From positions 262,449 through 326,448 of the forward strand of contig JANYBV010000038.1 in assembly GCA_025360605.1 (NCBI GenBank): a DNA stretch of 64,000 bases, read 5' to 3'. The position numbers were made by a program, and so were the translations under genes. Each line of letters begins with the position of its first letter. Position 1 is the first letter of the stretch. Origin of the DNA: Alphaproteobacteria bacterium. Its GTDB lineage: Bacteria; Pseudomonadota; Alphaproteobacteria; Rickettsiales; SXRF01. Shown here piece after piece: positions 1 through 64,000 of this stretch. The notes beneath the pieces are model-generated. The model searched no databases. It had not been told where the DNA came from and saw nothing but the letters and a program-made list of their open reading frames with translations.

Positions 1-169
1 TGCCGTGTTCGACTTCGGCTACCGTCAGGCTTTCGATGTTGTAGCCGCGTCCGGAAAACAACCCGATCACGCGCGCTAGTACGCCGAATTCGTTATCTAC
101 CAGCACTGCCAGCGTGTGGCGACGGACAATGGGGTTAAACGTAGGGATGTCGTAAACAATGTCTTTCAT
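1..169 (-). CDS. ilvN: Acetolactate synthase small subunit (3' part missing at window edge)
   Basis: This is the regulatory subunit of acetohydroxyacid synthase, which binds valine and stabilises the catalytic subunit in branched-chain amino acid synthesis. Only the first 56 residues are in the window; the gene runs off the left edge. The visible part is the start of an ACT domain, with the typical [18 protein letters not shown] stretch followed by NIESLTV. It starts 6 bases after the stop of the 157-residue unknown gene and belongs to the ilvB operon. The start ATG (167-169 on the reverse strand) has only a weak ribosome site, which fits translational coupling. Identification is firm from the ACT motif and the ilvB neighbour. 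Confidence 0.93.
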
Positions 170-175
170 GGTAAA

Positions 176-649
176 TCAATTGCCTGTTTTCGAGTGGGTA
201 GTGCCGCCACCCTTGTGACCGGCACCGTTGGCGGCGTGCTTTGACAGGCCGCTTTTTTCCATCTGTTGCGCCAGTTGGATGGTTTTGAGTATGGAGTATA
301 CATTTTCCATCACATCACGCATTTCTTCGGCTTTTGCATCTTTCCCTGCCATTTCATATCCATCGGCAGTGGTTTGAAGATGGGCAAGATGGTTAATGGT
401 CATGTTCTCGATACAGGCTGGCAGCGTGCTAAAATCTTCTGTTACCTGTGTTGCAAATTTCGTTGCTTGTGAGTTTTGTTGCCCGGCGATATTTAATATT
501 TCTATGGCATGAGTATAGTAAGGGCGCAGACGCTCGACGACGGCAATGGTCCCTGTATAGGCTCTCCCTTTGGCTACAATCGCATCCAGATCTGCCTTTT
601 CGCTAAACATCGTACCCGATAAAACAATTCCTGAATCCAGACGGTCCAT
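176..649 (-). CDS. Unknown 157-residue protein between ilvB and ilvN
   Basis: I do not recognise this protein. It is 157 residues, looks mostly alpha-helical and soluble, has no signal peptide or membrane segment, and ends in a glycine/histidine/threonine-rich tail. It sits 11 bases after the ilvB stop and 6 bases before the ilvN start, so it is almost certainly translated from the ilv transcript. The ilvB stop TAG runs into an AGGGAAAA stretch that can act as its ribosome site. In most bacteria ilvB and ilvN are directly adjacent, so an inserted gene is unusual. It could be a lineage-specific helper of acetolactate synthase or simply a passenger; the sequence does not decide. Confidence 0.8.
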   Translation of the reverse strand: MDRLDSGIVLSGTMFSEKADLDAIVAKGRAYTGTIAVVERLRPYYTHAIEILNIAGQQNSQATKFATQVTEDFSTLPACIENMTINHLAHLQTTADGYEMAGKDAKAEEMRDVMENVYSILKTIQLAQQMEKSGLSKHAANGAGHKGGGTTHSKTGN

Positions 650-660
650 CGTGTTTTTCC

Positions 661-2460
661 CTACAACAAATCTTTGCTTTTGATTTCGGCCTTTTTATCG
701 TCTGGCCCCAGCACCAGCTCGTAATGCGCCGCTCCTGCCGGAATCATCGGATAGACGTTTTCATTCTGGTCGACGAGCATATCGACAATCACAGGGCCTT
801 TAATCGCGATCATTTCTTTAATCGTTTTATCGACATCGGCCACCTTGTCGCAGCGCAGGCCGGTCATGCCGTAGGCTTCGGCGAGCTTCACGAAATCTGG
901 CAGCGAATCCATGTAGGATTCGGAATAGCGTGATCCGTGGAACATTTCCTGCCACTGGCGCACCATGCCCATATAGCGATTATTCAGGATAAAAACCTTC
1001 AGCGGCAGGCGGTACTGCATGATGGTGGAGAGTTCCTGAATGTTCATCATGATCGACGCTTCGCCCGTCACGCACGCGACCAGAGCGTCGGGATGGGCAA
1101 TCTGCACGCCGACCGCCGAAGGCATGCCGTATCCCATGGTGCCGAGTCCGCCAGACGTCATCCAGCGGTTGGGGTGATCGTATTTGATGAACTGCGCCGC
1201 CCACATCTGGTGCTGGCCGACATCGGTGGTGACGTAGGTGTTGTCGCCCTTGGTAAGTTCGTACAGGCGTTCCAGCGCGTATTGCGGCTTAATTATTTTG
1301 TCGCCCTGCTTGTAGGAAAAGCTTTTGCGCGCACGCCACGTTTCAATTTTTTTCCACCAGTCGCCGAGGTCGGGTTTGCTCCAGCTTTTATCGGCGAGTT
1401 TTTCTTTCCACATCGCGGTCATCTGCGTAATCACATCTCCCGCATCGCCTACGATCGGCACATGCACTGCAACGTTTTTATTGATCGAGGACGGGTCGAT
1501 ATCGACATGGATTTTTTTGGAATGTACCGAGAAGGCATCGAGCCTTCCGGTCACGCGGTCATCGAAGCGCGCACCGATATTGATCATTACGTCGCACTCG
1601 GCCATGCACATGTTGGCTTCCAGCGAACCGTGCATGCCCAGCATGCCGACGAATTGCGGATCGGTGCCTGGAAAAGCGCCCAGCCCCATCAGCGTATTGG
1701 TGCAGGGAAAGCCAGTTAAATGCACCAGCTCTTTCAGCGCTTCGCAGGCTTTGGTGCCGGAGTTGATGACGCCGCCGCCGACATAAAATACAGGGCGTTG
1801 GGCGCTGGTAATCAGCGTCATCGCCTTGGCGACATCGCGCGGGTTGGCTTTGGCGGTGGCCGGATACGAGCTGCGCTTGACGGGCTCTTTGCCCAGATAC
1901 TGCGCCACCTGATTCATCAGGTTTTTGGGGATGTCGATGACCACCGGTCCCGGCCTGCCGGTGCGGGCGATATGGAAGGCTTCATGGATGGTGCGGCCAA
2001 TGTCGTTCGCATCCTTGATCAGGTAATTATATTTGGTACAGGAGCGGGTGATGCCGGTGGTGTCGGCTTCCTGAAATGCATCGGAACCGATGAGGTGGGT
2101 GGGCACCTGTCCGGTGATGCATACCAGCGGAATCGAATCCAGCAGTGCATCGGTAAGTCCCGTGACGGCGTTGGTGGCACCAGGGCCAGAAGTGACGAGT
2201 ACGACACCTACTTTTCCGGTGGAACGGGCATAGCCTTCGGCGGCGTGGGTGGCTGCTTGTTCGTGGCGCACGAGGATGTGGCGCAAAGCATTCTGCTTGA
2301 ACAGCGCGTCATAGACGGGAAGCACGGCTCCGCCCGGATAACCGAAAATGACGTCCACGTCTTCACCCACGAGCGCTTTGATAATGATTTCCGCACCGCT
2401 CAACGGCGTGGCTGGGGCTTCGTCAATCGGCGGAACAATATTCTTTTTCGGCATGGTCAT
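661..2460 (-). CDS. ilvB: Acetolactate synthase large (catalytic) subunit
   Basis: ThDP- and FAD-dependent enzyme that condenses two pyruvates to acetolactate, or pyruvate with 2-ketobutyrate, in valine, leucine and isoleucine synthesis. The 599 residues show the usual three domains: ThDP-binding Pyr domain (about 20-190) with the catalytic glutamate E67 in RHEQAA, a central domain (about 205-340), and the PP domain (about 395-565). The Mg/ThDP motif reads GEAS at 466-469 and ends in NN at 493-494; the usual motif begins GD, so the aspartate is a glutamate here. The start may be the first ATG or the second one two codons on. Head of an operon with the 157-residue gene and ilvN. Confidence 0.97.
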   Translation of the reverse strand: MTMPKKNIVPPIDEAPATPLSGAEIIIKALVGEDVDVIFGYPGGAVLPVYDALFKQNALRHILVRHEQAATHAAEGYARSTGKVGVVLVTSGPGATNAVTGLTDALLDSIPLVCITGQVPTHLIGSDAFQEADTTGITRSCTKYNYLIKDANDIGRTIHEAFHIARTGRPGPVVIDIPKNLMNQVAQYLGKEPVKRSSYPATAKANPRDVAKAMTLITSAQRPVFYVGGGVINSGTKACEALKELVHLTGFPCTNTLMGLGAFPGTDPQFVGMLGMHGSLEANMCMAECDVMINIGARFDDRVTGRLDAFSVHSKKIHVDIDPSSINKNVAVHVPIVGDAGDVITQMTAMWKEKLADKSWSKPDLGDWWKKIETWRARKSFSYKQGDKIIKPQYALERLYELTKGDNTYVTTDVGQHQMWAAQFIKYDHPNRWMTSGGLGTMGYGMPSAVGVQIAHPDALVACVTGEASIMMNIQELSTIMQYRLPLKVFILNNRYMGMVRQWQEMFHGSRYSESYMDSLPDFVKLAEAYGMTGLRCDKVADVDKTIKEMIAIKGPVIVDMLVDQNENVYPMIPAGAAHYELVLGPDDKKAEIKSKDLL

Positions 2461-2489
2461 AATGGCTCACAGGGTCAACAGGGAGGGCA

Positions 2490-2517
2490 ACTATAATGAT
2501 AATTCGCTAAATTTCAA
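2490..2517 (-). promoter_or_regulatory. Possible sigma-70-type promoter of ilvB
   Basis: On the reverse strand a TTGAAA box (2512-2517) and a TATAGT box (2490-2495) are separated by 16 bases, and the inferred start would leave a leader of about 20-25 bases before the ilvB ATG. The leader is too short for a classical ilv peptide attenuator. Prediction from consensus only. Confidence 0.35.
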
Positions 2518-2533
2518 TTGGGACCGCGTGTCT

Positions 2534-4723
2534 TTATCTTTTGGCTACATACAACGGTTTTTCCAGCGTAGCAGCAGACGTGGTCTGCCTGCGTTGCCAT
2601 TCGCTCTTGAATTCTCCCAGAAGCGATTGAATTTCTTCATCGTTATCAGTCACATAAATCCCTAGTTTTTCCGACAGGGTACGGTCACTTCCTGGGCGTG
2701 ATTCGGCTTTCAAGGTTTTGTATTTATCACCAAAAAGTCTTTCCAAGACAGGGTCATAGAATGGGTCCTGACCGTCAATCAGCGGCGGATTCTGGATGAT
2801 GATCTTTTTGCGCGCTATCTCTGGAACATCCTTATAGACTTCCTTCATCAGCAGTATGGCGGCCATTTCCTGCACGGTTCCGGCTCCACCTGGTCTGATA
2901 ATGATTGCGTCATCGGTCAGGGCGATCATTTGCCCCATGCGTTCGTAAATATCCTGATTGAGGATGGCGACATCCAGATCCTCCGGCAATTTGCCCAGCT
3001 TGGTTTCCGACTTCACGATTTCCGGTGTTGAAAATCCGGCTTCAAAGGTGTGTTGCCCTGCGGTTTTTCCTTCATGATAACCCTCATGCAGCGACCCCAT
3101 CAGGTAGCGATCGCCGCCACCGAATACGACGCCGAATTCATTCTCTGCCAGCCATTTACCGAAGGCTTTCGTGTCATCGTTCAGCTGTAAATTTTCGCTG
3201 CCGGCTGACAAAAAGACCCCCACCTTGAAAATACCCTCGCCTTTGGTAACGGCTTCTTCAAATTGCTGTCTGCCGCCTAAATCTTCATTGTTCTGTGTGA
3301 CGAGTGCGGGCGGGCGGTAATAGGTTTCTCGGTAATGATCTAAAAGCTTGTCTCTTGCATCATTCAACTGGCCCAGATCGACACCTTCTAGAACATCGAA
3401 ATACAGCGTGCGGCGAAGGTTGACACCGTCATTTTCAATACCTGCAGGTTTTATCTGGTCAAGCCCAAGCGAGTAATCCTTGAGCATGCCGCTTTGCACC
3501 AGATGGTCAAAAATTTCAAAATCCCTGTCATAGACACCCTTGCCGGTCTTGTCTTTGAGATTAAGTACGATGAGCGGCTTGTAGGAATCACGGAGGTTTA
3601 GCTGCTTGGCAACGACGCACGATGACAGCATAAACTGCCGTGCGATAGCGGTGATATCGAGCTGGTCATTGTCCTGCTGCGCACGGTGTTGTAGCGGCGG
3701 GAGGAATAACAGCGCATCCGATTTTGCCAGTATTTCATCCGCCTTGCGGAGGTTATCGGTCATTTGTGCGGCAAAATCTATGATATCGGTGCCATTCCCC
3801 TCGCGGTTTGACTTGCGCATACGCTGGAGGAAACCCTCTTTCCTGCGATCTGACGCGAGAAGTGCATCCCCTGTCATCATGGTATTGGATACGGCAAATG
3901 GCTCAGTGGTTTTTACCTTACGCTTCCATTGATGGGCGGGTTCAATGCCAAGTTTACTGGCAAATGCCTCGATAATTTGGGCGCGTGGATGCTTGAGAAG
4001 AAAAAAATCAGGATTTCCACCTGAGATGCCATCCATGGTAGTGACGTGTTCTTTGACCGCATCTTCTGGTTTAACCGGTTTTTGTACATCAAATACCAGC
4101 GCCGTTTTGCCGTCGAGTTTTTGCGGTTCATCCTTCAGATGGGCCAGTGACTGGTACTGGAATACCACAGAAACCGAGCTGGGGACGGTTTTTACATCGT
4201 CGCCGAGCAGTTCTTTGGCGCCGGTTTTGACCCCCTGAACCAATGTTGAATTTCCGGACATGGCTGAAATGAAGGGTGCCAGTTCGGGGCCAGGGAACGT
4301 GGGGGCGTTGATCGCCCGTGTCAGGGTATGCTTATCGACATAACGCTTGAATCCGTCGGTTTCAGCCAGACTTTTATCGCCAATTTTGTCAATGCCCCAC
4401 TCAAAATCATCCACGGCGACATGGATACGTTTGGGATCGTATTCGGTGCCATATTTTTTGCAGATTTCCAGCACGTTTTCGTGCAGAGGATCCCCGTTGG
4501 TCTGCATGCGCTCGGGGATGGTGCCAAATTCGACAAATTTAGCATTCGCATTGCCTTCCACCGATCCTTCAAATTCATCGGTCGCGTGCTGCGTACCGGC
4601 GATATCGCGCACGTCGATGAAGGCAATTGGAAGATGCAGTGCATCCGCGATCATTTGGTAGTGGGCTATTTTCTCAACGGTAGAGGTTTTGAGAAATACA
4701 AAATGAATCGATGAATCAGGCAT
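2534..4723 (-). CDS. HAM1/ITPase-like plus LOG-family fusion protein
   Basis: A 729-residue protein with two recognisable nucleotide-acting regions. The C-terminal third (about 498-690) is a LOG/lysine-decarboxylase-like Rossmann domain: FGGGDRYLMG at 534-543 and PGGAGTVQE at 611-619, with a preceding YERMGQM in which the family arginine is kept. LOG enzymes cleave the N-glycosidic bond of nucleoside monophosphates. The N-terminus (about 1-155) resembles HAM1/RdgB inosine-triphosphate pyrophosphatases: an opening beta strand, then STVEK, GNANAK (57-62), VAVDD (102-106) and PGPELAPF (144-151). The middle (about 280-480) is not recognised. No signal peptide. Start ATG has an AGGGG ribosome site. 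It follows the CDA-fold gene at 4843-6270 by 119 bases on the same strand. LOG call is firm; the HAM1 call is my pattern match. Confidence 0.8.
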   Translation of the reverse strand: MPDSSIHFVFLKTSTVEKIAHYQMIADALHLPIAFIDVRDIAGTQHATDEFEGSVEGNANAKFVEFGTIPERMQTNGDPLHENVLEICKKYGTEYDPKRIHVAVDDFEWGIDKIGDKSLAETDGFKRYVDKHTLTRAINAPTFPGPELAPFISAMSGNSTLVQGVKTGAKELLGDDVKTVPSSVSVVFQYQSLAHLKDEPQKLDGKTALVFDVQKPVKPEDAVKEHVTTMDGISGGNPDFFLLKHPRAQIIEAFASKLGIEPAHQWKRKVKTTEPFAVSNTMMTGDALLASDRRKEGFLQRMRKSNREGNGTDIIDFAAQMTDNLRKADEILAKSDALLFLPPLQHRAQQDNDQLDITAIARQFMLSSCVVAKQLNLRDSYKPLIVLNLKDKTGKGVYDRDFEIFDHLVQSGMLKDYSLGLDQIKPAGIENDGVNLRRTLYFDVLEGVDLGQLNDARDKLLDHYRETYYRPPALVTQNNEDLGGRQQFEEAVTKGEGIFKVGVFLSAGSENLQLNDDTKAFGKWLAENEFGVVFGGGDRYLMGSLHEGYHEGKTAGQHTFEAGFSTPEIVKSETKLGKLPEDLDVAILNQDIYERMGQMIALTDDAIIIRPGGAGTVQEMAAILLMKEVYKDVPEIARKKIIIQNPPLIDGQDPFYDPVLERLFGDKYKTLKAESRPGSDRTLSEKLGIYVTDNDEEIQSLLGEFKSEWQRRQTTSAATLEKPLYVAKR

Positions 4724-4842
4724 GTCGGCCCCTGTTATTGGTTACAATAAATTAATATTTATAGGCCTTTAAAGCAATAGTAATGAACATCAGCAAGCTC
4801 TCTTTTGTTACGGTTTAGTGACCGAATTAATCTATTGATAAA

Positions 4843-6270
4843 TTAATGCAATTTTGGCATTTCAAGATCTTTTACCATTTTAGGGTTCACATAGTTAGGG
4901 CCAAAAGCCTCACGCACACTGTCGGTAACGGCCATTGCACAGAGCTTTTCTTCGGTCAAGGTTCCGTCATTGACGGGGATGATTATCAGTTTTGCATCAT
5001 CGCCTGAATGTAGATTTTTGATAATCCGGTTCAATGCGGCCGGATCGGGCATTTTGAGCGCGTGTGGGATATCACCCGACATTTCTTCGCGTAGGCGCTT
5101 GTCGTTAAACGTCATCACATACACTTCCTCAAAACCCTTCTGGTTGTAGGCATTGCTGAGTGCGGTCGGGGCGGCAGCCGGTTTGGCTGGTAGCCAGTCT
5201 TTTCCGTCCACAAGAGTGGCGGAGAAAAATTGGCCTTTTTTATTTTTGATGAGGACGACGGTGATTTCGGCATTGTTTGTATCGGATATTCTACCGGCAT
5301 GCTCGGCATGCGCTTCTTTCATGAGCTGTAGCATAGCACGGTTGATATTTTCGATACCAGGATTGCCTTCCAGCTGCGGCAGGGACTGCGTTACGAACGA
5401 TTCTCGCCTGAGCAATATATCGCGGATGGCTTTGGGGAGAACCACACTGTCCCCGTCAGCGGGGGCATCCCGTAGCGCTTGTGTTAGCGCTGTTTCCAGT
5501 GGCAGCGCCTGCACCGAAGCTTGCGTAATGTAATCATACCCTGCCTTGATGACAGCTTTGCTGCTATCATCCAGTTCAACATATTCTTTGCGCGGAAACA
5601 TGGTGCCGTGATCGAGTTCCCACGCCGCATTCTTGCTACTCGGGCCATTGGGGTTGCGGTCGAGGGTGACATCCATGGTGCCGTCATTGGCGGGAATCAT
5701 GATAAATCTGGCGTTCTTTGTGTGGTTGCGCAGGTTTTGCCGGCATTCGCCGCACAGGCATCCCAGCGGCTGGTCCTCATCATCTTTGAGGGAGCCGTCC
5801 GGTTGTTTGGTGCTGATGGCGGCCATGAGGTAGACGGCCTTGAACTGTACATCCGTACTGCTCAGGGCCTGCTGGGTTTTGCCAAGCATGTGTGTTTCGG
5901 CGCAGCCCCTTCCGGCAAACGGGTCAACGATATAGAGCTGGTTGGTCACCTCGATAAAGAGCTGGTTGGTATCGGTAATGCCCGCCGACGCGGTATAATA
6001 CTTGCCGCCGTCAGGGAAGCCGTGCGGGCGGTGCTGCGCCAGCAGTTGGTTCATGAGCGTCAGTTCTTCCTGATCGTTTAGATGCAGGTGTGCTTTGAAA
6101 TCACCGTAGCTCAGCGGGCGGGCGCTCTCTCGGGAGGTGAACATGATTTCACGGCCAATTTCCTCCCATGCGATTGCGATGGGTGGTTTTTTGGGCAGGA
6201 CAACGACGCCATGATTATGCTTCGGTGCATGGTCGTGAACATTGGGTACGCCGTAGCGTTTGTTGTCCAT
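4843..6270 (-). CDS. Tandem cytidine-deaminase-fold protein
   Basis: A 475-residue soluble protein whose first half carries the zinc motifs of the cytidine deaminase superfamily: GRGCAETHM (C123, E125) and CLCGECRQNL (C173, C176). That is a CAE plus CxxCRQ arrangement as in cytidine/blasticidin-S deaminases. The second half appears to be a diverged copy: LLAQ..SAGITDTN, FKAVYLM and ARFIMIPANDGTM (188-199) recur as MKEAHAEHAGRISDTN, FEEVYVM and AKLIIIPVNDGTL (426-438), but the CAE and CxxC residues are absent there, so it is probably non-catalytic. It lies just upstream of the HAM1-like/LOG fusion on the same strand, which suggests a joint role in nucleotide turnover. Substrate is unknown. Confidence 0.72.
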   Translation of the reverse strand: MDNKRYGVPNVHDHAPKHNHGVVVLPKKPPIAIAWEEIGREIMFTSRESARPLSYGDFKAHLHLNDQEELTLMNQLLAQHRPHGFPDGGKYYTASAGITDTNQLFIEVTNQLYIVDPFAGRGCAETHMLGKTQQALSSTDVQFKAVYLMAAISTKQPDGSLKDDEDQPLGCLCGECRQNLRNHTKNARFIMIPANDGTMDVTLDRNPNGPSSKNAAWELDHGTMFPRKEYVELDDSSKAVIKAGYDYITQASVQALPLETALTQALRDAPADGDSVVLPKAIRDILLRRESFVTQSLPQLEGNPGIENINRAMLQLMKEAHAEHAGRISDTNNAEITVVLIKNKKGQFFSATLVDGKDWLPAKPAAAPTALSNAYNQKGFEEVYVMTFNDKRLREEMSGDIPHALKMPDPAALNRIIKNLHSGDDAKLIIIPVNDGTLTEEKLCAMAVTDSVREAFGPNYVNPKMVKDLEMPKLH

Positions 6271-6370
6271 AAATCCGTTGCGAGAGTTCGTTGGTTAATG
6301 GTTTTAATGATTATAGAGAAAATCTTATACTAAGAAATTAAATAAAGGCAGGAAAACCGACGTTATTTAA

Positions 6371-7306
6371 TTAACAATGTGTTAATATTCTCGCGATCTC
6401 AGCCGCATTGTCAATGTCTATCCGATGGTTGGGTGGGCATTGGTGCCGGAACCATGTAAGTTGCCGTTTTGCATAGTTTCTTGTCGCTTGCTGCGCAGCT
6501 TGGATGGCGGCTTCCAGAGTGATTTCCTGACGCAGATAGGCTCCCAGCTCCTTGATTCCGACCGATTTCATGGCGGGATTATCGATGGGTATATTCATGG
6601 ATAACAGATGCTTAATCTCATTCAGCGCACCATGATCAAGCATCTGTACGAAGCGCTCGTCGCAGCGTTTGTATAACAGCTCCCGTGGAATATCCATCTG
6701 ATAATGCTTGAAATAATCGGATGAATAGGCGGGTTTGGCTTCCTGCGCCTGCCACCAGCTTAAGGATTTTCCGCTGCCCAGCCACACCTCGTAGGCACGC
6801 ACGAGGCGCTGGCGGTCATAGACTTTCAGGCGCTCGAAGAAGGCGGGGTCGACATGACGCAACCGTTCGCTGAAGGCGTCTTTGCCCATCTGATCATAGT
6901 CATTATTCGCCTGCAGGCGCACCTCATGCGGAATCTCGGGGATGTCGGCGATGCCTGATATCAATGACTTAATGTAAAGCCCCGTACCGCCGACCACGAT
7001 GGGCAAAACCGATTGCGATAGCGCCCAGTCGATTTCCATGCGTGCGTATTTCAGCCATTTCCCCGCCGAAAACGGCTCGGTAACCGATACAAAGCCGTAG
7101 AGCTTATGCGCGGCCGCCTGCTCTTCGGCCTCGGTCGGGCGTGCGGTTATGACCCGAAGTTCCTGATAGACCTGTTGGGAATCGGCGTTAATGATGACGC
7201 TATTTCTGTTTTGTTCGGCGCGTTTTTGCGCTATGGAAAACGCTAAGCCTGATTTGCCGCTGGCGGTGGGGCCCGTAATAACAAGAATTTCAGGTGTGAT
7301 AGCCAT
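6371..7306 (-). CDS. miaA: tRNA dimethylallyltransferase
   Basis: Adds the isopentenyl group to N6 of A37 in tRNAs reading UNN codons. The 311 residues start with the P-loop GPTASGKS (12-19), followed by the DSQQVYQ substrate motif, the GGTGLYIKSLISG region and the usual C-terminal tRNA-binding part ending with a RQLTWFRHQ motif. Length is normal. The ATG (reverse strand, 7304-7306) overlaps the forward serB ATG at 7305-7307 in the tetramer CATG, so each gene's upstream signals lie inside the other gene. No clear ribosome site is visible for this start. Confidence 0.95.
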   Translation of the reverse strand: MAITPEILVITGPTASGKSGLAFSIAQKRAEQNRNSVIINADSQQVYQELRVITARPTEAEEQAAAHKLYGFVSVTEPFSAGKWLKYARMEIDWALSQSVLPIVVGGTGLYIKSLISGIADIPEIPHEVRLQANNDYDQMGKDAFSERLRHVDPAFFERLKVYDRQRLVRAYEVWLGSGKSLSWWQAQEAKPAYSSDYFKHYQMDIPRELLYKRCDERFVQMLDHGALNEIKHLLSMNIPIDNPAMKSVGIKELGAYLRQEITLEAAIQAAQQATRNYAKRQLTWFRHQCPPNHRIDIDNAAEIARILTHC

Positions 7307-8219
7307 GACAGATACTACGGATTATGTAATTACGCTGATCGCAAATCCCGAGAAAGAACCGCTCACTCAGGCGTTCGTCAATAGTATGTTGCCCTCGCTT
7401 GCCTTGCAACAGTTCCGTGTCGAAAGCATCCAGTGGCTGGAACCGTCGCTGGCGTGCGATTTGTTTATCCGCACCGATGAGCTAGCCAAATTAGACCGTT
7501 TTGTGCAGGAAATCCTGCATGACCAGCCCTATGACGGGGTGGTGCAGATGGTCGCCCACCGCCGCAAAAAAATGCTCATCAGCGACATGGATTCAACCAT
7601 GATTACAGTGGAGTGTATTGACGAGCTGGCTGATTTTGTTGGCAAAAAAGACGAGGTGTCCCGCATTACCGAGCGGGCGATGAACGGTGAGCTAAATTTT
7701 TCCCTTGCCCTTATCGAGCGTGTGGCGCTGCTTAAAGGCCTGCCGGTTTCGGTCTTGCAGCAATGTTATGAAGAGCGTGTTACCATGATGGCGGGGGCTA
7801 AACCGTTGGTCAGCACCATGCGGGCGTTTGGCGCACACTGCGTGCTGGTATCGGGCGGCTTTACCTTCTTCACCTCCCGTGTGGCGCAGGAATTAGGGTT
7901 TCACGAAGACCACGCCAACACCCTGCTCATGGATGGCGGCAAGCTGAGCGGTGATGTCAGGGCCCCTATTCTTGGCAAGGAAGCCAAGCTTAAAACCCTG
8001 CAGGACACCTGCAAGAAACAGGACATTGATGTGAAGGACGTGTTGGCAGTGGGTGACGGTGCGAACGATTTGCCTATGCTCATGGCATCAGGGCTTGGAG
8101 TGGCGTATCACGCCAAGCCGGTGGTACGCCAGCAGGCCACGGCACGCATCAATCACTGCGACTTAAGCGCCCTGCTGTGGGTACAGGGTTTCAGCAAAAA
8201 AGATATCCGCAACGACTAG
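7305..8219 (+). CDS. serB: Phosphoserine phosphatase
   Basis: HAD-family phosphatase, last step of serine biosynthesis. From ATG 7305 the protein has 304 residues: an ACT-like N-terminal region (about 1-85), then the HAD core with DMDST (94-98; nucleophile D94, acid D96), the VSGGFTFFT motif II region and GDGANDLPML as motif IV. The reading frame is open further upstream inside miaA, but MTDTTDYVITLIAN is the natural beginning of SerB, and an AGGTG lies ahead of it. Divergent from miaA with overlapping start codons. Confidence 0.95.
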   Translation: MTDTTDYVITLIANPEKEPLTQAFVNSMLPSLALQQFRVESIQWLEPSLACDLFIRTDELAKLDRFVQEILHDQPYDGVVQMVAHRRKKMLISDMDSTMITVECIDELADFVGKKDEVSRITERAMNGELNFSLALIERVALLKGLPVSVLQQCYEERVTMMAGAKPLVSTMRAFGAHCVLVSGGFTFFTSRVAQELGFHEDHANTLLMDGGKLSGDVRAPILGKEAKLKTLQDTCKKQDIDVKDVLAVGDGANDLPMLMASGLGVAYHAKPVVRQQATARINHCDLSALLWVQGFSKKDIRND

Positions 8220-8248
8220 AGCATTTTTCATTAAAGCAAAAACGCTCT
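8218..8248. terminator. Hairpin between convergent serB and degP
   Basis: AGAGC-a-TTTTT pairs with AAAAA-c-GCTCT around a 9-base loop. The A/T arms put a U-rich run on either strand, so it could serve both convergent genes, though no long U-tract follows the stem. Confidence 0.5.
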
Positions 8249-8260
8249 GGAGTGTTCTGG

Positions 8261-9787
8261 TTATTCCTTGTCGCCCTTATCCTTTGCCGTATCTTTCTTT
8301 TCTTCCGAAGTCGGCAGTGTAACAAACGCCATGTCCTTCTGGCGGGCAATGCGAACCAGCGTGAATTTATGGCCGGCTTTTAACGCCGCTTCGAACGCTT
8401 TTTTCATGTCATCCGCAGACTTGATTGCTGTGCTGTTGATGTCGATGATGACATCGCCCGCCCGCACGCCGCGCTTGGCGGCTTCGGAACTACGCGCCAC
8501 ATCTACTACCGCAACGCCTGTCTGGTTTTCCGTCAGGTTCAGTTCTTCGCGGAGCTTGGTGGTGAGCGGTGATACCTGAATACCCATGACGGTCTCAGCA
8601 TCCGTTTTCTTTTCTTTGGCTTTTTTGTTCGTGTCCTTGTTCGCGTTGTCCGCATCATCCTCATGCTCATCCAGCTCACCCACGGCAATCTGCGCGGTTT
8701 TTGAGGTGTTGCTGCGCCAGAAAGTGATGGCGGCAGACTTGCCGATCTTAGTTTCGGCTACGATGCGCGGCAGGAAGCGCATTTCGGTGATTTCCTTGCC
8801 ATCAAAGTTGGTAATGACATCGCCGGCCTGAATACCTGCTTTATCGGCAGGGCTGCCCTTGCCAACTTCCAGCACCAGTGCGCCCATCGGTTTGCTTAAG
8901 CCTACGCTGTCGGCAACTTCATCGGACACTTCCTGAATCTTGATGCCCAGCCACCCACGGTGGGTTTTACCGAATTGCTTGAGCTGTTCAATGACAGGTT
9001 TGGCCAGCGAGGTCGGGATGGCAAAACCAATGCCGATAGAACCACCGGACGGCGAGAATATGGCGGTGTTGATGCCGATGACTTCGCCTTTAAGATTGAA
9101 TAACGGGCCACCGGAATTGCCACGGTTGATCGGGGCATCGGTCTGGAGGAAATCGTCAAACGGTCCGGCGTTAATACTGCGCTGGCGGGCGGAGATAATA
9201 CCCTGCGTCACCGAGCCACCCAGACCATACGGGTTGCCAATGGCGATCACCCAGTCGCCGACGCGGATGGCATCGGAATCACCGAGCGTCACGAACGGCA
9301 GGTTTTTCTTGGGCTCTACTTTCAGTAACGCCAGATCGGTTTTCTTGTCGCGGCCAACGATTTTGGCTTTGTATTTGGAGTTGTCGCTCAAGGTGACGGT
9401 CACTTCATCAGCATCATCGATCACATGGTTATTGGTGATGATGTAACCGGTGGCATCGATGATAAATCCAGAACCCAGCGAGGTGACTTCCTTATCAGGG
9501 CCGTCATCCTTGCCACCTTTTTGCCCTTTTTTACCAAACTGGTCAAAGAACTGGCGGAAGGGTTCGAATTCAGGGGTATCCGGCAAATCCTGAAAAGGAA
9601 TACCAAAGGCCATGCCACCGTTTTTGACTTTCTGGGTGGTGGACACGTTCACCACGGCGGGAGACAGTTTTTCCACCAGATCGGCGAAGCTGGCAGGGCG
9701 CTCGTTTTGCTGTGCCAGTACGGGGGTTGCGAAAGGAATGACCGATGCGGTCATTGCAAGGCAGATTATCAACGGGAGATGCTTCAT
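8261..9787 (-). CDS. degP: Periplasmic Do-like serine protease/chaperone
   Basis: Envelope quality-control protease of the HtrA family. The 508 residues begin with a signal peptide (about 1-25, ending near VLAQ), then a trypsin-like domain with the triad H121 (TNNHVI), D151 (TDLALL) and S225 (GNSGGPL), PDZ1 (about 280-365) and PDZ2 (about 405-495). A charged linker rich in Asp/Lys lies between the PDZ domains. Its start overlaps the stop of the GNAT gene by 4 bases, so it is the last gene of the hflK-hflC-GNAT-degP operon, a common alphaproteobacterial link between HflKC and DegP. DegP versus DegQ cannot be told from sequence alone. Confidence 0.95.
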   Translation of the reverse strand: MKHLPLIICLAMTASVIPFATPVLAQQNERPASFADLVEKLSPAVVNVSTTQKVKNGGMAFGIPFQDLPDTPEFEPFRQFFDQFGKKGQKGGKDDGPDKEVTSLGSGFIIDATGYIITNNHVIDDADEVTVTLSDNSKYKAKIVGRDKKTDLALLKVEPKKNLPFVTLGDSDAIRVGDWVIAIGNPYGLGGSVTQGIISARQRSINAGPFDDFLQTDAPINRGNSGGPLFNLKGEVIGINTAIFSPSGGSIGIGFAIPTSLAKPVIEQLKQFGKTHRGWLGIKIQEVSDEVADSVGLSKPMGALVLEVGKGSPADKAGIQAGDVITNFDGKEITEMRFLPRIVAETKIGKSAAITFWRSNTSKTAQIAVGELDEHEDDADNANKDTNKKAKEKKTDAETVMGIQVSPLTTKLREELNLTENQTGVAVVDVARSSEAAKRGVRAGDVIIDINSTAIKSADDMKKAFEAALKAGHKFTLVRIARQKDMAFVTLPTSEEKKDTAKDKGDKE

Positions 9788-10275
9788 ACATACCTCTTAA
9801 ACTGTTCTTCTGTTAAACGGTATACCGTCCATTCATCCATAGGTTTGGCACCCAGCGTGCCGTAAAAATCGATTGCCGGTTTATTCCAGTCCAGTACCCA
9901 CCATTCGATGCGTCCGCAATCCCGCTCCTGCGCGATACGCGACATCTCGCTGAAAAAGGCTTTACCGATGCCTTTTCCGCGGTGGCTTGATCTGACAAAC
10001 ACATCCTCAATGTAGAGTCCGGGCTTGGCCAGAAAAGTGGAGTAATTGTGAAAAAATAAACAAAATCCGCAGCACTCGCCACCCTCTTCCGCCAACAACA
10101 CTTCCGCATAGGATTTAGGGCCGAATAACGTGCGTTCAAGAGCTGCTTCGGTGGCCACCACTTCGCCTGCCAGCTGCTCGTACTGTGCCAGTTCTTTAAT
10201 GAGCGAAAGAATCACGGGGACATCATCGGGTGTCGCAAAACGCATGGTAACGCCAACCATAATATCAGTGCTCAT
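9784..10275 (-). CDS. GNAT acetyltransferase, diamine/thialysine acetyltransferase-like
   Basis: A 163-residue GNAT enzyme. The acetyl-CoA loop is visible as RGKGIGKAFF, preceded by YIEDVFVRSSH and followed by EWWVLDWNKPAIDFYGTLGA, the pattern of eukaryote-type diamine (spermidine/spermine or thialysine) N-acetyltransferases. The true substrate is unknown. It lies between hflC (24 bases upstream) and degP (4-base overlap), so it is co-transcribed with the HflKC/DegP genes. Several methionines near the N-terminus make the exact start uncertain; residue 11 begins the conserved fold. Confidence 0.85.
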   Translation of the reverse strand: MSTDIMVGVTMRFATPDDVPVILSLIKELAQYEQLAGEVVATEAALERTLFGPKSYAEVLLAEEGGECCGFCLFFHNYSTFLAKPGLYIEDVFVRSSHRGKGIGKAFFSEMSRIAQERDCGRIEWWVLDWNKPAIDFYGTLGAKPMDEWTVYRLTEEQFKRYV

Positions 10276-10299
10276 ACGGGAAAAAAGAGCCTTAACCAG

Positions 10300-11202
10300 T
10301 TAGCGGACATTCGTACCCGACCCCTTGCCCAGATATTTTAGGAAGTCATTATCGGGCGAAAGCACCAAGATGGTATCTTTGGATGACAGGCTTTTCTTAT
10401 ACGCCTGCATGGAGCGGTAGAACTGGAAGAAATCCTGATCCTGACCGAACGATTCCGCGAAAATGCGGGTGGCGGAACCATCGCCCTCGCCGCGCAGAAT
10501 TTCGGCTTTCTTGCGGGCTTCGGCAAGCAAGATGGTGCGTTCCTTATCGGCTTGGCTGCGGATTTTTTGTGCGTCCTCGGCACCTTGTGCGCGGTACTGG
10601 TTGGCGGCGCGTGTGCGCTCCGTCTGCATGCGCTTATAGATACCCTCGGAGTTGGCCGGTGGCAGGTCAGCACGTTTAATACGCACATCAATGACATCAA
10701 TACCAAAGCCGCCTTCCGCCCCGCCTGCGGTCTTTATCCCTTTGGCCTGATCGTTCACTAAGCCGCGAATCTGCTGCATAAGTTCGGAGCGTTTTTCTGA
10801 AATCACTGCCGATAACGGTACATTACCCAGCGCCTGACGCAAGCTCGACTCAAGGATGGAATTAAGGCGGCTGCGCATGGTGCGTTCGTCGGCGACGCTT
10901 TGCTTGAAGCGTAGCGGGTCGATAATACGGTAGCGCACAAAGGCATTGACCTTAAGGCGTTTCTGGTCGGAAGCGATGACCTCTTTGGTTTCTGCCTCGA
11001 AGTCCAGTAGGCGGTTATCGTAATATTCCACATTCTGGATGAATGGAATTTTGAACTTCAGGCCAGGGGTTTGTTCCACCCGTTCCGGCTTTCCGAATTG
11101 CAATACCAGCGCCTGATTGGTTTGTTCCACCACAAACAGGGAATTAGCAATGATGTACAGCCCCACACATCCGGCAATGAGTCCAGCGCTTAAGCCTTTC
11201 AT
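10300..11202 (-). CDS. hflC: HflC, SPFH-domain modulator of FtsH
   Basis: Inner-membrane SPFH/prohibitin-family protein that forms the HflKC cage around the FtsH protease. 300 residues: one N-terminal membrane segment (about 4-24), the SPFH domain starting near LVLQFGKPERVEQTPG, and a long C-terminal helical region with RTRAANQYRAQGAEDAQ and IRSQADKERT. Overlaps hflK by 4 bases. Confidence 0.96.
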   Translation of the reverse strand: MKGLSAGLIAGCVGLYIIANSLFVVEQTNQALVLQFGKPERVEQTPGLKFKIPFIQNVEYYDNRLLDFEAETKEVIASDQKRLKVNAFVRYRIIDPLRFKQSVADERTMRSRLNSILESSLRQALGNVPLSAVISEKRSELMQQIRGLVNDQAKGIKTAGGAEGGFGIDVIDVRIKRADLPPANSEGIYKRMQTERTRAANQYRAQGAEDAQKIRSQADKERTILLAEARKKAEILRGEGDGSATRIFAESFGQDQDFFQFYRSMQAYKKSLSSKDTILVLSPDNDFLKYLGKGSGTNVR

Positions 11203-12317
11203 TTCGCTGACTCCTCGCTTTTATTCCTCAGTTCGGGAAGCGGCAGGTACGGTAACACGCCATTAGAGCCCTTGCTATCGATGATGACCTTGTTCATGCC
11301 TTGTAAAATTTCTTCCATCGTTTCAAGATACATGCGTTTTTTGGTGACATCACGCGATACCTTGTATTCGTTGTAGACTGCCATAAAACGCGAGGCTTCA
11401 CCCTGCGCGCGGTTGGTCACTTCCTGTTTGTAAGCTTCCGCGTCCAGCACCAGTTTTTGCGCCTCGCCGCGTGCCCTCGGCACGATATCGTTGTGATAGG
11501 CTTCCGCCTGATTACGCGCGGTTTCCATATCCGCCAGAGCGGTCTGCACATCACGCTGCGCATCCAGCACTTCGGCTGGCGGATCGGCTTTCAGCAGGTT
11601 TACGCTGACCACTTCAATGCCGGCGTTATAGGAATTTAAAATATCCTGAATCAGTTTTTTGGTGTCCTGCGCTACCTGCAATTTGCCTTCGGCCAGCACG
11701 GTGGCAATCTGTGATTTGCCGATGACTTCGCGCATGGCGCTTTCGGAGACGGTTTTTACGGTTTCCTCAGGATTGCGGATGTTAAAGAGGAAGTCCGGCG
11801 CGCTGCTGATTTTCCATTGCACTTCAAAATCGATGTCGAGGATGTTTTCATCACCGGTCAGCATCAGGCTTTCATCGACGGTGGACTGATCCACGCCTTT
11901 ACCTGAGTGGGTTGCGCCGGAACGAAAACCGACTTCCACATGGTTAATCGCGGTCACGCGCGGTGTTTCAACCGTTTCAATGGGGTATGGCAGATGGTAA
12001 TTCAGCCCTGAACCTACCGTGCTGTTGTACGCGCCAAAACGCATGACCACGCCCTGTTCGTCGGCTTTCACAAAATAAATACCTGAAGAAAGCCACAAAA
12101 GAACAGCCACAGCGGCTAACAGGGCAAATGTTTTATTATTACCATCGCCGTTATCGGGAAAAAACTGGCGAAACTGATCGATTGTGCGTTTGACGATATC
12201 ATCAAAATCGGGACCTGATGGCGGTTTTCCGCCGCCTGAATTATTGCCGCCGCCGGAACCGCTACTTGGCGGCGAGCCCCAAGGCCCCGTATTATGATCT
12301 TTATCGCCCCAAGGCAT
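11199..12317 (-). CDS. hflK: HflK, SPFH-domain modulator of FtsH
   Basis: Partner of HflC. The 372 residues start with the diagnostic Gly/Pro/Ser-rich cytoplasmic tail (MPWGDKDHNTGPWGSPPS), then one membrane segment (about 64-82, ending before VKADEQGVVMRFG), SPFH domain and coiled-coil region. First gene of the hflK-hflC-GNAT-degP operon. Its 5' side faces a small palindromic inverted repeat shared with the divergent mrp gene. Confidence 0.96.
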   Translation of the reverse strand: MPWGDKDHNTGPWGSPPSSGSGGGNNSGGGKPPSGPDFDDIVKRTIDQFRQFFPDNGDGNNKTFALLAAVAVLLWLSSGIYFVKADEQGVVMRFGAYNSTVGSGLNYHLPYPIETVETPRVTAINHVEVGFRSGATHSGKGVDQSTVDESLMLTGDENILDIDFEVQWKISSAPDFLFNIRNPEETVKTVSESAMREVIGKSQIATVLAEGKLQVAQDTKKLIQDILNSYNAGIEVVSVNLLKADPPAEVLDAQRDVQTALADMETARNQAEAYHNDIVPRARGEAQKLVLDAEAYKQEVTNRAQGEASRFMAVYNEYKVSRDVTKKRMYLETMEEILQGMNKVIIDSKGSNGVLPYLPLPELRNKSEESAK

Positions 12318-12324
12318 AATTTTC

Positions 12325-12470
12325 CCTTGTTACCCGCGTTCATTGCGGGGTCTGGTATTTTACATTCACTACGTCTATATAGTAGTAAAATATATTCTAT
12401 TTCAAGTAATATGCTCACATACCATGCATAATTATCATCAGACCCCGCAATGAACGCGGGGTGACAGGAA
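12325..12470. repeat. Inverted pair of a GC-rich palindromic repeat
   Basis: Two near-identical copies in opposite orientation flank about 84 A/T-rich bases between divergent hflK and mrp. The right copy (12439-12462) is CAGACCCCGCAATGAACGCG followed by GGGT; the left copy (12332-12354) is its reverse complement with one base deleted. Each copy is itself a hairpin (CCCCGC ... GCGGGG). The similarity extends a few bases outward (ccTGTcAC). This resembles the short dispersed palindromic elements seen in many proteobacterial intergenic regions. No target-site duplication is obvious. I saw no other copy in this window. Confidence 0.75.
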
Positions 12471-12474
12471 ACAC

Positions 12475-13554
12475 ATGTCGAACATCACATCAGAAACCAT
12501 TAAAAATTCTCTCAGGCATATCATCGACCGCGACAGTGGTGCCGACGTTGTCTCATCGGGGTTAATTTCCGGTATTGTTGTGCGCGCCGGAGAGGCGGGC
12601 GCGAAGGTGGGATTCGTCATCACCATTGACCCGAAAGACAAGGACGGCAAAGCCTATCTGCGCAAGGCGTGCGAAGATCAGGTGCGATTATTAGCAGGTG
12701 TTGAATCCGTCACCGCAGTGCTGACGGCGCAAAACAGTGAACCTATTCCCCCTAAACCCGAGTCGGGGTATGCACAACCGCGCGAACGTGCGGTGTGGAA
12801 CGTCACACCGGTAGAGGGCGTTAAAAAAGTGATTGCCGTGGCCTCGGGAAAAGGAGGGGTTGGTAAATCAACCACTGCGGTTAATCTGGCGTTGGCATTA
12901 ACGCAAAAGGGGTTGCGGGTGGGATTGTTAGATGCTGATATTTACGGCCCTTCTCTGCCGCGAATGTTGGGTTTAACTGAACATAGCGGCAAACCGCCTG
13001 CGATTGTCGACGGCAAGATGATTCCGCCGGTGAATCACGGCATTCAGTGCATGTCGATGGGATTCATCACCGGTGAGGAAGCCGCGATTTTGCGTGGGCC
13101 GATGATCAGTAAAACGCTGCACCAGCTGTTGCGTTTCTCGCGCTGGGATAATGTTGATGTGCTGCTGGTGGATATGCCTCCGGGGACGGGTGATATCCAT
13201 TTAAGCATGGTGCAGCAGGTGCCGCTGGCGGGAGCTGTGATTGTGACCACGCCGCAGGAAGTGGCGCTGATGGATGCGCGCAAGGCGCTTAAGATGTTTG
13301 AAAAAGTGGGTGTGGCTGTATTGGGAGTAGTGGAAAATATGAGCTACTTTACCGATGCTGCCGGCAATTCCATTCCACTCTTCGGTGAAGGCGGTGGCCA
13401 GCGGCTTGCCGATGAAATGGACGTACCTTTCCTTGGCAACGTTCCTATCGACATGGCGATCCGTGAGGCCAGCGATAACGGAACATTCTATAAAGGCATG
13501 TGTGCCGTTAGCTACAAGCAGATCAGTGAGCGGCTGCTGGCGGCGGTGCGCTAA
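12475..13554 (+). CDS. mrp: Mrp/ApbC-family iron-sulfur carrier ATPase
   Basis: P-loop ATPase of the Mrp/NBP35 family, believed to carry Fe-S clusters. 359 residues: N-terminal DUF59/MIP18-like domain (about 5-85), linker, then the deviant Walker A SGKGGVGKST (124-133), LDADIYGPSLPRMLG and VDMPPGTGD. The CxxC usually found after ENMSYF is missing: the stretch reads ENMSYFTDAAGNSIPLFG, which is also common in alphaproteobacterial Mrp. Its last 32 bases overlap the end of the convergent acyltransferase gene. Confidence 0.93.
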   Translation: MSNITSETIKNSLRHIIDRDSGADVVSSGLISGIVVRAGEAGAKVGFVITIDPKDKDGKAYLRKACEDQVRLLAGVESVTAVLTAQNSEPIPPKPESGYAQPRERAVWNVTPVEGVKKVIAVASGKGGVGKSTTAVNLALALTQKGLRVGLLDADIYGPSLPRMLGLTEHSGKPPAIVDGKMIPPVNHGIQCMSMGFITGEEAAILRGPMISKTLHQLLRFSRWDNVDVLLVDMPPGTGDIHLSMVQQVPLAGAVIVTTPQEVALMDARKALKMFEKVGVAVLGVVENMSYFTDAAGNSIPLFGEGGGQRLADEMDVPFLGNVPIDMAIREASDNGTFYKGMCAVSYKQISERLLAAVR

Positions 13555-15463
13555 AGTAACCGGCGATCGCGTTAATCAGGTATTCGGAGGCTTGTGGTGT
13601 GAGGTGTTGCTCATCAAAATTAGCAATGCTACCCGGCTCATCACTTACTCTGGTCAGGCACCCATTTTTATTACAAAGTTTGTGATAAATTGAAATGTAA
13701 TCAACACCTAGATCTTTAGCTATTTTTTGCATTTTCTGATCTAAAAAAGGAAGTCTTGGGTCTATGCCAAAACGCATATATTGCGGAGGCATAGAGTGTT
13801 TGGGGTTAAGCTTCCAATACCGGAACAATAGATTTGGTAAACTGTCTACCCATAATGGCGAGGGGCCCATGATAGTTATATGAGCTATCTTTAATTTTTT
13901 GAGCACTGCAATAGTATTTTTAAGTTTGCTAAAATCGTAATGGTAGTCCCACCGAGCATTTAAAATGACATAATCCGGCTTAATGAAGCTAATTTCTCTA
14001 ACAATTACATTATTTAATGTTTCGCAGTAGGGGCGCTCTTGAAATTCATAGTTCAAAAATGGAGGACAGAGTTCTGCTGTAAACTCAGAAGTTGAAAGAG
14101 GATATTTTTCTCCCAACCGTTTAAGCCCGTAATATAGCATAGCCGCACGCGAATCCCCCCAGAGGACAAGTGATATTTTTTTTGAAACATCAATACATTC
14201 TGGTGGAAAGGTAGATGCGTTTTCTAAACGACTATTGTTTCGGAAACATCCTCTTGGGCCCCACTTATCGGTAAAGCTATAATGCGGTACTGTGATATAG
14301 CTGATAATACTAGGAAATCGAGAAGGGAAACCACTTTGGTAGTGAATAGTATATCCCGCTACCCCTGTGACGAGCATCAGCTGGCACAGCATGGCTACCT
14401 TGATGCGGCTAGGAGGGCCAAAAGATAATGGCTTTTCGATAAAATAATAGGTGAGCCAAGCCAGCACCATGCCTGCAAAAATTGCGGCAATCCGTAGTAA
14501 TTCTGTTGGCGGGGTAATCGTAAACATATGGAGGTAGGACAATATCGGCCAGTGCCATAGGTAGAGGGGGTAGCTGATGATGCCAATAGCTACCATGAAG
14601 CGATTGGATAAAATGATTCGGTTCACGGCTGCGAGCGGTCCGGCATGAATCAGGAGTATAGCGCCTATAACTGCGAACAGGCATTGCCATAGTGGAAATA
14701 CGCTCTCGTCATAACTGCTGAGCATGGCGCAGGCAATACCGGCAAGGCCGATAATGGATGACAGATCACGTACCCATGGCAGCGTTTTGTCATTGTCATT
14801 CGTATGCGCATTAACGGAGGAGTACGCAAGCAGGCTTCCTCCCAGCAACTCCCAAAAACGTGCGAGCGGCGAATAAAACGTGCCCACCGGATCGGTGGCA
14901 CCATGGATGACGGCCATAAAAAAGGATAATGCCGTGAGTCCGAGCAGGAAGGGAAGCGCAAGGAAGCGTTTCCGGAAAGAAAGATAAACGAAAAGCGGAA
15001 ACAGCAGGTAAAACTGTTCTTCAATGCCAAGGCTCCACAGATGCAATAACGGCTTGCTAATCGATGCAGCATCAAAATAACCGGCCTCGCGCCACAGTAT
15101 CAGGTTTGAGGAAAAGGTGGCGGCCCCGACGATATGCTTGCCCAGTTCTTTATATTCTCTGGGTAATAATATGATCCAGCCAGCTATTAGGCAGGTTGTA
15201 AGCATCACTAGTAAGGCGGGAAATATACGGCACACACGCCGCGCATAAAACTCCGAAAAGCGGAACGTGTTTTGCTGCAGGCTGGTGTAGATGATGCTGG
15301 AGATCAGGTAACCTGAAATGACAAAGAATATGTCAACGCCAACAAACCCGCCGCGTACCCATTCGGGAAAGGCATGAAAGGCAACTACCGACAGAATGGC
15401 AACCGCCCGCAAGCCGTCAATATCTCGGCGGTAATGCGGATGGCTTAAGCGTCTGCTACCCAT
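13523..15463 (-). CDS. Acyltransferase-3 / SGNH hydrolase fusion (OafA-like)
   Basis: Membrane O-acetyltransferase that probably acetylates a cell-surface polysaccharide. 646 residues: YRRDIDGLRAVAIL at the start with catalytic-type H30, FVGVDIFFVISGYLI, about ten membrane segments to residue 375, then a periplasmic SGNH esterase-like domain with GDSRA (436-440) and a FDEQHLT near the C-terminus. The SGNH half (13,560-14,330) is strikingly A+T-rich compared with the membrane half and the neighbours, suggesting a recently exchanged domain. It starts 3 bases after the hpd stop, so it is co-transcribed with hpd although no functional link is obvious. Target glycan unknown. Confidence 0.9.
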   Translation of the reverse strand: MGSRRLSHPHYRRDIDGLRAVAILSVVAFHAFPEWVRGGFVGVDIFFVISGYLISSIIYTSLQQNTFRFSEFYARRVCRIFPALLVMLTTCLIAGWIILLPREYKELGKHIVGAATFSSNLILWREAGYFDAASISKPLLHLWSLGIEEQFYLLFPLFVYLSFRKRFLALPFLLGLTALSFFMAVIHGATDPVGTFYSPLARFWELLGGSLLAYSSVNAHTNDNDKTLPWVRDLSSIIGLAGIACAMLSSYDESVFPLWQCLFAVIGAILLIHAGPLAAVNRIILSNRFMVAIGIISYPLYLWHWPILSYLHMFTITPPTELLRIAAIFAGMVLAWLTYYFIEKPLSFGPPSRIKVAMLCQLMLVTGVAGYTIHYQSGFPSRFPSIISYITVPHYSFTDKWGPRGCFRNNSRLENASTFPPECIDVSKKISLVLWGDSRAAMLYYGLKRLGEKYPLSTSEFTAELCPPFLNYEFQERPYCETLNNVIVREISFIKPDYVILNARWDYHYDFSKLKNTIAVLKKLKIAHITIMGPSPLWVDSLPNLLFRYWKLNPKHSMPPQYMRFGIDPRLPFLDQKMQKIAKDLGVDYISIYHKLCNKNGCLTRVSDEPGSIANFDEQHLTPQASEYLINAIAGYFSAPPPAAAH

Positions 15464-15466
15464 TCG

Positions 15467-16579
15467 CTAGGATTTCAGCACGCCGCGTTTAACCTGATCT
15501 TCTTCAATAGAAACGAACAAGGCGCGGAAATTGCCTTCGCCGAATCCTTCATCCCCTTTGCGCTGGATAATTTCGTAAAAGATCGGGCCAATAACCGTGG
15601 CGGTAAAGATTTGTAGCAATATGCCGCCGTCATGTTTGCCGGCAGCGGATTCCGGAGCGCCGTCAATCAGGATGCCGTTTTTCTGCAACCGCGCCACATC
15701 TTCGCCGTGGCCAGACAGGCGTGAATCTACCTTATCGTAGTAGGTGGCAGGCGGCGGGGCCATGAAACGGATATCTTTGTTTTTAAGCGTTTCCACGGTT
15801 GCGTAGATATCGTAGGTGGACAGGGCTATATGCTGGATGCCCTCGCCTTTATACTCGCGTAAATATTCCTCAATCTGCGATTTGTCGTCGCTGGATTCGT
15901 TGATCGGGATGCGGATTTTGCCGCACGGGCTGGTCATGGCCTTGCTTTTGAGTCCGGTCAGTTTTCCTTCGATATCGAAGTAGCGGATTTCGCGGAAATT
16001 AAATAGGCGCTGGTAAAAATCCGCCCATTCCGCCATGCGCCCACGATAGACGTTATGGGTTAGGTGGTCGATGTTGGTTAGCCCGACTCCTTTAGGGTGC
16101 TGGTCGACGCCTTCAAGCGGGACAAAATCGACATCGTAGATTGAACCAAAGTGATTATTCTGGCCATAACGGTCCACAAGGTACAGCAGGCTGCCGCCGA
16201 TGCCGCGGATGGCAGGAATAGCCAGTTCCATCGGCCCGACCTTGGAGGCGACGATTTCCGCTCCCAGTGACTGGGCACGTTTGATGGCAGCGGCGGCATC
16301 ATGGACGCGAAAAGCCATGGCGTTGGCCGAAAGTCCGTGCGCGTTATAAAATCCGGCGGCGTGTGACTCTTTTTCAGCGTTCAGGATGAAATTGATATCA
16401 CCCTGCCGCCACAGATAGACGTTTTTGGAACGGTGCTTGGCGATTTTGGTAAAGCCTAGCTGGGTAAACAATTTTTCCAGCGGAGCTGGATCCACGGCGG
16501 CGTATTCTACGAATTCAAAGCCGTCTGTTCCCATCGGGTTGATGGACGGATCGTAGGCAGGAGAGAGAGATGCGGTCAT
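15467..16579 (-). CDS. hpd: 4-hydroxyphenylpyruvate dioxygenase
   Basis: Fe(II) dioxygenase converting 4-hydroxyphenylpyruvate to homogentisate in tyrosine breakdown. 370 residues with two glyoxalase-like halves; the iron ligands are H172 (DHLTHNV), H250 (GIQHIAL) and E336 (FYEIIQRKG), and the C-terminal GFGEGNFRALF is present. Lies in a GNAT-hpd-acyltransferase operon divergent from phhA; the next enzymes (hmgA, fahA, maiA) are about 10 kb away. Confidence 0.97.
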   Translation of the reverse strand: MTASLSPAYDPSINPMGTDGFEFVEYAAVDPAPLEKLFTQLGFTKIAKHRSKNVYLWRQGDINFILNAEKESHAAGFYNAHGLSANAMAFRVHDAAAAIKRAQSLGAEIVASKVGPMELAIPAIRGIGGSLLYLVDRYGQNNHFGSIYDVDFVPLEGVDQHPKGVGLTNIDHLTHNVYRGRMAEWADFYQRLFNFREIRYFDIEGKLTGLKSKAMTSPCGKIRIPINESSDDKSQIEEYLREYKGEGIQHIALSTYDIYATVETLKNKDIRFMAPPPATYYDKVDSRLSGHGEDVARLQKNGILIDGAPESAAGKHDGGILLQIFTATVIGPIFYEIIQRKGDEGFGEGNFRALFVSIEEDQVKRGVLKS

Positions 16580-16581
16580 AA

Positions 16582-17034
16582 CTATGCCAGTTCTTTGGTG
16601 AAATGATAGCCGAGTATACGATAGCCTTCGCGAAAATAAAAGCGGTGTGCGCTGTAGGCGGTGTTATAGCTGTCGAGTCCGGCCATGGTGCAGCCCAAAC
16701 GCTTGCCTTCTTTTTCCACCCACGTCACCATCTTCTGGCCGATGCCCTTGCTTCGGATGGCAGGGTCGACGACCACATTATCCAGATCGATATAATGCCC
16801 GCACCAGAAACGGTAGCCTTCCCAGAAGCCGGTTAACCCCACCAGTTTTCCATTTTGATAGGCGGCCACGCAGCGGTAGCCGCGCGGCAGCATCTGTGCC
16901 AGCAGTTCGCCAAAGCGCTTTTTTGTCATCTCCTTATTGAGTGTTTTAATCAGCGGGTACATGGACTGGTAATCGGCTTTGGAGGTAAGTTCCCGAATGA
17001 TAACGGAAGCAGTGGTTTTTTTTGTCTCGCGCAT
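16582..17034 (-). CDS. GNAT-family acetyltransferase upstream of hpd
   Basis: A 150-residue GNAT protein with the acetyl-CoA loop in VVVDPAIRSKGIGQKMV and a downstream RFYFREGYR strand. Substrate unknown. Its stop is 2 bases before the hpd start, so it is first in the hpd operon and divergent from phhA (60-base gap). A role linked to aromatic amino acid catabolism is possible but only inferred from position. Confidence 0.85.
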   Translation of the reverse strand: MRETKKTTASVIIRELTSKADYQSMYPLIKTLNKEMTKKRFGELLAQMLPRGYRCVAAYQNGKLVGLTGFWEGYRFWCGHYIDLDNVVVDPAIRSKGIGQKMVTWVEKEGKRLGCTMAGLDSYNTAYSAHRFYFREGYRILGYHFTKELA

Positions 17035-17094
17035 GGTTTTTTTATCGTAAGCTGTTATACTGGTTAAAAGAATCAGTCAGACTAAGGAGTTGCT

Positions 17095-17922
17095 ATGACG
17101 TTACGTGCCGACACCCATCCGAGCGATATGCGACCGGACTATACGTTTGATTTTGATCCTTCGCAATATACGGCTGAAGAACATGCGCGCTGGCATTTCT
17201 TGTGTGACCGCCAGAAGCCGCTGCTGAAAAACCGCGCCTGTAAGGAATACCTGCAAGCGCTGGAGAAACTGAACATCGTGACCAATGCTGACGGCATTCC
17301 CGACATGCGCCGTGTGAGTGATATGCTGGAAAAAACCACCCGCTGGAAAATCGTCACCGTTCCGGGCCTGATTCCGGGGGGCGTTTTTTTGGAGCATTTG
17401 TCCAAGCGCCAGTTTCCGGTGACATGGTGGATTCGTGGTGAGGAGCAGATCGATTACCTGAAAGAACCGGATATTTTCCACGACCTGTTTGGCCATGTGC
17501 CTCTGCTGTCCAATCCGGTCTTTGCCGATTATATGCAACAATTCGGGATGGGGGCGATGAAGGCGCGTGGCCTGAAAGCCACCAAGCTGATTACGCGGCT
17601 GTATTGGTTTACGGTGGAGTTTGGTCTTATCAAAACCGAGGATGGCCTGCGGATTTATGGTTCGGGTATTGTCTCTTCGGCCAAGGAATCGGCCTATAGC
17701 CTTGAAAGCCCCGTGCCCAACCGTCTGGGGTTTGATTTAATCCGCATGATGCGTACGAATTATCATTATGATGATTTACAGGCGACCTACTTCGTCATTG
17801 ACAGTTTCGAGCAGCTTTTTGATCAGACCCGTCCCGATTTTACCGATTATTATACTACGGTGAAGTCGTTGCCGGAGATCGCCCCCGACGAGGTGTTGCC
17901 CACCGACCGGATTATGCGTTAA
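17095..17922 (+). CDS. phhA: Phenylalanine-4-hydroxylase
   Basis: Pterin-dependent iron monooxygenase making tyrosine from phenylalanine. 275 residues, the usual size of the bacterial monomeric catalytic domain with no regulatory ACT part. Iron ligands H129 and H134 in FHDLFGHVPLL, and E175 in WFTVEFGL. A good AAGGAG ribosome site precedes ATG 17095. Divergent from GNAT-hpd. No pterin carbinolamine dehydratase gene is seen in the window. Confidence 0.96.
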   Translation: MTLRADTHPSDMRPDYTFDFDPSQYTAEEHARWHFLCDRQKPLLKNRACKEYLQALEKLNIVTNADGIPDMRRVSDMLEKTTRWKIVTVPGLIPGGVFLEHLSKRQFPVTWWIRGEEQIDYLKEPDIFHDLFGHVPLLSNPVFADYMQQFGMGAMKARGLKATKLITRLYWFTVEFGLIKTEDGLRIYGSGIVSSAKESAYSLESPVPNRLGFDLIRMMRTNYHYDDLQATYFVIDSFEQLFDQTRPDFTDYYTTVKSLPEIAPDEVLPTDRIMR

Positions 17923-17942
17923 TCGGTTTAGCATTAATTATT

Positions 17943-17959
17943 TTGGCACAGCAATTGCT
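17943..17959 (+). promoter_or_regulatory. Sigma-54 (RpoN) promoter
   Basis: TTGGCACAGCAATTGCT matches the -24/-12 consensus TGGCAC-N5-TTGCW at every conserved base with the correct spacing. Transcription would begin near 17971, about 27 bases before the ATG of the 90-residue gene. No sigma-70 pair of good spacing is seen here. An enhancer-binding-protein site was not identified. Confidence 0.6.
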
Positions 17960-17997
17960 GGTTATACTTCCGTATTGATTAACACAGGAATACGACC

Positions 17998-18270
17998 ATG
18001 AGCCTTAGCACTATTGCCGGAGCCCTCGCCTCTACCACGGCCATTGCCCGCAACCAGCCTAACAGCCAGACCAATCAGGCGAATAACAACCAGAGCAAAG
18101 ATTTGAGTTTTGCCAGCCTGCTATCGCAGTTGCTGGACGGCGAGAATAAACACAAGCACCAATCCACCTTAAGCAGCCTGCTGGGTAACACTCCCGCTTC
18201 CACTGATACGCAAACGGACAGCGCTGTTGCTGCCAGCGGCGCCTCGTCAGGGGTGAATATCAGCGCTTAA
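17998..18270 (+). CDS. Unknown 90-residue low-complexity protein behind an RpoN promoter
   Basis: I do not recognise it. 90 residues, rich in Ser, Ala, Asn, Gln and Thr, with a short amphipathic FASLLSQLLDG segment (about 38-48) and a similar STLSSLLG (about 57-64). No membrane segment. An AGGAA ribosome site lies 7-9 bases before ATG 17998, and the RpoN promoter at 17943-17959 lies just ahead. Ends 12 bases before the convergent ettA stop. The composition recalls secreted or flagellar-rod/hook-associated small proteins, but there is no specific motif. Confidence 0.65.
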   Translation: MSLSTIAGALASTTAIARNQPNSQTNQANNNQSKDLSFASLLSQLLDGENKHKHQSTLSSLLGNTPASTDTQTDSAVAASGASSGVNISA

Positions 18271-18282
18271 GCGCCAAAACGA

Positions 18283-19965
18283 TTAAGCCCTTTTCAGCGG
18301 ACGGTACTTTACCTTGGTTGGGGTCAGCACATCGACGCCCAGACGTTTTTTCAGGTCAGCTTCGTAGGCCTCATAGTTACCCTCAAACCATTCGACATGG
18401 CTATCCCCCTCGAATGCAAGAATGTGGGTGGCGATACGGTCAAGGAACCAGCGGTCATGCGAGATGATTACCGCGCATCCGGCGAAATCGCCCAGCGCAT
18501 CTTCCAGCGCGCGCAGCGTTTCCACGTCGAGGTCGTTGGTCGGTTCGTCGAGCAGCAGCACGTTGGCTTCGGTACGCAGCATCTTCGCCAGATGCACGCG
18601 GTTACGCTCGCCACCGGACAACATGCCGACTTTTTTCTGCTGGTCAGAGCCTTTGAAGTTGAACGAGGAGCAATAGGCGCGGGATTTCACCAGCTTCTTG
18701 CCGAGGGTGATTTCCTCATTGCCGCCGGAAATTTCTTCCCACACGGTTTTCTTATCATCGAGCGTATCGCGGGACTGGTCGACATAGCCGAGTTTCACCG
18801 AATCACCGACCTTGAAAGTTCCGGAATCAGGCTTGTCGTTGCCAGTAATCATACGAAACAGGGTGGTTTTACCCGCACCGTTCGGGCCAATAACGCCGAC
18901 AATGCCACCGGGGGGAAGGCTGAACGAGAGCTTGTCCATCAGCAGTTTATCGCCAAATCCTTTGGACAAATCCTGCGCTTCGATGACGAGGTTACCAAGG
19001 CGTGGTCCGGCTGGAATAACAATCTGCGCGGTGCCCACTTGTGTTTTTTGCTCCTGTGCCACCATGGTTTCATAGGCGGCGATACGCGCCTTGCTCTTGG
19101 CCTGACGCGCTTTCGCGCCTTGACGAATCCATTCCAGCTCGCTCGCCATCTGTTTCTGGCGGCCGGTTTCTTCGCTCTTTTCCTGCTCAAGGCGCTTGCG
19201 TTTGGCATCGAGGTAAGACGAATAGTTGCCCTCGTAAGGGATGCCCTTGCCGCGGTCGAGTTCCAAAATCCATCCGGTGACGTTATCAAGGAAGTAGCGG
19301 TCATGGGTGACCATCACCACCGTCCCCGGATAGGTCTCCAGAAAGTGCTGCATCCATGCAATGGATTCTGCATCCAGATGGTTGGTTGGTTCATCGAGCA
19401 GCAGCATATCGGGCTTTTCCAGTAGCAGCTTGCACAGCGCTACGCGGCGTTTTTCTCCGCCGGACAGTTTGGATATATCAGAATTGGCTGGCGGGCAGCG
19501 CAGCGCATCCATGGCGATTTCAATCTCGCGTTCCAGTTCCCAGCCGTTACACGCTTCAATCTTTTCCTGTAGCTCGCCCTGCTCTTCGATCAGCTTCATC
19601 ATTTCGTCGTTATCGGTGACTTCACCCAGCTTGTTGGACACCTCGTTGAAGCGGTCGAGCAGTTGCTTTTTCTCGCCGAGCGCTTCCATCACGTTTTCCA
19701 TGACGTTCTTGGTCGGGTCGAGTTTTGGCTCCTGTTCAAGGTAGCCGATCTTTACGCCGTCGGCGGCCCATGCCTCGCCGTTGAATTCTTTATCCTGACC
19801 CGCCATGATTTTTAGCAACGTGGATTTACCCGAGCCGTTGGGTCCCAGTACACCAATTTTGGCGCCCGGATAGAACGAAAGATAGACACCTTCCAGCACC
19901 TTTTTGCCACCTGGAAAGGCCTTGGAGAGGTCTTTCATTACATAGATATACTGGTGAGAAGCCAT
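18283..19965 (-). CDS. ettA: Energy-dependent translational throttle protein EttA (ABC-F)
   Basis: ABC-F ATPase that binds the ribosomal E site and gates the first elongation steps according to ATP level. 560 residues, typical length. Two ABC domains: [21 protein letters not shown] and [11 protein letters not shown] in the first; [21 protein letters not shown] and [11 protein letters not shown] in the second. The inter-domain linker and the arm insertion are present. No membrane segments. Confidence 0.96.
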
Positions 19966-20074
19966 ATTTTTCAGTCCGTTATGTTGTGATTGCGTGATTT
20001 AAATTGTCATTTCCATTTGAATCTGAATGATTTAGTATAAAAGTTAACAAAAAAGCAACTGCTATTCAACGTGA

Positions 20075-20494
20075 GTGCGTAAAATGGTTATGAAAGATCT
20101 GGTGACAAAAGCGGTTAAACTGGCCGCGATATGGTTTGCTGCCGGTGCGTTATTTGCCGTGGGGGCAAACTTTGCCGCGCCGCTGCTGACTCCGGAAATC
20201 GGCGCACTTGCATCGGCGGTCAATCCCATCTGGCTGGGGGCGTTGCTGGCAGGTACCAGCACGATTGCCACGTTTATGGATCCAATCGTAAGTTTCATCA
20301 TGGGTGAAAGTAAAGACAGCAACACTGCTGTTGCAGAAGGAAAAAATGAGCCGGCCAAGCAGGTGAATATCACCGTTGTGCAATCCCCGCAGCAATCGCA
20401 GGAACAGGTGGTCGTTACGGCCAATCACCGCCAGACCATTGAAGTGCAGCGGCTTGAGCTGGCAGCAGCGGATAAAAGCATTACGCAGGCCTGA
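20075..20494 (+). CDS. Small membrane protein, paralogue of the next gene
   Basis: Unknown 139-residue protein with two predicted membrane segments (about 15-40 and 50-72) and a hydrophilic Gln-rich C-terminal tail. The first codon chosen is GTG 20075; ATG 20084 or 20090 are equally possible. Its membrane part resembles the neighbouring 91-residue protein: KLAAIWFAAGALFAVGA..PLL..LGALLAGT versus KFFIAGAVIALGAPYFG..ILGACFALVGA. So the pair probably arose by tandem duplication, with an added tail here. Holin-like topology is an alternative reading, without further support. Confidence 0.7.
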   Translation: MRKMVMKDLVTKAVKLAAIWFAAGALFAVGANFAAPLLTPEIGALASAVNPIWLGALLAGTSTIATFMDPIVSFIMGESKDSNTAVAEGKNEPAKQVNITVVQSPQQSQEQVVVTANHRQTIEVQRLELAAADKSITQA

Positions 20495-20511
20495 ACGGAG
20501 TTCATAGTGTA

Positions 20512-20787
20512 ATGGTAATCAATCCGGTACTCTCCGACATAGCGAAAGCGACTGCCAAGTTTTTTATTGCCGGTGCGGTGATTGCACTTGGTGCGCCGTA
20601 TTTTGGCGCAGTGGCGGGGCTTGCCCCCACGGTTGCCGATGCCAGCGCCGAGCTGGGCAAGTTCGGTGACCCGATGATTCTGGGGGCGTGTTTTGCACTG
20701 GTGGGCGCGCTTGACGCAGTATTAAAGCCCTTATTTAAGCGCATCTTTGTGGAAAAACCCGCCGACAAAACGGACGAAAAAATTTAA
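20512..20787 (+). CDS. Small membrane protein, paralogue of the previous gene
   Basis: Unknown 91-residue protein with two membrane segments (about 14-38 and 54-74) and a short charged tail ending in KPADKTDEKI. Starts 17 bases after its paralogue, so the two are co-transcribed. Ends 13 bases before the convergent tadA stop. Function unknown. Confidence 0.7.
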   Translation: MVINPVLSDIAKATAKFFIAGAVIALGAPYFGAVAGLAPTVADASAELGKFGDPMILGACFALVGALDAVLKPLFKRIFVEKPADKTDEKI

Positions 20788-20800
20788 CGCCACTCTTAAT

Positions 20801-21247
20801 CTAACGCCGCTCTTTGAAAAATGCCTGTAACATCTCGGCGCATTCTTTTTCACTGATGCCGCCCACGACTTCCGGCCGGTGGTGGCAGGTGGGTTGCTGA
20901 AACAGGCGCGGGCCGTTTTCCACGCCGCCGCCTTTCACATCATAAGCACCGAAATACAGCCTGCGGATACGGGCAAAACTGATCGCCTGCGCGCACATGG
21001 CACATGGCTCCAGCGTTACATAAAGGTCGCATTCCTGCAGGCGCGGATTATCAAGCAGCGCACACCCCATGCGGATAACCAACAGTTCGGCGTGGGCGGT
21101 CGGGTCGGAAAGCTCAACGATGCGGTTGCCGGACTGGGCAATGACGGTGCTGCGGTGAACCAGTACGGCTCCTACGGGCACCTCGCCTCTTTCCGCCGCT
21201 TTTGCCGCTTCGCTGAGGGCTGTGTTCATCGGGGAAAATAGGGCCAT
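20801..21247 (-). CDS. tadA: tRNA adenosine(34) deaminase
   Basis: Zinc deaminase that makes inosine at the wobble base of tRNA-Arg(ACG). 148 residues with HAE (52-54) and PCAMC (81-85), plus the FGAYDVKGGGVENG stretch characteristic of TadA. It lies 17 bases downstream of sspB on the same strand. Not to be confused with the pilus ATPase also called TadA. Confidence 0.95.
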   Translation of the reverse strand: MALFSPMNTALSEAAKAAERGEVPVGAVLVHRSTVIAQSGNRIVELSDPTAHAELLVIRMGCALLDNPRLQECDLYVTLEPCAMCAQAISFARIRRLYFGAYDVKGGGVENGPRLFQQPTCHHRPEVVGGISEKECAEMLQAFFKERR

Positions 21248-21264
21248 GATGAGCGTGTATTGCG

Positions 21265-21756
21265 CTATTTCTTGCGAAAGGAATCCAGAGAAATAATTTC
21301 CGCCGAACCGTCTTCCGCTTCTTCCCCATCCGGTGGCAGCAAGGATACCGGATCCTGCGGGATGGATGAATCGATTGATTCCACTTCAAACAGTTCCGAT
21401 TGCTGGAATTGCAGGCCGAATTTCACGCTGGGATCGGCAAACGCGGTCAGCGACGCATACGGAATCACCAGTTTTTCAGGCACGCCGCTGAAGCTGAGCG
21501 TGGCGGTAAAGAACTGGTCTTCGACCTTGAAATCCCAGAACTGGTGTTGGAGTACGATGGTCATTTCCTTTGGATAGCGGCTTTTTAATGCTTCGGAAAT
21601 GCGCACGCCCGGATAGTTGGTGGCAAACGAAACGTAAAAATGATGATCCCCTGGCAATCCGGAAGCGAGGATGCGCCTCAGCACGTCGCGCACGACACCG
21701 CGCATCGCCTGATCAATAAGGGTAGAGTAATGTATCTGGTCTTCGGTCATTTTCAA
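21265..21756 (-). CDS. sspB: SspB, adaptor delivering ssrA-tagged proteins to ClpXP
   Basis: Alphaproteobacterial-type SspB that tethers tmRNA-tagged substrates to ClpX. 163 residues: the N-terminal substrate-binding domain (about 5-125) has HFYVSFATNYPGVRIS, a FWDFKVEDQFFTATLSFSG strand pair and PYASLTAFADPSVKFGLQF; an acidic linker follows; the C-terminal ISLDSFRKK is the ClpX-binding tail. The gene is transcribed in the same direction as ssrA and starts about 90 bases after the ssrA terminator. This is the adaptor expected to read the AANDN motif of the tag encoded next door. Confidence 0.93.
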   Translation of the reverse strand: MKMTEDQIHYSTLIDQAMRGVVRDVLRRILASGLPGDHHFYVSFATNYPGVRISEALKSRYPKEMTIVLQHQFWDFKVEDQFFTATLSFSGVPEKLVIPYASLTAFADPSVKFGLQFQQSELFEVESIDSSIPQDPVSLLPPDGEEAEDGSAEIISLDSFRKK

Positions 21757-21824
21757 AGCACGGTTAATCGGTTGTGGTTGATGTGATTATGTCATTTCTG
21801 CGGCTGGCTGCCAACTGCAAACTG

Positions 21825-21856
21825 CCAAATTAAATAAAAGCCAAATTAAATAAAAG
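21825..21856. repeat. Perfect 16-bp tandem duplication in the ssrA terminator tail
   Basis: CCAAATTAAATAAAAG occurs twice back to back (21825-21840 and 21841-21856). On the reverse strand each copy supplies a U-rich run after the ssrA terminator stem, so the terminator's tail has been duplicated. Confidence 0.85.
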
Positions 21857-21876
21857 ATGGGGGGATTGCTCCCCCC
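21846..21876 (-). terminator. Intrinsic terminator of ssrA
   Basis: On the reverse strand GGGGGG-AGCAAT-CCCCCC forms a six-pair GC hairpin (21859-21876) followed by AT and CTTTTATTTAATTT. Classical rho-independent form at the expected end of the tmRNA coding piece. Confidence 0.8.
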
Positions 21877-22240
21877 ACCCGAAACGGGTTTCTGTTTCCC
21901 GGCACCCGTTCCAATGTCCGAGTCACTACTAGAGTAAACTGAGTGCCGTTAGGCAGCTACAGCAACTTCTACGACTGTGTTGTCGTTAGCAGCAACAAAT
22001 GCAACGTTGTCGTTAGCATTTAAAGTTTTGATCCATTATACGGCGGTATCTTGCCGAGCAAAAGTAAGACCTTTACTACGTCTGTCGAGCCTATTCGCCC
22101 CCATAACTGACCCAAAGACAATCTCGGCCTTCGGCCTGCGATTGACTTTGATTGAATATTGGTGGAGGCGCCGGGTACTGCCCCCGGGTCCAATCCGCTT
22201 ATTCTGACTTACGTTTATCGCCATAGTTACCGAAGTAACA
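21877..22240 (-). ncRNA. ssrA: tmRNA, circularly permuted two-piece form
   Basis: Rescues stalled ribosomes and adds a degradation tag. Order on the reverse strand is permuted as in other alphaproteobacteria. The acceptor piece (about 22240-22160) ends in GGCGCCTCCACCA, with a T-arm stem CCGGG/CCCGG whose loop lacks the usual TTCGA. An intervening segment (22159-22103) follows. The coding piece begins GGGGGCG at 22102, which pairs with CGCCTCC of the acceptor piece (one G-U). The tag frame runs from GCT at 22017 to TAA at 21949-21951 and encodes 22 residues: ANDNVAFV, then AANDNTVVEV, then AVAA. With the charged alanine, AANDN occurs twice. Exact processed ends are estimated. Confidence 0.95.
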
Positions 22241-22245
22241 TCCCT

Positions 22246-22274
22246 AATATAGGGCATCTTTCAGGGAATGTGAA
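22246..22274 (-). promoter_or_regulatory. Sigma-70-type promoter of ssrA
   Basis: On the reverse strand TTCACA (22269-22274), 17-base spacer, TATATT (22246-22251): five of six consensus bases in both boxes at ideal spacing. The predicted start near 22239 coincides with the beginning of the tmRNA acceptor piece. Confidence 0.65.
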
Positions 22275-22296
22275 GGGGGCAGGCGGAAATAAGCGG

Positions 22297-22329
22297 TAAA
22301 ATAATAAGAAAACCCCTGAAAACAGGGGT
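22297..22329 (-). terminator. Intrinsic terminator of the 237-residue gene
   Basis: On the reverse strand ACCCCTG-TTTT-CAGGGGT (seven pairs) is followed by TTTTCTTATTATTTT. It separates the upstream gene from the ssrA promoter. Confidence 0.8.
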
Positions 22330-22361
22330 AATTCAACGTCAGGCAGCTAGGGGGAATATAA

Positions 22362-23075
22362 TTACATGCCCCGTGGTTTCTGTTTTTTAGCGGGCGGCGC
22401 CTGCTTTCCTTCTTCCGGAGTCTCTTCGTTCAGGTCACCTGCCCCAACATCCTTCTTTTGTGCTTCTTTCTCTTGTTTCATCTTAAGGGCGGCCTGAAGG
22501 GCAGTGACGTTGTCGTCGAGATCGTTGATGGCTCCAACAGAGAATCTGCCGTCAATCCATTTTTCTTTTTTCTGGTATAAAACGACCGCCTTCATTTTGT
22601 CGTCCATTTTACCTGTAATTTTAATTTGGTGCTCCGGTTCGATACCCTCTTTTTTTTGCGCTTCTTGCAGCTTTTCCTGCACGGCCTTAATCACTGCTTT
22701 CGGTGGATTTTCACGATCGTAGCTTTCAGGTTTTTCGGGTTTTTTCCCCTTTTCTCCCAGCGCTTTGGGATTTACTCCCAACTTTACCAATTCTTCATTA
22801 GTAAAGCCCATACCTCCCTTATCAGTCTTATCTTTAAGGAACCCGACGCTAAGTGAGCTGTCGGCAAAGGTTTCTTTTTTGAAGCTCAGCCACGCGGCCT
22901 GCGTTGCTTCATTGAGCTCTCCATTTACTTCAAGCGGTTCGGGTTTTTCTTCCGATGCCTTGAGTCGGTTGAATTCATTGAGCCGTTCCTGAAGCAATGC
23001 GATCCATTCGGGGGTTTGCTCGGTGGCTTTCTCGTCGAATGTTTCGGCTAATTTTTGCATGGGGATAATCTCCAA
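22362..23075 (-). CDS. Unknown 237-residue charged protein with two PGBD-like repeats
   Basis: Not a recognised family. It is Lys/Glu-rich with no signal peptide or membrane segment. Two stretches resemble degenerate peptidoglycan-binding-domain-1 repeats: about 25-68 (WIALLQERLNEFN..GELNEATQAAWLSFKKE) and about 127-185 (VIKAVQEKLQEAQ..GKMDDKMKAVVLYQKKE). Each resembles the LQxxLN..G..G..Tx.A...FQ pattern, and each is followed by a similar segment (DSSLSVGFLKD and DGRFSVGAIND). The last 50 residues are a disordered Lys/Glu/Pro tail. An own terminator follows. Without a secretion signal a role at the cell wall is doubtful. Confidence 0.7.
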   Translation of the reverse strand: MEIIPMQKLAETFDEKATEQTPEWIALLQERLNEFNRLKASEEKPEPLEVNGELNEATQAAWLSFKKETFADSSLSVGFLKDKTDKGGMGFTNEELVKLGVNPKALGEKGKKPEKPESYDRENPPKAVIKAVQEKLQEAQKKEGIEPEHQIKITGKMDDKMKAVVLYQKKEKWIDGRFSVGAINDLDDNVTALQAALKMKQEKEAQKKDVGAGDLNEETPEEGKQAPPAKKQKPRGM

Positions 23076-23234
23076 CTCACTGTTTTATTGAAACATAAGT
23101 AAATTCTAGCAGAAAAGTACCTAGTAAAACGTGAAGATTACGTGACAAACGCCGCTGCATTTATTACCAATGGGTATAGATCGCTATGTCGCTTTGCCGA
23201 CTAGGTAATATTAACCCTAAATGATTTCTTAACC

Positions 23235-24179
23235 ATGGCACTATCCAGCACACAAGCAGCAGAAATCTCCGCCCAGAGGGAAGAAACCACCCTCACCCGC
23301 CGTGAAGTGGCTCCGGCACTTGAGGAGATGCTCTATAAGGCATTTCCGATTCTCGACCACGGCTTTATCCGCGTGATCGATTACATGGGCACTGATTCGG
23401 CCATCGTGCAGGCGGCCCGCGTGTCTTACGGTAAAGGCACGCGCAAGGTGAACGAGGACGCAGGGCTGATCAACTATCTGATGCGTCACCGCCACACCAC
23501 CCCGTTTGAAATGTGTGAAATCAAGTTCCACATCAAGCTACCTATTTTTATTGCCCGCCAGTGGATTCGCCACCGCACCGCCAACGTGAATGAATATTCC
23601 GGCCGCTACTCGATTATGGATAAGGAATTCTACATACCAGCACCGGAACAGCTTGCTGCACAATCACAGTCCAACCGTCAGGGGCGTGGCGACACGCTTG
23701 AAGGCGCAGAAGCAGCCCGCGTGTTGGATATACTGAAGAATGATGCGACGCAGGTGTACACGCATTACGAAGAAATGCTCAATGAAGACATCGTTGGCAA
23801 TGTGGTGGATGAAAGCAAAACCGGCCTTGCGCGTGAACTGGCGCGTATGAACCTGACGCTGAACTACTACACGCAGTGGTACTGGAAAATCGATTTGCAG
23901 AACCTGATGCACTTCCTTTCCCTGCGTGCCGATTCGCATGCCCAGTATGAAATCCGTGTCTATGCGGAAAAGATGCTGGAAATTGTGAAGGCATGGGTGC
24001 CGCTGACGCACAGTGCGTTCATGGATTACCGCGTGGGTGGTGCAGCGTTGTCATCCAAAGGTCTTGCCATTGTGAAGCGCATGATTGGCGGCGAAAAGAT
24101 CACGCAGGAGCAAAGCGGCCTGAGCAAGGGCGAATGGCGCGAGCTGATGAAGACGCTGGAGCTGCCAGAGGCAGCATAA
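23235..24179 (+). CDS. thyX: Flavin-dependent thymidylate synthase
   Basis: Makes dTMP from dUMP using FAD, NADPH and methylene-tetrahydrofolate. 314 residues, with the ThyX signature [15 protein letters not shown] at 112-126 (consensus RHRxxSxNExSxRYS; here Ala replaces the first Ser), [15 protein letters not shown] near the N-terminus and [29 protein letters not shown] in two parts toward the C-terminus. Its 3' end probably overlaps the next gene. Presence of ThyX implies thyA is not needed. Confidence 0.96.
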
Positions 24180-25411
24180 ATCAAGTACAGGCACAGAGGC
24201 TGCATCTGGAAGTCAATGAAACTCTGGGTGAGCTGGGGCTGCGTCGCGTCACGCAACTTGCGACGGACAATGGCGGCGTGCCGGTGGATATTTTCCATGA
24301 ATCGCCTTTAATGCCACCGCTCGAAAACAAGACCGTTCTGGATGGCCATGTGCTGTGCCATTTGTTGTATGCCATGCAAATGGGATTGCCGCTGGTGGTA
24401 CATGGCACATTATCGCGCCACATGCTGCGTAATCTGGATGAATTACAGCGTTGCTGGTCCCGTTGGCGGCCAGAACGGTACCGTAACATAGATATTATCC
24501 CCGATAAGGTAGCGGATGTGCGGCGGGTTCAGGCAACACCGCGTGCCATTTCTGCCTTTTCCGGTGGAGTGGACGGGATGTTTACTGCTTTATGCCAGCG
24601 GCGTTTATTTCCGGAATCGCGGCGTTTTCCGCTCACGGATGTGCTGCTGGTGCATGGCTTTGATGTGGAGCTAAAGAATCCGCAATATTTTAACCAGCTG
24701 GAGATGCGCGTGCGCCCGTTTCTGGATGATCTTGGCCTGCAGCTGCGTACCATGAAAACCAACAGTAAGGACTGGCAGCGGCAACATTGGGAAGATTCAT
24801 TCATGCTCGAGCTGGCGGCTTGTTTGCATATGTTTTCCGATGAATTCGATTATGCGTTGGTGGGGGGTGCCAGTGCCTATGATGATTTGCACCTGCCATG
24901 GGGATCCTCACCTGTTGCAGACCACCTTATGTCTGGTGACCTCATGCAGGTTGTGCATGACGGTGCCGGTTTTTCGCGTACCGACAAGATCAGCGACATC
25001 GCCCGTTACCCTCTTGCGTGCAAAGTGGTTAAAGTGTGCTGGGCGGGCGATGACCAGAGCACTAACTGCGGGCATTGCGAAAAATGCGTCCGCACGATGA
25101 TGAACTTTCTGGTGCTGGGGCATGCTGTTCCGGAATGTTTTCCGCATGGGCTGGCTATCAGGGATATATCCCTGATGACCATCTATAATGCCAGCCAGAA
25201 AGCGGAATTGGCGAGTATTCTTAACTATGCAGAGCGAAGGCATATCAACGCCGATTGGGTTAAGGCACTCAAAAATCGTCTCAAGCAACCCCTGACAAAC
25301 GACCGGCACAGCATATACCGTCGCGCGGCCTCACGTATTCTAAGTGCGATCGGATTGAAGGCACCGCTGAAGAAATACTATGAACAGCGGCAGGCTTTGA
25401 AGGCGCGCTAG
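24134..25411 (+). CDS. PP-loop (QueC/ATP-pyrophosphatase-like) protein of unknown function
   Basis: A protein of about 400-425 residues with the N-type ATP pyrophosphatase P-loop SGGVDGMF (143-150) and a Cys cluster [10 protein letters not shown] (C312, C315, C318) like the zinc site of QueC. It also has [15 protein letters not shown], a substrate-pocket-like stretch. QueC makes 7-cyano-7-deazaguanine, but overall this protein differs and I do not assign that reaction. The start is uncertain: the frame is open through thyX; ATG 24134 (inside thyX, AAGGG only 3 bases away) is the first ATG giving a sensible N-terminus, and residues after the thyX stop already look structured. GTG 24278 or ATG 24310 are shorter options. 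Confidence 0.72.
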
Positions 25412-25419
25412 TAAAGCCG

Positions 25420-26049
25420 TTATTCGTTGTAAACGATATGCTGCTTCACGGTGCCTTTTGCGCCGACGGTGATTTTAGCGATCTTTTTCTCACCATTAGC
25501 AGCAGTGGTTTCCAGCGTATAGGTGCCGGCAGCCATGTGGGCATAGAAATACGGGCCAGCATCGGAAACGGCTACCAGCGGCGCATCCTTGCTATCGAGA
25601 ATGCGTAACGATACATCGCTGATAAATTCGCCGTTCTTGGCGCTCAGCATCACATGCACGTTGAATTCTGCCGCTTTAGCTTTTACTTCGGCCAGTTCTT
25701 CGTCACCGATACCGCCGTTGATAAAGCTGATACCGTTGCTGACCTGTACGTCCAGTGGCAGGGATGGAATCGCGCCGCTGCCGATCGAATCAATTGCAGC
25801 GGGAGCTGCTGCAACAGGAGCCGTCGGTTGTGGAGCATAACCCAGCGTTGCAGGAGCTGCTGTGGGTTGCGTTTGTGGCGCTGGACCCGCTTGTTGTACG
25901 GGAGGTTGTGCCGCAGGCTGAACCATGGGTTGAACTTGGGGCTGTGTCATGGGAACGGGTGCGTTTTGTGCGCGAACCGTGCTGGCGATAAAAAGTGAGC
26001 AGGTTGGCGCAATCACCATGATAGCTGTCAGAAAACGTAAAGAACGCAT
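25420..26049 (-). CDS. Secreted protein with Pro/Gln-rich linker and carboxypeptidase-regulatory-like domain
   Basis: 209 residues: signal peptide (about 1-27, STVRAQ), a low-complexity Pro/Gln/Ala spacer (28-90), then a beta-rich domain (about 110-209). The domain has NGGIGDEELAEVKAKA, a VHVMLSAKNGEFISDVSLRI strand region and AGTYTLETTA, as in small exported proteins with a carboxypeptidase regulatory-like fold. Likely periplasmic or surface-exposed. Function unknown. It ends 8 bases after the convergent PP-loop gene. Confidence 0.7.
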   Translation of the reverse strand: MRSLRFLTAIMVIAPTCSLFIASTVRAQNAPVPMTQPQVQPMVQPAAQPPVQQAGPAPQTQPTAAPATLGYAPQPTAPVAAAPAAIDSIGSGAIPSLPLDVQVSNGISFINGGIGDEELAEVKAKAAEFNVHVMLSAKNGEFISDVSLRILDSKDAPLVAVSDAGPYFYAHMAAGTYTLETTAANGEKKIAKITVGAKGTVKQHIVYNE

Positions 26050-26241
26050 TGTGTACTCCTAATCTAGATACCTTTTTTTATGCGTGTTACGCACATTTTT
26101 GTGGCGCAACGAAAGCTTTTCGCATGTCAAGCGGGTGACGCAAAGCGATCACCATTGATTTTTCCCAGCCTTTCTATAGCATGCTTCTGAATTATTTGAA
26201 ATAAAGTTTTTTTGTCGCGTTTTTCTTTTTAACTATTTGTA

Positions 26242-27372
26242 ATGTATATGAAAAACTGGATTAACTTCCCCCGAACCGAAGGAAAGGCCTCCCGTCAGGC
26301 CCACTGCGACCTGCCTGAAGGCACCTATGAGCGCGAGTTTGGCCGCGAAGGGTTTTTTGGCCCTGCCACCCATATATACCACGCCAACCCGCCAACCGGA
26401 TGGTCGGCATGGGAGGGCGATTTGCGCCCGCGTGCGTTCGACCTGACGAAGCTGAAGGAGCTGGGGTCTTCACCGTGGCAGGCGAAGCCCGTTTTGCATA
26501 ATGCGCATATGCGTTTCCGCTTCTGGCGTACGCAAGGAGCAATGGATCATCTGGTGACCAATGCCGACGGCGATGAGTTGCTGTTCGTGCATACTGGCAG
26601 CGGCGACCTGTTCTGTGATTTTGGCCATTTGGCGTTTCGCGAGGGTGATTACATCGTTCTGCCACGCTGTACCAAATGGCGCATCGAATGTTCTGAACCC
26701 AGCGCATTCATGATGGTGGAGGCCACCAATGACGGCTACCGCCTGCCCGATAAAGGCATGATGGGGCCGCACGCGATCTTCGATCCGGCGATGCTCGATG
26801 TGCCTGCCATCAATGATGCGTTTAAACAGCAACAGGGCGCTACACCGTGGGACGTAGTGATCAAGCGCCACAACCGGTTCTCGAAAGTGACCTTTCCGTT
26901 TAACCCGCTGGATGCGGTGGGCTGGCACGGCGATAACCTGCCGGTGCGCGTCAACTGGCGCGATATACGGCCCTTGATGAGCGCGCGCTATCATGTGCCG
27001 CCTTCGGCGCATACGACGTTTTTGTCCAGCCGTTTTGTCGTCTGCACGTTTGCCCCGCGCCCGATTGAAACTGATCCTGGGGCGTTGAAAGTGCCGTTTT
27101 ACCATTCCAACAACGACTATGAAGAGATCATTTTTTACCATAAGGGCGAGTTCTTCAGTCGCGACAATATCCATCCGGGGATGGTGACGCTGCACCCGAC
27201 CGGCTTTGCCCACGGCCCGCACCCGAAGGCGTTTAAAGCCAGCCAGTCGGCCCCTAAAAAAGAAACAGATGAAGTGGCAGTGATGATTGACACGCGTGAT
27301 GCGGTTGAGATTTCCACCGAGGCGCATTCGGTCGAATGGGCGGGATACGTAGATAGCTGGAAAGAAAAATAA
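26242..27372 (+). CDS. hmgA: Homogentisate 1,2-dioxygenase
   Basis: Fe(II) ring-cleaving dioxygenase converting homogentisate to maleylacetoacetate. 376 residues, shorter than the classic 430-440 residue enzymes but with the same cupin core: the YHSNNDYEE stretch gives the H-x6-E iron pair and GFAHGPHP the third histidine. The N-terminus (GFFGPATHIYHANPPTGW) is also typical. First gene of hmgA-fahA-maiA-Trx/NHL. The start could be the first ATG or the third codon; neither has a good ribosome site. Confidence 0.94.
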   Translation: MYMKNWINFPRTEGKASRQAHCDLPEGTYEREFGREGFFGPATHIYHANPPTGWSAWEGDLRPRAFDLTKLKELGSSPWQAKPVLHNAHMRFRFWRTQGAMDHLVTNADGDELLFVHTGSGDLFCDFGHLAFREGDYIVLPRCTKWRIECSEPSAFMMVEATNDGYRLPDKGMMGPHAIFDPAMLDVPAINDAFKQQQGATPWDVVIKRHNRFSKVTFPFNPLDAVGWHGDNLPVRVNWRDIRPLMSARYHVPPSAHTTFLSSRFVVCTFAPRPIETDPGALKVPFYHSNNDYEEIIFYHKGEFFSRDNIHPGMVTLHPTGFAHGPHPKAFKASQSAPKKETDEVAVMIDTRDAVEISTEAHSVEWAGYVDSWKEK

Positions 27373-27373
27373 T

Positions 27374-27420
27374 AACGCCATCAGGGTTGGGGTGGCGGCT
27401 GATGGCGTTTATTTTATATA
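27374..27420 (+). terminator. Hairpin between hmgA and fahA
   Basis: AACGCCATCA (27374-27383) and TGATGGCGTT (27400-27409) form a perfect ten-pair stem with a 16-base loop, followed by TATTTTATAT. It lies in the 60-base gap and may reduce read-through into fahA or act as an RNA stabiliser for hmgA. Confidence 0.6.
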
Positions 27421-27432
27421 AGGATTAAAGAA

Positions 27433-28422
27433 ATGAAACTTGCATCGTTAAAACAGGGCGGCCGCGACGGCACGCTGGTGGTGGTATCCGAAGATTTGAC
27501 CAGAGCGATTGCTGTAGCGGGTATTGCCAGCACTTTGCAACAGGCACTGGAACACTGGGCCGGCGTGTCATCTCACCTGAAACTGTTGTACGACGACCTT
27601 AACAACGGCGAGCAACTCAAGGATGTGTTTGCGTTTGATGCGGCCAAGTGTGCCTCGCCCCTGCCGCGTGCCTATCAGTGGCTGGACGGTTCGGCGTATG
27701 TGAATCATGTCGAGCTGGTGCGTAAATCCCGAGGCGTGGACATGCCTGCCAGTTTCTGGACGGATCCGCTGATGTATCAGGGGGGCTCGGATGTGTTGCT
27801 TGGCCCGCGCGACGATATTCCCTTGCCGGATGAAAAACACGGTATCGATTTTGAAGCCGAGATTGCCGTGGTGACCGACGATGTGCCGATGGGGGTGACT
27901 CCCGAGCAGGCCGCATCGCATATCAAGCTGGTGATGCTGGTGAATGATGTGAGTTTGCGCTACCTCGCCATGAACGAAATCGCCAAGGGTTTCGGGTTCA
28001 TGCAGGCCAAGCCCGCCAGCGCCTTTTCCCCCGTGGCGGTCACACCCGATGCGCTTGGAAGCGCGTGGCAGGACGGCAAGGTGTGTCTGCCGCTGTTGTC
28101 GCACTATAACGGCACGTTGTTTGGCAGGCCGAATGCCGGTGTCGATATGGTGTTCAATTTCCCGATGCTGGTGGCGCATGCCGCCAAAACCCGCTTTTTG
28201 TCAGCCGGTACGATCATCGGCTCGGGCACCGTGTCCAACAAGGATAAAAGCGTAGGGTCGTCGTGCATCGTGGAAAAGCGCACCATCGAAAAGCTGGAAT
28301 CAGGGGAATCGACCACCCCGTTTATGAGCTATGGCGACCGCGTGACCATCGAGATGCTGGATGCCAAGGGAGCGTCCATTTTCGGGGCGATTGAACAAAA
28401 AATCGTGAAGTACACACCATGA
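27433..28422 (+). CDS. fahA: Fumarylacetoacetase (FAH family)
   Basis: Hydrolyses fumarylacetoacetate to fumarate and acetoacetate, the last step of tyrosine catabolism. 329 residues: N-terminal cap, then the FAH domain with HGIDFEAEIAVV (metal-binding E-x-E), LVNDVSLRYLA, and GSGTVSNKD near the C-terminus. The size and form match the bacterial fahA-like group. AGGAT ribosome site; overlaps maiA by 4 bases. Confidence 0.93.
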   Translation: MKLASLKQGGRDGTLVVVSEDLTRAIAVAGIASTLQQALEHWAGVSSHLKLLYDDLNNGEQLKDVFAFDAAKCASPLPRAYQWLDGSAYVNHVELVRKSRGVDMPASFWTDPLMYQGGSDVLLGPRDDIPLPDEKHGIDFEAEIAVVTDDVPMGVTPEQAASHIKLVMLVNDVSLRYLAMNEIAKGFGFMQAKPASAFSPVAVTPDALGSAWQDGKVCLPLLSHYNGTLFGRPNAGVDMVFNFPMLVAHAAKTRFLSAGTIIGSGTVSNKDKSVGSSCIVEKRTIEKLESGESTTPFMSYGDRVTIEMLDAKGASIFGAIEQKIVKYTP

Positions 28423-29060
28423 AACTCTACGGTTATTTCCGCTCTTCCGCCTCATACCGCGTGCGTATCGCTTTGGCATTGAAAGGGCTGTCGCCGGAGG
28501 TGATTCCGGTCAACCTGCTTAAAGGCGAGCAGAAAAGCGAAAGCTACCGCGCGCTCAACCCGCAAGGGCTGGTGCCGTTGCTGGTGGACGGTGACCACCA
28601 TTTCACCCAGTCGCTGGCGATCATCGAATATCTCGAAGAAACCTATCCTGACACACCTCTCCTGCCGCAAACACGGCCCGAACGCGCCCGTGTGCGTTCC
28701 CTTGCCCTCGCGGTTGCCTGCGAGATGGGGCCGCTGTGCAATACCGGCCCGTTGGGTTTTTTAGGTGAGCTGGGGCTGAACGAAGCGCAAAAAACACTGT
28801 GGTACCATCACTGGATGGCAAAAGGATTTACTGCACTCGAACAGCTGCTTAGCATAAGCAACGACACGGGGAGCTTCTGCCATGGCAGCGCTCCGACCAT
28901 GGCCGATTGCTGTCTGGTGCCGCAGGTGTTTAACGCCAAACGTTACCAGTTCGACCTCACCCCCTACCCTGCCATTGGGCGGATTGTTGATAACTGCGCC
29001 AAGCACCCCGCCTTTATCGCGGCCCACCCCTTAAACCAGCCGGATGCCCCTAAAGAGTGA
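28419..29060 (+). CDS. maiA: Maleylacetoacetate isomerase
   Basis: Zeta-class glutathione transferase that isomerises maleylacetoacetate to fumarylacetoacetate. 213 residues with the zeta-class signature SSASYRVRIAL (9-19), NPQGLVPLLVDG and a normal C-terminal helical domain. ATGA overlap with fahA. Confidence 0.95.
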   Translation: MKLYGYFRSSASYRVRIALALKGLSPEVIPVNLLKGEQKSESYRALNPQGLVPLLVDGDHHFTQSLAIIEYLEETYPDTPLLPQTRPERARVRSLALAVACEMGPLCNTGPLGFLGELGLNEAQKTLWYHHWMAKGFTALEQLLSISNDTGSFCHGSAPTMADCCLVPQVFNAKRYQFDLTPYPAIGRIVDNCAKHPAFIAAHPLNQPDAPKE

Positions 29061-29118
29061 TGTAACTATCGCAGCGCCGCCTTCGAATCAGTGGGTAACA
29101 ACCGATAAAGGACCCTCC

Positions 29119-30690
29119 ATGTTCACGCGCATTGCCCTATCCGCATTTATCCTTTTTGCCAGCACTTTTTCAATAGGTTATGCTGCATCCGAGGGCGTTA
29201 TGCCCACCACACAGCTGCACCGGACGATCACCCAGCACAAGGGCTGGCTGAACACCTCGCGCCCGTTGGTGGCGGACGATCTGAAAGGGCGTATCATCCT
29301 GCTCGATTTCTGGACCTATGGCTGCATTAACTGCATGCAGGTGATGCCCGACCTTGCCTATTGGGAAGATACGTTTGGTGCTGACCTCACCATCATCGGG
29401 GTGCATTCGGCCAAGTTTAAAAATGAAGGTGATACGTCGCATATCCGGCAGGCGATTCTGCGCCACCATCTGCGCCATCCGGTGGTGAATGATTTTGATT
29501 TTGCGACGTGGAACGCCTTTGGTATCAACGCGTGGCCGACGTTTGTGTTAATCAACCCGATGGGGACGGTCGAAAATGTCTATTCCGGCGAGGGAAAACG
29601 CTCGGTGATAGAGCATGATATCGAGGCGCTACGGGTGAAATATGCGGGACGGATTAATACCGACCCGTTGCCCATCACACTCGAAAAGGACAAACAATCG
29701 GAAACCTATTTAAGCTTCCCTGCCAAGCTGGCCTATGGGCGCTACGGGGATACACAGGCGCTTTTCATTGCCGATAGCGGCCATGACCGTATTGTAGTGA
29801 CCTCGCTCAAAGGCAGCGTGCTGGCAACCATTGGCAGCGGTGATAGCGGGCAGGTGGACGGTGATTTTGCCTCCGCGCGGTTCCATCGCCCACAGGGGTT
29901 GCTGCTGGCCTACCCGAACCTGTACGTCGCCGACACGGGCAACCACCTGCTGCGTCAGGTGGATCTGGTGAATGGCCAAGTCACCACCATTGCTGGAACT
30001 GGCCAACAGGGACATGACTATAATGTGCACCATAAGCCAGCGCTGGAAGCGTCCCTCGCCTCGCCGTGGGATGTGGCGTTTTATCCGGACGACCGCCATA
30101 TCGTCATCACGCAGGCTGGCCTGCACCAGTTGTGGAGTTATGATATTGAAGCCAAAACCGTGACGGTGCTGGCTGGCAACGGCCATGAATCGATCGAAGA
30201 TGGTCCCAACCCGCAAAACGCGTTGGCGCAGACGAGCGGTGTGTCCCCGCTGGGCGATACGCTTTATTTCGTTGATCCGGAAACCAGCTCCCTGCGCCAG
30301 TTGCAAGGCGGAGTGGTAAAAACCCTGATCGGTACCGGACTGTTTGATTTCGGATATAAGGAAGGCGTGCAGGGCGCGGCGCGGATGCAGCACCCGTTAG
30401 GCCTTGTTGCGACATCTTCAGGAATATGGGTGGCCGATTCCTACAACCATTCCATCCGTCGTTTTGATACGAAAACGGGTATATTGTCCAACGCCATCGG
30501 GCATGGCGAACGCGGGCATAAAGACGGTGTATTTGCAACGGCAAGCTTCAATGAACCCAATGCGGTTATTGATGTGGGGGGTACGCTCTATATTGCCGAT
30601 ACCACCAACAACGCTATCCGCATCGCCGATGTTAAAACCAATACACTCACGACCATGACAATCACCCCGCCTGTGGCGAGTGCCAACTAA
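29119..30690 (+). CDS. Exported thioredoxin-like / NHL-repeat protein
   Basis: 523 residues from ATG 29119, chosen because it opens a signal peptide (FTRIALSAFILFASTFSIGYAA) and has AAAGGA 7 bases ahead. A thioredoxin-like domain (about 40-185) carries WTYGCINCMQ, with C69 and C72; about 215-515 is an NHL beta-propeller, with repeats such as HRPQGLLLAYPNLYVADTGN and PLGLVATSSGIWVADSYN. This arrangement is that of the NHLRC2 family. The bacterial role is not established; a periplasmic redox or scaffold function is likely. It lies 58 bases after maiA but need not take part in tyrosine breakdown. Its stop overlaps the convergent rsmD stop. Confidence 0.88.
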   Translation: MFTRIALSAFILFASTFSIGYAASEGVMPTTQLHRTITQHKGWLNTSRPLVADDLKGRIILLDFWTYGCINCMQVMPDLAYWEDTFGADLTIIGVHSAKFKNEGDTSHIRQAILRHHLRHPVVNDFDFATWNAFGINAWPTFVLINPMGTVENVYSGEGKRSVIEHDIEALRVKYAGRINTDPLPITLEKDKQSETYLSFPAKLAYGRYGDTQALFIADSGHDRIVVTSLKGSVLATIGSGDSGQVDGDFASARFHRPQGLLLAYPNLYVADTGNHLLRQVDLVNGQVTTIAGTGQQGHDYNVHHKPALEASLASPWDVAFYPDDRHIVITQAGLHQLWSYDIEAKTVTVLAGNGHESIEDGPNPQNALAQTSGVSPLGDTLYFVDPETSSLRQLQGGVVKTLIGTGLFDFGYKEGVQGAARMQHPLGLVATSSGIWVADSYNHSIRRFDTKTGILSNAIGHGERGHKDGVFATASFNEPNAVIDVGGTLYIADTTNNAIRIADVKTNTLTTMTITPPVASAN

Positions 30691-31244
30691 GCCAGCGTGA
30701 GCAAATTGATGACGGCGCGGCCATAACGGCGTTCATCGATGACGGTAAAGGTGTCAGGAAACGCGACCTGCTCTTTGGCATCGTGTTCCACAATCACCAG
30801 CCCGTCCGGTTCCACCCAGCCGCCCGCATGCAGGCTTTTAAGTGCCGGTTCGATCATCTTGCCGAAATAGGGAGGGTCAAGGAATACCAGCGCAAAAGCC
30901 TTGCGTGCCTTGGGCAGTTTGGTGCCATCGGCCAGCATGAAATCGGCGTTATTTTCTTCCTTCATTTTGGTGGCGTTGAAGCGGGCGTTGGCCAGAGCAT
31001 CGCGTGACTGGTCGATAAACGTTACACGCGCTGCGCCGCGCGAAAGGGCTTCAAGGCCGAAAGCACCAGTACCACAAAACACGTCCAGCACCTGTTTGTC
31101 GATGAAGGAATGGCCGTGTTTGCCGTGGGTGAGGATGTTGAAGATGGCTTCGCGGGCAAAATCGGAGGTGGGGCGTACCGCGTCCTCGGCTTCCTTCACC
31201 AGTTCAATCCGCCGACCTTTATGTTTGCCTGAAATAATGCGCAT
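30687..31244 (-). CDS. rsmD: 16S rRNA (guanine(966)-N2)-methyltransferase
   Basis: SAM-dependent methyltransferase of the small ribosomal subunit. 185 residues: MRIISGKHKGRRI, RPTSDFAREAIFNIL, the SAM loop DVFCGTGAFGLEALSRGA and catalytic LVFLDPPYF. Next to the pseudouridine synthase, a common pairing. Confidence 0.95.
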   Translation of the reverse strand: MRIISGKHKGRRIELVKEAEDAVRPTSDFAREAIFNILTHGKHGHSFIDKQVLDVFCGTGAFGLEALSRGAARVTFIDQSRDALANARFNATKMKEENNADFMLADGTKLPKARKAFALVFLDPPYFGKMIEPALKSLHAGGWVEPDGLVIVEHDAKEQVAFPDTFTVIDERRYGRAVINLLTLA

Positions 31245-31284
31245 AGTGCGGAGTATAAGGGGATTAAAGCGCCGAGTTCAAGAA

Positions 31285-32013
31285 TTACTTGCCGATAAAG
31301 GATTTAAGCACTTTGCCAGTGACTTCCTTGACCTCGCCCTTGGGCAGCGCACCCAGCTGGAACGGGCCGTAGGACACGCGGATCAGGCGGCTGACCTGAC
31401 AGCCGAAATGCTCAAATATCTTGCGGATTTCACGGTTTTTACCTTCGGTCAGCGATACCATCATCCAGCTGTTGTTGCTGCGCTGGCTTTCGAGCGTAGC
31501 TTCCACGCTGCCATAGCGCATGCCGTCAATGGTCACTCCCGCTTTCATCTCGGTGAGCATGGATTCGGTGATGCCGCCGTACATACGCACGCGGTAGCGG
31601 CGGATCCAGCCGGTGGAGGGCAATTCCAGCTTGCGGGCAAGGTTGCCGTCATTCGTGAGTAACAACAGGCCTTCGGAATTTAAATCCAGTCGTCCGATAG
31701 AAATAACGCGCCCTATGGTTTTAGGGAGTTTTTCAAACACGGTGGGCCGTCCCTCGGGGTCTTTGTGGGTGGTGACGAGGCCGGGGGGTTTATGGTAGAG
31801 AAACAGGCGGGTGGGTTCGGTATCTGCTATCGGTTTGCCATCGACGACGATACTATCACTTGGTGTGACATTGAGTGCCGGCGAGGTGATTTTTTTGCCA
31901 TTGACCTTAACCCGCCCCTCTTCAATCCATTTTTCGGCTTCGCGGCGTGAACATAATCCGGCGCGTGCCATACGCTTGGCGATGCGCTCGGAAAGTGGTG
32001 TTTCTTCGGTCAT
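31285..32013 (-). CDS. rluB: 23S rRNA pseudouridine synthase, RsuA/RluB family
   Basis: 242 residues from ATG 32013, which is preceded by AAAGGA and starts MTEETPLSERIAKRMARAG. S4-like RNA-binding domain (about 8-65), then the synthase domain with GRLDLNSEGLLLLTNDG containing the catalytic aspartate, and EGKNREIRKIFEHFG. RluB is most likely from domain layout and rsmD neighbourhood, but RsuA/RluE cannot be excluded. Confidence 0.88.
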   Translation of the reverse strand: MTEETPLSERIAKRMARAGLCSRREAEKWIEEGRVKVNGKKITSPALNVTPSDSIVVDGKPIADTEPTRLFLYHKPPGLVTTHKDPEGRPTVFEKLPKTIGRVISIGRLDLNSEGLLLLTNDGNLARKLELPSTGWIRRYRVRMYGGITESMLTEMKAGVTIDGMRYGSVEATLESQRSNNSWMMVSLTEGKNREIRKIFEHFGCQVSRLIRVSYGPFQLGALPKGEVKEVTGKVLKSFIGK

Positions 32014-32015
32014 GG

Positions 32016-32747
32016 TTATCCTTTGTGGTGACAGGCAGCGACAAACGCCTGCATGATCTTGGTGTCGGCGTCGGTGACAAAATACTCGGGATGCCACTGA
32101 ACACCTAAACAAAACGGATGATCGGGCATCTCAATGCCTTCAATCACCCCGTCCGGAGCCACCGCATCGACGATACAGTGCGGAGCGGGCTTCGCTACCG
32201 CCTGATGGTGGGCGCTGTTGACGTCAATGGTGGTGGTGCCGACAATCCGGTGGAGAAGCGTGCCGGCGGTGACGGTAACGCTGTGGCCGGCTTCGGTGCG
32301 CGGGTTGGGTTGTTCATGCTCAAGCGCGTTGGCAATGGTGTCGGGAATATGTTGTATTAATGTCCCGCCCAGCACCACGTTTAACAGCTGCTGGCCGCCG
32401 CAAATACCCAAAATAGGGATTTTTCTTTTGATTGCCCCGTTGGTTATGGCATATTCGAACTGGGTGCGGCGTTGCTTGGTTGTCACCGTATCGGAGGTGG
32501 TTTTTTCACCGTACAATTCTGGCGACACGTCAAAGGCTCCGCCGGTGATGACCAGCCCGTCAATCATATCAAGATATTGATCAACAAAGTTATTTTCATG
32601 CGGTAACGGGAGCGGGACCGCACCAAAACGGCTGACGCTGCCGCAGTAATTTTCGCGTAAAGCGTACCACGGCATCTTGGAATAGGTAGGTTTTTCCTCG
32701 TAATCGAGGGAGAAGCCAATTACGGGCGCTTTGGATGATTTATTCAT
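32016..32747 (-). CDS. Class-I glutamine amidotransferase-like hydrolase (peptidase C26, PuuD-like)
   Basis: Likely gamma-glutamyl-amide hydrolase. 243 residues from ATG 32747 (AAGGA nine bases ahead); the frame is open upstream but lacks a better start. Triad C116 (GICGGQQ), H219 and E221 (QWHPEYF), and the oxyanion-site ITGGAFDVSP. Physiological substrate unknown; gamma-glutamyl-GABA is the family example. Ends 2 bases before rluB, so co-transcribed. Confidence 0.88.
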   Translation of the reverse strand: MNKSSKAPVIGFSLDYEEKPTYSKMPWYALRENYCGSVSRFGAVPLPLPHENNFVDQYLDMIDGLVITGGAFDVSPELYGEKTTSDTVTTKQRRTQFEYAITNGAIKRKIPILGICGGQQLLNVVLGGTLIQHIPDTIANALEHEQPNPRTEAGHSVTVTAGTLLHRIVGTTTIDVNSAHHQAVAKPAPHCIVDAVAPDGVIEGIEMPDHPFCLGVQWHPEYFVTDADTKIMQAFVAACHHKG

Positions 32748-32877
32748 GCGATCTGTTTCCTTTTCGGTCAGTTTCCGCTGAAACTTACTAAAAGACAACC
32801 ATTTCTTCGCGGTTTTTTAACCGATAAATGGTTTGATATGTACAGTGTAAACCGCTGAAACTGTCGATTAAGGCCTT

Positions 32878-33720
32878 ATGGAACGCGTCGTTCAATCTAT
32901 GTCACTGGCAACGGTGGTCGGAACCATTTTTGGTTTCGCGCTGATTCTCGGCGCGATCGTGCATGGCACGGATAATTACCTGTCATTCTTAAGTGCGGAA
33001 GGTTTCCTGATCGTGATCGGCGGCACCATCGCCAATGCTTTTATGAGCTATCAGGCCAATTACGTATTCCTCGCTTTCAACGCCATGTGGCACATGATCA
33101 AGAAACCGCGCGCCACCCGCGAAGGATTGAACGCTGAAATCATGCGCCTGATCAAATGGGCGTATCTGGTGCATTCCAAGGGTTTCATGGGGCTTGAAGG
33201 TGAGATCGGCACCAAAATCAAGGAACCGCTCCTGCGCTACGGCGTGGAGCTGGTGATCACCGGTTATCCACCGGAAGTGATCCGCTCGATGATGAATACC
33301 GCCGTGGAAGCAGATTTTGAACGCTCCATCGCTCCTGTGGCCGTGCTGCGCAACATGGCGTCCACCGCTCCGGCCTTTGGCATGGTGGGAACGCTGGTGG
33401 GGATGGTGATTATGTTGCAGCATATTCAGGGCAACATGGCGCTGATCGGCACCGGTTTGGCGGTGGCGTTGCTGGCGACATTATACGGTATTATCACTGC
33501 GCGCTTATTCTGCCTGCCTGCGGCCGATAAGCTGATGCAGAAAGAAGAAATCATGCGCTTCCGCAACTATATGATGACCGAAGGGCTCGTGCTGCTGGCG
33601 GAAAAACAAAGTCCGCGCTACATGCAGGATAAGCTCAACAGCTTCCTTGATCCGGCCATCCATTTCAATCTTGATTCACAGCTTAAAAATCCTGCGACTC
33701 CTGCTCCGGCTGACGTATGA
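32878..33720 (+). CDS. motA: Flagellar motor stator protein MotA
   Basis: Membrane part of the flagellar stator. 280 residues with four membrane segments (about 10-30, 38-60, 160-185, 195-218), the cytoplasmic loop and PAFGMVGTLVGMVIML. AAGG ribosome site 7 bases before ATG 32878; overlaps motB by 4 bases. Together with MotB it shows the organism is, or was, flagellated; no other flagellar genes are in the window. Confidence 0.93.
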   Translation: MERVVQSMSLATVVGTIFGFALILGAIVHGTDNYLSFLSAEGFLIVIGGTIANAFMSYQANYVFLAFNAMWHMIKKPRATREGLNAEIMRLIKWAYLVHSKGFMGLEGEIGTKIKEPLLRYGVELVITGYPPEVIRSMMNTAVEADFERSIAPVAVLRNMASTAPAFGMVGTLVGMVIMLQHIQGNMALIGTGLAVALLATLYGIITARLFCLPAADKLMQKEEIMRFRNYMMTEGLVLLAEKQSPRYMQDKLNSFLDPAIHFNLDSQLKNPATPAPADV

Positions 33721-34382
33721 TTCCTCCCCATATCAATCACCAGAAGGAAGACAATGTTGATTCATGGCTGATGAGCTATGCCGACATGATTACGTTGCTA
33801 CTGTGCTTCTTCATCATCTTCGTATCGGTGTCCGAGCCTAAGAAAGAAAAGATGGCCGCAATTACCGAAGGTATGGCTGGTAAATTTGGCACCGTCGATC
33901 TGGCAACCCCTTTTCAGGGTGTGTTTCGTTCGTTGCAGGCGGTGGTAGAAACTCACCAGATACTCAAAGATGTCGACATCCAAAAAGGCGAAAACAATGT
34001 AGTGATTGAGCTTTCCAGCTTGTCATTTTATCGCAACAAGTCGGCGGATTTTGATGAAAAGATGGAACCGGTGTTGCAAGAAATTGCCGCCGCGCTCAAG
34101 AGCGTCGATTTCATGGATTACCAGATCACCATCGAAGGCCACACCAATGATGTGCCATTGGCCAGCGGCGTGTTTCCGAGCAACTGGGAATTGTCGACCG
34201 CACGCGCGGCACACATGGTGCGTTTCTTCATTGATCAGGGCATTAAGCCTGAACGTTTAAAGGCCGTGGGTTATGCCGACACCCGCCCGAAAGTTCCCAA
34301 TGTTGACTTGCAGGGCAATGCCATCATCGAAAACCGCAAGCTCAACGAGCGGGTGATGATCAAGCTGGAACAGGCGCTATAA
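33717..34382 (+). CDS. motB: Flagellar motor stator protein MotB
   Basis: 221 residues: one membrane segment with the ion-carrying D23 in SYADMITLLLCFFIIF, then the OmpA-like peptidoglycan-binding domain (about 110-221) with IEGHTNDVP and NWELSTARAAHMV. The LLLCFF around D23 recalls PomB-type sodium stators more than proton MotB; this is only a hint. The last six bases overlap the end of convergent hdaA. Confidence 0.92.
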   Translation: MIPPHINHQKEDNVDSWLMSYADMITLLLCFFIIFVSVSEPKKEKMAAITEGMAGKFGTVDLATPFQGVFRSLQAVVETHQILKDVDIQKGENNVVIELSSLSFYRNKSADFDEKMEPVLQEIAAALKSVDFMDYQITIEGHTNDVPLASGVFPSNWELSTARAAHMVRFFIDQGIKPERLKAVGYADTRPKVPNVDLQGNAIIENRKLNERVMIKLEQAL

Positions 34383-35036
34383 TAAGCCTTCCATCGTTTT
34401 CCTGACAAACGGAATGGTGATGCTTTTGGATTCCGCCAGCGCTGTGTGGTCGAGCCGTTCCACCAGCTCTTTGGCTTTGGCCAGCGAGCGCTCCATGCGT
34501 GGCACCATATAGTCAATCACCTCGTCATCCACTTTCATCTGCCGGTCGGTAAACTGCTTGCGCATGGCCCCTGCCAGCACCGTGTCGTCGGGTTGGTCAA
34601 TATGGGCGGACGGCAGCGCCAGCAGGCGCGAGGTCAGGTCCGGCAGGCTAAACGGCAGCTCGGAGGCGGCAAGCAATGAGGTCATCAGCATGCTGCCGCC
34701 ATTTTCCCTGACGTAATTGAACAGGTGCAGCAAGGGGCGTTCCAGCGTGATGCGTTCGATATCCTCGACCAGCCAGTTGCCGCTTTCCGGCTGCGCCAGT
34801 TCGAGATGCTCGGCGTTGACGGTGATGGCATGGGCGCGTGCGGCCCAGATGTGGCCTAAATGGCTTTTGCCGCTGCCGGACGGGCCGTAGAGTATGAGTG
34901 CATGGCTGGGTCTGGCGGTCGGCCATTCGGGCCACGCATCAATCCACTGCCACGCTTCTTTATTGCAGCCGGAAACAAAGAAATTATCCGCCGTGAATAC
35001 GGGAGGCAGGGCAAGGTTTAGGGCGTATTGCGACAT
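34377..35036 (-). CDS. hdaA: DnaA-related replication regulator HdaA
   Basis: Stimulates ATP hydrolysis by DnaA to prevent re-initiation. 219 residues from ATG 35036 (MSQYALNLALPP), 4 bases after the exporter stop. A short AAA+ domain with Walker A LYGPSGSGKSH and ITVNAEHLEL, no DNA-binding domain IV. In alphaproteobacteria hdaA sits by the AI-2E/DUF2066/purM block, as here. A clamp-binding motif lies probably in the first residues (QYALNLAL). Confidence 0.9.
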   Translation of the reverse strand: MSQYALNLALPPVFTADNFFVSGCNKEAWQWIDAWPEWPTARPSHALILYGPSGSGKSHLGHIWAARAHAITVNAEHLELAQPESGNWLVEDIERITLERPLLHLFNYVRENGGSMLMTSLLAASELPFSLPDLTSRLLALPSAHIDQPDDTVLAGAMRKQFTDRQMKVDDEVIDYMVPRMERSLAKAKELVERLDHTALAESKSITIPFVRKTMEGLL

Positions 35037-35040
35037 ATCA

Positions 35041-36102
35041 TCATTTCGGGGCGGGAGTGCCACGGTAATATTCGCTTTGCAGATAGCGCTCCAGCGCAAA
35101 GCGGATCAGCACACCAATGACCGCGCTGGCCGGAACCGCCAGCAATACACCGACTAAGCCAAACAGCGCTCCGCCTGATAGCATGCCGAAGATAATCCAG
35201 ACCGGATGCAACCCGATGCGCTTACCCACCAGTGTCGGAGTCAGGTAATTGCCTTCGATGATCATGCCGAAGGCAAAGATACCGGCAATAAAACTGATGC
35301 TGCTGAGGTTGTCGAACTGGAAAAAGGCCACCGCCATGCCGACGGTGGCTCCGAGCATCCATCCGGCGTAAGGCACGATGACCAGTAGTCCGGTGGCAAT
35401 ACCGATCACGCCGCTGAAATGCAATCCGCCGATGGTGAGCAATAATGTGTAATAGGCAGCCAGTATGACGCAGACATTGAGCTGCCCGCGCAGGAAACCG
35501 GCCAGCGTCTGGTCGATGATGGAGATCTGTGTGCGGATGGTATTGGCATGCTGGCGGGGCAGCCAGCTATCGATGCGGGCGATAATACGGTCCCATTCAT
35601 CAAGGAGGTAAAATGCCACTACCGGTGTGATGAGAATCAGCGAGAGCAGGTTGACAAACGCCATGCCGGACTGGAATAGGCTGGTGATAAACTCCCCTGC
35701 AATCTTTACGATAAAGCCGGAAAAATTACTGACGGCCGATTTAATGCTGTCGTTGTCGATCAGCGGCACGTCGCCCATCCATTTGTCGAGCAGCGGGACG
35801 ATTTTATGTTCGGATTCGGTGATGTATGCGGGCAGTGCGGTAATTAGCCCCGAAAGCTGGCCTGCCAGCACAGGAATCACCAGTATCGACATCACAATGA
35901 TCGACAGAAAAAACAGGGCGGTGATGGTGATGGTGGATAAGCCCCTCGATAATCCCGCCTTTTCAAGTTTATCGGCGGCAGGATCAAGAAAATACGCAGT
36001 GAACGTTCCCAGCACGAACGGCAGCAAAATGGAGCGGATCATGAACAGGAGCAGGAAAAACCCGATCAATATGGTGAGCCAGAAATACAGTCTTCTAGTC
36101 AC
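35041..36102 (-). CDS. AI-2E family (PerM-like) transporter
   Basis: Integral membrane protein of 353 residues with seven to eight segments, the AI-2E exporter fold: NIHPVWIIFGMLSGG-like region reads LHPVWIIFGMLSGGALFG, and VVPYAGWMLGATVG. Substrate unproven. Start overlaps the stop of the DUF2066 gene by 8 bases; hdaA follows 4 bases on. Confidence 0.9.
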   Translation of the reverse strand: MTRRLYFWLTILIGFFLLLFMIRSILLPFVLGTFTAYFLDPAADKLEKAGLSRGLSTITITALFFLSIIVMSILVIPVLAGQLSGLITALPAYITESEHKIVPLLDKWMGDVPLIDNDSIKSAVSNFSGFIVKIAGEFITSLFQSGMAFVNLLSLILITPVVAFYLLDEWDRIIARIDSWLPRQHANTIRTQISIIDQTLAGFLRGQLNVCVILAAYYTLLLTIGGLHFSGVIGIATGLLVIVPYAGWMLGATVGMAVAFFQFDNLSSISFIAGIFAFGMIIEGNYLTPTLVGKRIGLHPVWIIFGMLSGGALFGLVGVLLAVPASAVIGVLIRFALERYLQSEYYRGTPAPK

Positions 36103-37228
36103 GTGAAATCACCCAGTAATCCGGATTTTTGACCAGCCTGATATTCTGTGAAGTGATGGCATTACCCAGCGAATCAGGGGTTCCGCGGTAATGGATAATC
36201 AAATCTACCTGCTGCGGGGCGAGCGCCAGCACTTCGAGCTTATCAATCATCGGCAGAGTAGCCAGTTTGGTGCGAAGCTGCGTCCATGATGCCAGTGTGG
36301 AGATGCTGGCCAGCACCATCACGTTGTTGCGTTCACCGCCGGACACGGTTTTGCTGGCTTCCATTTCTTCCGTTTTTTTATGTTGTAGCGATTCGGTAAT
36401 GTCCTTGGCGGCGCGGGAAAGCAGTGCGTCTTTGGTTTCCTGCGGATCGGCGCGGTAAGAGGTCAGGTTGACCTCATTCTGGGTGCGATTGATGCGGCGC
36501 TTTACCACATCCACTTGCAGGTCAGGCGTGTGTGAAAGCTTGGCCTGAAGGATAACAATGTCGCTTACGCCGTAGCGCAGTGTCAGCGGTAGCAGGGCAG
36601 AAAAGTTGGCCGAGGCCACGTTGGTGTAATCCACCACTTTGATATCATTGGTATCACCGAAAGGCACGACGATATCGCCGGAGGTCACTTCAAGCCCCTG
36701 TGCTTTCCATGCGTTGCGCCATGGGTTGCTTTCTTCCCACAGCATCTGCACCCCGTCTTCTTCGTAAGCCGGGATAATCAGGAATGAGCCGACGGTGGCT
36801 ACAACTTGTTCGGTTGTATTGCCGGCTCCGTTTTTGCCGATCAGGTTGCTGATCTCGTCGGCATCGAAGGTGACCTGAAGGCGGGCACGGTAGCGGTTGC
36901 TGGAGATTTTTTCGTCCAGCACCTCGGTGCCGCGCACCAGCGAGTTCACTTTGCCAATATCAAGGGTGGTAATGATGTGGTTGACCTGTTCGGGGGTGGT
37001 AAATTTTCCCAGTAGTTCGGCCAGAGCGTCCGTATGCGCCTTCATCATGGCCTGTTCGCGGGCATCGGCGGCGTCCTTGCCACTCACATCCACGTCGACC
37101 TCACTGTTGACCAGCGACTCCCCTGCCCAGCTGTGCTGGGGGGCAGAAGCCATTAATACGGTGATTATGGCGAGGCCGCGAAGCCATTTATTGCACGAAG
37201 ACATCATAGAGATCACCCATTTTGGCAT
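36095..37228 (-). CDS. Exported DUF2066 protein
   Basis: 377 residues, signal peptide (about 9-35, ending HSWAGE), then a DUF2066 region (about 36-300) with VDVSGKDAADAREQAMMKA and NRYRARLQVTFD. Function unknown. Three methionines (1, 8, 9) are possible starts; 37207 or 37204 would give a more usual signal peptide. First of the DUF2066-AI2E-hdaA operon, divergent from purM. Confidence 0.85.
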   Translation of the reverse strand: MPKWVISMMSSCNKWLRGLAIITVLMASAPQHSWAGESLVNSEVDVDVSGKDAADAREQAMMKAHTDALAELLGKFTTPEQVNHIITTLDIGKVNSLVRGTEVLDEKISSNRYRARLQVTFDADEISNLIGKNGAGNTTEQVVATVGSFLIIPAYEEDGVQMLWEESNPWRNAWKAQGLEVTSGDIVVPFGDTNDIKVVDYTNVASANFSALLPLTLRYGVSDIVILQAKLSHTPDLQVDVVKRRINRTQNEVNLTSYRADPQETKDALLSRAAKDITESLQHKKTEEMEASKTVSGGERNNVMVLASISTLASWTQLRTKLATLPMIDKLEVLALAPQQVDLIIHYRGTPDSLGNAITSQNIRLVKNPDYWVISRD

Positions 37229-37310
37229 TTTTGAGCTTGAACACTCTCAAAAGTCTGGCATTACTCATACTCATTTAGTGGTAAAACCGCAAATTATAAT
37301 TCATTGAGAT

Positions 37311-38366
37311 ATGGCTATTAAAAAAGGTAAGGCACTCACCTACAAGCAAGCGGGCGTTGATATCGATGCCGGTGATGCGCTGGTTGACCGAATCAAACCG
37401 CTGGCCAAAGCCACGCGCCGTAAGGGGTCGCTGGATGATCTGGGCGGGTTTGGCGCCCTCTTTGATGTGAAAAAAGCGGGCTATAAAGACCCGATTTTGG
37501 TCTCCTCGACAGACGGTGTGGGCACCAAGCTCAAGATTGCGCAGACCGTCGGGGCGCATGATACAATCGGGATTGATCTGGTTGCCATGTGTGTGAACGA
37601 CTTGGTGGTGCAGGGCGCAGAGCCTTTGTTCTTTCTGGATTATTTTGCCACCGGTAAACTCTCGGTGGAGGTGGCGGCACAGGTGGTGAAAGGTATTGCT
37701 GACGGCTGCAAACAGGCCGGATGCGCGCTGGTGGGTGGCGAAACGGCAGAAATGCCAGGCATGTATAAAGACGGTGAATATGATCTGGCCGGATTTTCGG
37801 TCGGGGCTGTAGAGCGCACCGCACTCCTGCCCAAGAAAACCATCAAAAAAGGCGATGTGCTTTTGGGTCTGGCTTCCAGCGGTGTGCATTCCAACGGATT
37901 CTCGCTGGTGCGTCATATCATGGATGTTCACAAATTCAGCTATGGCTCCGCTGCCCCCTTTGCTAAAGGGCGCACTCTGGGTCAAGTCTTGCTGACGCCT
38001 ACGCGCATTTATGTAAAAAGCTGCCTCAAGGCGATTCGTAAGTATCCCGAAGGAGTTAAGGCTCTTGCACATATTACCGGTGGTGGTGTTGAGAATATCC
38101 CGCGCGTATTGCCGGATAAATTAGCTGTTTCTATTGATGCCAAGGCGTGGCCTGCCATGCCGGTTTTCCAGTGGTTGCAGGAAGCGGGTAACATTCCACT
38201 GGACGACATGCGCCGCACCTTTAACTGCGGCATCGGCATGATTATGGTGGTGTCCAAGGCTTCGGCGGCTGCGGTGACGCGGTTGCTGGAAAAAGAAGGC
38301 GAGACGGTATATGCGCTGGGTGAAGTGGTTGCGCGTCACAAAGATGCCGTCATTTTTCATCATTAG
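37311..38366 (+). CDS. purM: Phosphoribosylformylglycinamidine cyclo-ligase
   Basis: AIR synthetase, fifth step of purine synthesis. 351 residues: [42 protein letters not shown] and [15 protein letters not shown] are all diagnostic. A TATAAT-like box lies only about 14 bases before the ATG, so the leader may be very short. purN follows 2 bases on. Confidence 0.97.
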
Positions 38367-38368
38367 CC

Positions 38369-38980
38369 ATGACCAAAAAACGTGTCGGCGTTCTCATTTC
38401 CGGAAGCGGCAGCAATCTTCAGGCGTTGATCGATGCCTGCGCACAGCCCAATTTTCCAGCCGAAATCGTTCTGGTGATCTCTAACAATGCCGATGCCTAT
38501 GGGCTGACGCGGGCCAAGGATGCCGGTATTCCCGCGCACATCTTAAATCACAAAGACTATGCCTCGCGCGATGCATTCGATCAGGCTATGCACCAGCTGC
38601 TGGAGCTTCATCTGGCGGATATCGTCTGTCTGGCCGGATTTATGCGCTTGCTGAGCGATGGCTTCGTTAAGAACTGGCACAATAAACTCATCAACATTCA
38701 TCCGTCTCTTCTTCCTTCATTCAAAGGGGCGCACGCGATCCGTGACGCGCTGGCGGCAGGGGTAAAAATTACTGGCTGTACCGTGCATTTCGTGCGTGCT
38801 GAAATGGATTCAGGGCCCATCATTATACAGGCGGCGGTGCCGGTGATGCAGGATGATACGCAGGATTCACTGGCTGTGCGCGTGCTGGAACAGGAGCATG
38901 TGTGTTACGCCAAGGCGCTGCGCTGGCTGGCGGAGGATAAGCTTACTATCGTAGGTGAAAAAGTAGGCGTTTCTAATTAG
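38369..38980 (+). CDS. purN: Phosphoribosylglycinamide formyltransferase
   Basis: GAR transformylase using 10-formyl-tetrahydrofolate. 203 residues with [13 protein letters not shown], and catalytic N109 and H111 ([12 protein letters not shown]) and D147 (EMDSGPI). Ends overlapping the ndk stop. Confidence 0.97.
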
Positions 38981-39399
38981 CCAACGATTTCCAGACCGCT
39001 GAAGAAGAAGCTGATTTCGGTGGCCGCATTTTCAAGGCTGTCGGAGCCGTGAACCGAGTTGCTACCGATATCAACGCCGAATTCAGCGCGGATGGTGCCT
39101 TTGTCGGCTTTCTTCGGGTCGGTAGCGCCCATGATTTCGCGGTTTTTCAGCATGGCGTTTTCACCTTCCAGCACCTGTACGATGACTGGGCCTGATACCA
39201 TGTATTCCACCAGTTCATCATAGAACGGGCGGTCTTTGTGGACGATATAAAATTCTTTGGCCTGAAGGCGGCTCATGCGCAGGCGCTTCTGGGCGACGAT
39301 GCGGAGTCCCTGCTCTTCAAACTTGGCATTAATTTTGCCAGTGAGGTTTCGTTCGGTTGCATCCGGTTTGATAATTGAAAAAGTACGTTGTTTGGTCAT
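38977..39399 (-). CDS. ndk: Nucleoside diphosphate kinase
   Basis: Transfers the gamma phosphate between NTPs and NDPs. 140 residues from ATG 39399 (AAGGTG ahead); an upstream in-frame extension is not needed. Phosphorylated H117 in [18 protein letters not shown] start is typical. Confidence 0.97.
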
Positions 39400-39594
39400 G
39401 TTCTTACACCTTGGTTTGTCTGAAAATTTATTCGTTAATGGCGGCTTGTATAGGCGTAAATCTCTCCAAAAGCAACCATTTTGCGTAAACACCCCCGCCT
39501 GCCCTGCCTTGGGTCAAACAACAGGCTGTACAACGATCATAAAATGGCTATGTTAGTAGCGAATTACTCCACCCCTAATAGTATAAAAACTGAC

Positions 39595-40419
39595 ATGATG
39601 CGTCCTTTCCTCCCCCTTCTTGTTCTGGCAACGCTGACTGGCTGCGCCACTTCGGTGAAACAGCTGCATGAATTGAATCCGGCGGCTGACAATTTTTCGT
39701 CAGCGCTTGCCTCCGAGTATCGCGATTACGCGGATTCGGAATATGAGCAGGGACGTTCAATGGCAGCCGAGCATTTTGCCGCTAAAGGCCTTAAGTCGCT
39801 TAAAGGTGAAGAAGTGTTGCCGGAAGCTGTCGATACTTCGTTGCATGATGACCAGCAACTAGCGTTATCCGATGGCCGCGCCACGCTGGTCAAACTCCTG
39901 AATGACGATGTGAAACGCGTTTCCCCGCAAAAGCTCGCACGCACGCAGCTGCTGTATGAATGCTGGCAGAACGAGCTGATTAAAAATATCAATCAGGAAA
40001 AGGCTCCCTGTGCTGACGAGTTCCGTTCTACGATTGCCGAATTGCAGGAAGTGTCCGATGCGATCGTGTATGGCAAAGAAACCAGTCATGTCATTGTGTT
40101 TGAGCCTAAAAAAACGGATATCGACGAAGAAGGCCTGAAAACCATTAAGGTGATCGCCCAGCGCGTTGAGGGCTTGCCACATTACCGCGTGATGGTGCTG
40201 GCGTATACGGGCAACGGGATTAAGCAGCGCCACCTGACCGGCAAGCGTGTCGGCAATGTACGCAAGGCACTGATTGCCGCAGGTATCAGTGAAAAGCATA
40301 TACGCGTCAAAAAAAGCGGTGGTGCGAAAGCGGTGATTTTGAGCCGCGACAATATAGCGGCGGATGGTAAGAAAATTACCATTTTGGTTAAAACACATGA
40401 CACGACTAAGGAGCGCTGA
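39595..40419 (+). CDS. OmpA-like lipoprotein (first of two paralogues)
   Basis: 274 residues from ATG 39595, opening a lipoprotein signal (FLPLLVLATLTGC). N-terminal domain (about 30-160) is shared with the next gene: an LASEYRDYADSEYEQG motif, HFAAKGLK and a VSPQKLARTQLLYECWQNE stretch. C-terminal OmpA/MotB-like domain (about 175-270) is diverged, so peptidoglycan binding is uncertain. Likely anchored in the outer membrane. The frame is open upstream, but the lipobox decides the start. Confidence 0.83.
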   Translation: MMRPFLPLLVLATLTGCATSVKQLHELNPAADNFSSALASEYRDYADSEYEQGRSMAAEHFAAKGLKSLKGEEVLPEAVDTSLHDDQQLALSDGRATLVKLLNDDVKRVSPQKLARTQLLYECWQNELIKNINQEKAPCADEFRSTIAELQEVSDAIVYGKETSHVIVFEPKKTDIDEEGLKTIKVIAQRVEGLPHYRVMVLAYTGNGIKQRHLTGKRVGNVRKALIAAGISEKHIRVKKSGGAKAVILSRDNIAADGKKITILVKTHDTTKER

Positions 40420-41415
40420 GTGATGGCCCCCCAGAAACATTTCGATCAACATCTCAAGAAATATTCTCTGAAACATTGGCTTAAGTCGCTTACGGTGGCG
40501 TCAGTGGTGTCGCTTGCCTTAAGTGGCTGCGATATGTACACGCTGGAAGAACTGCGCCATACCACGCCCTCGGGCACGCCTTTCCAGAATGAATTATCAC
40601 GCCTGTACATGGATTATTCCAGCATTGCTGAAAAGGGTTATGACTGGTCGAATTCGTGGCATTTTGCCGATAAGGGGCTCATGCTGGCCTATGGCAAGGA
40701 TGCCGGCCCCGAAGAGCTGGAAAACTGGGATATTCCTGAAGCGGTTCGCCCTGATCTGGAAAAAGCCCGTGCCAGCCTGATGGCGGTGTTGACCCCTGAT
40801 TTGATGCGCGTGTCTCCAAGTAAAGCGGCAGAAGCGCAGTTTTATTTTGATTGCTGGGTCAAAGAACAGGAACAAAACTGGCGTGAAGAGCAGATTGCGA
40901 ATTGCAGGGATAACCTTGAGCGCACACTGATTGAGTTGCATGCGCCGATAGCGCGCCAGTCAGCGCCAGTATCTGAACCCGTAGTGAAGAAAGCCAAAAA
41001 AGTCGTTAAAAAACCTGTGGCCGAAGCACCGAAAGAGCCGGTGGTGGAAGCGAAAAAGCCCGAAGCGGAAAAACCGGTAAAGCCTCAGGCTGATACGGCA
41101 GAAGCTAAAGAGGCACTGGCAGAATCGACATCCTATGCTGTGTTCTTTGAAACCGATAAGGCGGAAGTGTCCGAGCCTGGCATGAATGTTATTACCGAAG
41201 TCGTTAAATCGCTCAGGGATTCCAGCGATTACAGCGTTATCCTGCATAACAGCAAAGACCATCCAAGCAAAGCCGCTGAACGTATTCAGGTGGTGAAGAA
41301 GCTATTGGTGGCGGGTGGCGTTAAGGAAAGCGCTATCCATATCGGTGCGGGAAAAACGGAAGTGGAATCCGGAAAATCGTCCAGCCGTCGGGTTGAAATT
41401 TTCCTGAATGAATAA
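40420..41415 (+). CDS. OmpA-like lipoprotein (second of two paralogues)
   Basis: 331 residues with lipobox LALSGC near residue 37, an N-terminal domain homologous to the previous protein (ELSRLYMDYSSIAEKGYDW, HFADKGL, RVSPSKAAEAQFYFDCWVKE), an Ala/Lys/Pro/Glu spacer (about 180-230) and an OmpA-like C-terminal domain (about 240-330, SSRRVEIFLN). GTG 40420 or ATG 40423 are both served by AAGGAG. Co-transcribed with its paralogue. Confidence 0.83.
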   Translation: MMAPQKHFDQHLKKYSLKHWLKSLTVASVVSLALSGCDMYTLEELRHTTPSGTPFQNELSRLYMDYSSIAEKGYDWSNSWHFADKGLMLAYGKDAGPEELENWDIPEAVRPDLEKARASLMAVLTPDLMRVSPSKAAEAQFYFDCWVKEQEQNWREEQIANCRDNLERTLIELHAPIARQSAPVSEPVVKKAKKVVKKPVAEAPKEPVVEAKKPEAEKPVKPQADTAEAKEALAESTSYAVFFETDKAEVSEPGMNVITEVVKSLRDSSDYSVILHNSKDHPSKAAERIQVVKKLLVAGGVKESAIHIGAGKTEVESGKSSSRRVEIFLNE

Positions 41416-41421
41416 CTTATA

Positions 41422-41442
41422 AGAGGCTTGCAGGTAGCCTCT
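41422..41442 (+). terminator. Possible terminator after the lipoprotein pair
   Basis: AGAGGCT and AGCCTCT pair over a seven-base loop, followed by ATCTTTAC; the U-run is weak, so termination may be partial before guaA. Confidence 0.45.
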
Positions 41443-41497
41443 ATCTTTACGGATAACATCCTGCACTCTTTTTTACGGATTGTTTTGAAATTATACT

Positions 41498-43045
41498 ATG
41501 ACTGATCGTATTTTAATTCTTGATTTTGGTTCGCAGGTTACCCAGCTCATTGCCCGCCGTGTGCGCGAGTGCGGGGTGTATTCGGAGATACGCCCTTTTA
41601 ACATCTCCGACAGCGAAATTACCGCGTTTAATCCTAAAGGCATTATCCTGTCCGGCGGCCCTGCCTCGGTGCATGAGGCGTATTCGCCCAAGGCCAGCCC
41701 GCTGGTGTTTTCGCTCGGTGTGCCGGTACTCGGCATTTGCTATGGCCAGCAGCTGATGTGCGACCAGCTTGGTGGTAAAGTTGAGCCATCCCATCACCGT
41801 GAATTTGGTCGTGCGATGGTGAAAGTTGAAGAAAACTGCCGCTTGTTTGACGGTATGTGGCAGCGCGGCGAGGAAAAACAGGTCTGGATGAGTCATGGCG
41901 ACCGTGTGGTGGCACTTCCGGCTGGATTTAAAGTGGTTGCGACCACGCCTTCCGCCCCGTTTGCGGCGATTGCCGATGAAAAACGCCGTTTTTATGGCGT
42001 ACAGTTTCATCCCGAGGTGGTGCATACGCCCGATGGTGCAAAACTCCTCAGTAATTTTACTCACGAGATTGCCGGTTGCCGCAGCGACTGGACGATGTCT
42101 GCGTTCAAACAAAACGCGCTCCAGCGCATCCGTACTCAGGTGGGGGACAAAAAGGTTCTCTGTGCGGTCAGTGGCGGGGTGGATTCTTCGGTGGTGGCGG
42201 GATTGCTGCACGAGGCGATCGGCAAACAGGTCATTTGCATTTTCATCGACACCGGATTGCTGCGTGAAGGCGAGCCGGCACAGGTGGAGAAGCTCTTTAA
42301 AGATCATTTCCACATTCCGCTTATTCATGTGGATGCCAGCATGTTGTTCCTGCATCGCCTCAGTGGGATCAAAGATCCTGAGCAGAAACGTAAAATTATT
42401 GGCGAGACCTTTATTGAAGTGTTCGATCAGGAGGCCGCTCAGGCTGGTGGGGCTGATTTCCTAGCGCAGGGAACGCTTTATCCGGACGTGATCGAATCCA
42501 TCTCCTTTACCGGTGGTCCGAGTGTGACGATCAAATCGCATCATAATGTCGGCGGGTTGCCTGCCCACATGAAAATGGCGCTGGTGGAGCCTTTGCGCGA
42601 GCTGTTTAAGGACGAGGTGCGTAAACTGGGCCGTGAGCTTGGCATGCCGCCGGAAATGGTGGGCCGCCACCCCTTCCCCGGCCCTGGCCTTTCCATTCGC
42701 ATTCCCGGTGAGATTTCAAACGAGAAAATTGCTATTTTACGCCGCGCTGATGCTATTTATATCGAAGAGATCCGTAAAGCGGGGCTGTATGACCAGATCT
42801 GGCAGGCGTTTGCCGTGTTACTGCCGGTGCGCACGGTGGGTGTTATGGGCGATAGCCGCAGCTATGATTTTGTCTGTGCCTTGCGTGCGGTCACCTCTAC
42901 GGATGGCATGACGGCGGATTACTATCATTTTAGCCATGATTTCTTGAGTCGCGTGTCAAATCGTATTATTAATGAGGTCAAGGGCATCAACCGGATGGTT
43001 TATGACATTACCAGCAAGCCGCCAGGCACCATCGAGTGGGAATAA
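41498..43045 (+). CDS. guaA: GMP synthase (glutamine-hydrolysing)
   Basis: Amidates XMP to GMP. 515 residues: class-I amidotransferase domain with C81 (GICYGQQ) and [12 protein letters not shown] pyrophosphatase domain with SGGVDSS, and the C-terminal dimerisation domain ending KPPGTIEWE. Followed 3 bases on by the YfgM-like gene. Confidence 0.98.
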
Positions 43046-43048
43046 GCA

Positions 43049-43729
43049 ATGAATGAACTGGTCAGGGAAATAGAAGAAGATATCCGTCAGGAGCGCATCG
43101 ATAAGCTCTGGCACAGCTTTGGCAAGATTATCGTGGCTTCCAGCCTTGCCATTATTTTGGGGACTATTGGCGTGGTTGTGTACCAGAACCACACGCGATC
43201 TATTGCCATGGATAATACCGCCCAGATGCTTAAAGGGATGGACCGTATCAATATCGAGGATTTCAAGGGTGCAGTCGCCCTGTTCGACCAGATGTCACAA
43301 GATCCGAAGTCTGGCTATTACGGGCTGGCCATGTTGCGCAAAGCGCAGTCCTATGCAGCGCTTGGACAAGTAGCAGACGCACAAAAAACCTATGAGACAT
43401 TAGCTAAAACTGATCCCTTTACGGGGCCTTTGGCGAAAATGCTGAGCTATGGTAACGATGCCGGTTCCGAGGTGCTACCCGCTCCCGATAAAAGCGCTCC
43501 GCTTTATTACATGCAATGCGAATTCAGGGCGTGGCAGTTGTTCCAGCAAGGTAAGAAAGAACAGGCTGTCGACCAGTTTGCCGCCATTGTGGCTGACGAT
43601 CAGGCGCCTGCCACCATCCGTGAGCGTGTGAGCGAAGTATTGCAGCATATTGCACCTGAAAAGCTTGCTGAAAAACCAACCGAACAACCGGCAAAACCAT
43701 TAGGGGAAAAAGATGTCCCGAAAGAATAA
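43049..43729 (+). CDS. YfgM-like TPR membrane protein
   Basis: 226 residues: cytoplasmic N-terminus, one membrane segment (about 26-46), periplasmic TPR-like region (about 60-215). In enterobacteria yfgM, bamB and der form one operon, as here; YfgM is associated with the Sec translocon and periplasmic chaperones. Overlaps bamB by 17 bases. Confidence 0.85.
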   Translation: MNELVREIEEDIRQERIDKLWHSFGKIIVASSLAIILGTIGVVVYQNHTRSIAMDNTAQMLKGMDRINIEDFKGAVALFDQMSQDPKSGYYGLAMLRKAQSYAALGQVADAQKTYETLAKTDPFTGPLAKMLSYGNDAGSEVLPAPDKSAPLYYMQCEFRAWQLFQQGKKEQAVDQFAAIVADDQAPATIRERVSEVLQHIAPEKLAEKPTEQPAKPLGEKDVPKE

Positions 43730-45059
43730 CATACGTTGGCTGAGCGCATTTTTGGCATCCACGGTGATGCTGAGCGGTTGTAGTTATATACCGTCATGGG
43801 CGGGTGGAAAAAGTGCAGAAAAGCCCAAAGAAGCGGGCGAACGTATTGCCGTGCTGCCGGCGGAAGATAATATCAAGTCCGATCCGGCATTGCTGGGCAA
43901 GGCACTGGTGTTGCCGGTGGTTACCAAAAACGACGAATGGCCCGCTCATTCCGGTATGTTTACGGCGGATACCTCGAATCTGGCAGGCGGTAGCTTTGAC
44001 CATAGCAACAGTGCAACGGCGGGTGAAGGCAACGGATACGAGCAAACGCTGCTGATTTCGCCGGTGGTGGCTGGTGGCCTTGTGTTTGCCATGGATGCTA
44101 CGGGTCATATTTCCGCGCACAAAGCCGCAGATGTTAGCTCGGTGGTGTGGCAGGGCAAGGGTGTATCGGTTGAGGATGATCCATTCGTTCTGGGCGGTGG
44201 ACTGGCCTATAATGACGGTAAGCTGTATGCAACTTCCGGACTCGGCCTGATTGTCGTGATGGATGCGGCGACGGGTAAGGAAATGTGGCGTAAATCGCTG
44301 CATGTGCCGTTCCGTTCGGCGCCGAAAGTAGCGGGTGCAAAACTTTTTGCTACCACCATCGACAATCAGCTCTATGCCATAAATACTGCCAATGGTGAAG
44401 TGGCATGGACGCAGCGAGGTATCAGTGAAACCACCGGCCTGATCAATACGGTATCGCCGGCGGTAGCGGGTGATATGGTGGTGGTTCCTTATTCATCCGG
44501 CGAGGTCTATGTGCTGTATGCGCCTGATGGCAAAGAAGTCTGGAGCGAATCGCTTTCGGGTGGCAAACGCCTGCAGGCGAGCGCCTTGTTTGCCGGTATC
44601 GGCGGCGATCCGGTGATTGATGGCGCGGTGGTCTTTACGGTCAGTAGCGGCGGTTCACTGTCGGTTAAATCGCTGGCGGCAGGTCAGGCGGTGTGGGATG
44701 TCCCCGTGGGATCGGTGAACACCCCGTGGGTGACGGGTGACTATATCTACATGCTGTCGTCCGAAAACACGGTGTTGGCATTGCACAAGTTTGACGGCCA
44801 TATCCGCTGGTCGACAAAGCTCGCCAGCTATGAGGACGAGACCAAGAAAAAGGATCCGATTACATGGAAAGGCCCCGTCATGGTGGATGGAAAACTGGCA
44901 TTGGTGTCCTCTAACGGCCAGCTGGTGCTGGTGAACGCTATTGACGGCAAGGTTGCCGCTACGAAATCGATTCCTGAGGGTATTTACACCGCGCCTGTAG
45001 TCGCTGGCGGCCGGATGTACCTCATGGGACAAAATGCGACGTTATATAGCTTGCAATAA
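43713..45059 (+). CDS. bamB: Outer membrane assembly lipoprotein BamB
   Basis: Beta-propeller component of the BAM complex. 448 residues: lipobox VMLSGC (near residue 23), then PQQ-like repeats such as GKLYATSGLGLIVVMDAATG and VVPYSSGEVYVLYAPDG, closing with GRMYLMGQNATLYSL. Followed 3 bases on by der. Confidence 0.94.
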   Translation: MSRKNNIRWLSAFLASTVMLSGCSYIPSWAGGKSAEKPKEAGERIAVLPAEDNIKSDPALLGKALVLPVVTKNDEWPAHSGMFTADTSNLAGGSFDHSNSATAGEGNGYEQTLLISPVVAGGLVFAMDATGHISAHKAADVSSVVWQGKGVSVEDDPFVLGGGLAYNDGKLYATSGLGLIVVMDAATGKEMWRKSLHVPFRSAPKVAGAKLFATTIDNQLYAINTANGEVAWTQRGISETTGLINTVSPAVAGDMVVVPYSSGEVYVLYAPDGKEVWSESLSGGKRLQASALFAGIGGDPVIDGAVVFTVSSGGSLSVKSLAAGQAVWDVPVGSVNTPWVTGDYIYMLSSENTVLALHKFDGHIRWSTKLASYEDETKKKDPITWKGPVMVDGKLALVSSNGQLVLVNAIDGKVAATKSIPEGIYTAPVVAGGRMYLMGQNATLYSLQ

Positions 45060-45062
45060 ATC

Positions 45063-46418
45063 ATGACCTTTACCGTTGCCATCATCGGCCGCCCTAACGT
45101 GGGCAAGTCGACCCTGTATAACCGCCTGACCGGCAAGCGCCATGCGCTGGTGGACGACACTCCCGGTGTGACGCGTGACCGCCGTGAGGGGGACGCGAAT
45201 ATTGGCGGCTTAAGTTTCCGTATTATTGATACGGCCGGTCTGGAAGATGCCGAGGACGGCACACTCCAGTCGCGCATGACAGCACAATCGCAGACCGCGA
45301 TCATGGATGCGGATGTTACCATGATGGTGGTGGATGGGCGCGTGGGTATTACCCCCACCGACAAGCATTTTGCCAAGGCCGTACGCAAAACCGGCAAGCC
45401 GGTGATTCTGGTGGTCAATAAAGCCGAAGGTAACGTCGCACGGAGCGCGATTGCCGAGGCGCATGCGCTGGGACTGGGCGAGCCGGTGGCTATTTCTGCC
45501 GAGCATGGCGAGGGACTGGCCGATTTATACGATGCCCTTGCCCCGTTTGACAAAGAAGAAGCGCTGCTGGAAGAAGCAGAGTCAGGGGACGAGAGTGCGA
45601 ATATCGATACGCCGATGCATATCGCTATTGTCGGCCGCCCGAATGTCGGTAAATCAACGCTCATTAATACCATTTTAGGTCGCGAGCGTGTGCTTACCGG
45701 CCCTGAAGCCGGCATTACCCGCGATTCTATTACGGTGGACTGCGAGTTCGAGGGGCGCCAGCTCAAGCTGGTGGACACGGCGGGGATGCGCCGCAAAGCC
45801 AATGTCATCACCAAGCTGGAAAAGCTGGCGGTGGCGGATTCGCTGCACTCTATCCAGTATGCGCAGGTGGTGATTCTGGTCATTGATGCCGAACAGCCGC
45901 TGGAAAAACAGGAAAACACCATCGCTTCGCTGGTGGAGCAAGAAGGCCGCGCTATGGTGCTGGCGGTCAATAAATGGGATGAGGTGAAGGACAAGCCCGC
46001 CTACCTGAAAGCCATTGAAGAACGCCTTGTCTCGGTGATGCCGCAGATGAAGGGCATTCCGGTGATTCCTATTTCGGGCAAGACCGGCTGGAACGTGCCT
46101 AAGCTATTGAAAGAGTGCTTCAGAATCTACGGTTTGTGGAATAAGGAAATCGGTACCGGCGCACTCAATCGCTGGCTGGAAGATGCGCTGCTGGAACATA
46201 CACCGCCGATGATTAAGGGGCGGCGCATTAAAATCCGTTACATGACGCAGAAGTCTGCCCGCCCGCCAACCTTCATACTGTTTTCCAACACCAGCGACAT
46301 TCCTGATTTTTATATCCGCTATCTGGTCAACGCCCTGCGCGAGACCTTCCGCTTGCCGGGGGTGCCTATCCGCATTAAAATCCGCAAAAACAAGAACCCG
46401 TACGCCGAGAACGACTAA
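45063..46418 (+). CDS. der: Ribosome-assembly GTPase Der (EngA)
   Basis: Double GTPase needed for 50S maturation. 451 residues: G1 GRPNVGKST (8-16) and a second GRPNVGKST near residue 188, DTPGVTRDR and DTAGMRRK switch motifs, and a KH-like C-terminal domain. TAATG overlap with the ABC gene. Confidence 0.98.
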   Translation: MTFTVAIIGRPNVGKSTLYNRLTGKRHALVDDTPGVTRDRREGDANIGGLSFRIIDTAGLEDAEDGTLQSRMTAQSQTAIMDADVTMMVVDGRVGITPTDKHFAKAVRKTGKPVILVVNKAEGNVARSAIAEAHALGLGEPVAISAEHGEGLADLYDALAPFDKEEALLEEAESGDESANIDTPMHIAIVGRPNVGKSTLINTILGRERVLTGPEAGITRDSITVDCEFEGRQLKLVDTAGMRRKANVITKLEKLAVADSLHSIQYAQVVILVIDAEQPLEKQENTIASLVEQEGRAMVLAVNKWDEVKDKPAYLKAIEERLVSVMPQMKGIPVIPISGKTGWNVPKLLKECFRIYGLWNKEIGTGALNRWLEDALLEHTPPMIKGRRIKIRYMTQKSARPPTFILFSNTSDIPDFYIRYLVNALRETFRLPGVPIRIKIRKNKNPYAEND

Positions 46419-47350
46419 TGACTCCTGCTGTTGAAATCCGTAATTTGCGCAAAACCTACGCCGGCGGCAAAAAAAGCCCGCCCAAGGAAGCCCTGAAAGG
46501 TATTGACCTTGTCGTACCTCGTGGCTCGTTTTTTGGGTTGTTAGGGCCTAACGGCGCTGGTAAATCGACCATGATTAACATCATGGCGGGGCTGGTGATT
46601 AAAACCAGCGGCGAGGTCCGTATCTGCGGCCACGATATCGTTTCGGACATGCGCAGTGCCCGCACCTCCATCGGGGTAGTGCCGCAGGAACTGGTGCTCG
46701 ATACCTTCTTTACCGTACGTGAGGCACTGGAATTTAACGCTGGCTATTACGGCGTGCCTAAGGATAAACGCCGCACGCAGGAAATCATCGACACGATGGG
46801 ATTGTCCGATAAGGCCGACACCAATTCCCGCCGCCTGTCGGGGGGCATGCGCCGCCGCCTGCTGGTGGCCAAAGCGCTGGTGCATACGCCGCCGGTGCTG
46901 ATTCTCGATGAACCGACCGCAGGGGTGGATGTCGAGCTGCGTACCCAGCTGTGGGACTATGTGAAGAAGATGAACAAGGCAGGCACCACTGTGCTGCTGA
47001 CCACCCATTACCTCGAAGAAGCGCAGGAGTTATGCGATACGATTGCGGTGATTAACCACGGCGAGGTCGTATCCTGCGATTCTAAAGCCAACATGCTCAA
47101 AACCTTCGACAGCAAGCAGCTGGTGATTACGCCGTTGAAGCCCGTCACGGTGATTCCTGCCACGATTCAGTCGTTTGCCTGTGAAATCGACAGCGAAAAC
47201 CGCCTGGTCATCAGCTATAAGCCGAGCAAAAATACCATTCAGGATATTCTGGATGTGGTGCGTGCCAGCGGCATCGAGATTGCCGACATGACCACGCGCG
47301 AGGCTGACCTTGAGGACATCTTCATCCACCTGACGCGCAAAGCTGCCTGA
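46418..47350 (+). CDS. ABC transporter ATP-binding protein without adjacent permease
   Basis: 310 residues of the DRA/ABC-2 export family: Walker A LLGPNGAGKST, signature LSGGMRRRLLVA, Walker B ILDEPTAGVD and TTHYLEEAQELCD, with a C-terminal regulatory tail (about 225-310). The partner permease usually follows; here an RNA methyltransferase follows, so the permease is elsewhere or not present. Substrate unknown. Confidence 0.9.
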   Translation: MTPAVEIRNLRKTYAGGKKSPPKEALKGIDLVVPRGSFFGLLGPNGAGKSTMINIMAGLVIKTSGEVRICGHDIVSDMRSARTSIGVVPQELVLDTFFTVREALEFNAGYYGVPKDKRRTQEIIDTMGLSDKADTNSRRLSGGMRRRLLVAKALVHTPPVLILDEPTAGVDVELRTQLWDYVKKMNKAGTTVLLTTHYLEEAQELCDTIAVINHGEVVSCDSKANMLKTFDSKQLVITPLKPVTVIPATIQSFACEIDSENRLVISYKPSKNTIQDILDVVRASGIEIADMTTREADLEDIFIHLTRKAA

Positions 47351-47354
47351 GGTT

Positions 47355-48542
47355 GTGACCCAACTGGTTTCCATCCGTGTTAAAAAGAGCGTTGAGGAAG
47401 CGGTGCGTAAGGGCATGCCGTGGGTGTATGCCGGTGAGCTGGTGGATTCTTCGGAATTGCTGCTTATTCCTTCCGGAAGCCTTGTTACCGTAGAAAATCC
47501 CAAAGGCCAGCGCATTGCGACGGGTTATTTCAATCACCGCTCGCAGATTGCCTGCCGTATCCTGACGTTATTGCCGGAGCCTGTCAATGTGGCGTTCTTC
47601 GCCCGCCGGTTCCGTAAGGCACTGGAGATGCGTGACCGTTTAATCGGCGTGCCCTATTACCGCCTTATCCATTCCGAGACCGACGGCCTGCCCGGTTTGC
47701 TGGTGGACCGTTTTGGCGACATCATCGTGATACAGGTAGGTACGGCAGGGATGGAGCAGCTGCAGCCCTTATGGCTGGAGGCGCTGGAAACGCTGTTGCA
47801 ACCCAAAGCCATCGTCCTGCGCAATGATACCGCCTCGCGCCTGCTCGAAGGGCTGGTGAAAGAGGTGACGTGGCTTAAGGGCGAGCCGGTGAGACTGGTG
47901 GAACTGACCGAAAACGGCTGCACCTATTTTGCGGATCTGGAGCATGGCCAGAAAACCGGATGGTTTTATGACCAGCGTGATAACCGCAAGCTGATTGCGA
48001 ATCTGGCCAAGGGCAAAACGCTGATCGATATTTTTTCGCATTCCGGCGGGTTTGGAATCGTCGCTGCCGTGCAGGGTGCAAAAGAAGTCACCATGGTGGA
48101 TAGTTCTGCGCTCGCGCTTGAACTTGCCATGAAGGCAGCGCAGCGTAACGGCGTGGCCGAGCGTTGCAAGGTGCTGCAAGGCGATGCGTTTGCGGTGATG
48201 GAACGTCTGGCGAAAGACGGCCAAGCCTTTGATATCGTGCTTGCCGACCCGCCTGCCTTCGTCAAAAGCAAGAAGGACATTGCCAGTGGCCTGAAGGGGT
48301 ATGAGAAGGTATCGCGCCTTGCTGCTGCATTGGTGGCAACGGGCGGGCATTTATTCGTGGCGTCATGTTCCCACCATGCGGGACGTTCGGCGTTTAACAA
48401 GGCGGTGCTGGACGGGGTGGCGAAGGCAGGGCGTAAAGCTGAGATCGTGAAGCAAACCGGAGCAAGCGGCGACCATCCCCGCCACCCATCGTTGGCGCAG
48501 AATGAATATTTGAAGGGAATCTTACTAAAAATTACGTCCTGA
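47355..48542 (+). CDS. RlmI-like 23S rRNA cytosine-C5 methyltransferase
   Basis: 395 residues from GTG 47355 (TGAGG ahead). N-terminal PUA domain (about 3-75), then a class-I methyltransferase with DLEHGQKTGWFYDQRDNR, a DIFSHSGGFGIVAA SAM loop and LADPPAFVKSKKD. RlmI and its relatives share this layout; exact target inferred. The end overlaps convergent rppH by 11 bases. Confidence 0.88.
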   Translation: MTQLVSIRVKKSVEEAVRKGMPWVYAGELVDSSELLLIPSGSLVTVENPKGQRIATGYFNHRSQIACRILTLLPEPVNVAFFARRFRKALEMRDRLIGVPYYRLIHSETDGLPGLLVDRFGDIIVIQVGTAGMEQLQPLWLEALETLLQPKAIVLRNDTASRLLEGLVKEVTWLKGEPVRLVELTENGCTYFADLEHGQKTGWFYDQRDNRKLIANLAKGKTLIDIFSHSGGFGIVAAVQGAKEVTMVDSSALALELAMKAAQRNGVAERCKVLQGDAFAVMERLAKDGQAFDIVLADPPAFVKSKKDIASGLKGYEKVSRLAAALVATGGHLFVASCSHHAGRSAFNKAVLDGVAKAGRKAEIVKQTGASGDHPRHPSLAQNEYLKGILLKITS

Positions 48543-49008
48543 GGGACGAAAACTCATCCACCAGCTGCTGGTACATGTCGCGCTTGAACGGCACGATGAT
48601 GTCGGGCAACTCTTCCATGGCCACCCATTTCCATTCGCAGAATTCAGGGTGTTCTGTGGCGATGTTGATGTCGCTGTCCGTACCGGAAAAGCGCATGGCG
48701 AACCATTTCTGACGTTGCCCGCGGTAGCGGCCTTTCCAGAGTTTGGGTACCAGATGGTCTGGCAGGTCATAAGCCAGCCATTCGCGGCTTTCCTGAAGGA
48801 TAGCCGCCTTATCCGTTCCGGTCTCTTCCATCAGCTCGCGCAGCGCAGCAGCTTGCGGTTCCTCGCCCTGATCGATGCCTCCTTGCGGCATCTGCCACGC
48901 TTCCGAGGTCATGTCGATGCGCTTGGCGACGAAGACGAGGTTATGCGGGTTGAGCAGCATGATGCCGACACCGTCACGATAGGGCAGATGGGCGTGAGCA
49001 GCGGTCAT
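48532..49008 (-). CDS. rppH: RNA pyrophosphohydrolase
   Basis: Nudix enzyme that removes pyrophosphate from mRNA 5' ends and starts decay. 158 residues with the Nudix box GGIDQGEEPQAAALRELMEE (43-62) and PYRDGVGIMLLN start. TGATG overlap with the deacetylase gene. Confidence 0.94.
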   Translation of the reverse strand: MTAAHAHLPYRDGVGIMLLNPHNLVFVAKRIDMTSEAWQMPQGGIDQGEEPQAAALRELMEETGTDKAAILQESREWLAYDLPDHLVPKLWKGRYRGQRQKWFAMRFSGTDSDINIATEHPEFCEWKWVAMEELPDIIVPFKRDMYQQLVDEFSSLRT

Positions 49009-50324
49009 CAGGTGGCCGGAAATTTGATTTTGGTGATAAAAGTGAGAGGCACGAGGGTGTAGCCGTTTTTTTCAAGATCAGCGGACCATAGCGCCAGTTG
49101 TTGGATGGTGAGCGGGTAGGCTTGCGCCACCCCAATGGCAAAGCCGCGCTTGCTGGCGGTTTTTTCCAAAGACATCAGGCGGGCCTGAATGGAACTGACG
49201 GACAGCTCCTCGTCCACTACCACATCAGCAATAGTATAGGCGGCCTTGCTTGTATCCATGATTTTCTTGGTGTCGTTTTTGGCCGGATCGTGCGGCATGG
49301 CAATCATCAGTCCGCGTGTGGACAACTGGTCGAGGATATCCTTGAAGGCGGCGTCTTCACTGGTGAAGGCCTCGTTAAACGGTGTCATAAAACCAACATA
49401 GCCTTCGAGGCGTGACATCAGCCATTTAAGGCGGTTGCTGTTTTCTTCCAGACCTTTACCCACCAGAAGGCCATATGGCCCTGGATCGGTGGCCGGAAAG
49501 TTGCTTGGCTCCAGTGGCAGGTCGACCAGAATTTCATGTCCGGCGATGCGCGCGGCTTGCGCCCAGCTGACCGATTCTTTGGCATAGGGCGAAAAGCTTA
49601 ATGATACGTTTTCAGGAAGTCTGATAGCGCTTTCGGTGGCATTGTGGTTCTGGCCAAGGCCGGTAATGACGATAGCAATGGTAGGGAGGTGTCCTTTATG
49701 GACATAGCGCTTGGCGTAATAGCTCCATGGTTTCAGTCCCTTCGGTCCGACGGTAGGCAGGTTGCCGACGTCGGTTTTTTCAACCAGTACACTCTTAATT
49801 TCAGCAGGTGGTACAGCGGAGGGTTTGATGCTGCTGGTATCAAGGGTGGCGGAAGGGGATTCGTGGGACTCTGCTTGTTTATCAGAGGCTGTTTTATCAG
49901 GTGTAACATTCTCAGGGGAGGCCGGCGTTTCTTTGGCGGCGGGCTCCGTACCCGCTGTCGTTGTTGTCGTTGCAGCTGCAGGCGCTGTGTCCTGCGTGGC
50001 GGGCTTAGTCGCTGCTGCCGGTTCGGTTGCTTTGGCGGGTAACTCCACTGCTGCCGGCGAGGTTGCGGTGGCAGGCTGCGTGGCGGCAGGTGCGTCGGCT
50101 ACCGGTTCAGGGGTTTCAAGCGAGATCTGCTTGCCCTCGATAGTGCCTGTGTCGAGTTTGATAAGCAGACGGCGGCCATCGGTCATGGCATCATTCGTGT
50201 CCTTCGCCCCCGATAACCATAGCAGCCCAAGCAGCAAGGACGATGCTATCAGCAACGACCAGTAAGAGAGCTTGACGGAAGCCTCGCCTTTAATGCGTGA
50301 ACTTAGCTTATCCTTGATCGCCAT
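49008..50324 (-). CDS. Divergent polysaccharide deacetylase family protein
   Basis: 438 residues: membrane anchor (about 23-40), a long Ala/Thr/Pro-rich low-complexity spacer (about 65-175), then the catalytic-fold domain with IAIVITGLGQNHNATESA, VDLPLEPSNFP and GLMIAMPHDPA. In this family metal residues are partly lost and activity is unclear. Conserved neighbour of EnvC and CtpA, pointing to cell wall or division work. Confidence 0.9.
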   Translation of the reverse strand: MAIKDKLSSRIKGEASVKLSYWSLLIASSLLLGLLWLSGAKDTNDAMTDGRRLLIKLDTGTIEGKQISLETPEPVADAPAATQPATATSPAAVELPAKATEPAAATKPATQDTAPAAATTTTTAGTEPAAKETPASPENVTPDKTASDKQAESHESPSATLDTSSIKPSAVPPAEIKSVLVEKTDVGNLPTVGPKGLKPWSYYAKRYVHKGHLPTIAIVITGLGQNHNATESAIRLPENVSLSFSPYAKESVSWAQAARIAGHEILVDLPLEPSNFPATDPGPYGLLVGKGLEENSNRLKWLMSRLEGYVGFMTPFNEAFTSEDAAFKDILDQLSTRGLMIAMPHDPAKNDTKKIMDTSKAAYTIADVVVDEELSVSSIQARLMSLEKTASKRGFAIGVAQAYPLTIQQLALWSADLEKNGYTLVPLTFITKIKFPAT

Positions 50325-50385
50325 ATGCCAAGCACCCTACTTGTGTTGTCTCAGGTCAGTACACCGTCAGGCATGCACCACAGCC

Positions 50386-51774
50386 TTATTTTTCTGGTGT
50401 CGTCTGATTGTAGACATTAACCGCACGAAGCAGATCGAGAGCACGTTGCAACTGGAAATCCTCAGCCGAAGCAATATCTTCATTGGCGATGGATTTCTTT
50501 TTGCCTTCCTTGTCCTTTTCTTTGTCTTTGGACTTGTCAGACGATTCATTGTTGCCGGATTTATCCGCTGATTCCGGCTTTTCTTTATCGGAATCATGCT
50601 TCTTTTCCTTGGCCTTCTTCTCTTCAAGGGTTTCCAGACGCTTACGCAGGTCGGCTTCGCTACGAAGCTTATCATTCATCTTCAGAGGCTCAATTTTGGC
50701 CGGACGTACCATAATATCCGGTACAATGCCTTTGGCCTGAATGGAGCGTCCCGATGGGGTGTAGTAACGCGCTGTGGTCAGGCGGATAGCGCCATGCTCA
50801 TTGAGCGGGATCACCGTCTGCACCGAGCCTTTACCAAAGGTTTTCGTGCCCATCACGATAGCGCGCTTATGGTCTTGCAGTGCGCCGGAAACAATTTCGG
50901 ATGCAGATGCCGAGCCATTATTAACCAGCACCACTACCGGTACATCATCGTCTACCAGTTCATCGCCACTGTGGGCGTTGTAACGCTTGGTTTTGTTAGG
51001 GTCACGTTCACGGGTGGATACGATTTCGCCCTGTTTCAGGAACGCATCGGACACCGACACCGCCTGTTCGAGCAGGCCGCCCGGATTGTTGCGTAAATCC
51101 AGCACCACACCGCGCAGGTTAGGCAGGTCTTTTTTGATTTTCTTGAATTCTTCGTTCATCAGCTCGGTGGTTTGTTCGGTGAACGAGGTAATACGGATAT
51201 AGGCAATATCATCACCTTCGGCATGAGCGCGGACGGATTTGATTTTAATGACAGCGCGTGTCAGGGTGAGCTCGATAGGTTCTGGCTCATCTTCGCGCAA
51301 AATCGACAATTTGACTTTAGAGTCGACAGGCCCGCGCATCTTTTCAACGGCTTCGGTAAGCGACAGGCCCATTACGGCTTCGTCGTTGATATAGCTAATG
51401 AAATCGCCCGGTTTAACGCCCGCTTTAGCCGCAGGAGTATCATCGATAGGGGAGACAACTTTGACCAAGCCATTTTCCATGGTGACTTCAATGCCAAGGC
51501 CGCCGAACTCGCCCCGTGTCTGTACCTGCATTTCTTTGAAGGCTTTTTCGTTCATGTAGCCGGAGTGAGGGTCCAGCGAGGTGAGCATGCCGTTAATGGC
51601 TGCTTCGATCAGATCGCCGTCTTTGACTTCTTCGACGTAATCGCTGCGGACGCGGTCAAATACTTCGCCGAATAAATCCAGCAGCTGTAACGTATTATTC
51701 TTTTCTGCGTAAGCAATCAGGGGAACACTGAGAAATAAACCGCCCACAAGGCATAATTTGGAAAAACGGCGCAT
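50386..51774 (-). CDS. ctpA: C-terminal processing peptidase (S41)
   Basis: Exported Ser/Lys protease acting on envelope proteins. 462 residues: signal peptide (1-23, IAYA), PDZ (about 90-165), S41 core with catalytic S290 (NNGSASASEI) and K315 (GKGSVQ), and a long Lys/Asp/Glu/Ser tail (about 385-440). In the envC-ctpA-deacetylase-rppH operon. Confidence 0.95.
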   Translation of the reverse strand: MRRFSKLCLVGGLFLSVPLIAYAEKNNTLQLLDLFGEVFDRVRSDYVEEVKDGDLIEAAINGMLTSLDPHSGYMNEKAFKEMQVQTRGEFGGLGIEVTMENGLVKVVSPIDDTPAAKAGVKPGDFISYINDEAVMGLSLTEAVEKMRGPVDSKVKLSILREDEPEPIELTLTRAVIKIKSVRAHAEGDDIAYIRITSFTEQTTELMNEEFKKIKKDLPNLRGVVLDLRNNPGGLLEQAVSVSDAFLKQGEIVSTRERDPNKTKRYNAHSGDELVDDDVPVVVLVNNGSASASEIVSGALQDHKRAIVMGTKTFGKGSVQTVIPLNEHGAIRLTTARYYTPSGRSIQAKGIVPDIMVRPAKIEPLKMNDKLRSEADLRKRLETLEEKKAKEKKHDSDKEKPESADKSGNNESSDKSKDKEKDKEGKKKSIANEDIASAEDFQLQRALDLLRAVNVYNQTTPEK

Positions 51775-51796
51775 ATTATTTCTGGTCTCCTGTTTA

Positions 51797-53023
51797 TTAT
51801 TTCTTTTTGTTTAGTCCATTGATCCATGCCGCCGGATTGACGGGCTGGTTGTCTTTTCTCAGCTCGATATACAGCGTACGATCGTTTTTATTATCATCGT
51901 CCCCCTCTCCCATAGCACCAATCGGTTCTCCTTCCAACAGAAACTGACCTACCCTCACATCAATTTTTGTAAGTCCCGCTAGTAATGTGTGAAAATCATC
52001 ACTATGCCGGAGGATAATCATCTGGCCATAGTTAAGGAACGGGCCGGTAAATACCACTTCGCTGTCATAGGGCGCCGTGACCTGAGCGCCTTTACGCGTG
52101 GTCATGGTGGTGCCCTTGCTGGTCGTGTTTTTACCGGTGGACGCCCCGAAAGATTGCGTCACCTGACCGGAGGCAGGGGCATGGATGTGTCCCTTGGCAT
52201 CGACAAACGAGCGCAGATGCTCGGAATCCGACCGTGCGCTTGGTTTGTTGTGCTTGGCTTCTTTTTCTTCTTTCTTGGCCTGTTCTTTTTGCAGGCCGGT
52301 AACCAGATCGCGAAGGTCAGATGCTTTTTTAGCGAGGCGCTGGAGGGTTTCTTCCTCTTCTTTCTGGCGTTTGCCGAGTTTATTCTGCAAGGAGGTACGG
52401 TCGGCCAGCTGTCCCATCAGTTCGCGGCGTTGTTTGTCAAAACCTGCCTGAATAGAGGCGAGCTGGTCGCGGTGTTCGGTGACGATTTCCTTGAGCGCAT
52501 TTAATTCACTGAGCTGTAGGCTCAGGCTTAGCGCCTCCTGACGGATGCTTTCAGAGGCCATACCAAGGGCATGTGACGCTTTCATGATTTCCATCGGTGG
52601 CTGTGGCATCATGAGTATGGCTTCAGGCGGTGTGCGGCTCAGCGACAGTTCCGCCATCAGCAGGGCGGACAAATGCGCTTGCTGGGCTTTCAGTGTTTCT
52701 TTTTTGGTTTTCAGCTCATCCGACAGGATACGCAGCTTGTCTTCGGCATCGCTAAGCTCAGCCTCTGTTTTTTGCATGGTGGCCGCCATTTTGACCATCT
52801 TATCCTGCAGCGTCTTCAGTTCGTCCTGTAACTGCTTATATTCTTTGGATAGCGCCTGAGAGCGTTGTTGCGCCTGCTGCATATCTTTCTGGGTGGCTTC
52901 CAGCTCTTCCTCGGGATTGGTCACGGCCCATAGCAGGGATGTGCCGCATAGCCATCCCAGCACTGCGAGCGTCAGCGTTTTTGATAGTACAGACTGGGGA
53001 TGTTTTCCTGACGGAGGTGTCAC
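51797..53023 (-). CDS. envC: EnvC-like murein hydrolase activator (M23 fold)
   Basis: 408 residues: signal-anchor (about 17-34), long coiled coil (about 38-255), and a C-terminal LytM domain (about 275-400, APASGQVTQSFG). The catalytic HxH position reads LLAGL instead of YAHL, so the domain is degenerate, as in EnvC-type activators of amidases at division. Followed by ctpA with a 22-base gap. Confidence 0.9.
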   Translation of the reverse strand: MTPPSGKHPQSVLSKTLTLAVLGWLCGTSLLWAVTNPEEELEATQKDMQQAQQRSQALSKEYKQLQDELKTLQDKMVKMAATMQKTEAELSDAEDKLRILSDELKTKKETLKAQQAHLSALLMAELSLSRTPPEAILMMPQPPMEIMKASHALGMASESIRQEALSLSLQLSELNALKEIVTEHRDQLASIQAGFDKQRRELMGQLADRTSLQNKLGKRQKEEEETLQRLAKKASDLRDLVTGLQKEQAKKEEKEAKHNKPSARSDSEHLRSFVDAKGHIHAPASGQVTQSFGASTGKNTTSKGTTMTTRKGAQVTAPYDSEVVFTGPFLNYGQMIILRHSDDFHTLLAGLTKIDVRVGQFLLEGEPIGAMGEGDDDNKNDRTLYIELRKDNQPVNPAAWINGLNKKK

Positions 53024-53044
53024 GGAGCAGACTTACGTTGAAGG

Positions 53045-53767
53045 TTAATGCAAAGGCTTGGTGTCAGAGCTTTCGCTCGAAGTATCCTCTTGTTTTAAAA
53101 CAGTTTTATCTGCGCGCTTCCCCGAATTGACGTAATACACGGTTTTGGCAAGATTAGTCGTATAGTCCGCTACGCGTTCGAGATTTTTGGCCGCAAATAC
53201 GATGTGGGTGCTGGGAGTGACGCATTCCGGTGATGCCGACATCTGCTTTTGCATGATCGAAAAAATCTCGTGGTAGAGGTCGTCGATATCCTGATCGCGT
53301 TTCCACACTTCGGTGGCCTTGGCGATATCGGTGCGTTCGAAGGCTTCAAGGGCGGTGTCGAGCATGCTGACCACAATATCGGCCATTTTTTCGAGTTTCA
53401 GGATGACTTCTTCCGGTGCGTGGATGCCCATTTTTACGCTGCGCTTGACCGTGTTTTTGGCAAGGTCGCCGGCACGTTCCAGCATGCCGGTGATTTTCAA
53501 AACCGAGGTAACGAAACGCAGGTCAATCGCCAGTGGGTTTTGCAGAGCCAGTACGATGGTGGCCTCTTCTTCAATCTGGTGGTCGAGGGCGTTGATATAT
53601 TTATCCGCAGCCTTCGCTTCGGCCACGCGGTTAATATCATCCGAACGGAAGGATGACTTGGCGGCCAGCACCATCTTGCGCACCTCGCCGCCCATGTCCA
53701 GAATCAGGCGCATCAGGTGCTGCAACTGTTTGTCATAATTGCGTAAAGTGTGATTATTCAGATCCAT
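53045..53767 (-). CDS. phoU: PhoU, phosphate signalling regulator
   Basis: 240 residues with two PhoU three-helix repeats (about 15-105 and 118-205), including ITGMLERAGDLAKNT and FAAKNLERVADYTTN metal-site motifs. Restrains PhoR signalling and the Pst transporter in phosphate sufficiency. No pst or phoB genes adjoin it here. Confidence 0.94.
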   Translation of the reverse strand: MDLNNHTLRNYDKQLQHLMRLILDMGGEVRKMVLAAKSSFRSDDINRVAEAKAADKYINALDHQIEEEATIVLALQNPLAIDLRFVTSVLKITGMLERAGDLAKNTVKRSVKMGIHAPEEVILKLEKMADIVVSMLDTALEAFERTDIAKATEVWKRDQDIDDLYHEIFSIMQKQMSASPECVTPSTHIVFAAKNLERVADYTTNLAKTVYYVNSGKRADKTVLKQEDTSSESSDTKPLH

Positions 53768-53901
53768 AGTGCGACATCCTTTTAACGAAGCTTTCTTTTT
53801 AGCATACAGCGTATCATTTAGATTTACATGATTTATTCAGGAACGCCAATGCTATAAAATAGCTCAGTGACAATCCGGTTCAACCTTGCTATACCGCCCC
53901 C

Positions 53902-55053
53902 ATGCAATTAATTACCAGTCAGGCAGACCTTGCGGCGTTTTGTGCTTCCGTAGCCGATGGCCGCTACATCACGGTGGATACCGAGTTTATCCGCGACAAA
54001 ACCTATTACCCTAAATTATGCCTCTTGCAGATTGCCGGTGCCGAGTCGGCGGCGGTGATTGATCCGCTGGCCGACGGCATCGATTTGGCGCCTGTTTTCA
54101 AGCTGATGCAGAAAGCGTCACTCACCAAGGTGTTTCATGCCGCGCGGCAGGATATCGAAATTTTTTACCTGCTGTCCGGCAAAATTCCGAACCCGATTTA
54201 TGATACGCAGGCAGCCGCTGCCGTGTGCGGGTACGGCGAGTCGGTGGGTTATGAAACGCTGGTGAATAATATCGTCGGGCAGGAGCTGGATAAAAGCTCG
54301 CGCTTTACCGACTGGTCGGCGCGCCCACTGTCGGAAAAGCAGCTGAATTACGCCATTTCCGATGTCACTCATCTGCGCGTGATTTACGACGAACTGAACC
54401 AGAAGATTACCGCTGCCGGACGCACCTCGTGGATTGACGAGGAACATGCCTACCTGACGAGCCCTTCGATTTACGCCAATGAGCCGGAAGATGCGTGGCA
54501 GCGCCTTAAATACGGTCATATGCGTCCCAAGCATCTGGCGGCGCTGCGCGAGCTGGCCAAATGGCGCGAGATCGAAGCACGCAAGCACGATGTGCCGCGC
54601 GGACGCATTGTGAAAGATGAAACGCTGGTCGAACTTGCCTCGCTGATGCCGCGTAAGGAATCCGACCTCGCCCGTATGCGCGGCCTCGACAAGCACATCT
54701 CAAAACCCAAGGTGGATGCTATTTTAGAATGCGTACAGGCTGCGCTTGCGCTTGCGCCTGCCGATTACCCGCAGGTGAAGCAGCATAAAAAACCATCCGA
54801 GAATATCACCAGCGCGCTGGCCATGTTGCAGCTGTTGCTCAAGGTCAAGGCCGACGTGCATGGTATCGCCAGCTCGATGATCGCCAGCAAAGACGATATG
54901 GAACTGATCGCGCTCGGCAAAACCGAAACCCCCACCCTGCAGGGCTGGCGCTTTGAAATTTTTGGCCAGCAAGCGCAGGCACTGATGCAGGGCAAACTCA
55001 AGATGTCGCTGAATCCCAAGAACAAGCAGGTCGTGTTCGAGGAAGTGGAATAA
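53902..55053 (+). CDS. rnd: Ribonuclease D
   Basis: 3'-5' exoribonuclease for tRNA maturation. 383 residues: DEDD residues D26/E28 (TVDTEFIRD), HAARQDIE and YAISDVTHL, then an HRDC domain (about 210-285). A TATAAAAT-like box lies about 45 bases upstream. Stop and the next start overlap by 1 base. Confidence 0.95.
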   Translation: MQLITSQADLAAFCASVADGRYITVDTEFIRDKTYYPKLCLLQIAGAESAAVIDPLADGIDLAPVFKLMQKASLTKVFHAARQDIEIFYLLSGKIPNPIYDTQAAAAVCGYGESVGYETLVNNIVGQELDKSSRFTDWSARPLSEKQLNYAISDVTHLRVIYDELNQKITAAGRTSWIDEEHAYLTSPSIYANEPEDAWQRLKYGHMRPKHLAALRELAKWREIEARKHDVPRGRIVKDETLVELASLMPRKESDLARMRGLDKHISKPKVDAILECVQAALALAPADYPQVKQHKKPSENITSALAMLQLLLKVKADVHGIASSMIASKDDMELIALGKTETPTLQGWRFEIFGQQAQALMQGKLKMSLNPKNKQVVFEEVE

Positions 55054-55622
55054 TGCCGGAATCGGTGAAAACCCCAGATTCGGTGAAAACCATTGCCGAG
55101 CATTTAGTGAAAGAACGTTTCCGCCACGATCAGATTCCCTCCGGCAAAGGCGTTGGCGTGTATGCCTACTTTATCGACAATCCTCTGGAGCTGCTTCCGG
55201 TTACGATTGATACGAGCGGCCTTATCTATGTCGGCATGACCGAAGACGGGTTTGAGGCACGCAGCCATTTCCTACACAAATCGAGTGGTTTTTCAACGTT
55301 GCGGCGTACCTTGGGGGCCATTCTTAAGCACCGCCTGTCGTTGCAGGCCGTACCGCGCGGAACAGGTTCGGTGCCGTCGAATATCAGCAAATACCGTTTT
55401 ACCCCCGAAAGCGAAACGCACCTCACCGAATGGATGCAAAAGCACTTAACCTACGCCAGCTATGCGACGGATGAAGCGATTGCATTGCTGGAAAAAGACC
55501 TGATACGGCATCTGTGCCCGCCCTTGTGCCTGACGGCATGGAAAAACAAGCAGGCACTGCTGATTAAAGCCATGCGCAAGGCATGCAGCGACGAAGCGCT
55601 GGCCAGCCAGAAGGTGCAGTGA
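55053..55622 (+). CDS. GIY-YIG-like nuclease domain protein
   Basis: 189 residues, not a known named protein. GVYAYF (35-40), LIYVGMT (57-63) and R70 fit the GIY-YIG core, and a later glutamate in ALLEKDLIRHL with WKNKQ could complete the active site. Tightly coupled to rnd, so a nucleic-acid processing role is plausible but unproven. Confidence 0.75.
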   Translation: MPESVKTPDSVKTIAEHLVKERFRHDQIPSGKGVGVYAYFIDNPLELLPVTIDTSGLIYVGMTEDGFEARSHFLHKSSGFSTLRRTLGAILKHRLSLQAVPRGTGSVPSNISKYRFTPESETHLTEWMQKHLTYASYATDEAIALLEKDLIRHLCPPLCLTAWKNKQALLIKAMRKACSDEALASQKVQ

Positions 55623-55623
55623 G

Positions 55624-55800
55624 CTAGGGAAGGTCTTTTTCTTTCTGGGTTTTTTTCAGCACCCACATGTTATCTACTAAATTGGGATAACGCCTTCCGG
55701 ATGCCTGCGCCCGTGCCCTCGCCTCTTCTTTTTGCTCCGGCGTAAGTGGTGTGCTTTTTCCCTTGGTTTTAGGTGTTTTCCATGGCGGCGGCTTTGTCAT
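55624..55800 (-). CDS. Small basic 58-residue protein coupled to uvrB
   Basis: A short frame [42 protein letters not shown]. ending KKTQKEKDLP. Its ATG (55798-55800) overlaps the uvrB stop in TGATG, which argues that it is translated. Lys/Pro/Arg-rich and probably soluble. The ASGRRYPNLVDN stretch looks like a conserved small-protein motif in alphaproteobacteria (from memory). Function unknown. Confidence 0.65.
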   Translation of the reverse strand: MTKPPPWKTPKTKGKSTPLTPEQKEEARARAQASGRRYPNLVDNMWVLKKTQKEKDLP

Positions 55801-57827
55801 CAGCTTTGAGCCTTCTTTTTACTGCCGGGGGCGACCATCTGTTTTTCCAGCTTGGTGATTTCGTCGCGCAGGCGGGCGGCTTGTTCAAATTCCAGATCGG
55901 CGGCGGCTTCAAGCATCTTCTGGCGCAGGGCGAGTAAATACGCTTCGGGATTGTTCTTGGTATTGCCACTGGCGCCGACCTCGTATTTTTTGGAGGTGGT
56001 GCCGACGGTGTAGTGGTCGTGTTCGTAGACCGACTCGATAATCGCACCGACATTCTTGAGGATGGAGGCAGGCGTAATACCGTGTTTCTCGTTATACGCC
56101 ATCTGGATAGCGCGGCGGCGGTCGGTTTCGTCGAGGGCGATTTTCATCGAATTGGTGATTTTATCGGCATACAAAATCACCTTGCTGTTGATATTGCGCG
56201 CTGCCCGCCCAATGGTTTGAATCAACGAGGTGGCCGAGCGAAGGAATCCTTCCTTGTCGGCATCCAAAATCGCCACCATGCCGCATTCGGGGATATCGAG
56301 GCCCTCACGCAGCAGGTTGACGCCGATCAGCACATCGAATTTACCGAGGCGCAGATCGCGGATGATCTCGATGCGCTCCAGCGTTTCCACATCCGAATGC
56401 AGATAGCGTACCTTAATGCCCGCCTCGTCCATATATTCGGTGAGTTCCTCGGCCATGCGCTTGGTGAGCGTGGTCACCAGTATGCGCTGCTTGGCCTTGA
56501 TTTTCAGGTGGCATTCGGCGAGCAGGTCGTCGATCTGCGTGGCTACGGGTTTGATCTCGCACGGCGGGTCTATCAATCCCGTGGGACGAATGACCTGTTC
56601 AATGAACGCCCCGCCCGTGCGCTCCATTTCCCATTTCCCTGGGGTGGCGGATACGAACACGCTTTCGGGGCGCATGGTGTCCCATTCGGCGAATTTCAGC
56701 GGGCGGTTGTCCATGCATGATGGCAGGCGGAATCCGTATTCCACCAGCGTGGATTTACGCGCTTGGTCACCGTTATACATGCCACCGATTTGCGGCACGG
56801 TGACGTGGCTTTCGTCAATGAAAAGCAATGCGTTTTTGGGCAGATACTGGAACAGGGTTGGCGGCGGCTCTCCGGGGGCCATGCCGGTTAAAAAGCGCGA
56901 ATAGTTTTCGATGCCTTTGCAGGTGCCGGTTTCCATCAGCATCTCAAGGTCAAACGTGGTGCGCTGCTCGAGGCGTTGCGCTTCGACCAATTTGTTGGCC
57001 TTGTACAGGATATCGAGGCGGTGTTTCAGCTCATCCTTGATCTGGATGATGGCGCGGTCCACCGTTGGGCGCGGGGTGACATAGTGGCTGTTGGCGAAGA
57101 TGCTGATGTCTTTTAAGCCGACTTTACGTTCGCCGGTCAGCGGGTCGAATTCGCTGATGCTCTCGATATCATCGCCGAAGAAGACTACCCGCCATGCCGT
57201 ATCTTCATAATGCGAGGGAAAGATGTCGATGGTGTCGCCGCGCACGCGGAAGGTGCCGCGGGCAAAATCAATGTCGTTGCGCTTATATTGCAGTTCGACC
57301 AGCTTCTTGATCAGCTCGGCCTGCTGGAACACCATACCCACATGTAAATCGAGCACCATCTGCGAATAGGAATCCACCGAGCCGATACCGTAAATGCACG
57401 ATACCGACGCGACAACGATGCAGTCAGGGCGCGTGAGCATCGAACGGGTGGCGGAGTGGCGCATGCGGTCGATCTGTTCGTTAATCGAGGAATCTTTCTC
57501 GATGTAGGTATCGCTCTTGGCGACATAGGCTTCCGGCTGGAAGTAATCGTAATAGGACACGAAATATTCGACGGCGTTATTCGGGAAGAAACCTTTCATC
57601 TCGGAATAAAGTTGCGCCGCGAGGGTTTTGTTATGTGCCATCACCAGCGCGGGGCGCTGCAACCGGTTGATGACCTGCGCCATGGTGAAGGTTTTACCCG
57701 ATCCGGTGACCCCGAGCAGCACCTGCTCGCGCTCATGGTTTTGGATGCCCTTGCACAAAGCGGCAATCGCGGTGGGTTGGTCACCGGCGGGCTCGTAACT
57801 GGATACAAGGGTAAAGGGCTTTGACAT
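55800..57827 (-). CDS. uvrB: Excinuclease ABC subunit B
   Basis: Damage-verification helicase of nucleotide excision repair. 675 residues from ATG 57827 ([18 protein letters not shown]); an upstream TTG in frame is less convincing. Walker [11 protein letters not shown], the beta-hairpin [33 protein letters not shown], helicase motif QTIGRAARN and a C-terminal UVR domain (about 632-665). Confidence 0.97.
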
Positions 57828-57871
57828 AGGCGTAAGCCTAGAGCCAGCGTCCACAAAGGACAATAGTGAAT

Positions 57872-58834
57872 TTAACGTTTGGTCGAGGAGATAACGCTGT
57901 TGCCGAACAGCCCGCCCTGACTCATCACCTTGATGAAGGGCGGCCCGATGATGATCATGATGAAGGCAGGCATGATGAAGATAATCAGCGGAATAGTGAT
58001 AAGCACTGGAATACGCGCTGCTTTTTGCTCGGCGGCATAGAGGCGGGTCAGCCGTTGCTCTTCGGAAAGCACGCGTAGCGTATCGACAAGGCTGGTGCCG
58101 AATTTTTCGGTCTGGATCAAGGCGGCCACTAGCGTGCGGAAGTTTACAATATCAAGGCGCTCTGCCAGATTTTGCAGCGCCTGCGTGCGGTCGTTGAGCA
58201 TGGTGAGTTCAAGGCGCATGCGGTCGAGTTCCGATACCACCACCGGATGCATGGCGCGCAGTTCTTTGCACACACGATTCAAGGCGGCATCCAGACCGAG
58301 GCCGGATTCAATGCATACCAGCAGCAGATCGAGCATTTCTGGGAATGAATCGACCAATTTGACCAGCCGTTTCTGGCGCAGGTTTTCGACATAGAGTTTA
58401 GCACCGCGAATCCCGATCAGTACGAAGCAGAGCATGATAATCAGGTACATGAGCATGCCCATCCCGTCGGCATCGCTGATCATGCTGAACAAGATGAATA
58501 CACCGCACAGGAGTATCACTGGCTGGGCGAGGCGGTTGAAAAACAGGTAGTAGGTGACGGCATAAGGCGATTCCAGCCCTGCCCGCGATAGCCACATGGC
58601 CAGTTCTTTCTGGCCGGTGGTCGGTATTTTGAATTTAGCAAGGCACCATTCACATAATTGCGCGAAAAGCGGCGGGATATCTTCGGCATTGTCGGAAGAA
58701 TAACCGGCGCTTGCGGAATTTTTCAGGCGGGTTCTCAGCTTGCTCGTATAAAAAATCAGATGCAGTACCGACATGTACATCGTGAATATCACGACCGCGA
58801 TCAGGGCAAATGCGAGGTAATGCGGGTTAAACAT
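57872..58834 (-). CDS. tadC: Tad pilus inner membrane protein TadC
   Basis: 320 residues, T2SF (GspF) domain with membrane segments near 5-25, 95-130 and 285-310. Last gene of the tad cluster seen here; works with TadB as the pilus platform. Confidence 0.9.
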
Positions 58835-58839
58835 GCCTT

Positions 58840-59817
58840 CTATACCTTAATGTTGACCATTTGCCGCACCACGAACACGCCGAGGCTGATGACGGCCACG
58901 GTGGCGGCAAGCATGGTGTTGCCAACGCTGGTGTTAAACAGCGGTGTCAGGTGATCGGGATTCACAAGGCTTATCAACGCCGCCTCGACCACGGGCATCG
59001 ATCCCAGTACCCATGCGGTCGTGCGTCCTTCCGAGGAAATCGCCTTGATTTTCATGCGTAGATGCTTGCGCTTGCGGATAATACCGGCAAGGTTATTCAG
59101 TACCTCCGAAAGGTTCCCGCCAATATCCTGCTGAACGGTGAGTACGACCACGAAAAAATGCACGTCCGGTTCGTCAATGCGCTGGATAAGGCGTTGGAGC
59201 GCTTCAATCAGCGTGCTGCCATAGGCAATTTCATCGGCGACTTGCTTGAATTCCGTTGAAACGGGCGGCTGCATATTATCGGCGACCATGCGTACTGCCG
59301 AGTTCATCGGATAACCGGAGCGTACGCTGCGCACAATCATGTCGAGCGCGTCAGGGAAGCTGTTGAGGAAGGCGGCGTTGCGTTTGGCGATCTGGCGGTT
59401 AATGCTCCACAGCCCGTAGCCATAAGCGATGATGACGGCTACCAGTATGCTCATCGGAAAGAATTTTTTCAGCACCACCGCCACGACCACCAGCACCAGC
59501 AGGCAGCGGATGAAAAATCCGCCCACTTTTTCCGCCATTCCTGCTTTCAGCAATTTAGGATAAATGAAATTCGTGCCAGGGAGCTTAAAGAAAATCCGTG
59601 ACAACCAGTCATCTGAATGGCGCTGGCTCCGAAGTAGCGACAGATGGTCGTCGAGATCGTCGATATCCATCGGTTTCTCGCGCGACAGCTTTTGCAACAG
59701 ATCTCGGGTATACTGCGTGGATTCGGCAAGAAAGCGCTTGGGCAAAACCGCAATAAGCGCCACATAGGCGGCAACGCCCACCACGACTGCTATAATGATC
59801 GGTTCTATATTCTGCAT
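58840..59817 (-). CDS. tadB: Tad pilus inner membrane protein TadB
   Basis: 325 residues, T2SF domain (about 155-285, MIVRSVRSGYPMNSAVRMVAD), membrane segments near the ends. Five bases upstream of tadC. Confidence 0.92.
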   Translation of the reverse strand: MQNIEPIIIAVVVGVAAYVALIAVLPKRFLAESTQYTRDLLQKLSREKPMDIDDLDDHLSLLRSQRHSDDWLSRIFFKLPGTNFIYPKLLKAGMAEKVGGFFIRCLLVLVVVAVVLKKFFPMSILVAVIIAYGYGLWSINRQIAKRNAAFLNSFPDALDMIVRSVRSGYPMNSAVRMVADNMQPPVSTEFKQVADEIAYGSTLIEALQRLIQRIDEPDVHFFVVVLTVQQDIGGNLSEVLNNLAGIIRKRKHLRMKIKAISSEGRTTAWVLGSMPVVEAALISLVNPDHLTPLFNTSVGNTMLAATVAVISLGVFVVRQMVNIKV

Positions 59818-59837
59818 TGCTATCTCACTTATGTGGT

Positions 59838-61301
59838 CTAGGGCGTTTCGGTGGCCGTCAGGCTGGCAAGCATTTCTTCTTCTTTTCCGAAATAGGCGGC
59901 TTGCGGCAGAAATTCGGGTTTAATGCCGGTACAGTGATAGCTGCCCGTCAGTACGCCAGATTCATCCATGGCACCCGGACGGAACGTGAACAGCGTGTTG
60001 GTAACGATACTTTCGCCGTTCAGTCCCGCGATTTCATCAATCTGGGTAATACGCCGTCTGCCATCGCGCTGTCGGCTGATCTGTACGATCAGATGAACCG
60101 CGCCGGAAATCTGCTGGCGCAGGGACGATGTCGATAACTTCACCGCCGACATACCGACAAGGTTTTCAATACGGCTTAAGGCATCACGCGGGGTATTGGC
60201 GTGGATGGTGGCCATCGAGCCATCGTGGCCGGTATTCATGGCCGAGAGTACGTCGATCACTTCCTCGCCGCGTATTTCACCGATGATAATGCGGTCAGGA
60301 CGCATACGCAGGGCGTTGCGCACGAGCTGGCGCTGGGTTACCTCACCTGCACCTTCCATGTTCGGTGGGCGCGTTTCCATGCGCAGCACGTGTGGCTGCT
60401 GCAATTGCAACTCGGCGGCATCTTCGATGGTGACGACACGCTCGGAGGTTTCGATAAAACCGGAAATGGCGTTCAGCAGCGTTGTTTTACCGCTACCGGT
60501 ACCGCCGGAGATAATGATGTTGAGGCGGATTTTTCCGCACAGCGCAAGGAACCGGAACATTGCATCGCTCATTGAGCCGACGCTGACATAATCCTTTAGC
60601 ACCATCTTTTGTTTTTTGAATTTACGAATCGAAACCAGACAGCCATCCAGCGCCAGTGGCGGGATGATCGCGTTGAAGCGCGAGCCGTCCGGCATACGTG
60701 AATCCACCATAGGACTAGATTCGTCGATGCGCCGTCCAACGATCGATACGATTTTTTGTACCACGTTTAAGAGATGTTTTTCGCTGCCGAACGTAATGTC
60801 GGTGAGGACGATTTTGCCCTGACGTTCAATAAATACCTGCTGGTGGCCATTGATCATGATGTCGGAGATATCTGGATCGGCCATCAGTACTTCGATGGGG
60901 CCGAACCCGAGCAGATCGTCAATCGCCTGCTCTTTCAGCAGGGCAATCTGTGCCGCTGTCAGCGGAATATTGAGTTCACGCGAGATAACCTGTTCGCACG
61001 CTTCACGGATACGTTCGCGCTTGACGTTTTCAGGCAGCAACTGAAGGCTTTTGAAATCTGCCTTTTCAAGCAATGCTTCGGTTAGCTGGCGTTTGGCCGT
61101 GAGGTAATCGGCATTTTGTAATTTGGAATCGCTGAAGAAAATTTCTGGTTTATGCCGCAGACGCGGGTTATTGGCGATCTCATCATCTTTTTTGACGAAC
61201 AGGCTATGGTTTTCAGCTTTGGTAATGCTGACGCTTGCATCGCTTGCGGGGGCAAATTCTTCACTACTAGCGCCGTCGGTGGATTGTTTTTTGCCAAACA
61301 T
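59838..61301 (-). CDS. cpaF: Tad pilus assembly ATPase CpaF
   Basis: 487 residues, VirB11/GspE-type ATPase: Walker A SGGTGSGKTTLLNA, Asp box VVTIEDAAELQL, Walker B RIIIGEIRGEE, and ATIHANTPRDALSR. Powers pilin assembly. Confidence 0.96.
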   Translation of the reverse strand: MFGKKQSTDGASSEEFAPASDASVSITKAENHSLFVKKDDEIANNPRLRHKPEIFFSDSKLQNADYLTAKRQLTEALLEKADFKSLQLLPENVKRERIREACEQVISRELNIPLTAAQIALLKEQAIDDLLGFGPIEVLMADPDISDIMINGHQQVFIERQGKIVLTDITFGSEKHLLNVVQKIVSIVGRRIDESSPMVDSRMPDGSRFNAIIPPLALDGCLVSIRKFKKQKMVLKDYVSVGSMSDAMFRFLALCGKIRLNIIISGGTGSGKTTLLNAISGFIETSERVVTIEDAAELQLQQPHVLRMETRPPNMEGAGEVTQRQLVRNALRMRPDRIIIGEIRGEEVIDVLSAMNTGHDGSMATIHANTPRDALSRIENLVGMSAVKLSTSSLRQQISGAVHLIVQISRQRDGRRRITQIDEIAGLNGESIVTNTLFTFRPGAMDESGVLTGSYHCTGIKPEFLPQAAYFGKEEEMLASLTATETP

Positions 61302-61304
61302 AGG

Positions 61305-62534
61305 TTATTGCCCTGTTTTCTTATCGAAAAGACCTTTTAACCCTTTTTTGAATCCGGCTTCCGGAGCCTGATCCGATTTCTTTTCACCCTGAAAGCGCTC
61401 AGCAAGGCTGGCAGCAATCTGTTTGATCTGCTGTTGCAGCAATGCGCCCTGCCCTGTTTCAAAGATGGTTTTGCCCTGTGTTTCGGCATTGATCACCGCT
61501 TTGATGTCGTTGTTCATGTGCGCTTCGATCGTATGGTGGCAGATACGCTCAAAATCTTCGGCGCTCACGGCTTCTTTGAATTTGGCGCCGCTGCGGTTGA
61601 TGTACAGCGACACCTTGTTGCGGTCGATACCCGCACTGTGCCACGCGGTGAGCTGGCGGGTGGTATGGGTGAGTGAACGCAACCATAGCTGCGCGACCAG
61701 CAGCGTATGGTCGGAGTATTTCAAGGTTGCCGCGGTCCACGGGGTCCACAGGTTTGGTACGTCAATAATTACAAATTTGAATTTCGCGCGCAGGATATTG
61801 ATGAAGTTGTTGATAAATTCGGGGCTCACCTGCGGCAGCATGCGTAATTCGTTGGGCGCGGAAATGACCTTGAATTTCTCGCCATATTTGACGAGCATTT
61901 TTTCGACCAGCGTATCATCGAGTCCGCGGTCAGGATTTTCAAAGAGTTCGCGGATACCAAACGGTGCGGTCAGGTCCAGACTTTTTGCCACAAGGCCGAA
62001 CTGGTAATCCATATCCACCAGCACGGTGGACATATTGTGTTCGGTGGCCATGCAGTAACTCAGATTGACGCCCAGTGTGCTTGCTCCGTCGCCGGAGGCA
62101 GCGCTCATGCAGCTGATGACGGTGCCGTGTGCCGAGCTGGGTTGCGTGCGCTTTTGCGTAGCGCTCGCCTGCATCAGTGTTAAACGGATATCTTTGGCAT
62201 CCACGGGCTTGGGGAAATATTCCATGACACCGCGTTGTTTTAGTTCGCGGTAAAATAAAATATCGTTGATTGCCCCCAGAACAATTACATTCACGGTGGG
62301 TTCGCAGTGGACGGCAATTTCATCCAGCTCCAGCAGGATGTCTTTGCCGCGTGTGCCGATATCAATGATGAGGTAATCAGGAGTTTTGGGAAAGGCATTC
62401 AGGACTTTGATAGCGTCCGTGACCGCACCGGCTGCTACCGGAGCATTGGGATAGCCGATATCGGATGCGAGTTGCGACAATGCTGCGGCATCATCCTGAT
62501 TAAAAGCAATGATAAAAAGCGATCCGGAGTTCAT
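61305..62534 (-). CDS. cpaE: Tad pilus localisation protein CpaE (TadZ)
   Basis: 409 residues: receiver-like N-terminal domain (about 1-125) and MinD/ParA-like domain with SASGDGASTLGVNLSY (the CpaE-type atypical P-loop) and LVDMDYQFG. Ends 3 bases before cpaF. A hydrophilic Lys-rich tail closes it. Confidence 0.92.
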   Translation of the reverse strand: MNSGSLFIIAFNQDDAAALSQLASDIGYPNAPVAAGAVTDAIKVLNAFPKTPDYLIIDIGTRGKDILLELDEIAVHCEPTVNVIVLGAINDILFYRELKQRGVMEYFPKPVDAKDIRLTLMQASATQKRTQPSSAHGTVISCMSAASGDGASTLGVNLSYCMATEHNMSTVLVDMDYQFGLVAKSLDLTAPFGIRELFENPDRGLDDTLVEKMLVKYGEKFKVISAPNELRMLPQVSPEFINNFINILRAKFKFVIIDVPNLWTPWTAATLKYSDHTLLVAQLWLRSLTHTTRQLTAWHSAGIDRNKVSLYINRSGAKFKEAVSAEDFERICHHTIEAHMNNDIKAVINAETQGKTIFETGQGALLQQQIKQIAASLAERFQGEKKSDQAPEAGFKKGLKGLFDKKTGQ

Positions 62535-62569
62535 ATACGTAATTTAGCTATGTTGATGTTGATAAAGCA

Positions 62570-63190
62570 TTACTGACCTGACGAGCCTGATACCAGCGAC
62601 GAGCTGATACCGTTTGACGAACCGCCGCCACCGGACGACGAGCCGGAGGTTGCAGGCGGATTGGTATAGGTGTCATACGTTGTGGCGGCCTTTTCACCAT
62701 CTTGGTAATCCAGCATGTTTGGTTTGGTAAACTGGCGTTTATCTGTCACCATCTGGGCGATATTGGCGGTGGTTGCACAGCCCAGCGATTCATAATTCAG
62801 GTTGTCTTCATTGATGGAATTATCCACGTAGCGCTGGTTGCAGTCGCGCGCTTCGGTATGCTCGTAGACCAATGCAACATCGTTACCGCTGCCGCCGTTT
62901 TCGGTCACGATTTTATTACGGGTGAGTATGCGTGCAGCATTTTTGCAGGCTTTGGTAGTGGCTATACAATGCAATACGGCGCGGGTGGGTGGATTGTCCG
63001 AGAGCATGTCTGTCAGTTGTTCGGTGTAGTTTTTCTGGCCCAGATCAATCCTCACTGTGTCCGACACTACCGTCATTAGTTTTTCGGGGGAATTCTGAAT
63101 CTGATACGCTTGCGGCAGTGGCGCGTCACCACAGCCGGTGAGCGTTAGCAGGCTAAATGCAATCAGGGGCAATGTGCGTGTGTATTTCAT
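62570..63190 (-). CDS. cpaD: CpaD-like pilus lipoprotein
   Basis: 206 residues with lipobox LTLTGC (15-20), a CpaD-type domain (TRAVLHCIATTKACKNAARIL) and a Ser/Gly-rich tail. Position between cpaC and cpaE supports the call. Confidence 0.85.
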   Translation of the reverse strand: MKYTRTLPLIAFSLLTLTGCGDAPLPQAYQIQNSPEKLMTVVSDTVRIDLGQKNYTEQLTDMLSDNPPTRAVLHCIATTKACKNAARILTRNKIVTENGGSGNDVALVYEHTEARDCNQRYVDNSINEDNLNYESLGCATTANIAQMVTDKRQFTKPNMLDYQDGEKAATTYDTYTNPPATSGSSSGGGGSSNGISSSLVSGSSGQ

Positions 63191-63192
63191 CG

Positions 63193-64000
63193 TTAATCCA
63201 CCATAAAGCCGGTTGGGCCTTCAAGGCTTTGGTTTTGGGTTGAGTTTTGTGGTTTTCCCGAGAGTGTGCCCAGTGCGCCATAGAAGAACAGCTCCATCTG
63301 GGTGGCAGGGCGGAAATCATCGCTTGGCATTTTAATGTCCGAACTTTTGACCGGATCAACGATATACGGCGTTACTGCAATGACCAGTTCGGTTTCATTG
63401 CGCTGGAATTCAGTGCTGCGGAACAGGGCGCCAAGCACCGGAAGTTCTTTCGCGCCTGGTAACTGGTCGATGCTGGCGCGTGTCTGGTCGGTGATCAGCC
63501 CTGCGATCATAAAACTTTCACCCGGAGCCAGTTCAATGGTGGTTTTGGCACGGCGTGTGTCGATGCTGGGTACTTTATAGCCGCTTAAAGTCACCGAGTT
63601 CGTATTCGATATTTCGGATACTTCCGGCTGCACGGTCATACGAATGCGGTTTGCGGTCAGCACATAAGGGGTGAATTTGACAGCCACACCGAACGGTTTG
63701 TATTCCACGCTGATACTGCTGCTGTTACCGGCGCTGTTTTGAACAACAGGGATAGGGATTTCACCACCTGAAAGGAATTCTGCCTGTTCACCGGAAATAG
63801 CGACAAGATTTGGCTCGGCCAGTACTTTAAACAGGCCGTCCTGTTCGAGAGCTTTTAACAGGCCGGAATAGATATCACCGGAACCACCCGGATTCAGCAC
63901 ACCGGATAATACGCCGCGTGTATTGGTTGGGGTCTGGCCGCCTGGAAGGGCAAACTGACCGGCGTTAACGACAGGATCGCTGGTGCCCTTGGCGACAAGC
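63193..64000 (-). CDS. cpaC: Tad pilus secretin CpaC (5' end outside window)
   Basis: C-terminal 268 or so residues of the outer membrane secretin. The frame is open to the window edge. Secretin motifs: VLAEPNLVAISGEQAEFLSGGEIP (in two parts), VAVKFTPYVL, and LPVLGALFRSTEFQRNETEL. The N-terminal BON/N0 part is missing. Confidence 0.93.
   Translation of the reverse strand, partial: LVAKGTSDPVVNAGQFALPGGQTPTNTRGVLSGVLNPGGSGDIYSGLLKALEQDGLFKVLAEPNLVAISGEQAEFLSGGEIPIPVVQNSAGNSSSISVEYKPFGVAVKFTPYVLTANRIRMTVQPEVSEISNTNSVTLSGYKVPSIDTRRAKTTIELAPGESFMIAGLITDQTRASIDQLPGAKELPVLGALFRSTEFQRNETELVIAVTPYIVDPVKSSDIKMPSDDFRPATQMELFFYGALGTLSGKPQNSTQNQSLEGPTGFMVD

Follow-up and report, generated by a model that had tools for sequence, protein, structure and literature searches.

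An adjacent gene pair encoding a HAM1-SLOG-LOG fusion and a tandem cytidine-deaminase-fold protein, with a possible role in clearing, or perhaps sensing, unusual nucleotides in uncultured alphaproteobacteria

Results

Gene pair between miaA and ilvB

Two adjacent genes on the minus strand, at the coordinates given in the earlier note, lie between miaA and ilvB in the 64,000-nucleotide stretch of alphaproteobacterial DNA analyzed here (the window). The upstream gene of the pair (4843..6270) encodes a 475-amino acid (aa) protein with two cytidine-deaminase-fold domains in tandem (open reading frame; AlphaFold2 pLDDT 82), and is separated by 119 bp from a gene (2534..4723) whose 729-aa product was recognized as a HAM1-SLOG-LOG fusion from its open reading frame, a profile-HMM domain map, and an AlphaFold2 model. 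The genes around the pair are housekeeping genes (miaA, ilvB, serB, and degP), and the miaA product, IPPT, was confirmed in the window. Also adjoining ilvB is a gene for a 157-aa protein without a Pfam family (176-649), with 39% identity to the gene at the same position in G001 (G-numbers label the genomes compared and L-numbers the loci). Pfam searches with single window proteins detected LOG alone in the 729-aa protein and no family in the 475-aa protein, and NCBIfam returned weak LOG and cytidine-deaminase matches far under their cut-offs. PADLOC gave no match above noise on the locus, and PHROGs nothing beyond noise or a generic Rossmann match.

A divergent HAM1 domain at the N-terminus of the fusion

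Residues ~4-261 of the fusion (3941..4714, minus strand) were assigned to a divergent HAM1/ITPase domain based on profile comparison with RdgB, HAM1 structures, and residue counts. PF01725 (Ham1p_like) did not match the window protein alone, and matched 9 of 25 relatives of the fusion when each was searched singly. A profile of the domain aligned end to end with RdgB of the same order (hhalign 98.3%, E 1.3e-14, 199 columns), and the AlphaFold2 model of the 729-aa protein (pLDDT 78, pTM 0.84) matched HAM1 structures over residues 6-261, including 1vp2 (Z 12.5), the ITP complex of E. coli RdgB (2q16, Z 12.1), and the dITP-KomBC complex of Kongming (9xvc, Z 11.3). The ITPase fold thus spans the whole domain according to both profile and structure matches, and the absence of a HAM1 fold from residues 1-270, which the earlier note had named as grounds for refutation, was not observed.

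Shared with the HAM1/ITPase family are the fold, the catalytic Asp and Glu, the triphosphate-binding lysines, and a C-terminal S-x-R-A. The equivalents of RdgB K13, E41, K53, and D69 are conserved as K18 (24/25 relatives), E50 (25/25), K62 (24/25), and D106 (25/25), the roles of K13 and K53 having been described for RdgB (PMC3899018), and R247, which matches an RdgB catalytic/phosphate-site residue, is present in 21 of 25. Unlike RdgB, the family of the window protein is fused to SLOG and LOG domains and has lost the base-recognition motifs: GFGYDP occurs in none of 25 fusion relatives compared with 18 of 19 RdgB proteins, and SHR has become S/H-x-R, with its His replaced. Since GFGYDPxF and SHR are not kept, the domain, judged from its residues, is a divergent paralogue rather than a standard ITPase.

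SLOG and LOG domains of the fusion

The C-terminal part of the fusion is a LOG (nucleoside 5'-monophosphate phosphoribohydrolase) domain (residues ~497-708; 2600..3235, minus strand), supported by a PF03641 match above the gathering cut-off at residues 558-661 (29.7 versus 27 bits) and by LOG structures that match the AlphaFold2 model with Z up to 21.9. Together with the HAM1 assignment, this establishes the HAM1-like/LOG fusion that the earlier note had read from the translation. Between the two domains we found a feature that the note had not named, a degenerate SLOG domain (residues ~281-467; 3323..3883, minus strand) without PGGxGTxxE, which is homologous to the LOG domain (hhalign E 1.5e-8, 83 columns); this assignment comes from profile comparison, the structure search barely covering the middle domain, which is possibly a pseudo-dimer partner of the LOG domain.

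Like LOG/PpnN proteins, the window protein has the fold, the active-site motif PGGXGTXXE (PGGAGTVQE, residues 611-619; 2867..2893, minus strand), and the catalytic Arg and Glu. R595, G612, G615, T616, and E619 are each present in all 25 relatives. In C. glutamicum LOG, Arg99 and Glu122 have been proposed to be catalytic, and Lys100 and Glu121 bind adenine (PMC4979012). In contrast to LOG/PpnN, these base-pocket residues are replaced in most members of the window family, the Lys100 position being Met or Leu in 23 of 25 relatives (M596 in the window) and the Glu121 position Gln or His in 18 of 25 (Q618 in the window). The window protein further differs in carrying HAM1 and an additional, degenerate SLOG domain on one chain with LOG and in scoring far under the TIGR00730 and LOG equivalog cut-offs, including 22.6 versus 300 bits for the cytokinin LOG equivalog NF058542. 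Longer fusion relatives (~900-1000 aa) carry extra N-terminal sequence, with a weak LOG-profile match in two (E 3e-4 and 6e-4).

K18, E50, K62, and D106 of HAM1, R595 and E619 of LOG, and the majority of motif residues persist in 23-25 of the 25 relatives (~20% identity), from which we infer that both domains are live enzymes acting on a common unusual base. Because both base pockets are altered, the substrate is probably neither ITP/XTP nor a cytokinin nucleotide.

Tandem deaminase protein

The N-terminal deaminase domain of the 475-aa protein (residues 64-233; 5572..6081, minus strand) has a complete zinc site, C123-A-E125...C173-x-x-C176, with E125, C173, and C176 invariant. Residues 64-233 of the model matched yeast CDD1 and mouse CDA with Z ~14 (best 14.2) and TadA-type deaminases with Z ~8. 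The C-terminal deaminase-fold domain (residues ~300-465; 4876..5373, minus strand) has lost its zinc ligands, and is homologous to the N-terminal half (hhalign N versus C half, E 4.7e-11), so that the tandem CDA-fold reading of this gene is upheld. PF00383 matched 15 of 21 relatives of the protein. The N half looks active and the C half dead, an arrangement shared, along with the CDA fold and the CAE/CxxC zinc site, with cytidine deaminases of the E. coli Cdd type. Unlike those enzymes, the window protein is 475 aa long with an N-terminal extension and a long linker, and falls far under the TIGR01354 equivalog cut-off (14.5 versus 113.65 bits).

Distribution of the fusion and its linkage to deaminases

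Of the 263 genomes of the order, ~26 were found to encode a HAM1-bearing fusion protein, as were members of several further orders or families of the class. In a 398-genome sample across the phylum, a HAM1 domain of the fusion type was found only in the window's genome and in G006. The distribution is patchy. Searches of phage records and viral contigs gave no fusion relatives. A search of genome contigs with a single-protein query gave no match; the broad alignment of 25 relatives contained no segment of sufficient conservation for such a search, and one with six closer alignment rows gave five close relatives, all from metagenome-assembled genomes titled Rickettsiales, Alphaproteobacteria, or Pseudomonadota bacterium; the genomes compared here are probably metagenome assemblies as well. 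Besides the fusion, the window genome encodes an ordinary RdgB as well as a stand-alone LOG.

In 7 of 34 loci, the immediate same-strand neighbor of the fusion is a deaminase gene; these seven represent at most about five independent contexts when each shared locus is counted once. The other 27 loci have no deaminase gene in that position. The fusion and the tandem CDA are adjacent in the window, G001, G011, G022, and G059, so the pair, which the earlier note allowed might never co-occur elsewhere, recurs in four further genomes. In G567 and G650, a different PF00383-type protein lies beside the fusion in another gene order. Five of the seven pairings have a 4-bp overlap or a gap of at most ~11 bp, and the deaminase motif was rare among ~1,000 other fetched ORFs (those fetched as CDA relatives excluded). 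The proposal that the two genes form one module is thus well supported, with this pair or an equivalent deaminase-fusion pair in seven genomes.

Tandem CDA genes often lie elsewhere, for example between mutS and plsX-fabH; family f29 (L092:1546-7990, L093, and L097) has one directly 3' of mutS and 5' of plsX-fabH, without the fusion. G022 (L034:1434-9063) carries a five-gene, nucleotide-type cluster, in which a divergent SLOG-LOG and a Bd3614-like deaminase are followed by three genes with 4-bp overlaps, namely those for the tandem CDA, the HAM1-SLOG-LOG fusion, and an adenosine-deaminase-family protein. Among the loci checked, only G022 has an adenosine-deaminase-family gene beside the module. 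A GTP cyclohydrolase II-like gene joins the fusion and deaminase in G567 and G650. The product in G567 (L156:11336-13396) has 686 aa, PF12471 and PF00925 domains, and an extra C-terminal region, and its gene is likely the first of an operon with the fusion and deaminase. For a URC-pathway reading of this partner, we found no supporting literature. Other arrangements include separate, adjacent HAM1 and LOG-SLOG genes in G294 (another genome of the class), an RNase R-like gene ending ~12 bp ahead of a HAM1-LOG fusion gene in G397 (L155:6999-11414), two SLOG-LOG genes in tandem without HAM1 in G478 (L157:8728-11274), and SLOG-LOG proteins of 350-480 aa without HAM1 in several genomes of the order.

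History of the miaA locus

G001, of the same genus as the window, carries the pair at the same site on one continuous contig with conserved neighbors. Identities between the two genomes are 81% for IlvB, 68% for MiaA, 67% for SerB, 79% for DegP, 83% for HflC, and 77% for HflK, with 72% for RdgB, which is encoded elsewhere, but 44% for the deaminase and only 22% for the fusion. In the fusion tree, the window grouped with G006, G007, G009, and G010, and G001 with G059 (support 100/100), while G011, where the deaminase gene adjoins miaA on a contig of only 4.4 kb, fell in a third clade. The deaminase tree conflicts with this: G001 joined the window there (83/73) and G059 joined G011 (93/94), with a clade (starred in the tree) made up of the window, G001, and G051 standing apart from G059 and G011. 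On this evidence, the miaA locus holds three ancient fusion types between well-conserved neighbors. The module thus retains its composition as its parts are swapped. Instead of transfer, old paralogues may have been lost differentially.

Discussion

Building on the observed domains, the conservation of their catalytic residues, and the recurrent linkage to deaminases, we infer activities, a reaction order, and a type of substrate for the module. Our best reading, to which we give roughly even chances, is an enzyme that clears nucleotides by channeling NTP to NMP and on to the base, partnered by a deaminase. The HAM1 domain would hydrolyze one particular non-canonical (d)NTP, yielding (d)NMP and pyrophosphate, the LOG domain on that polypeptide would then split the (d)NMP into (deoxy)ribose-5-phosphate and the free base, and the neighboring deaminase would act on the released base or nucleoside for reuse or disposal. 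As internal pseudo-dimer partner, the middle SLOG domain would probably complete the LOG active site, and the dead deaminase half may likewise complete that of the deaminase. This reading is favored by the conserved catalytic residues of both HAM1 and LOG, and because the fusion joins consecutive steps of a pathway, the same two proteins being encoded by adjacent genes in G294. Yeast genetics has placed Log1 downstream of Ham1 in the detoxification of non-canonical nucleotides (PMC5940212), and the order proposed here matches it, with HAM1 and LOG acting sequentially in both cases, although the yeast proteins are separate and ordinary and have no deaminase gene partner. The partners are also catabolic-type enzymes (the tandem CDA in five genomes, CDA and the adenosine-deaminase-family protein in G022, and the G567/G650 set), the neighbors are housekeeping genes, and no relative occurs in phage records or viral contigs. 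Against clearing, plain housekeeping is already covered by the genome's own RdgB and stand-alone LOG, the distribution is patchy with most fusions lacking an adjacent deaminase, and a sanitation enzyme would not usually be replaced at a fixed locus. Sanitation or salvage had been preferred in the earlier note on the grounds that no phage genes adjoin the pair; it is still our favored guess, but that argument has less force than it seems to have, since replacement in place and exchange of partners, as in conflict systems, are seen at the locus.

This behavior bears on an immune reading, modeled on the Kongming system, whose components are an adenosine deaminase (KomA), a HAM1 protein (KomB), and a SIR2 protein (KomC). 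KomA helps to make dITP (with kinases), which binds KomB and activates KomC, whereupon NAD is destroyed (PMC12948488, PMC12774641). By analogy, the deaminase would make a deaminated nucleotide during infection, HAM1 would sense the triphosphate, and LOG would destroy nucleotides and stop phage growth, a possibility that we regard as the main rival, though less likely than not. The module resembles KomA-dITP-KomB-KomC in its parts list, combining a deaminase, HAM1, and a nucleotide-destroying domain, and the Kongming structure 9xvc is among the HAM1 matches. The different fusion clade at the miaA locus of G001, set between neighbors of much higher identity, and the conflict between the trees are likewise what such a reading could draw on. 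However, the domain in the effector position is LOG by both Pfam and structure rather than SIR2, the window deaminase has the CDA rather than the ADA fold, and HAM1 is fused to the hydrolase. KomB was not among the profile-search matches, in which other HAM1 proteins were best (E 0.005), the PADLOC match was at noise level only, the neighbors are housekeeping genes, and the HAM1 catalytic residues are intact, where a pure sensor could have lost them. As the window has neither an ADA-type KomA nor a SIR2-type KomC, we do not file the module under Kongming. It is conceivable, if somewhat doubtful, that it represents a second branch of non-canonical-nucleotide immunity, in which the deaminase makes the signal, HAM1 reads it, and SLOG-LOG strips bases from nucleotides, evolving by part-swapping at a fixed chromosomal site and analogous to Kongming without being homologous to it as a system.

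Two further explanations concern the gene neighborhood itself. The genes may function independently, their adjacency reflecting no more than chance or shared ancestry, as the many fusions without an adjacent deaminase and the many tandem CDAs elsewhere, such as beside mutS, might suggest; this is improbable given that the deaminases next to the fusion come from two different families and mostly lie at very short distances from it, and that the pairing outlasts replacement of either partner. A role in turning over N6-modified adenine nucleotides derived from tRNA (i6A, cytokinin-like) would connect the miaA neighbor with the cleavage of cytokinin nucleotides by LOG, and miaA does adjoin the fusion or its deaminase in seven loci of family f1. 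Outside that family, the fusion was not found beside miaA, and the replacement of both adenine-binding residues of LOG also makes this a highly improbable explanation.

No description of the HAM1-LOG fusion or of its deaminase linkage was found in the profile libraries and literature searched. The pair is also present in other uncultured members of the Alphaproteobacteria, and its role may be to clear unusual nucleotides or possibly to sense them. Since catalytic residues are conserved in both domains, clearing and signaling should be separable by a few point mutants. In the case of signaling, the module would add a second immune system in which a deaminase is combined with HAM1. If the fusion clears nucleotides, it would be a physical form of the Ham1-to-Log1 pathway inferred in yeast, and would point to an unusual nucleotide in these bacteria.
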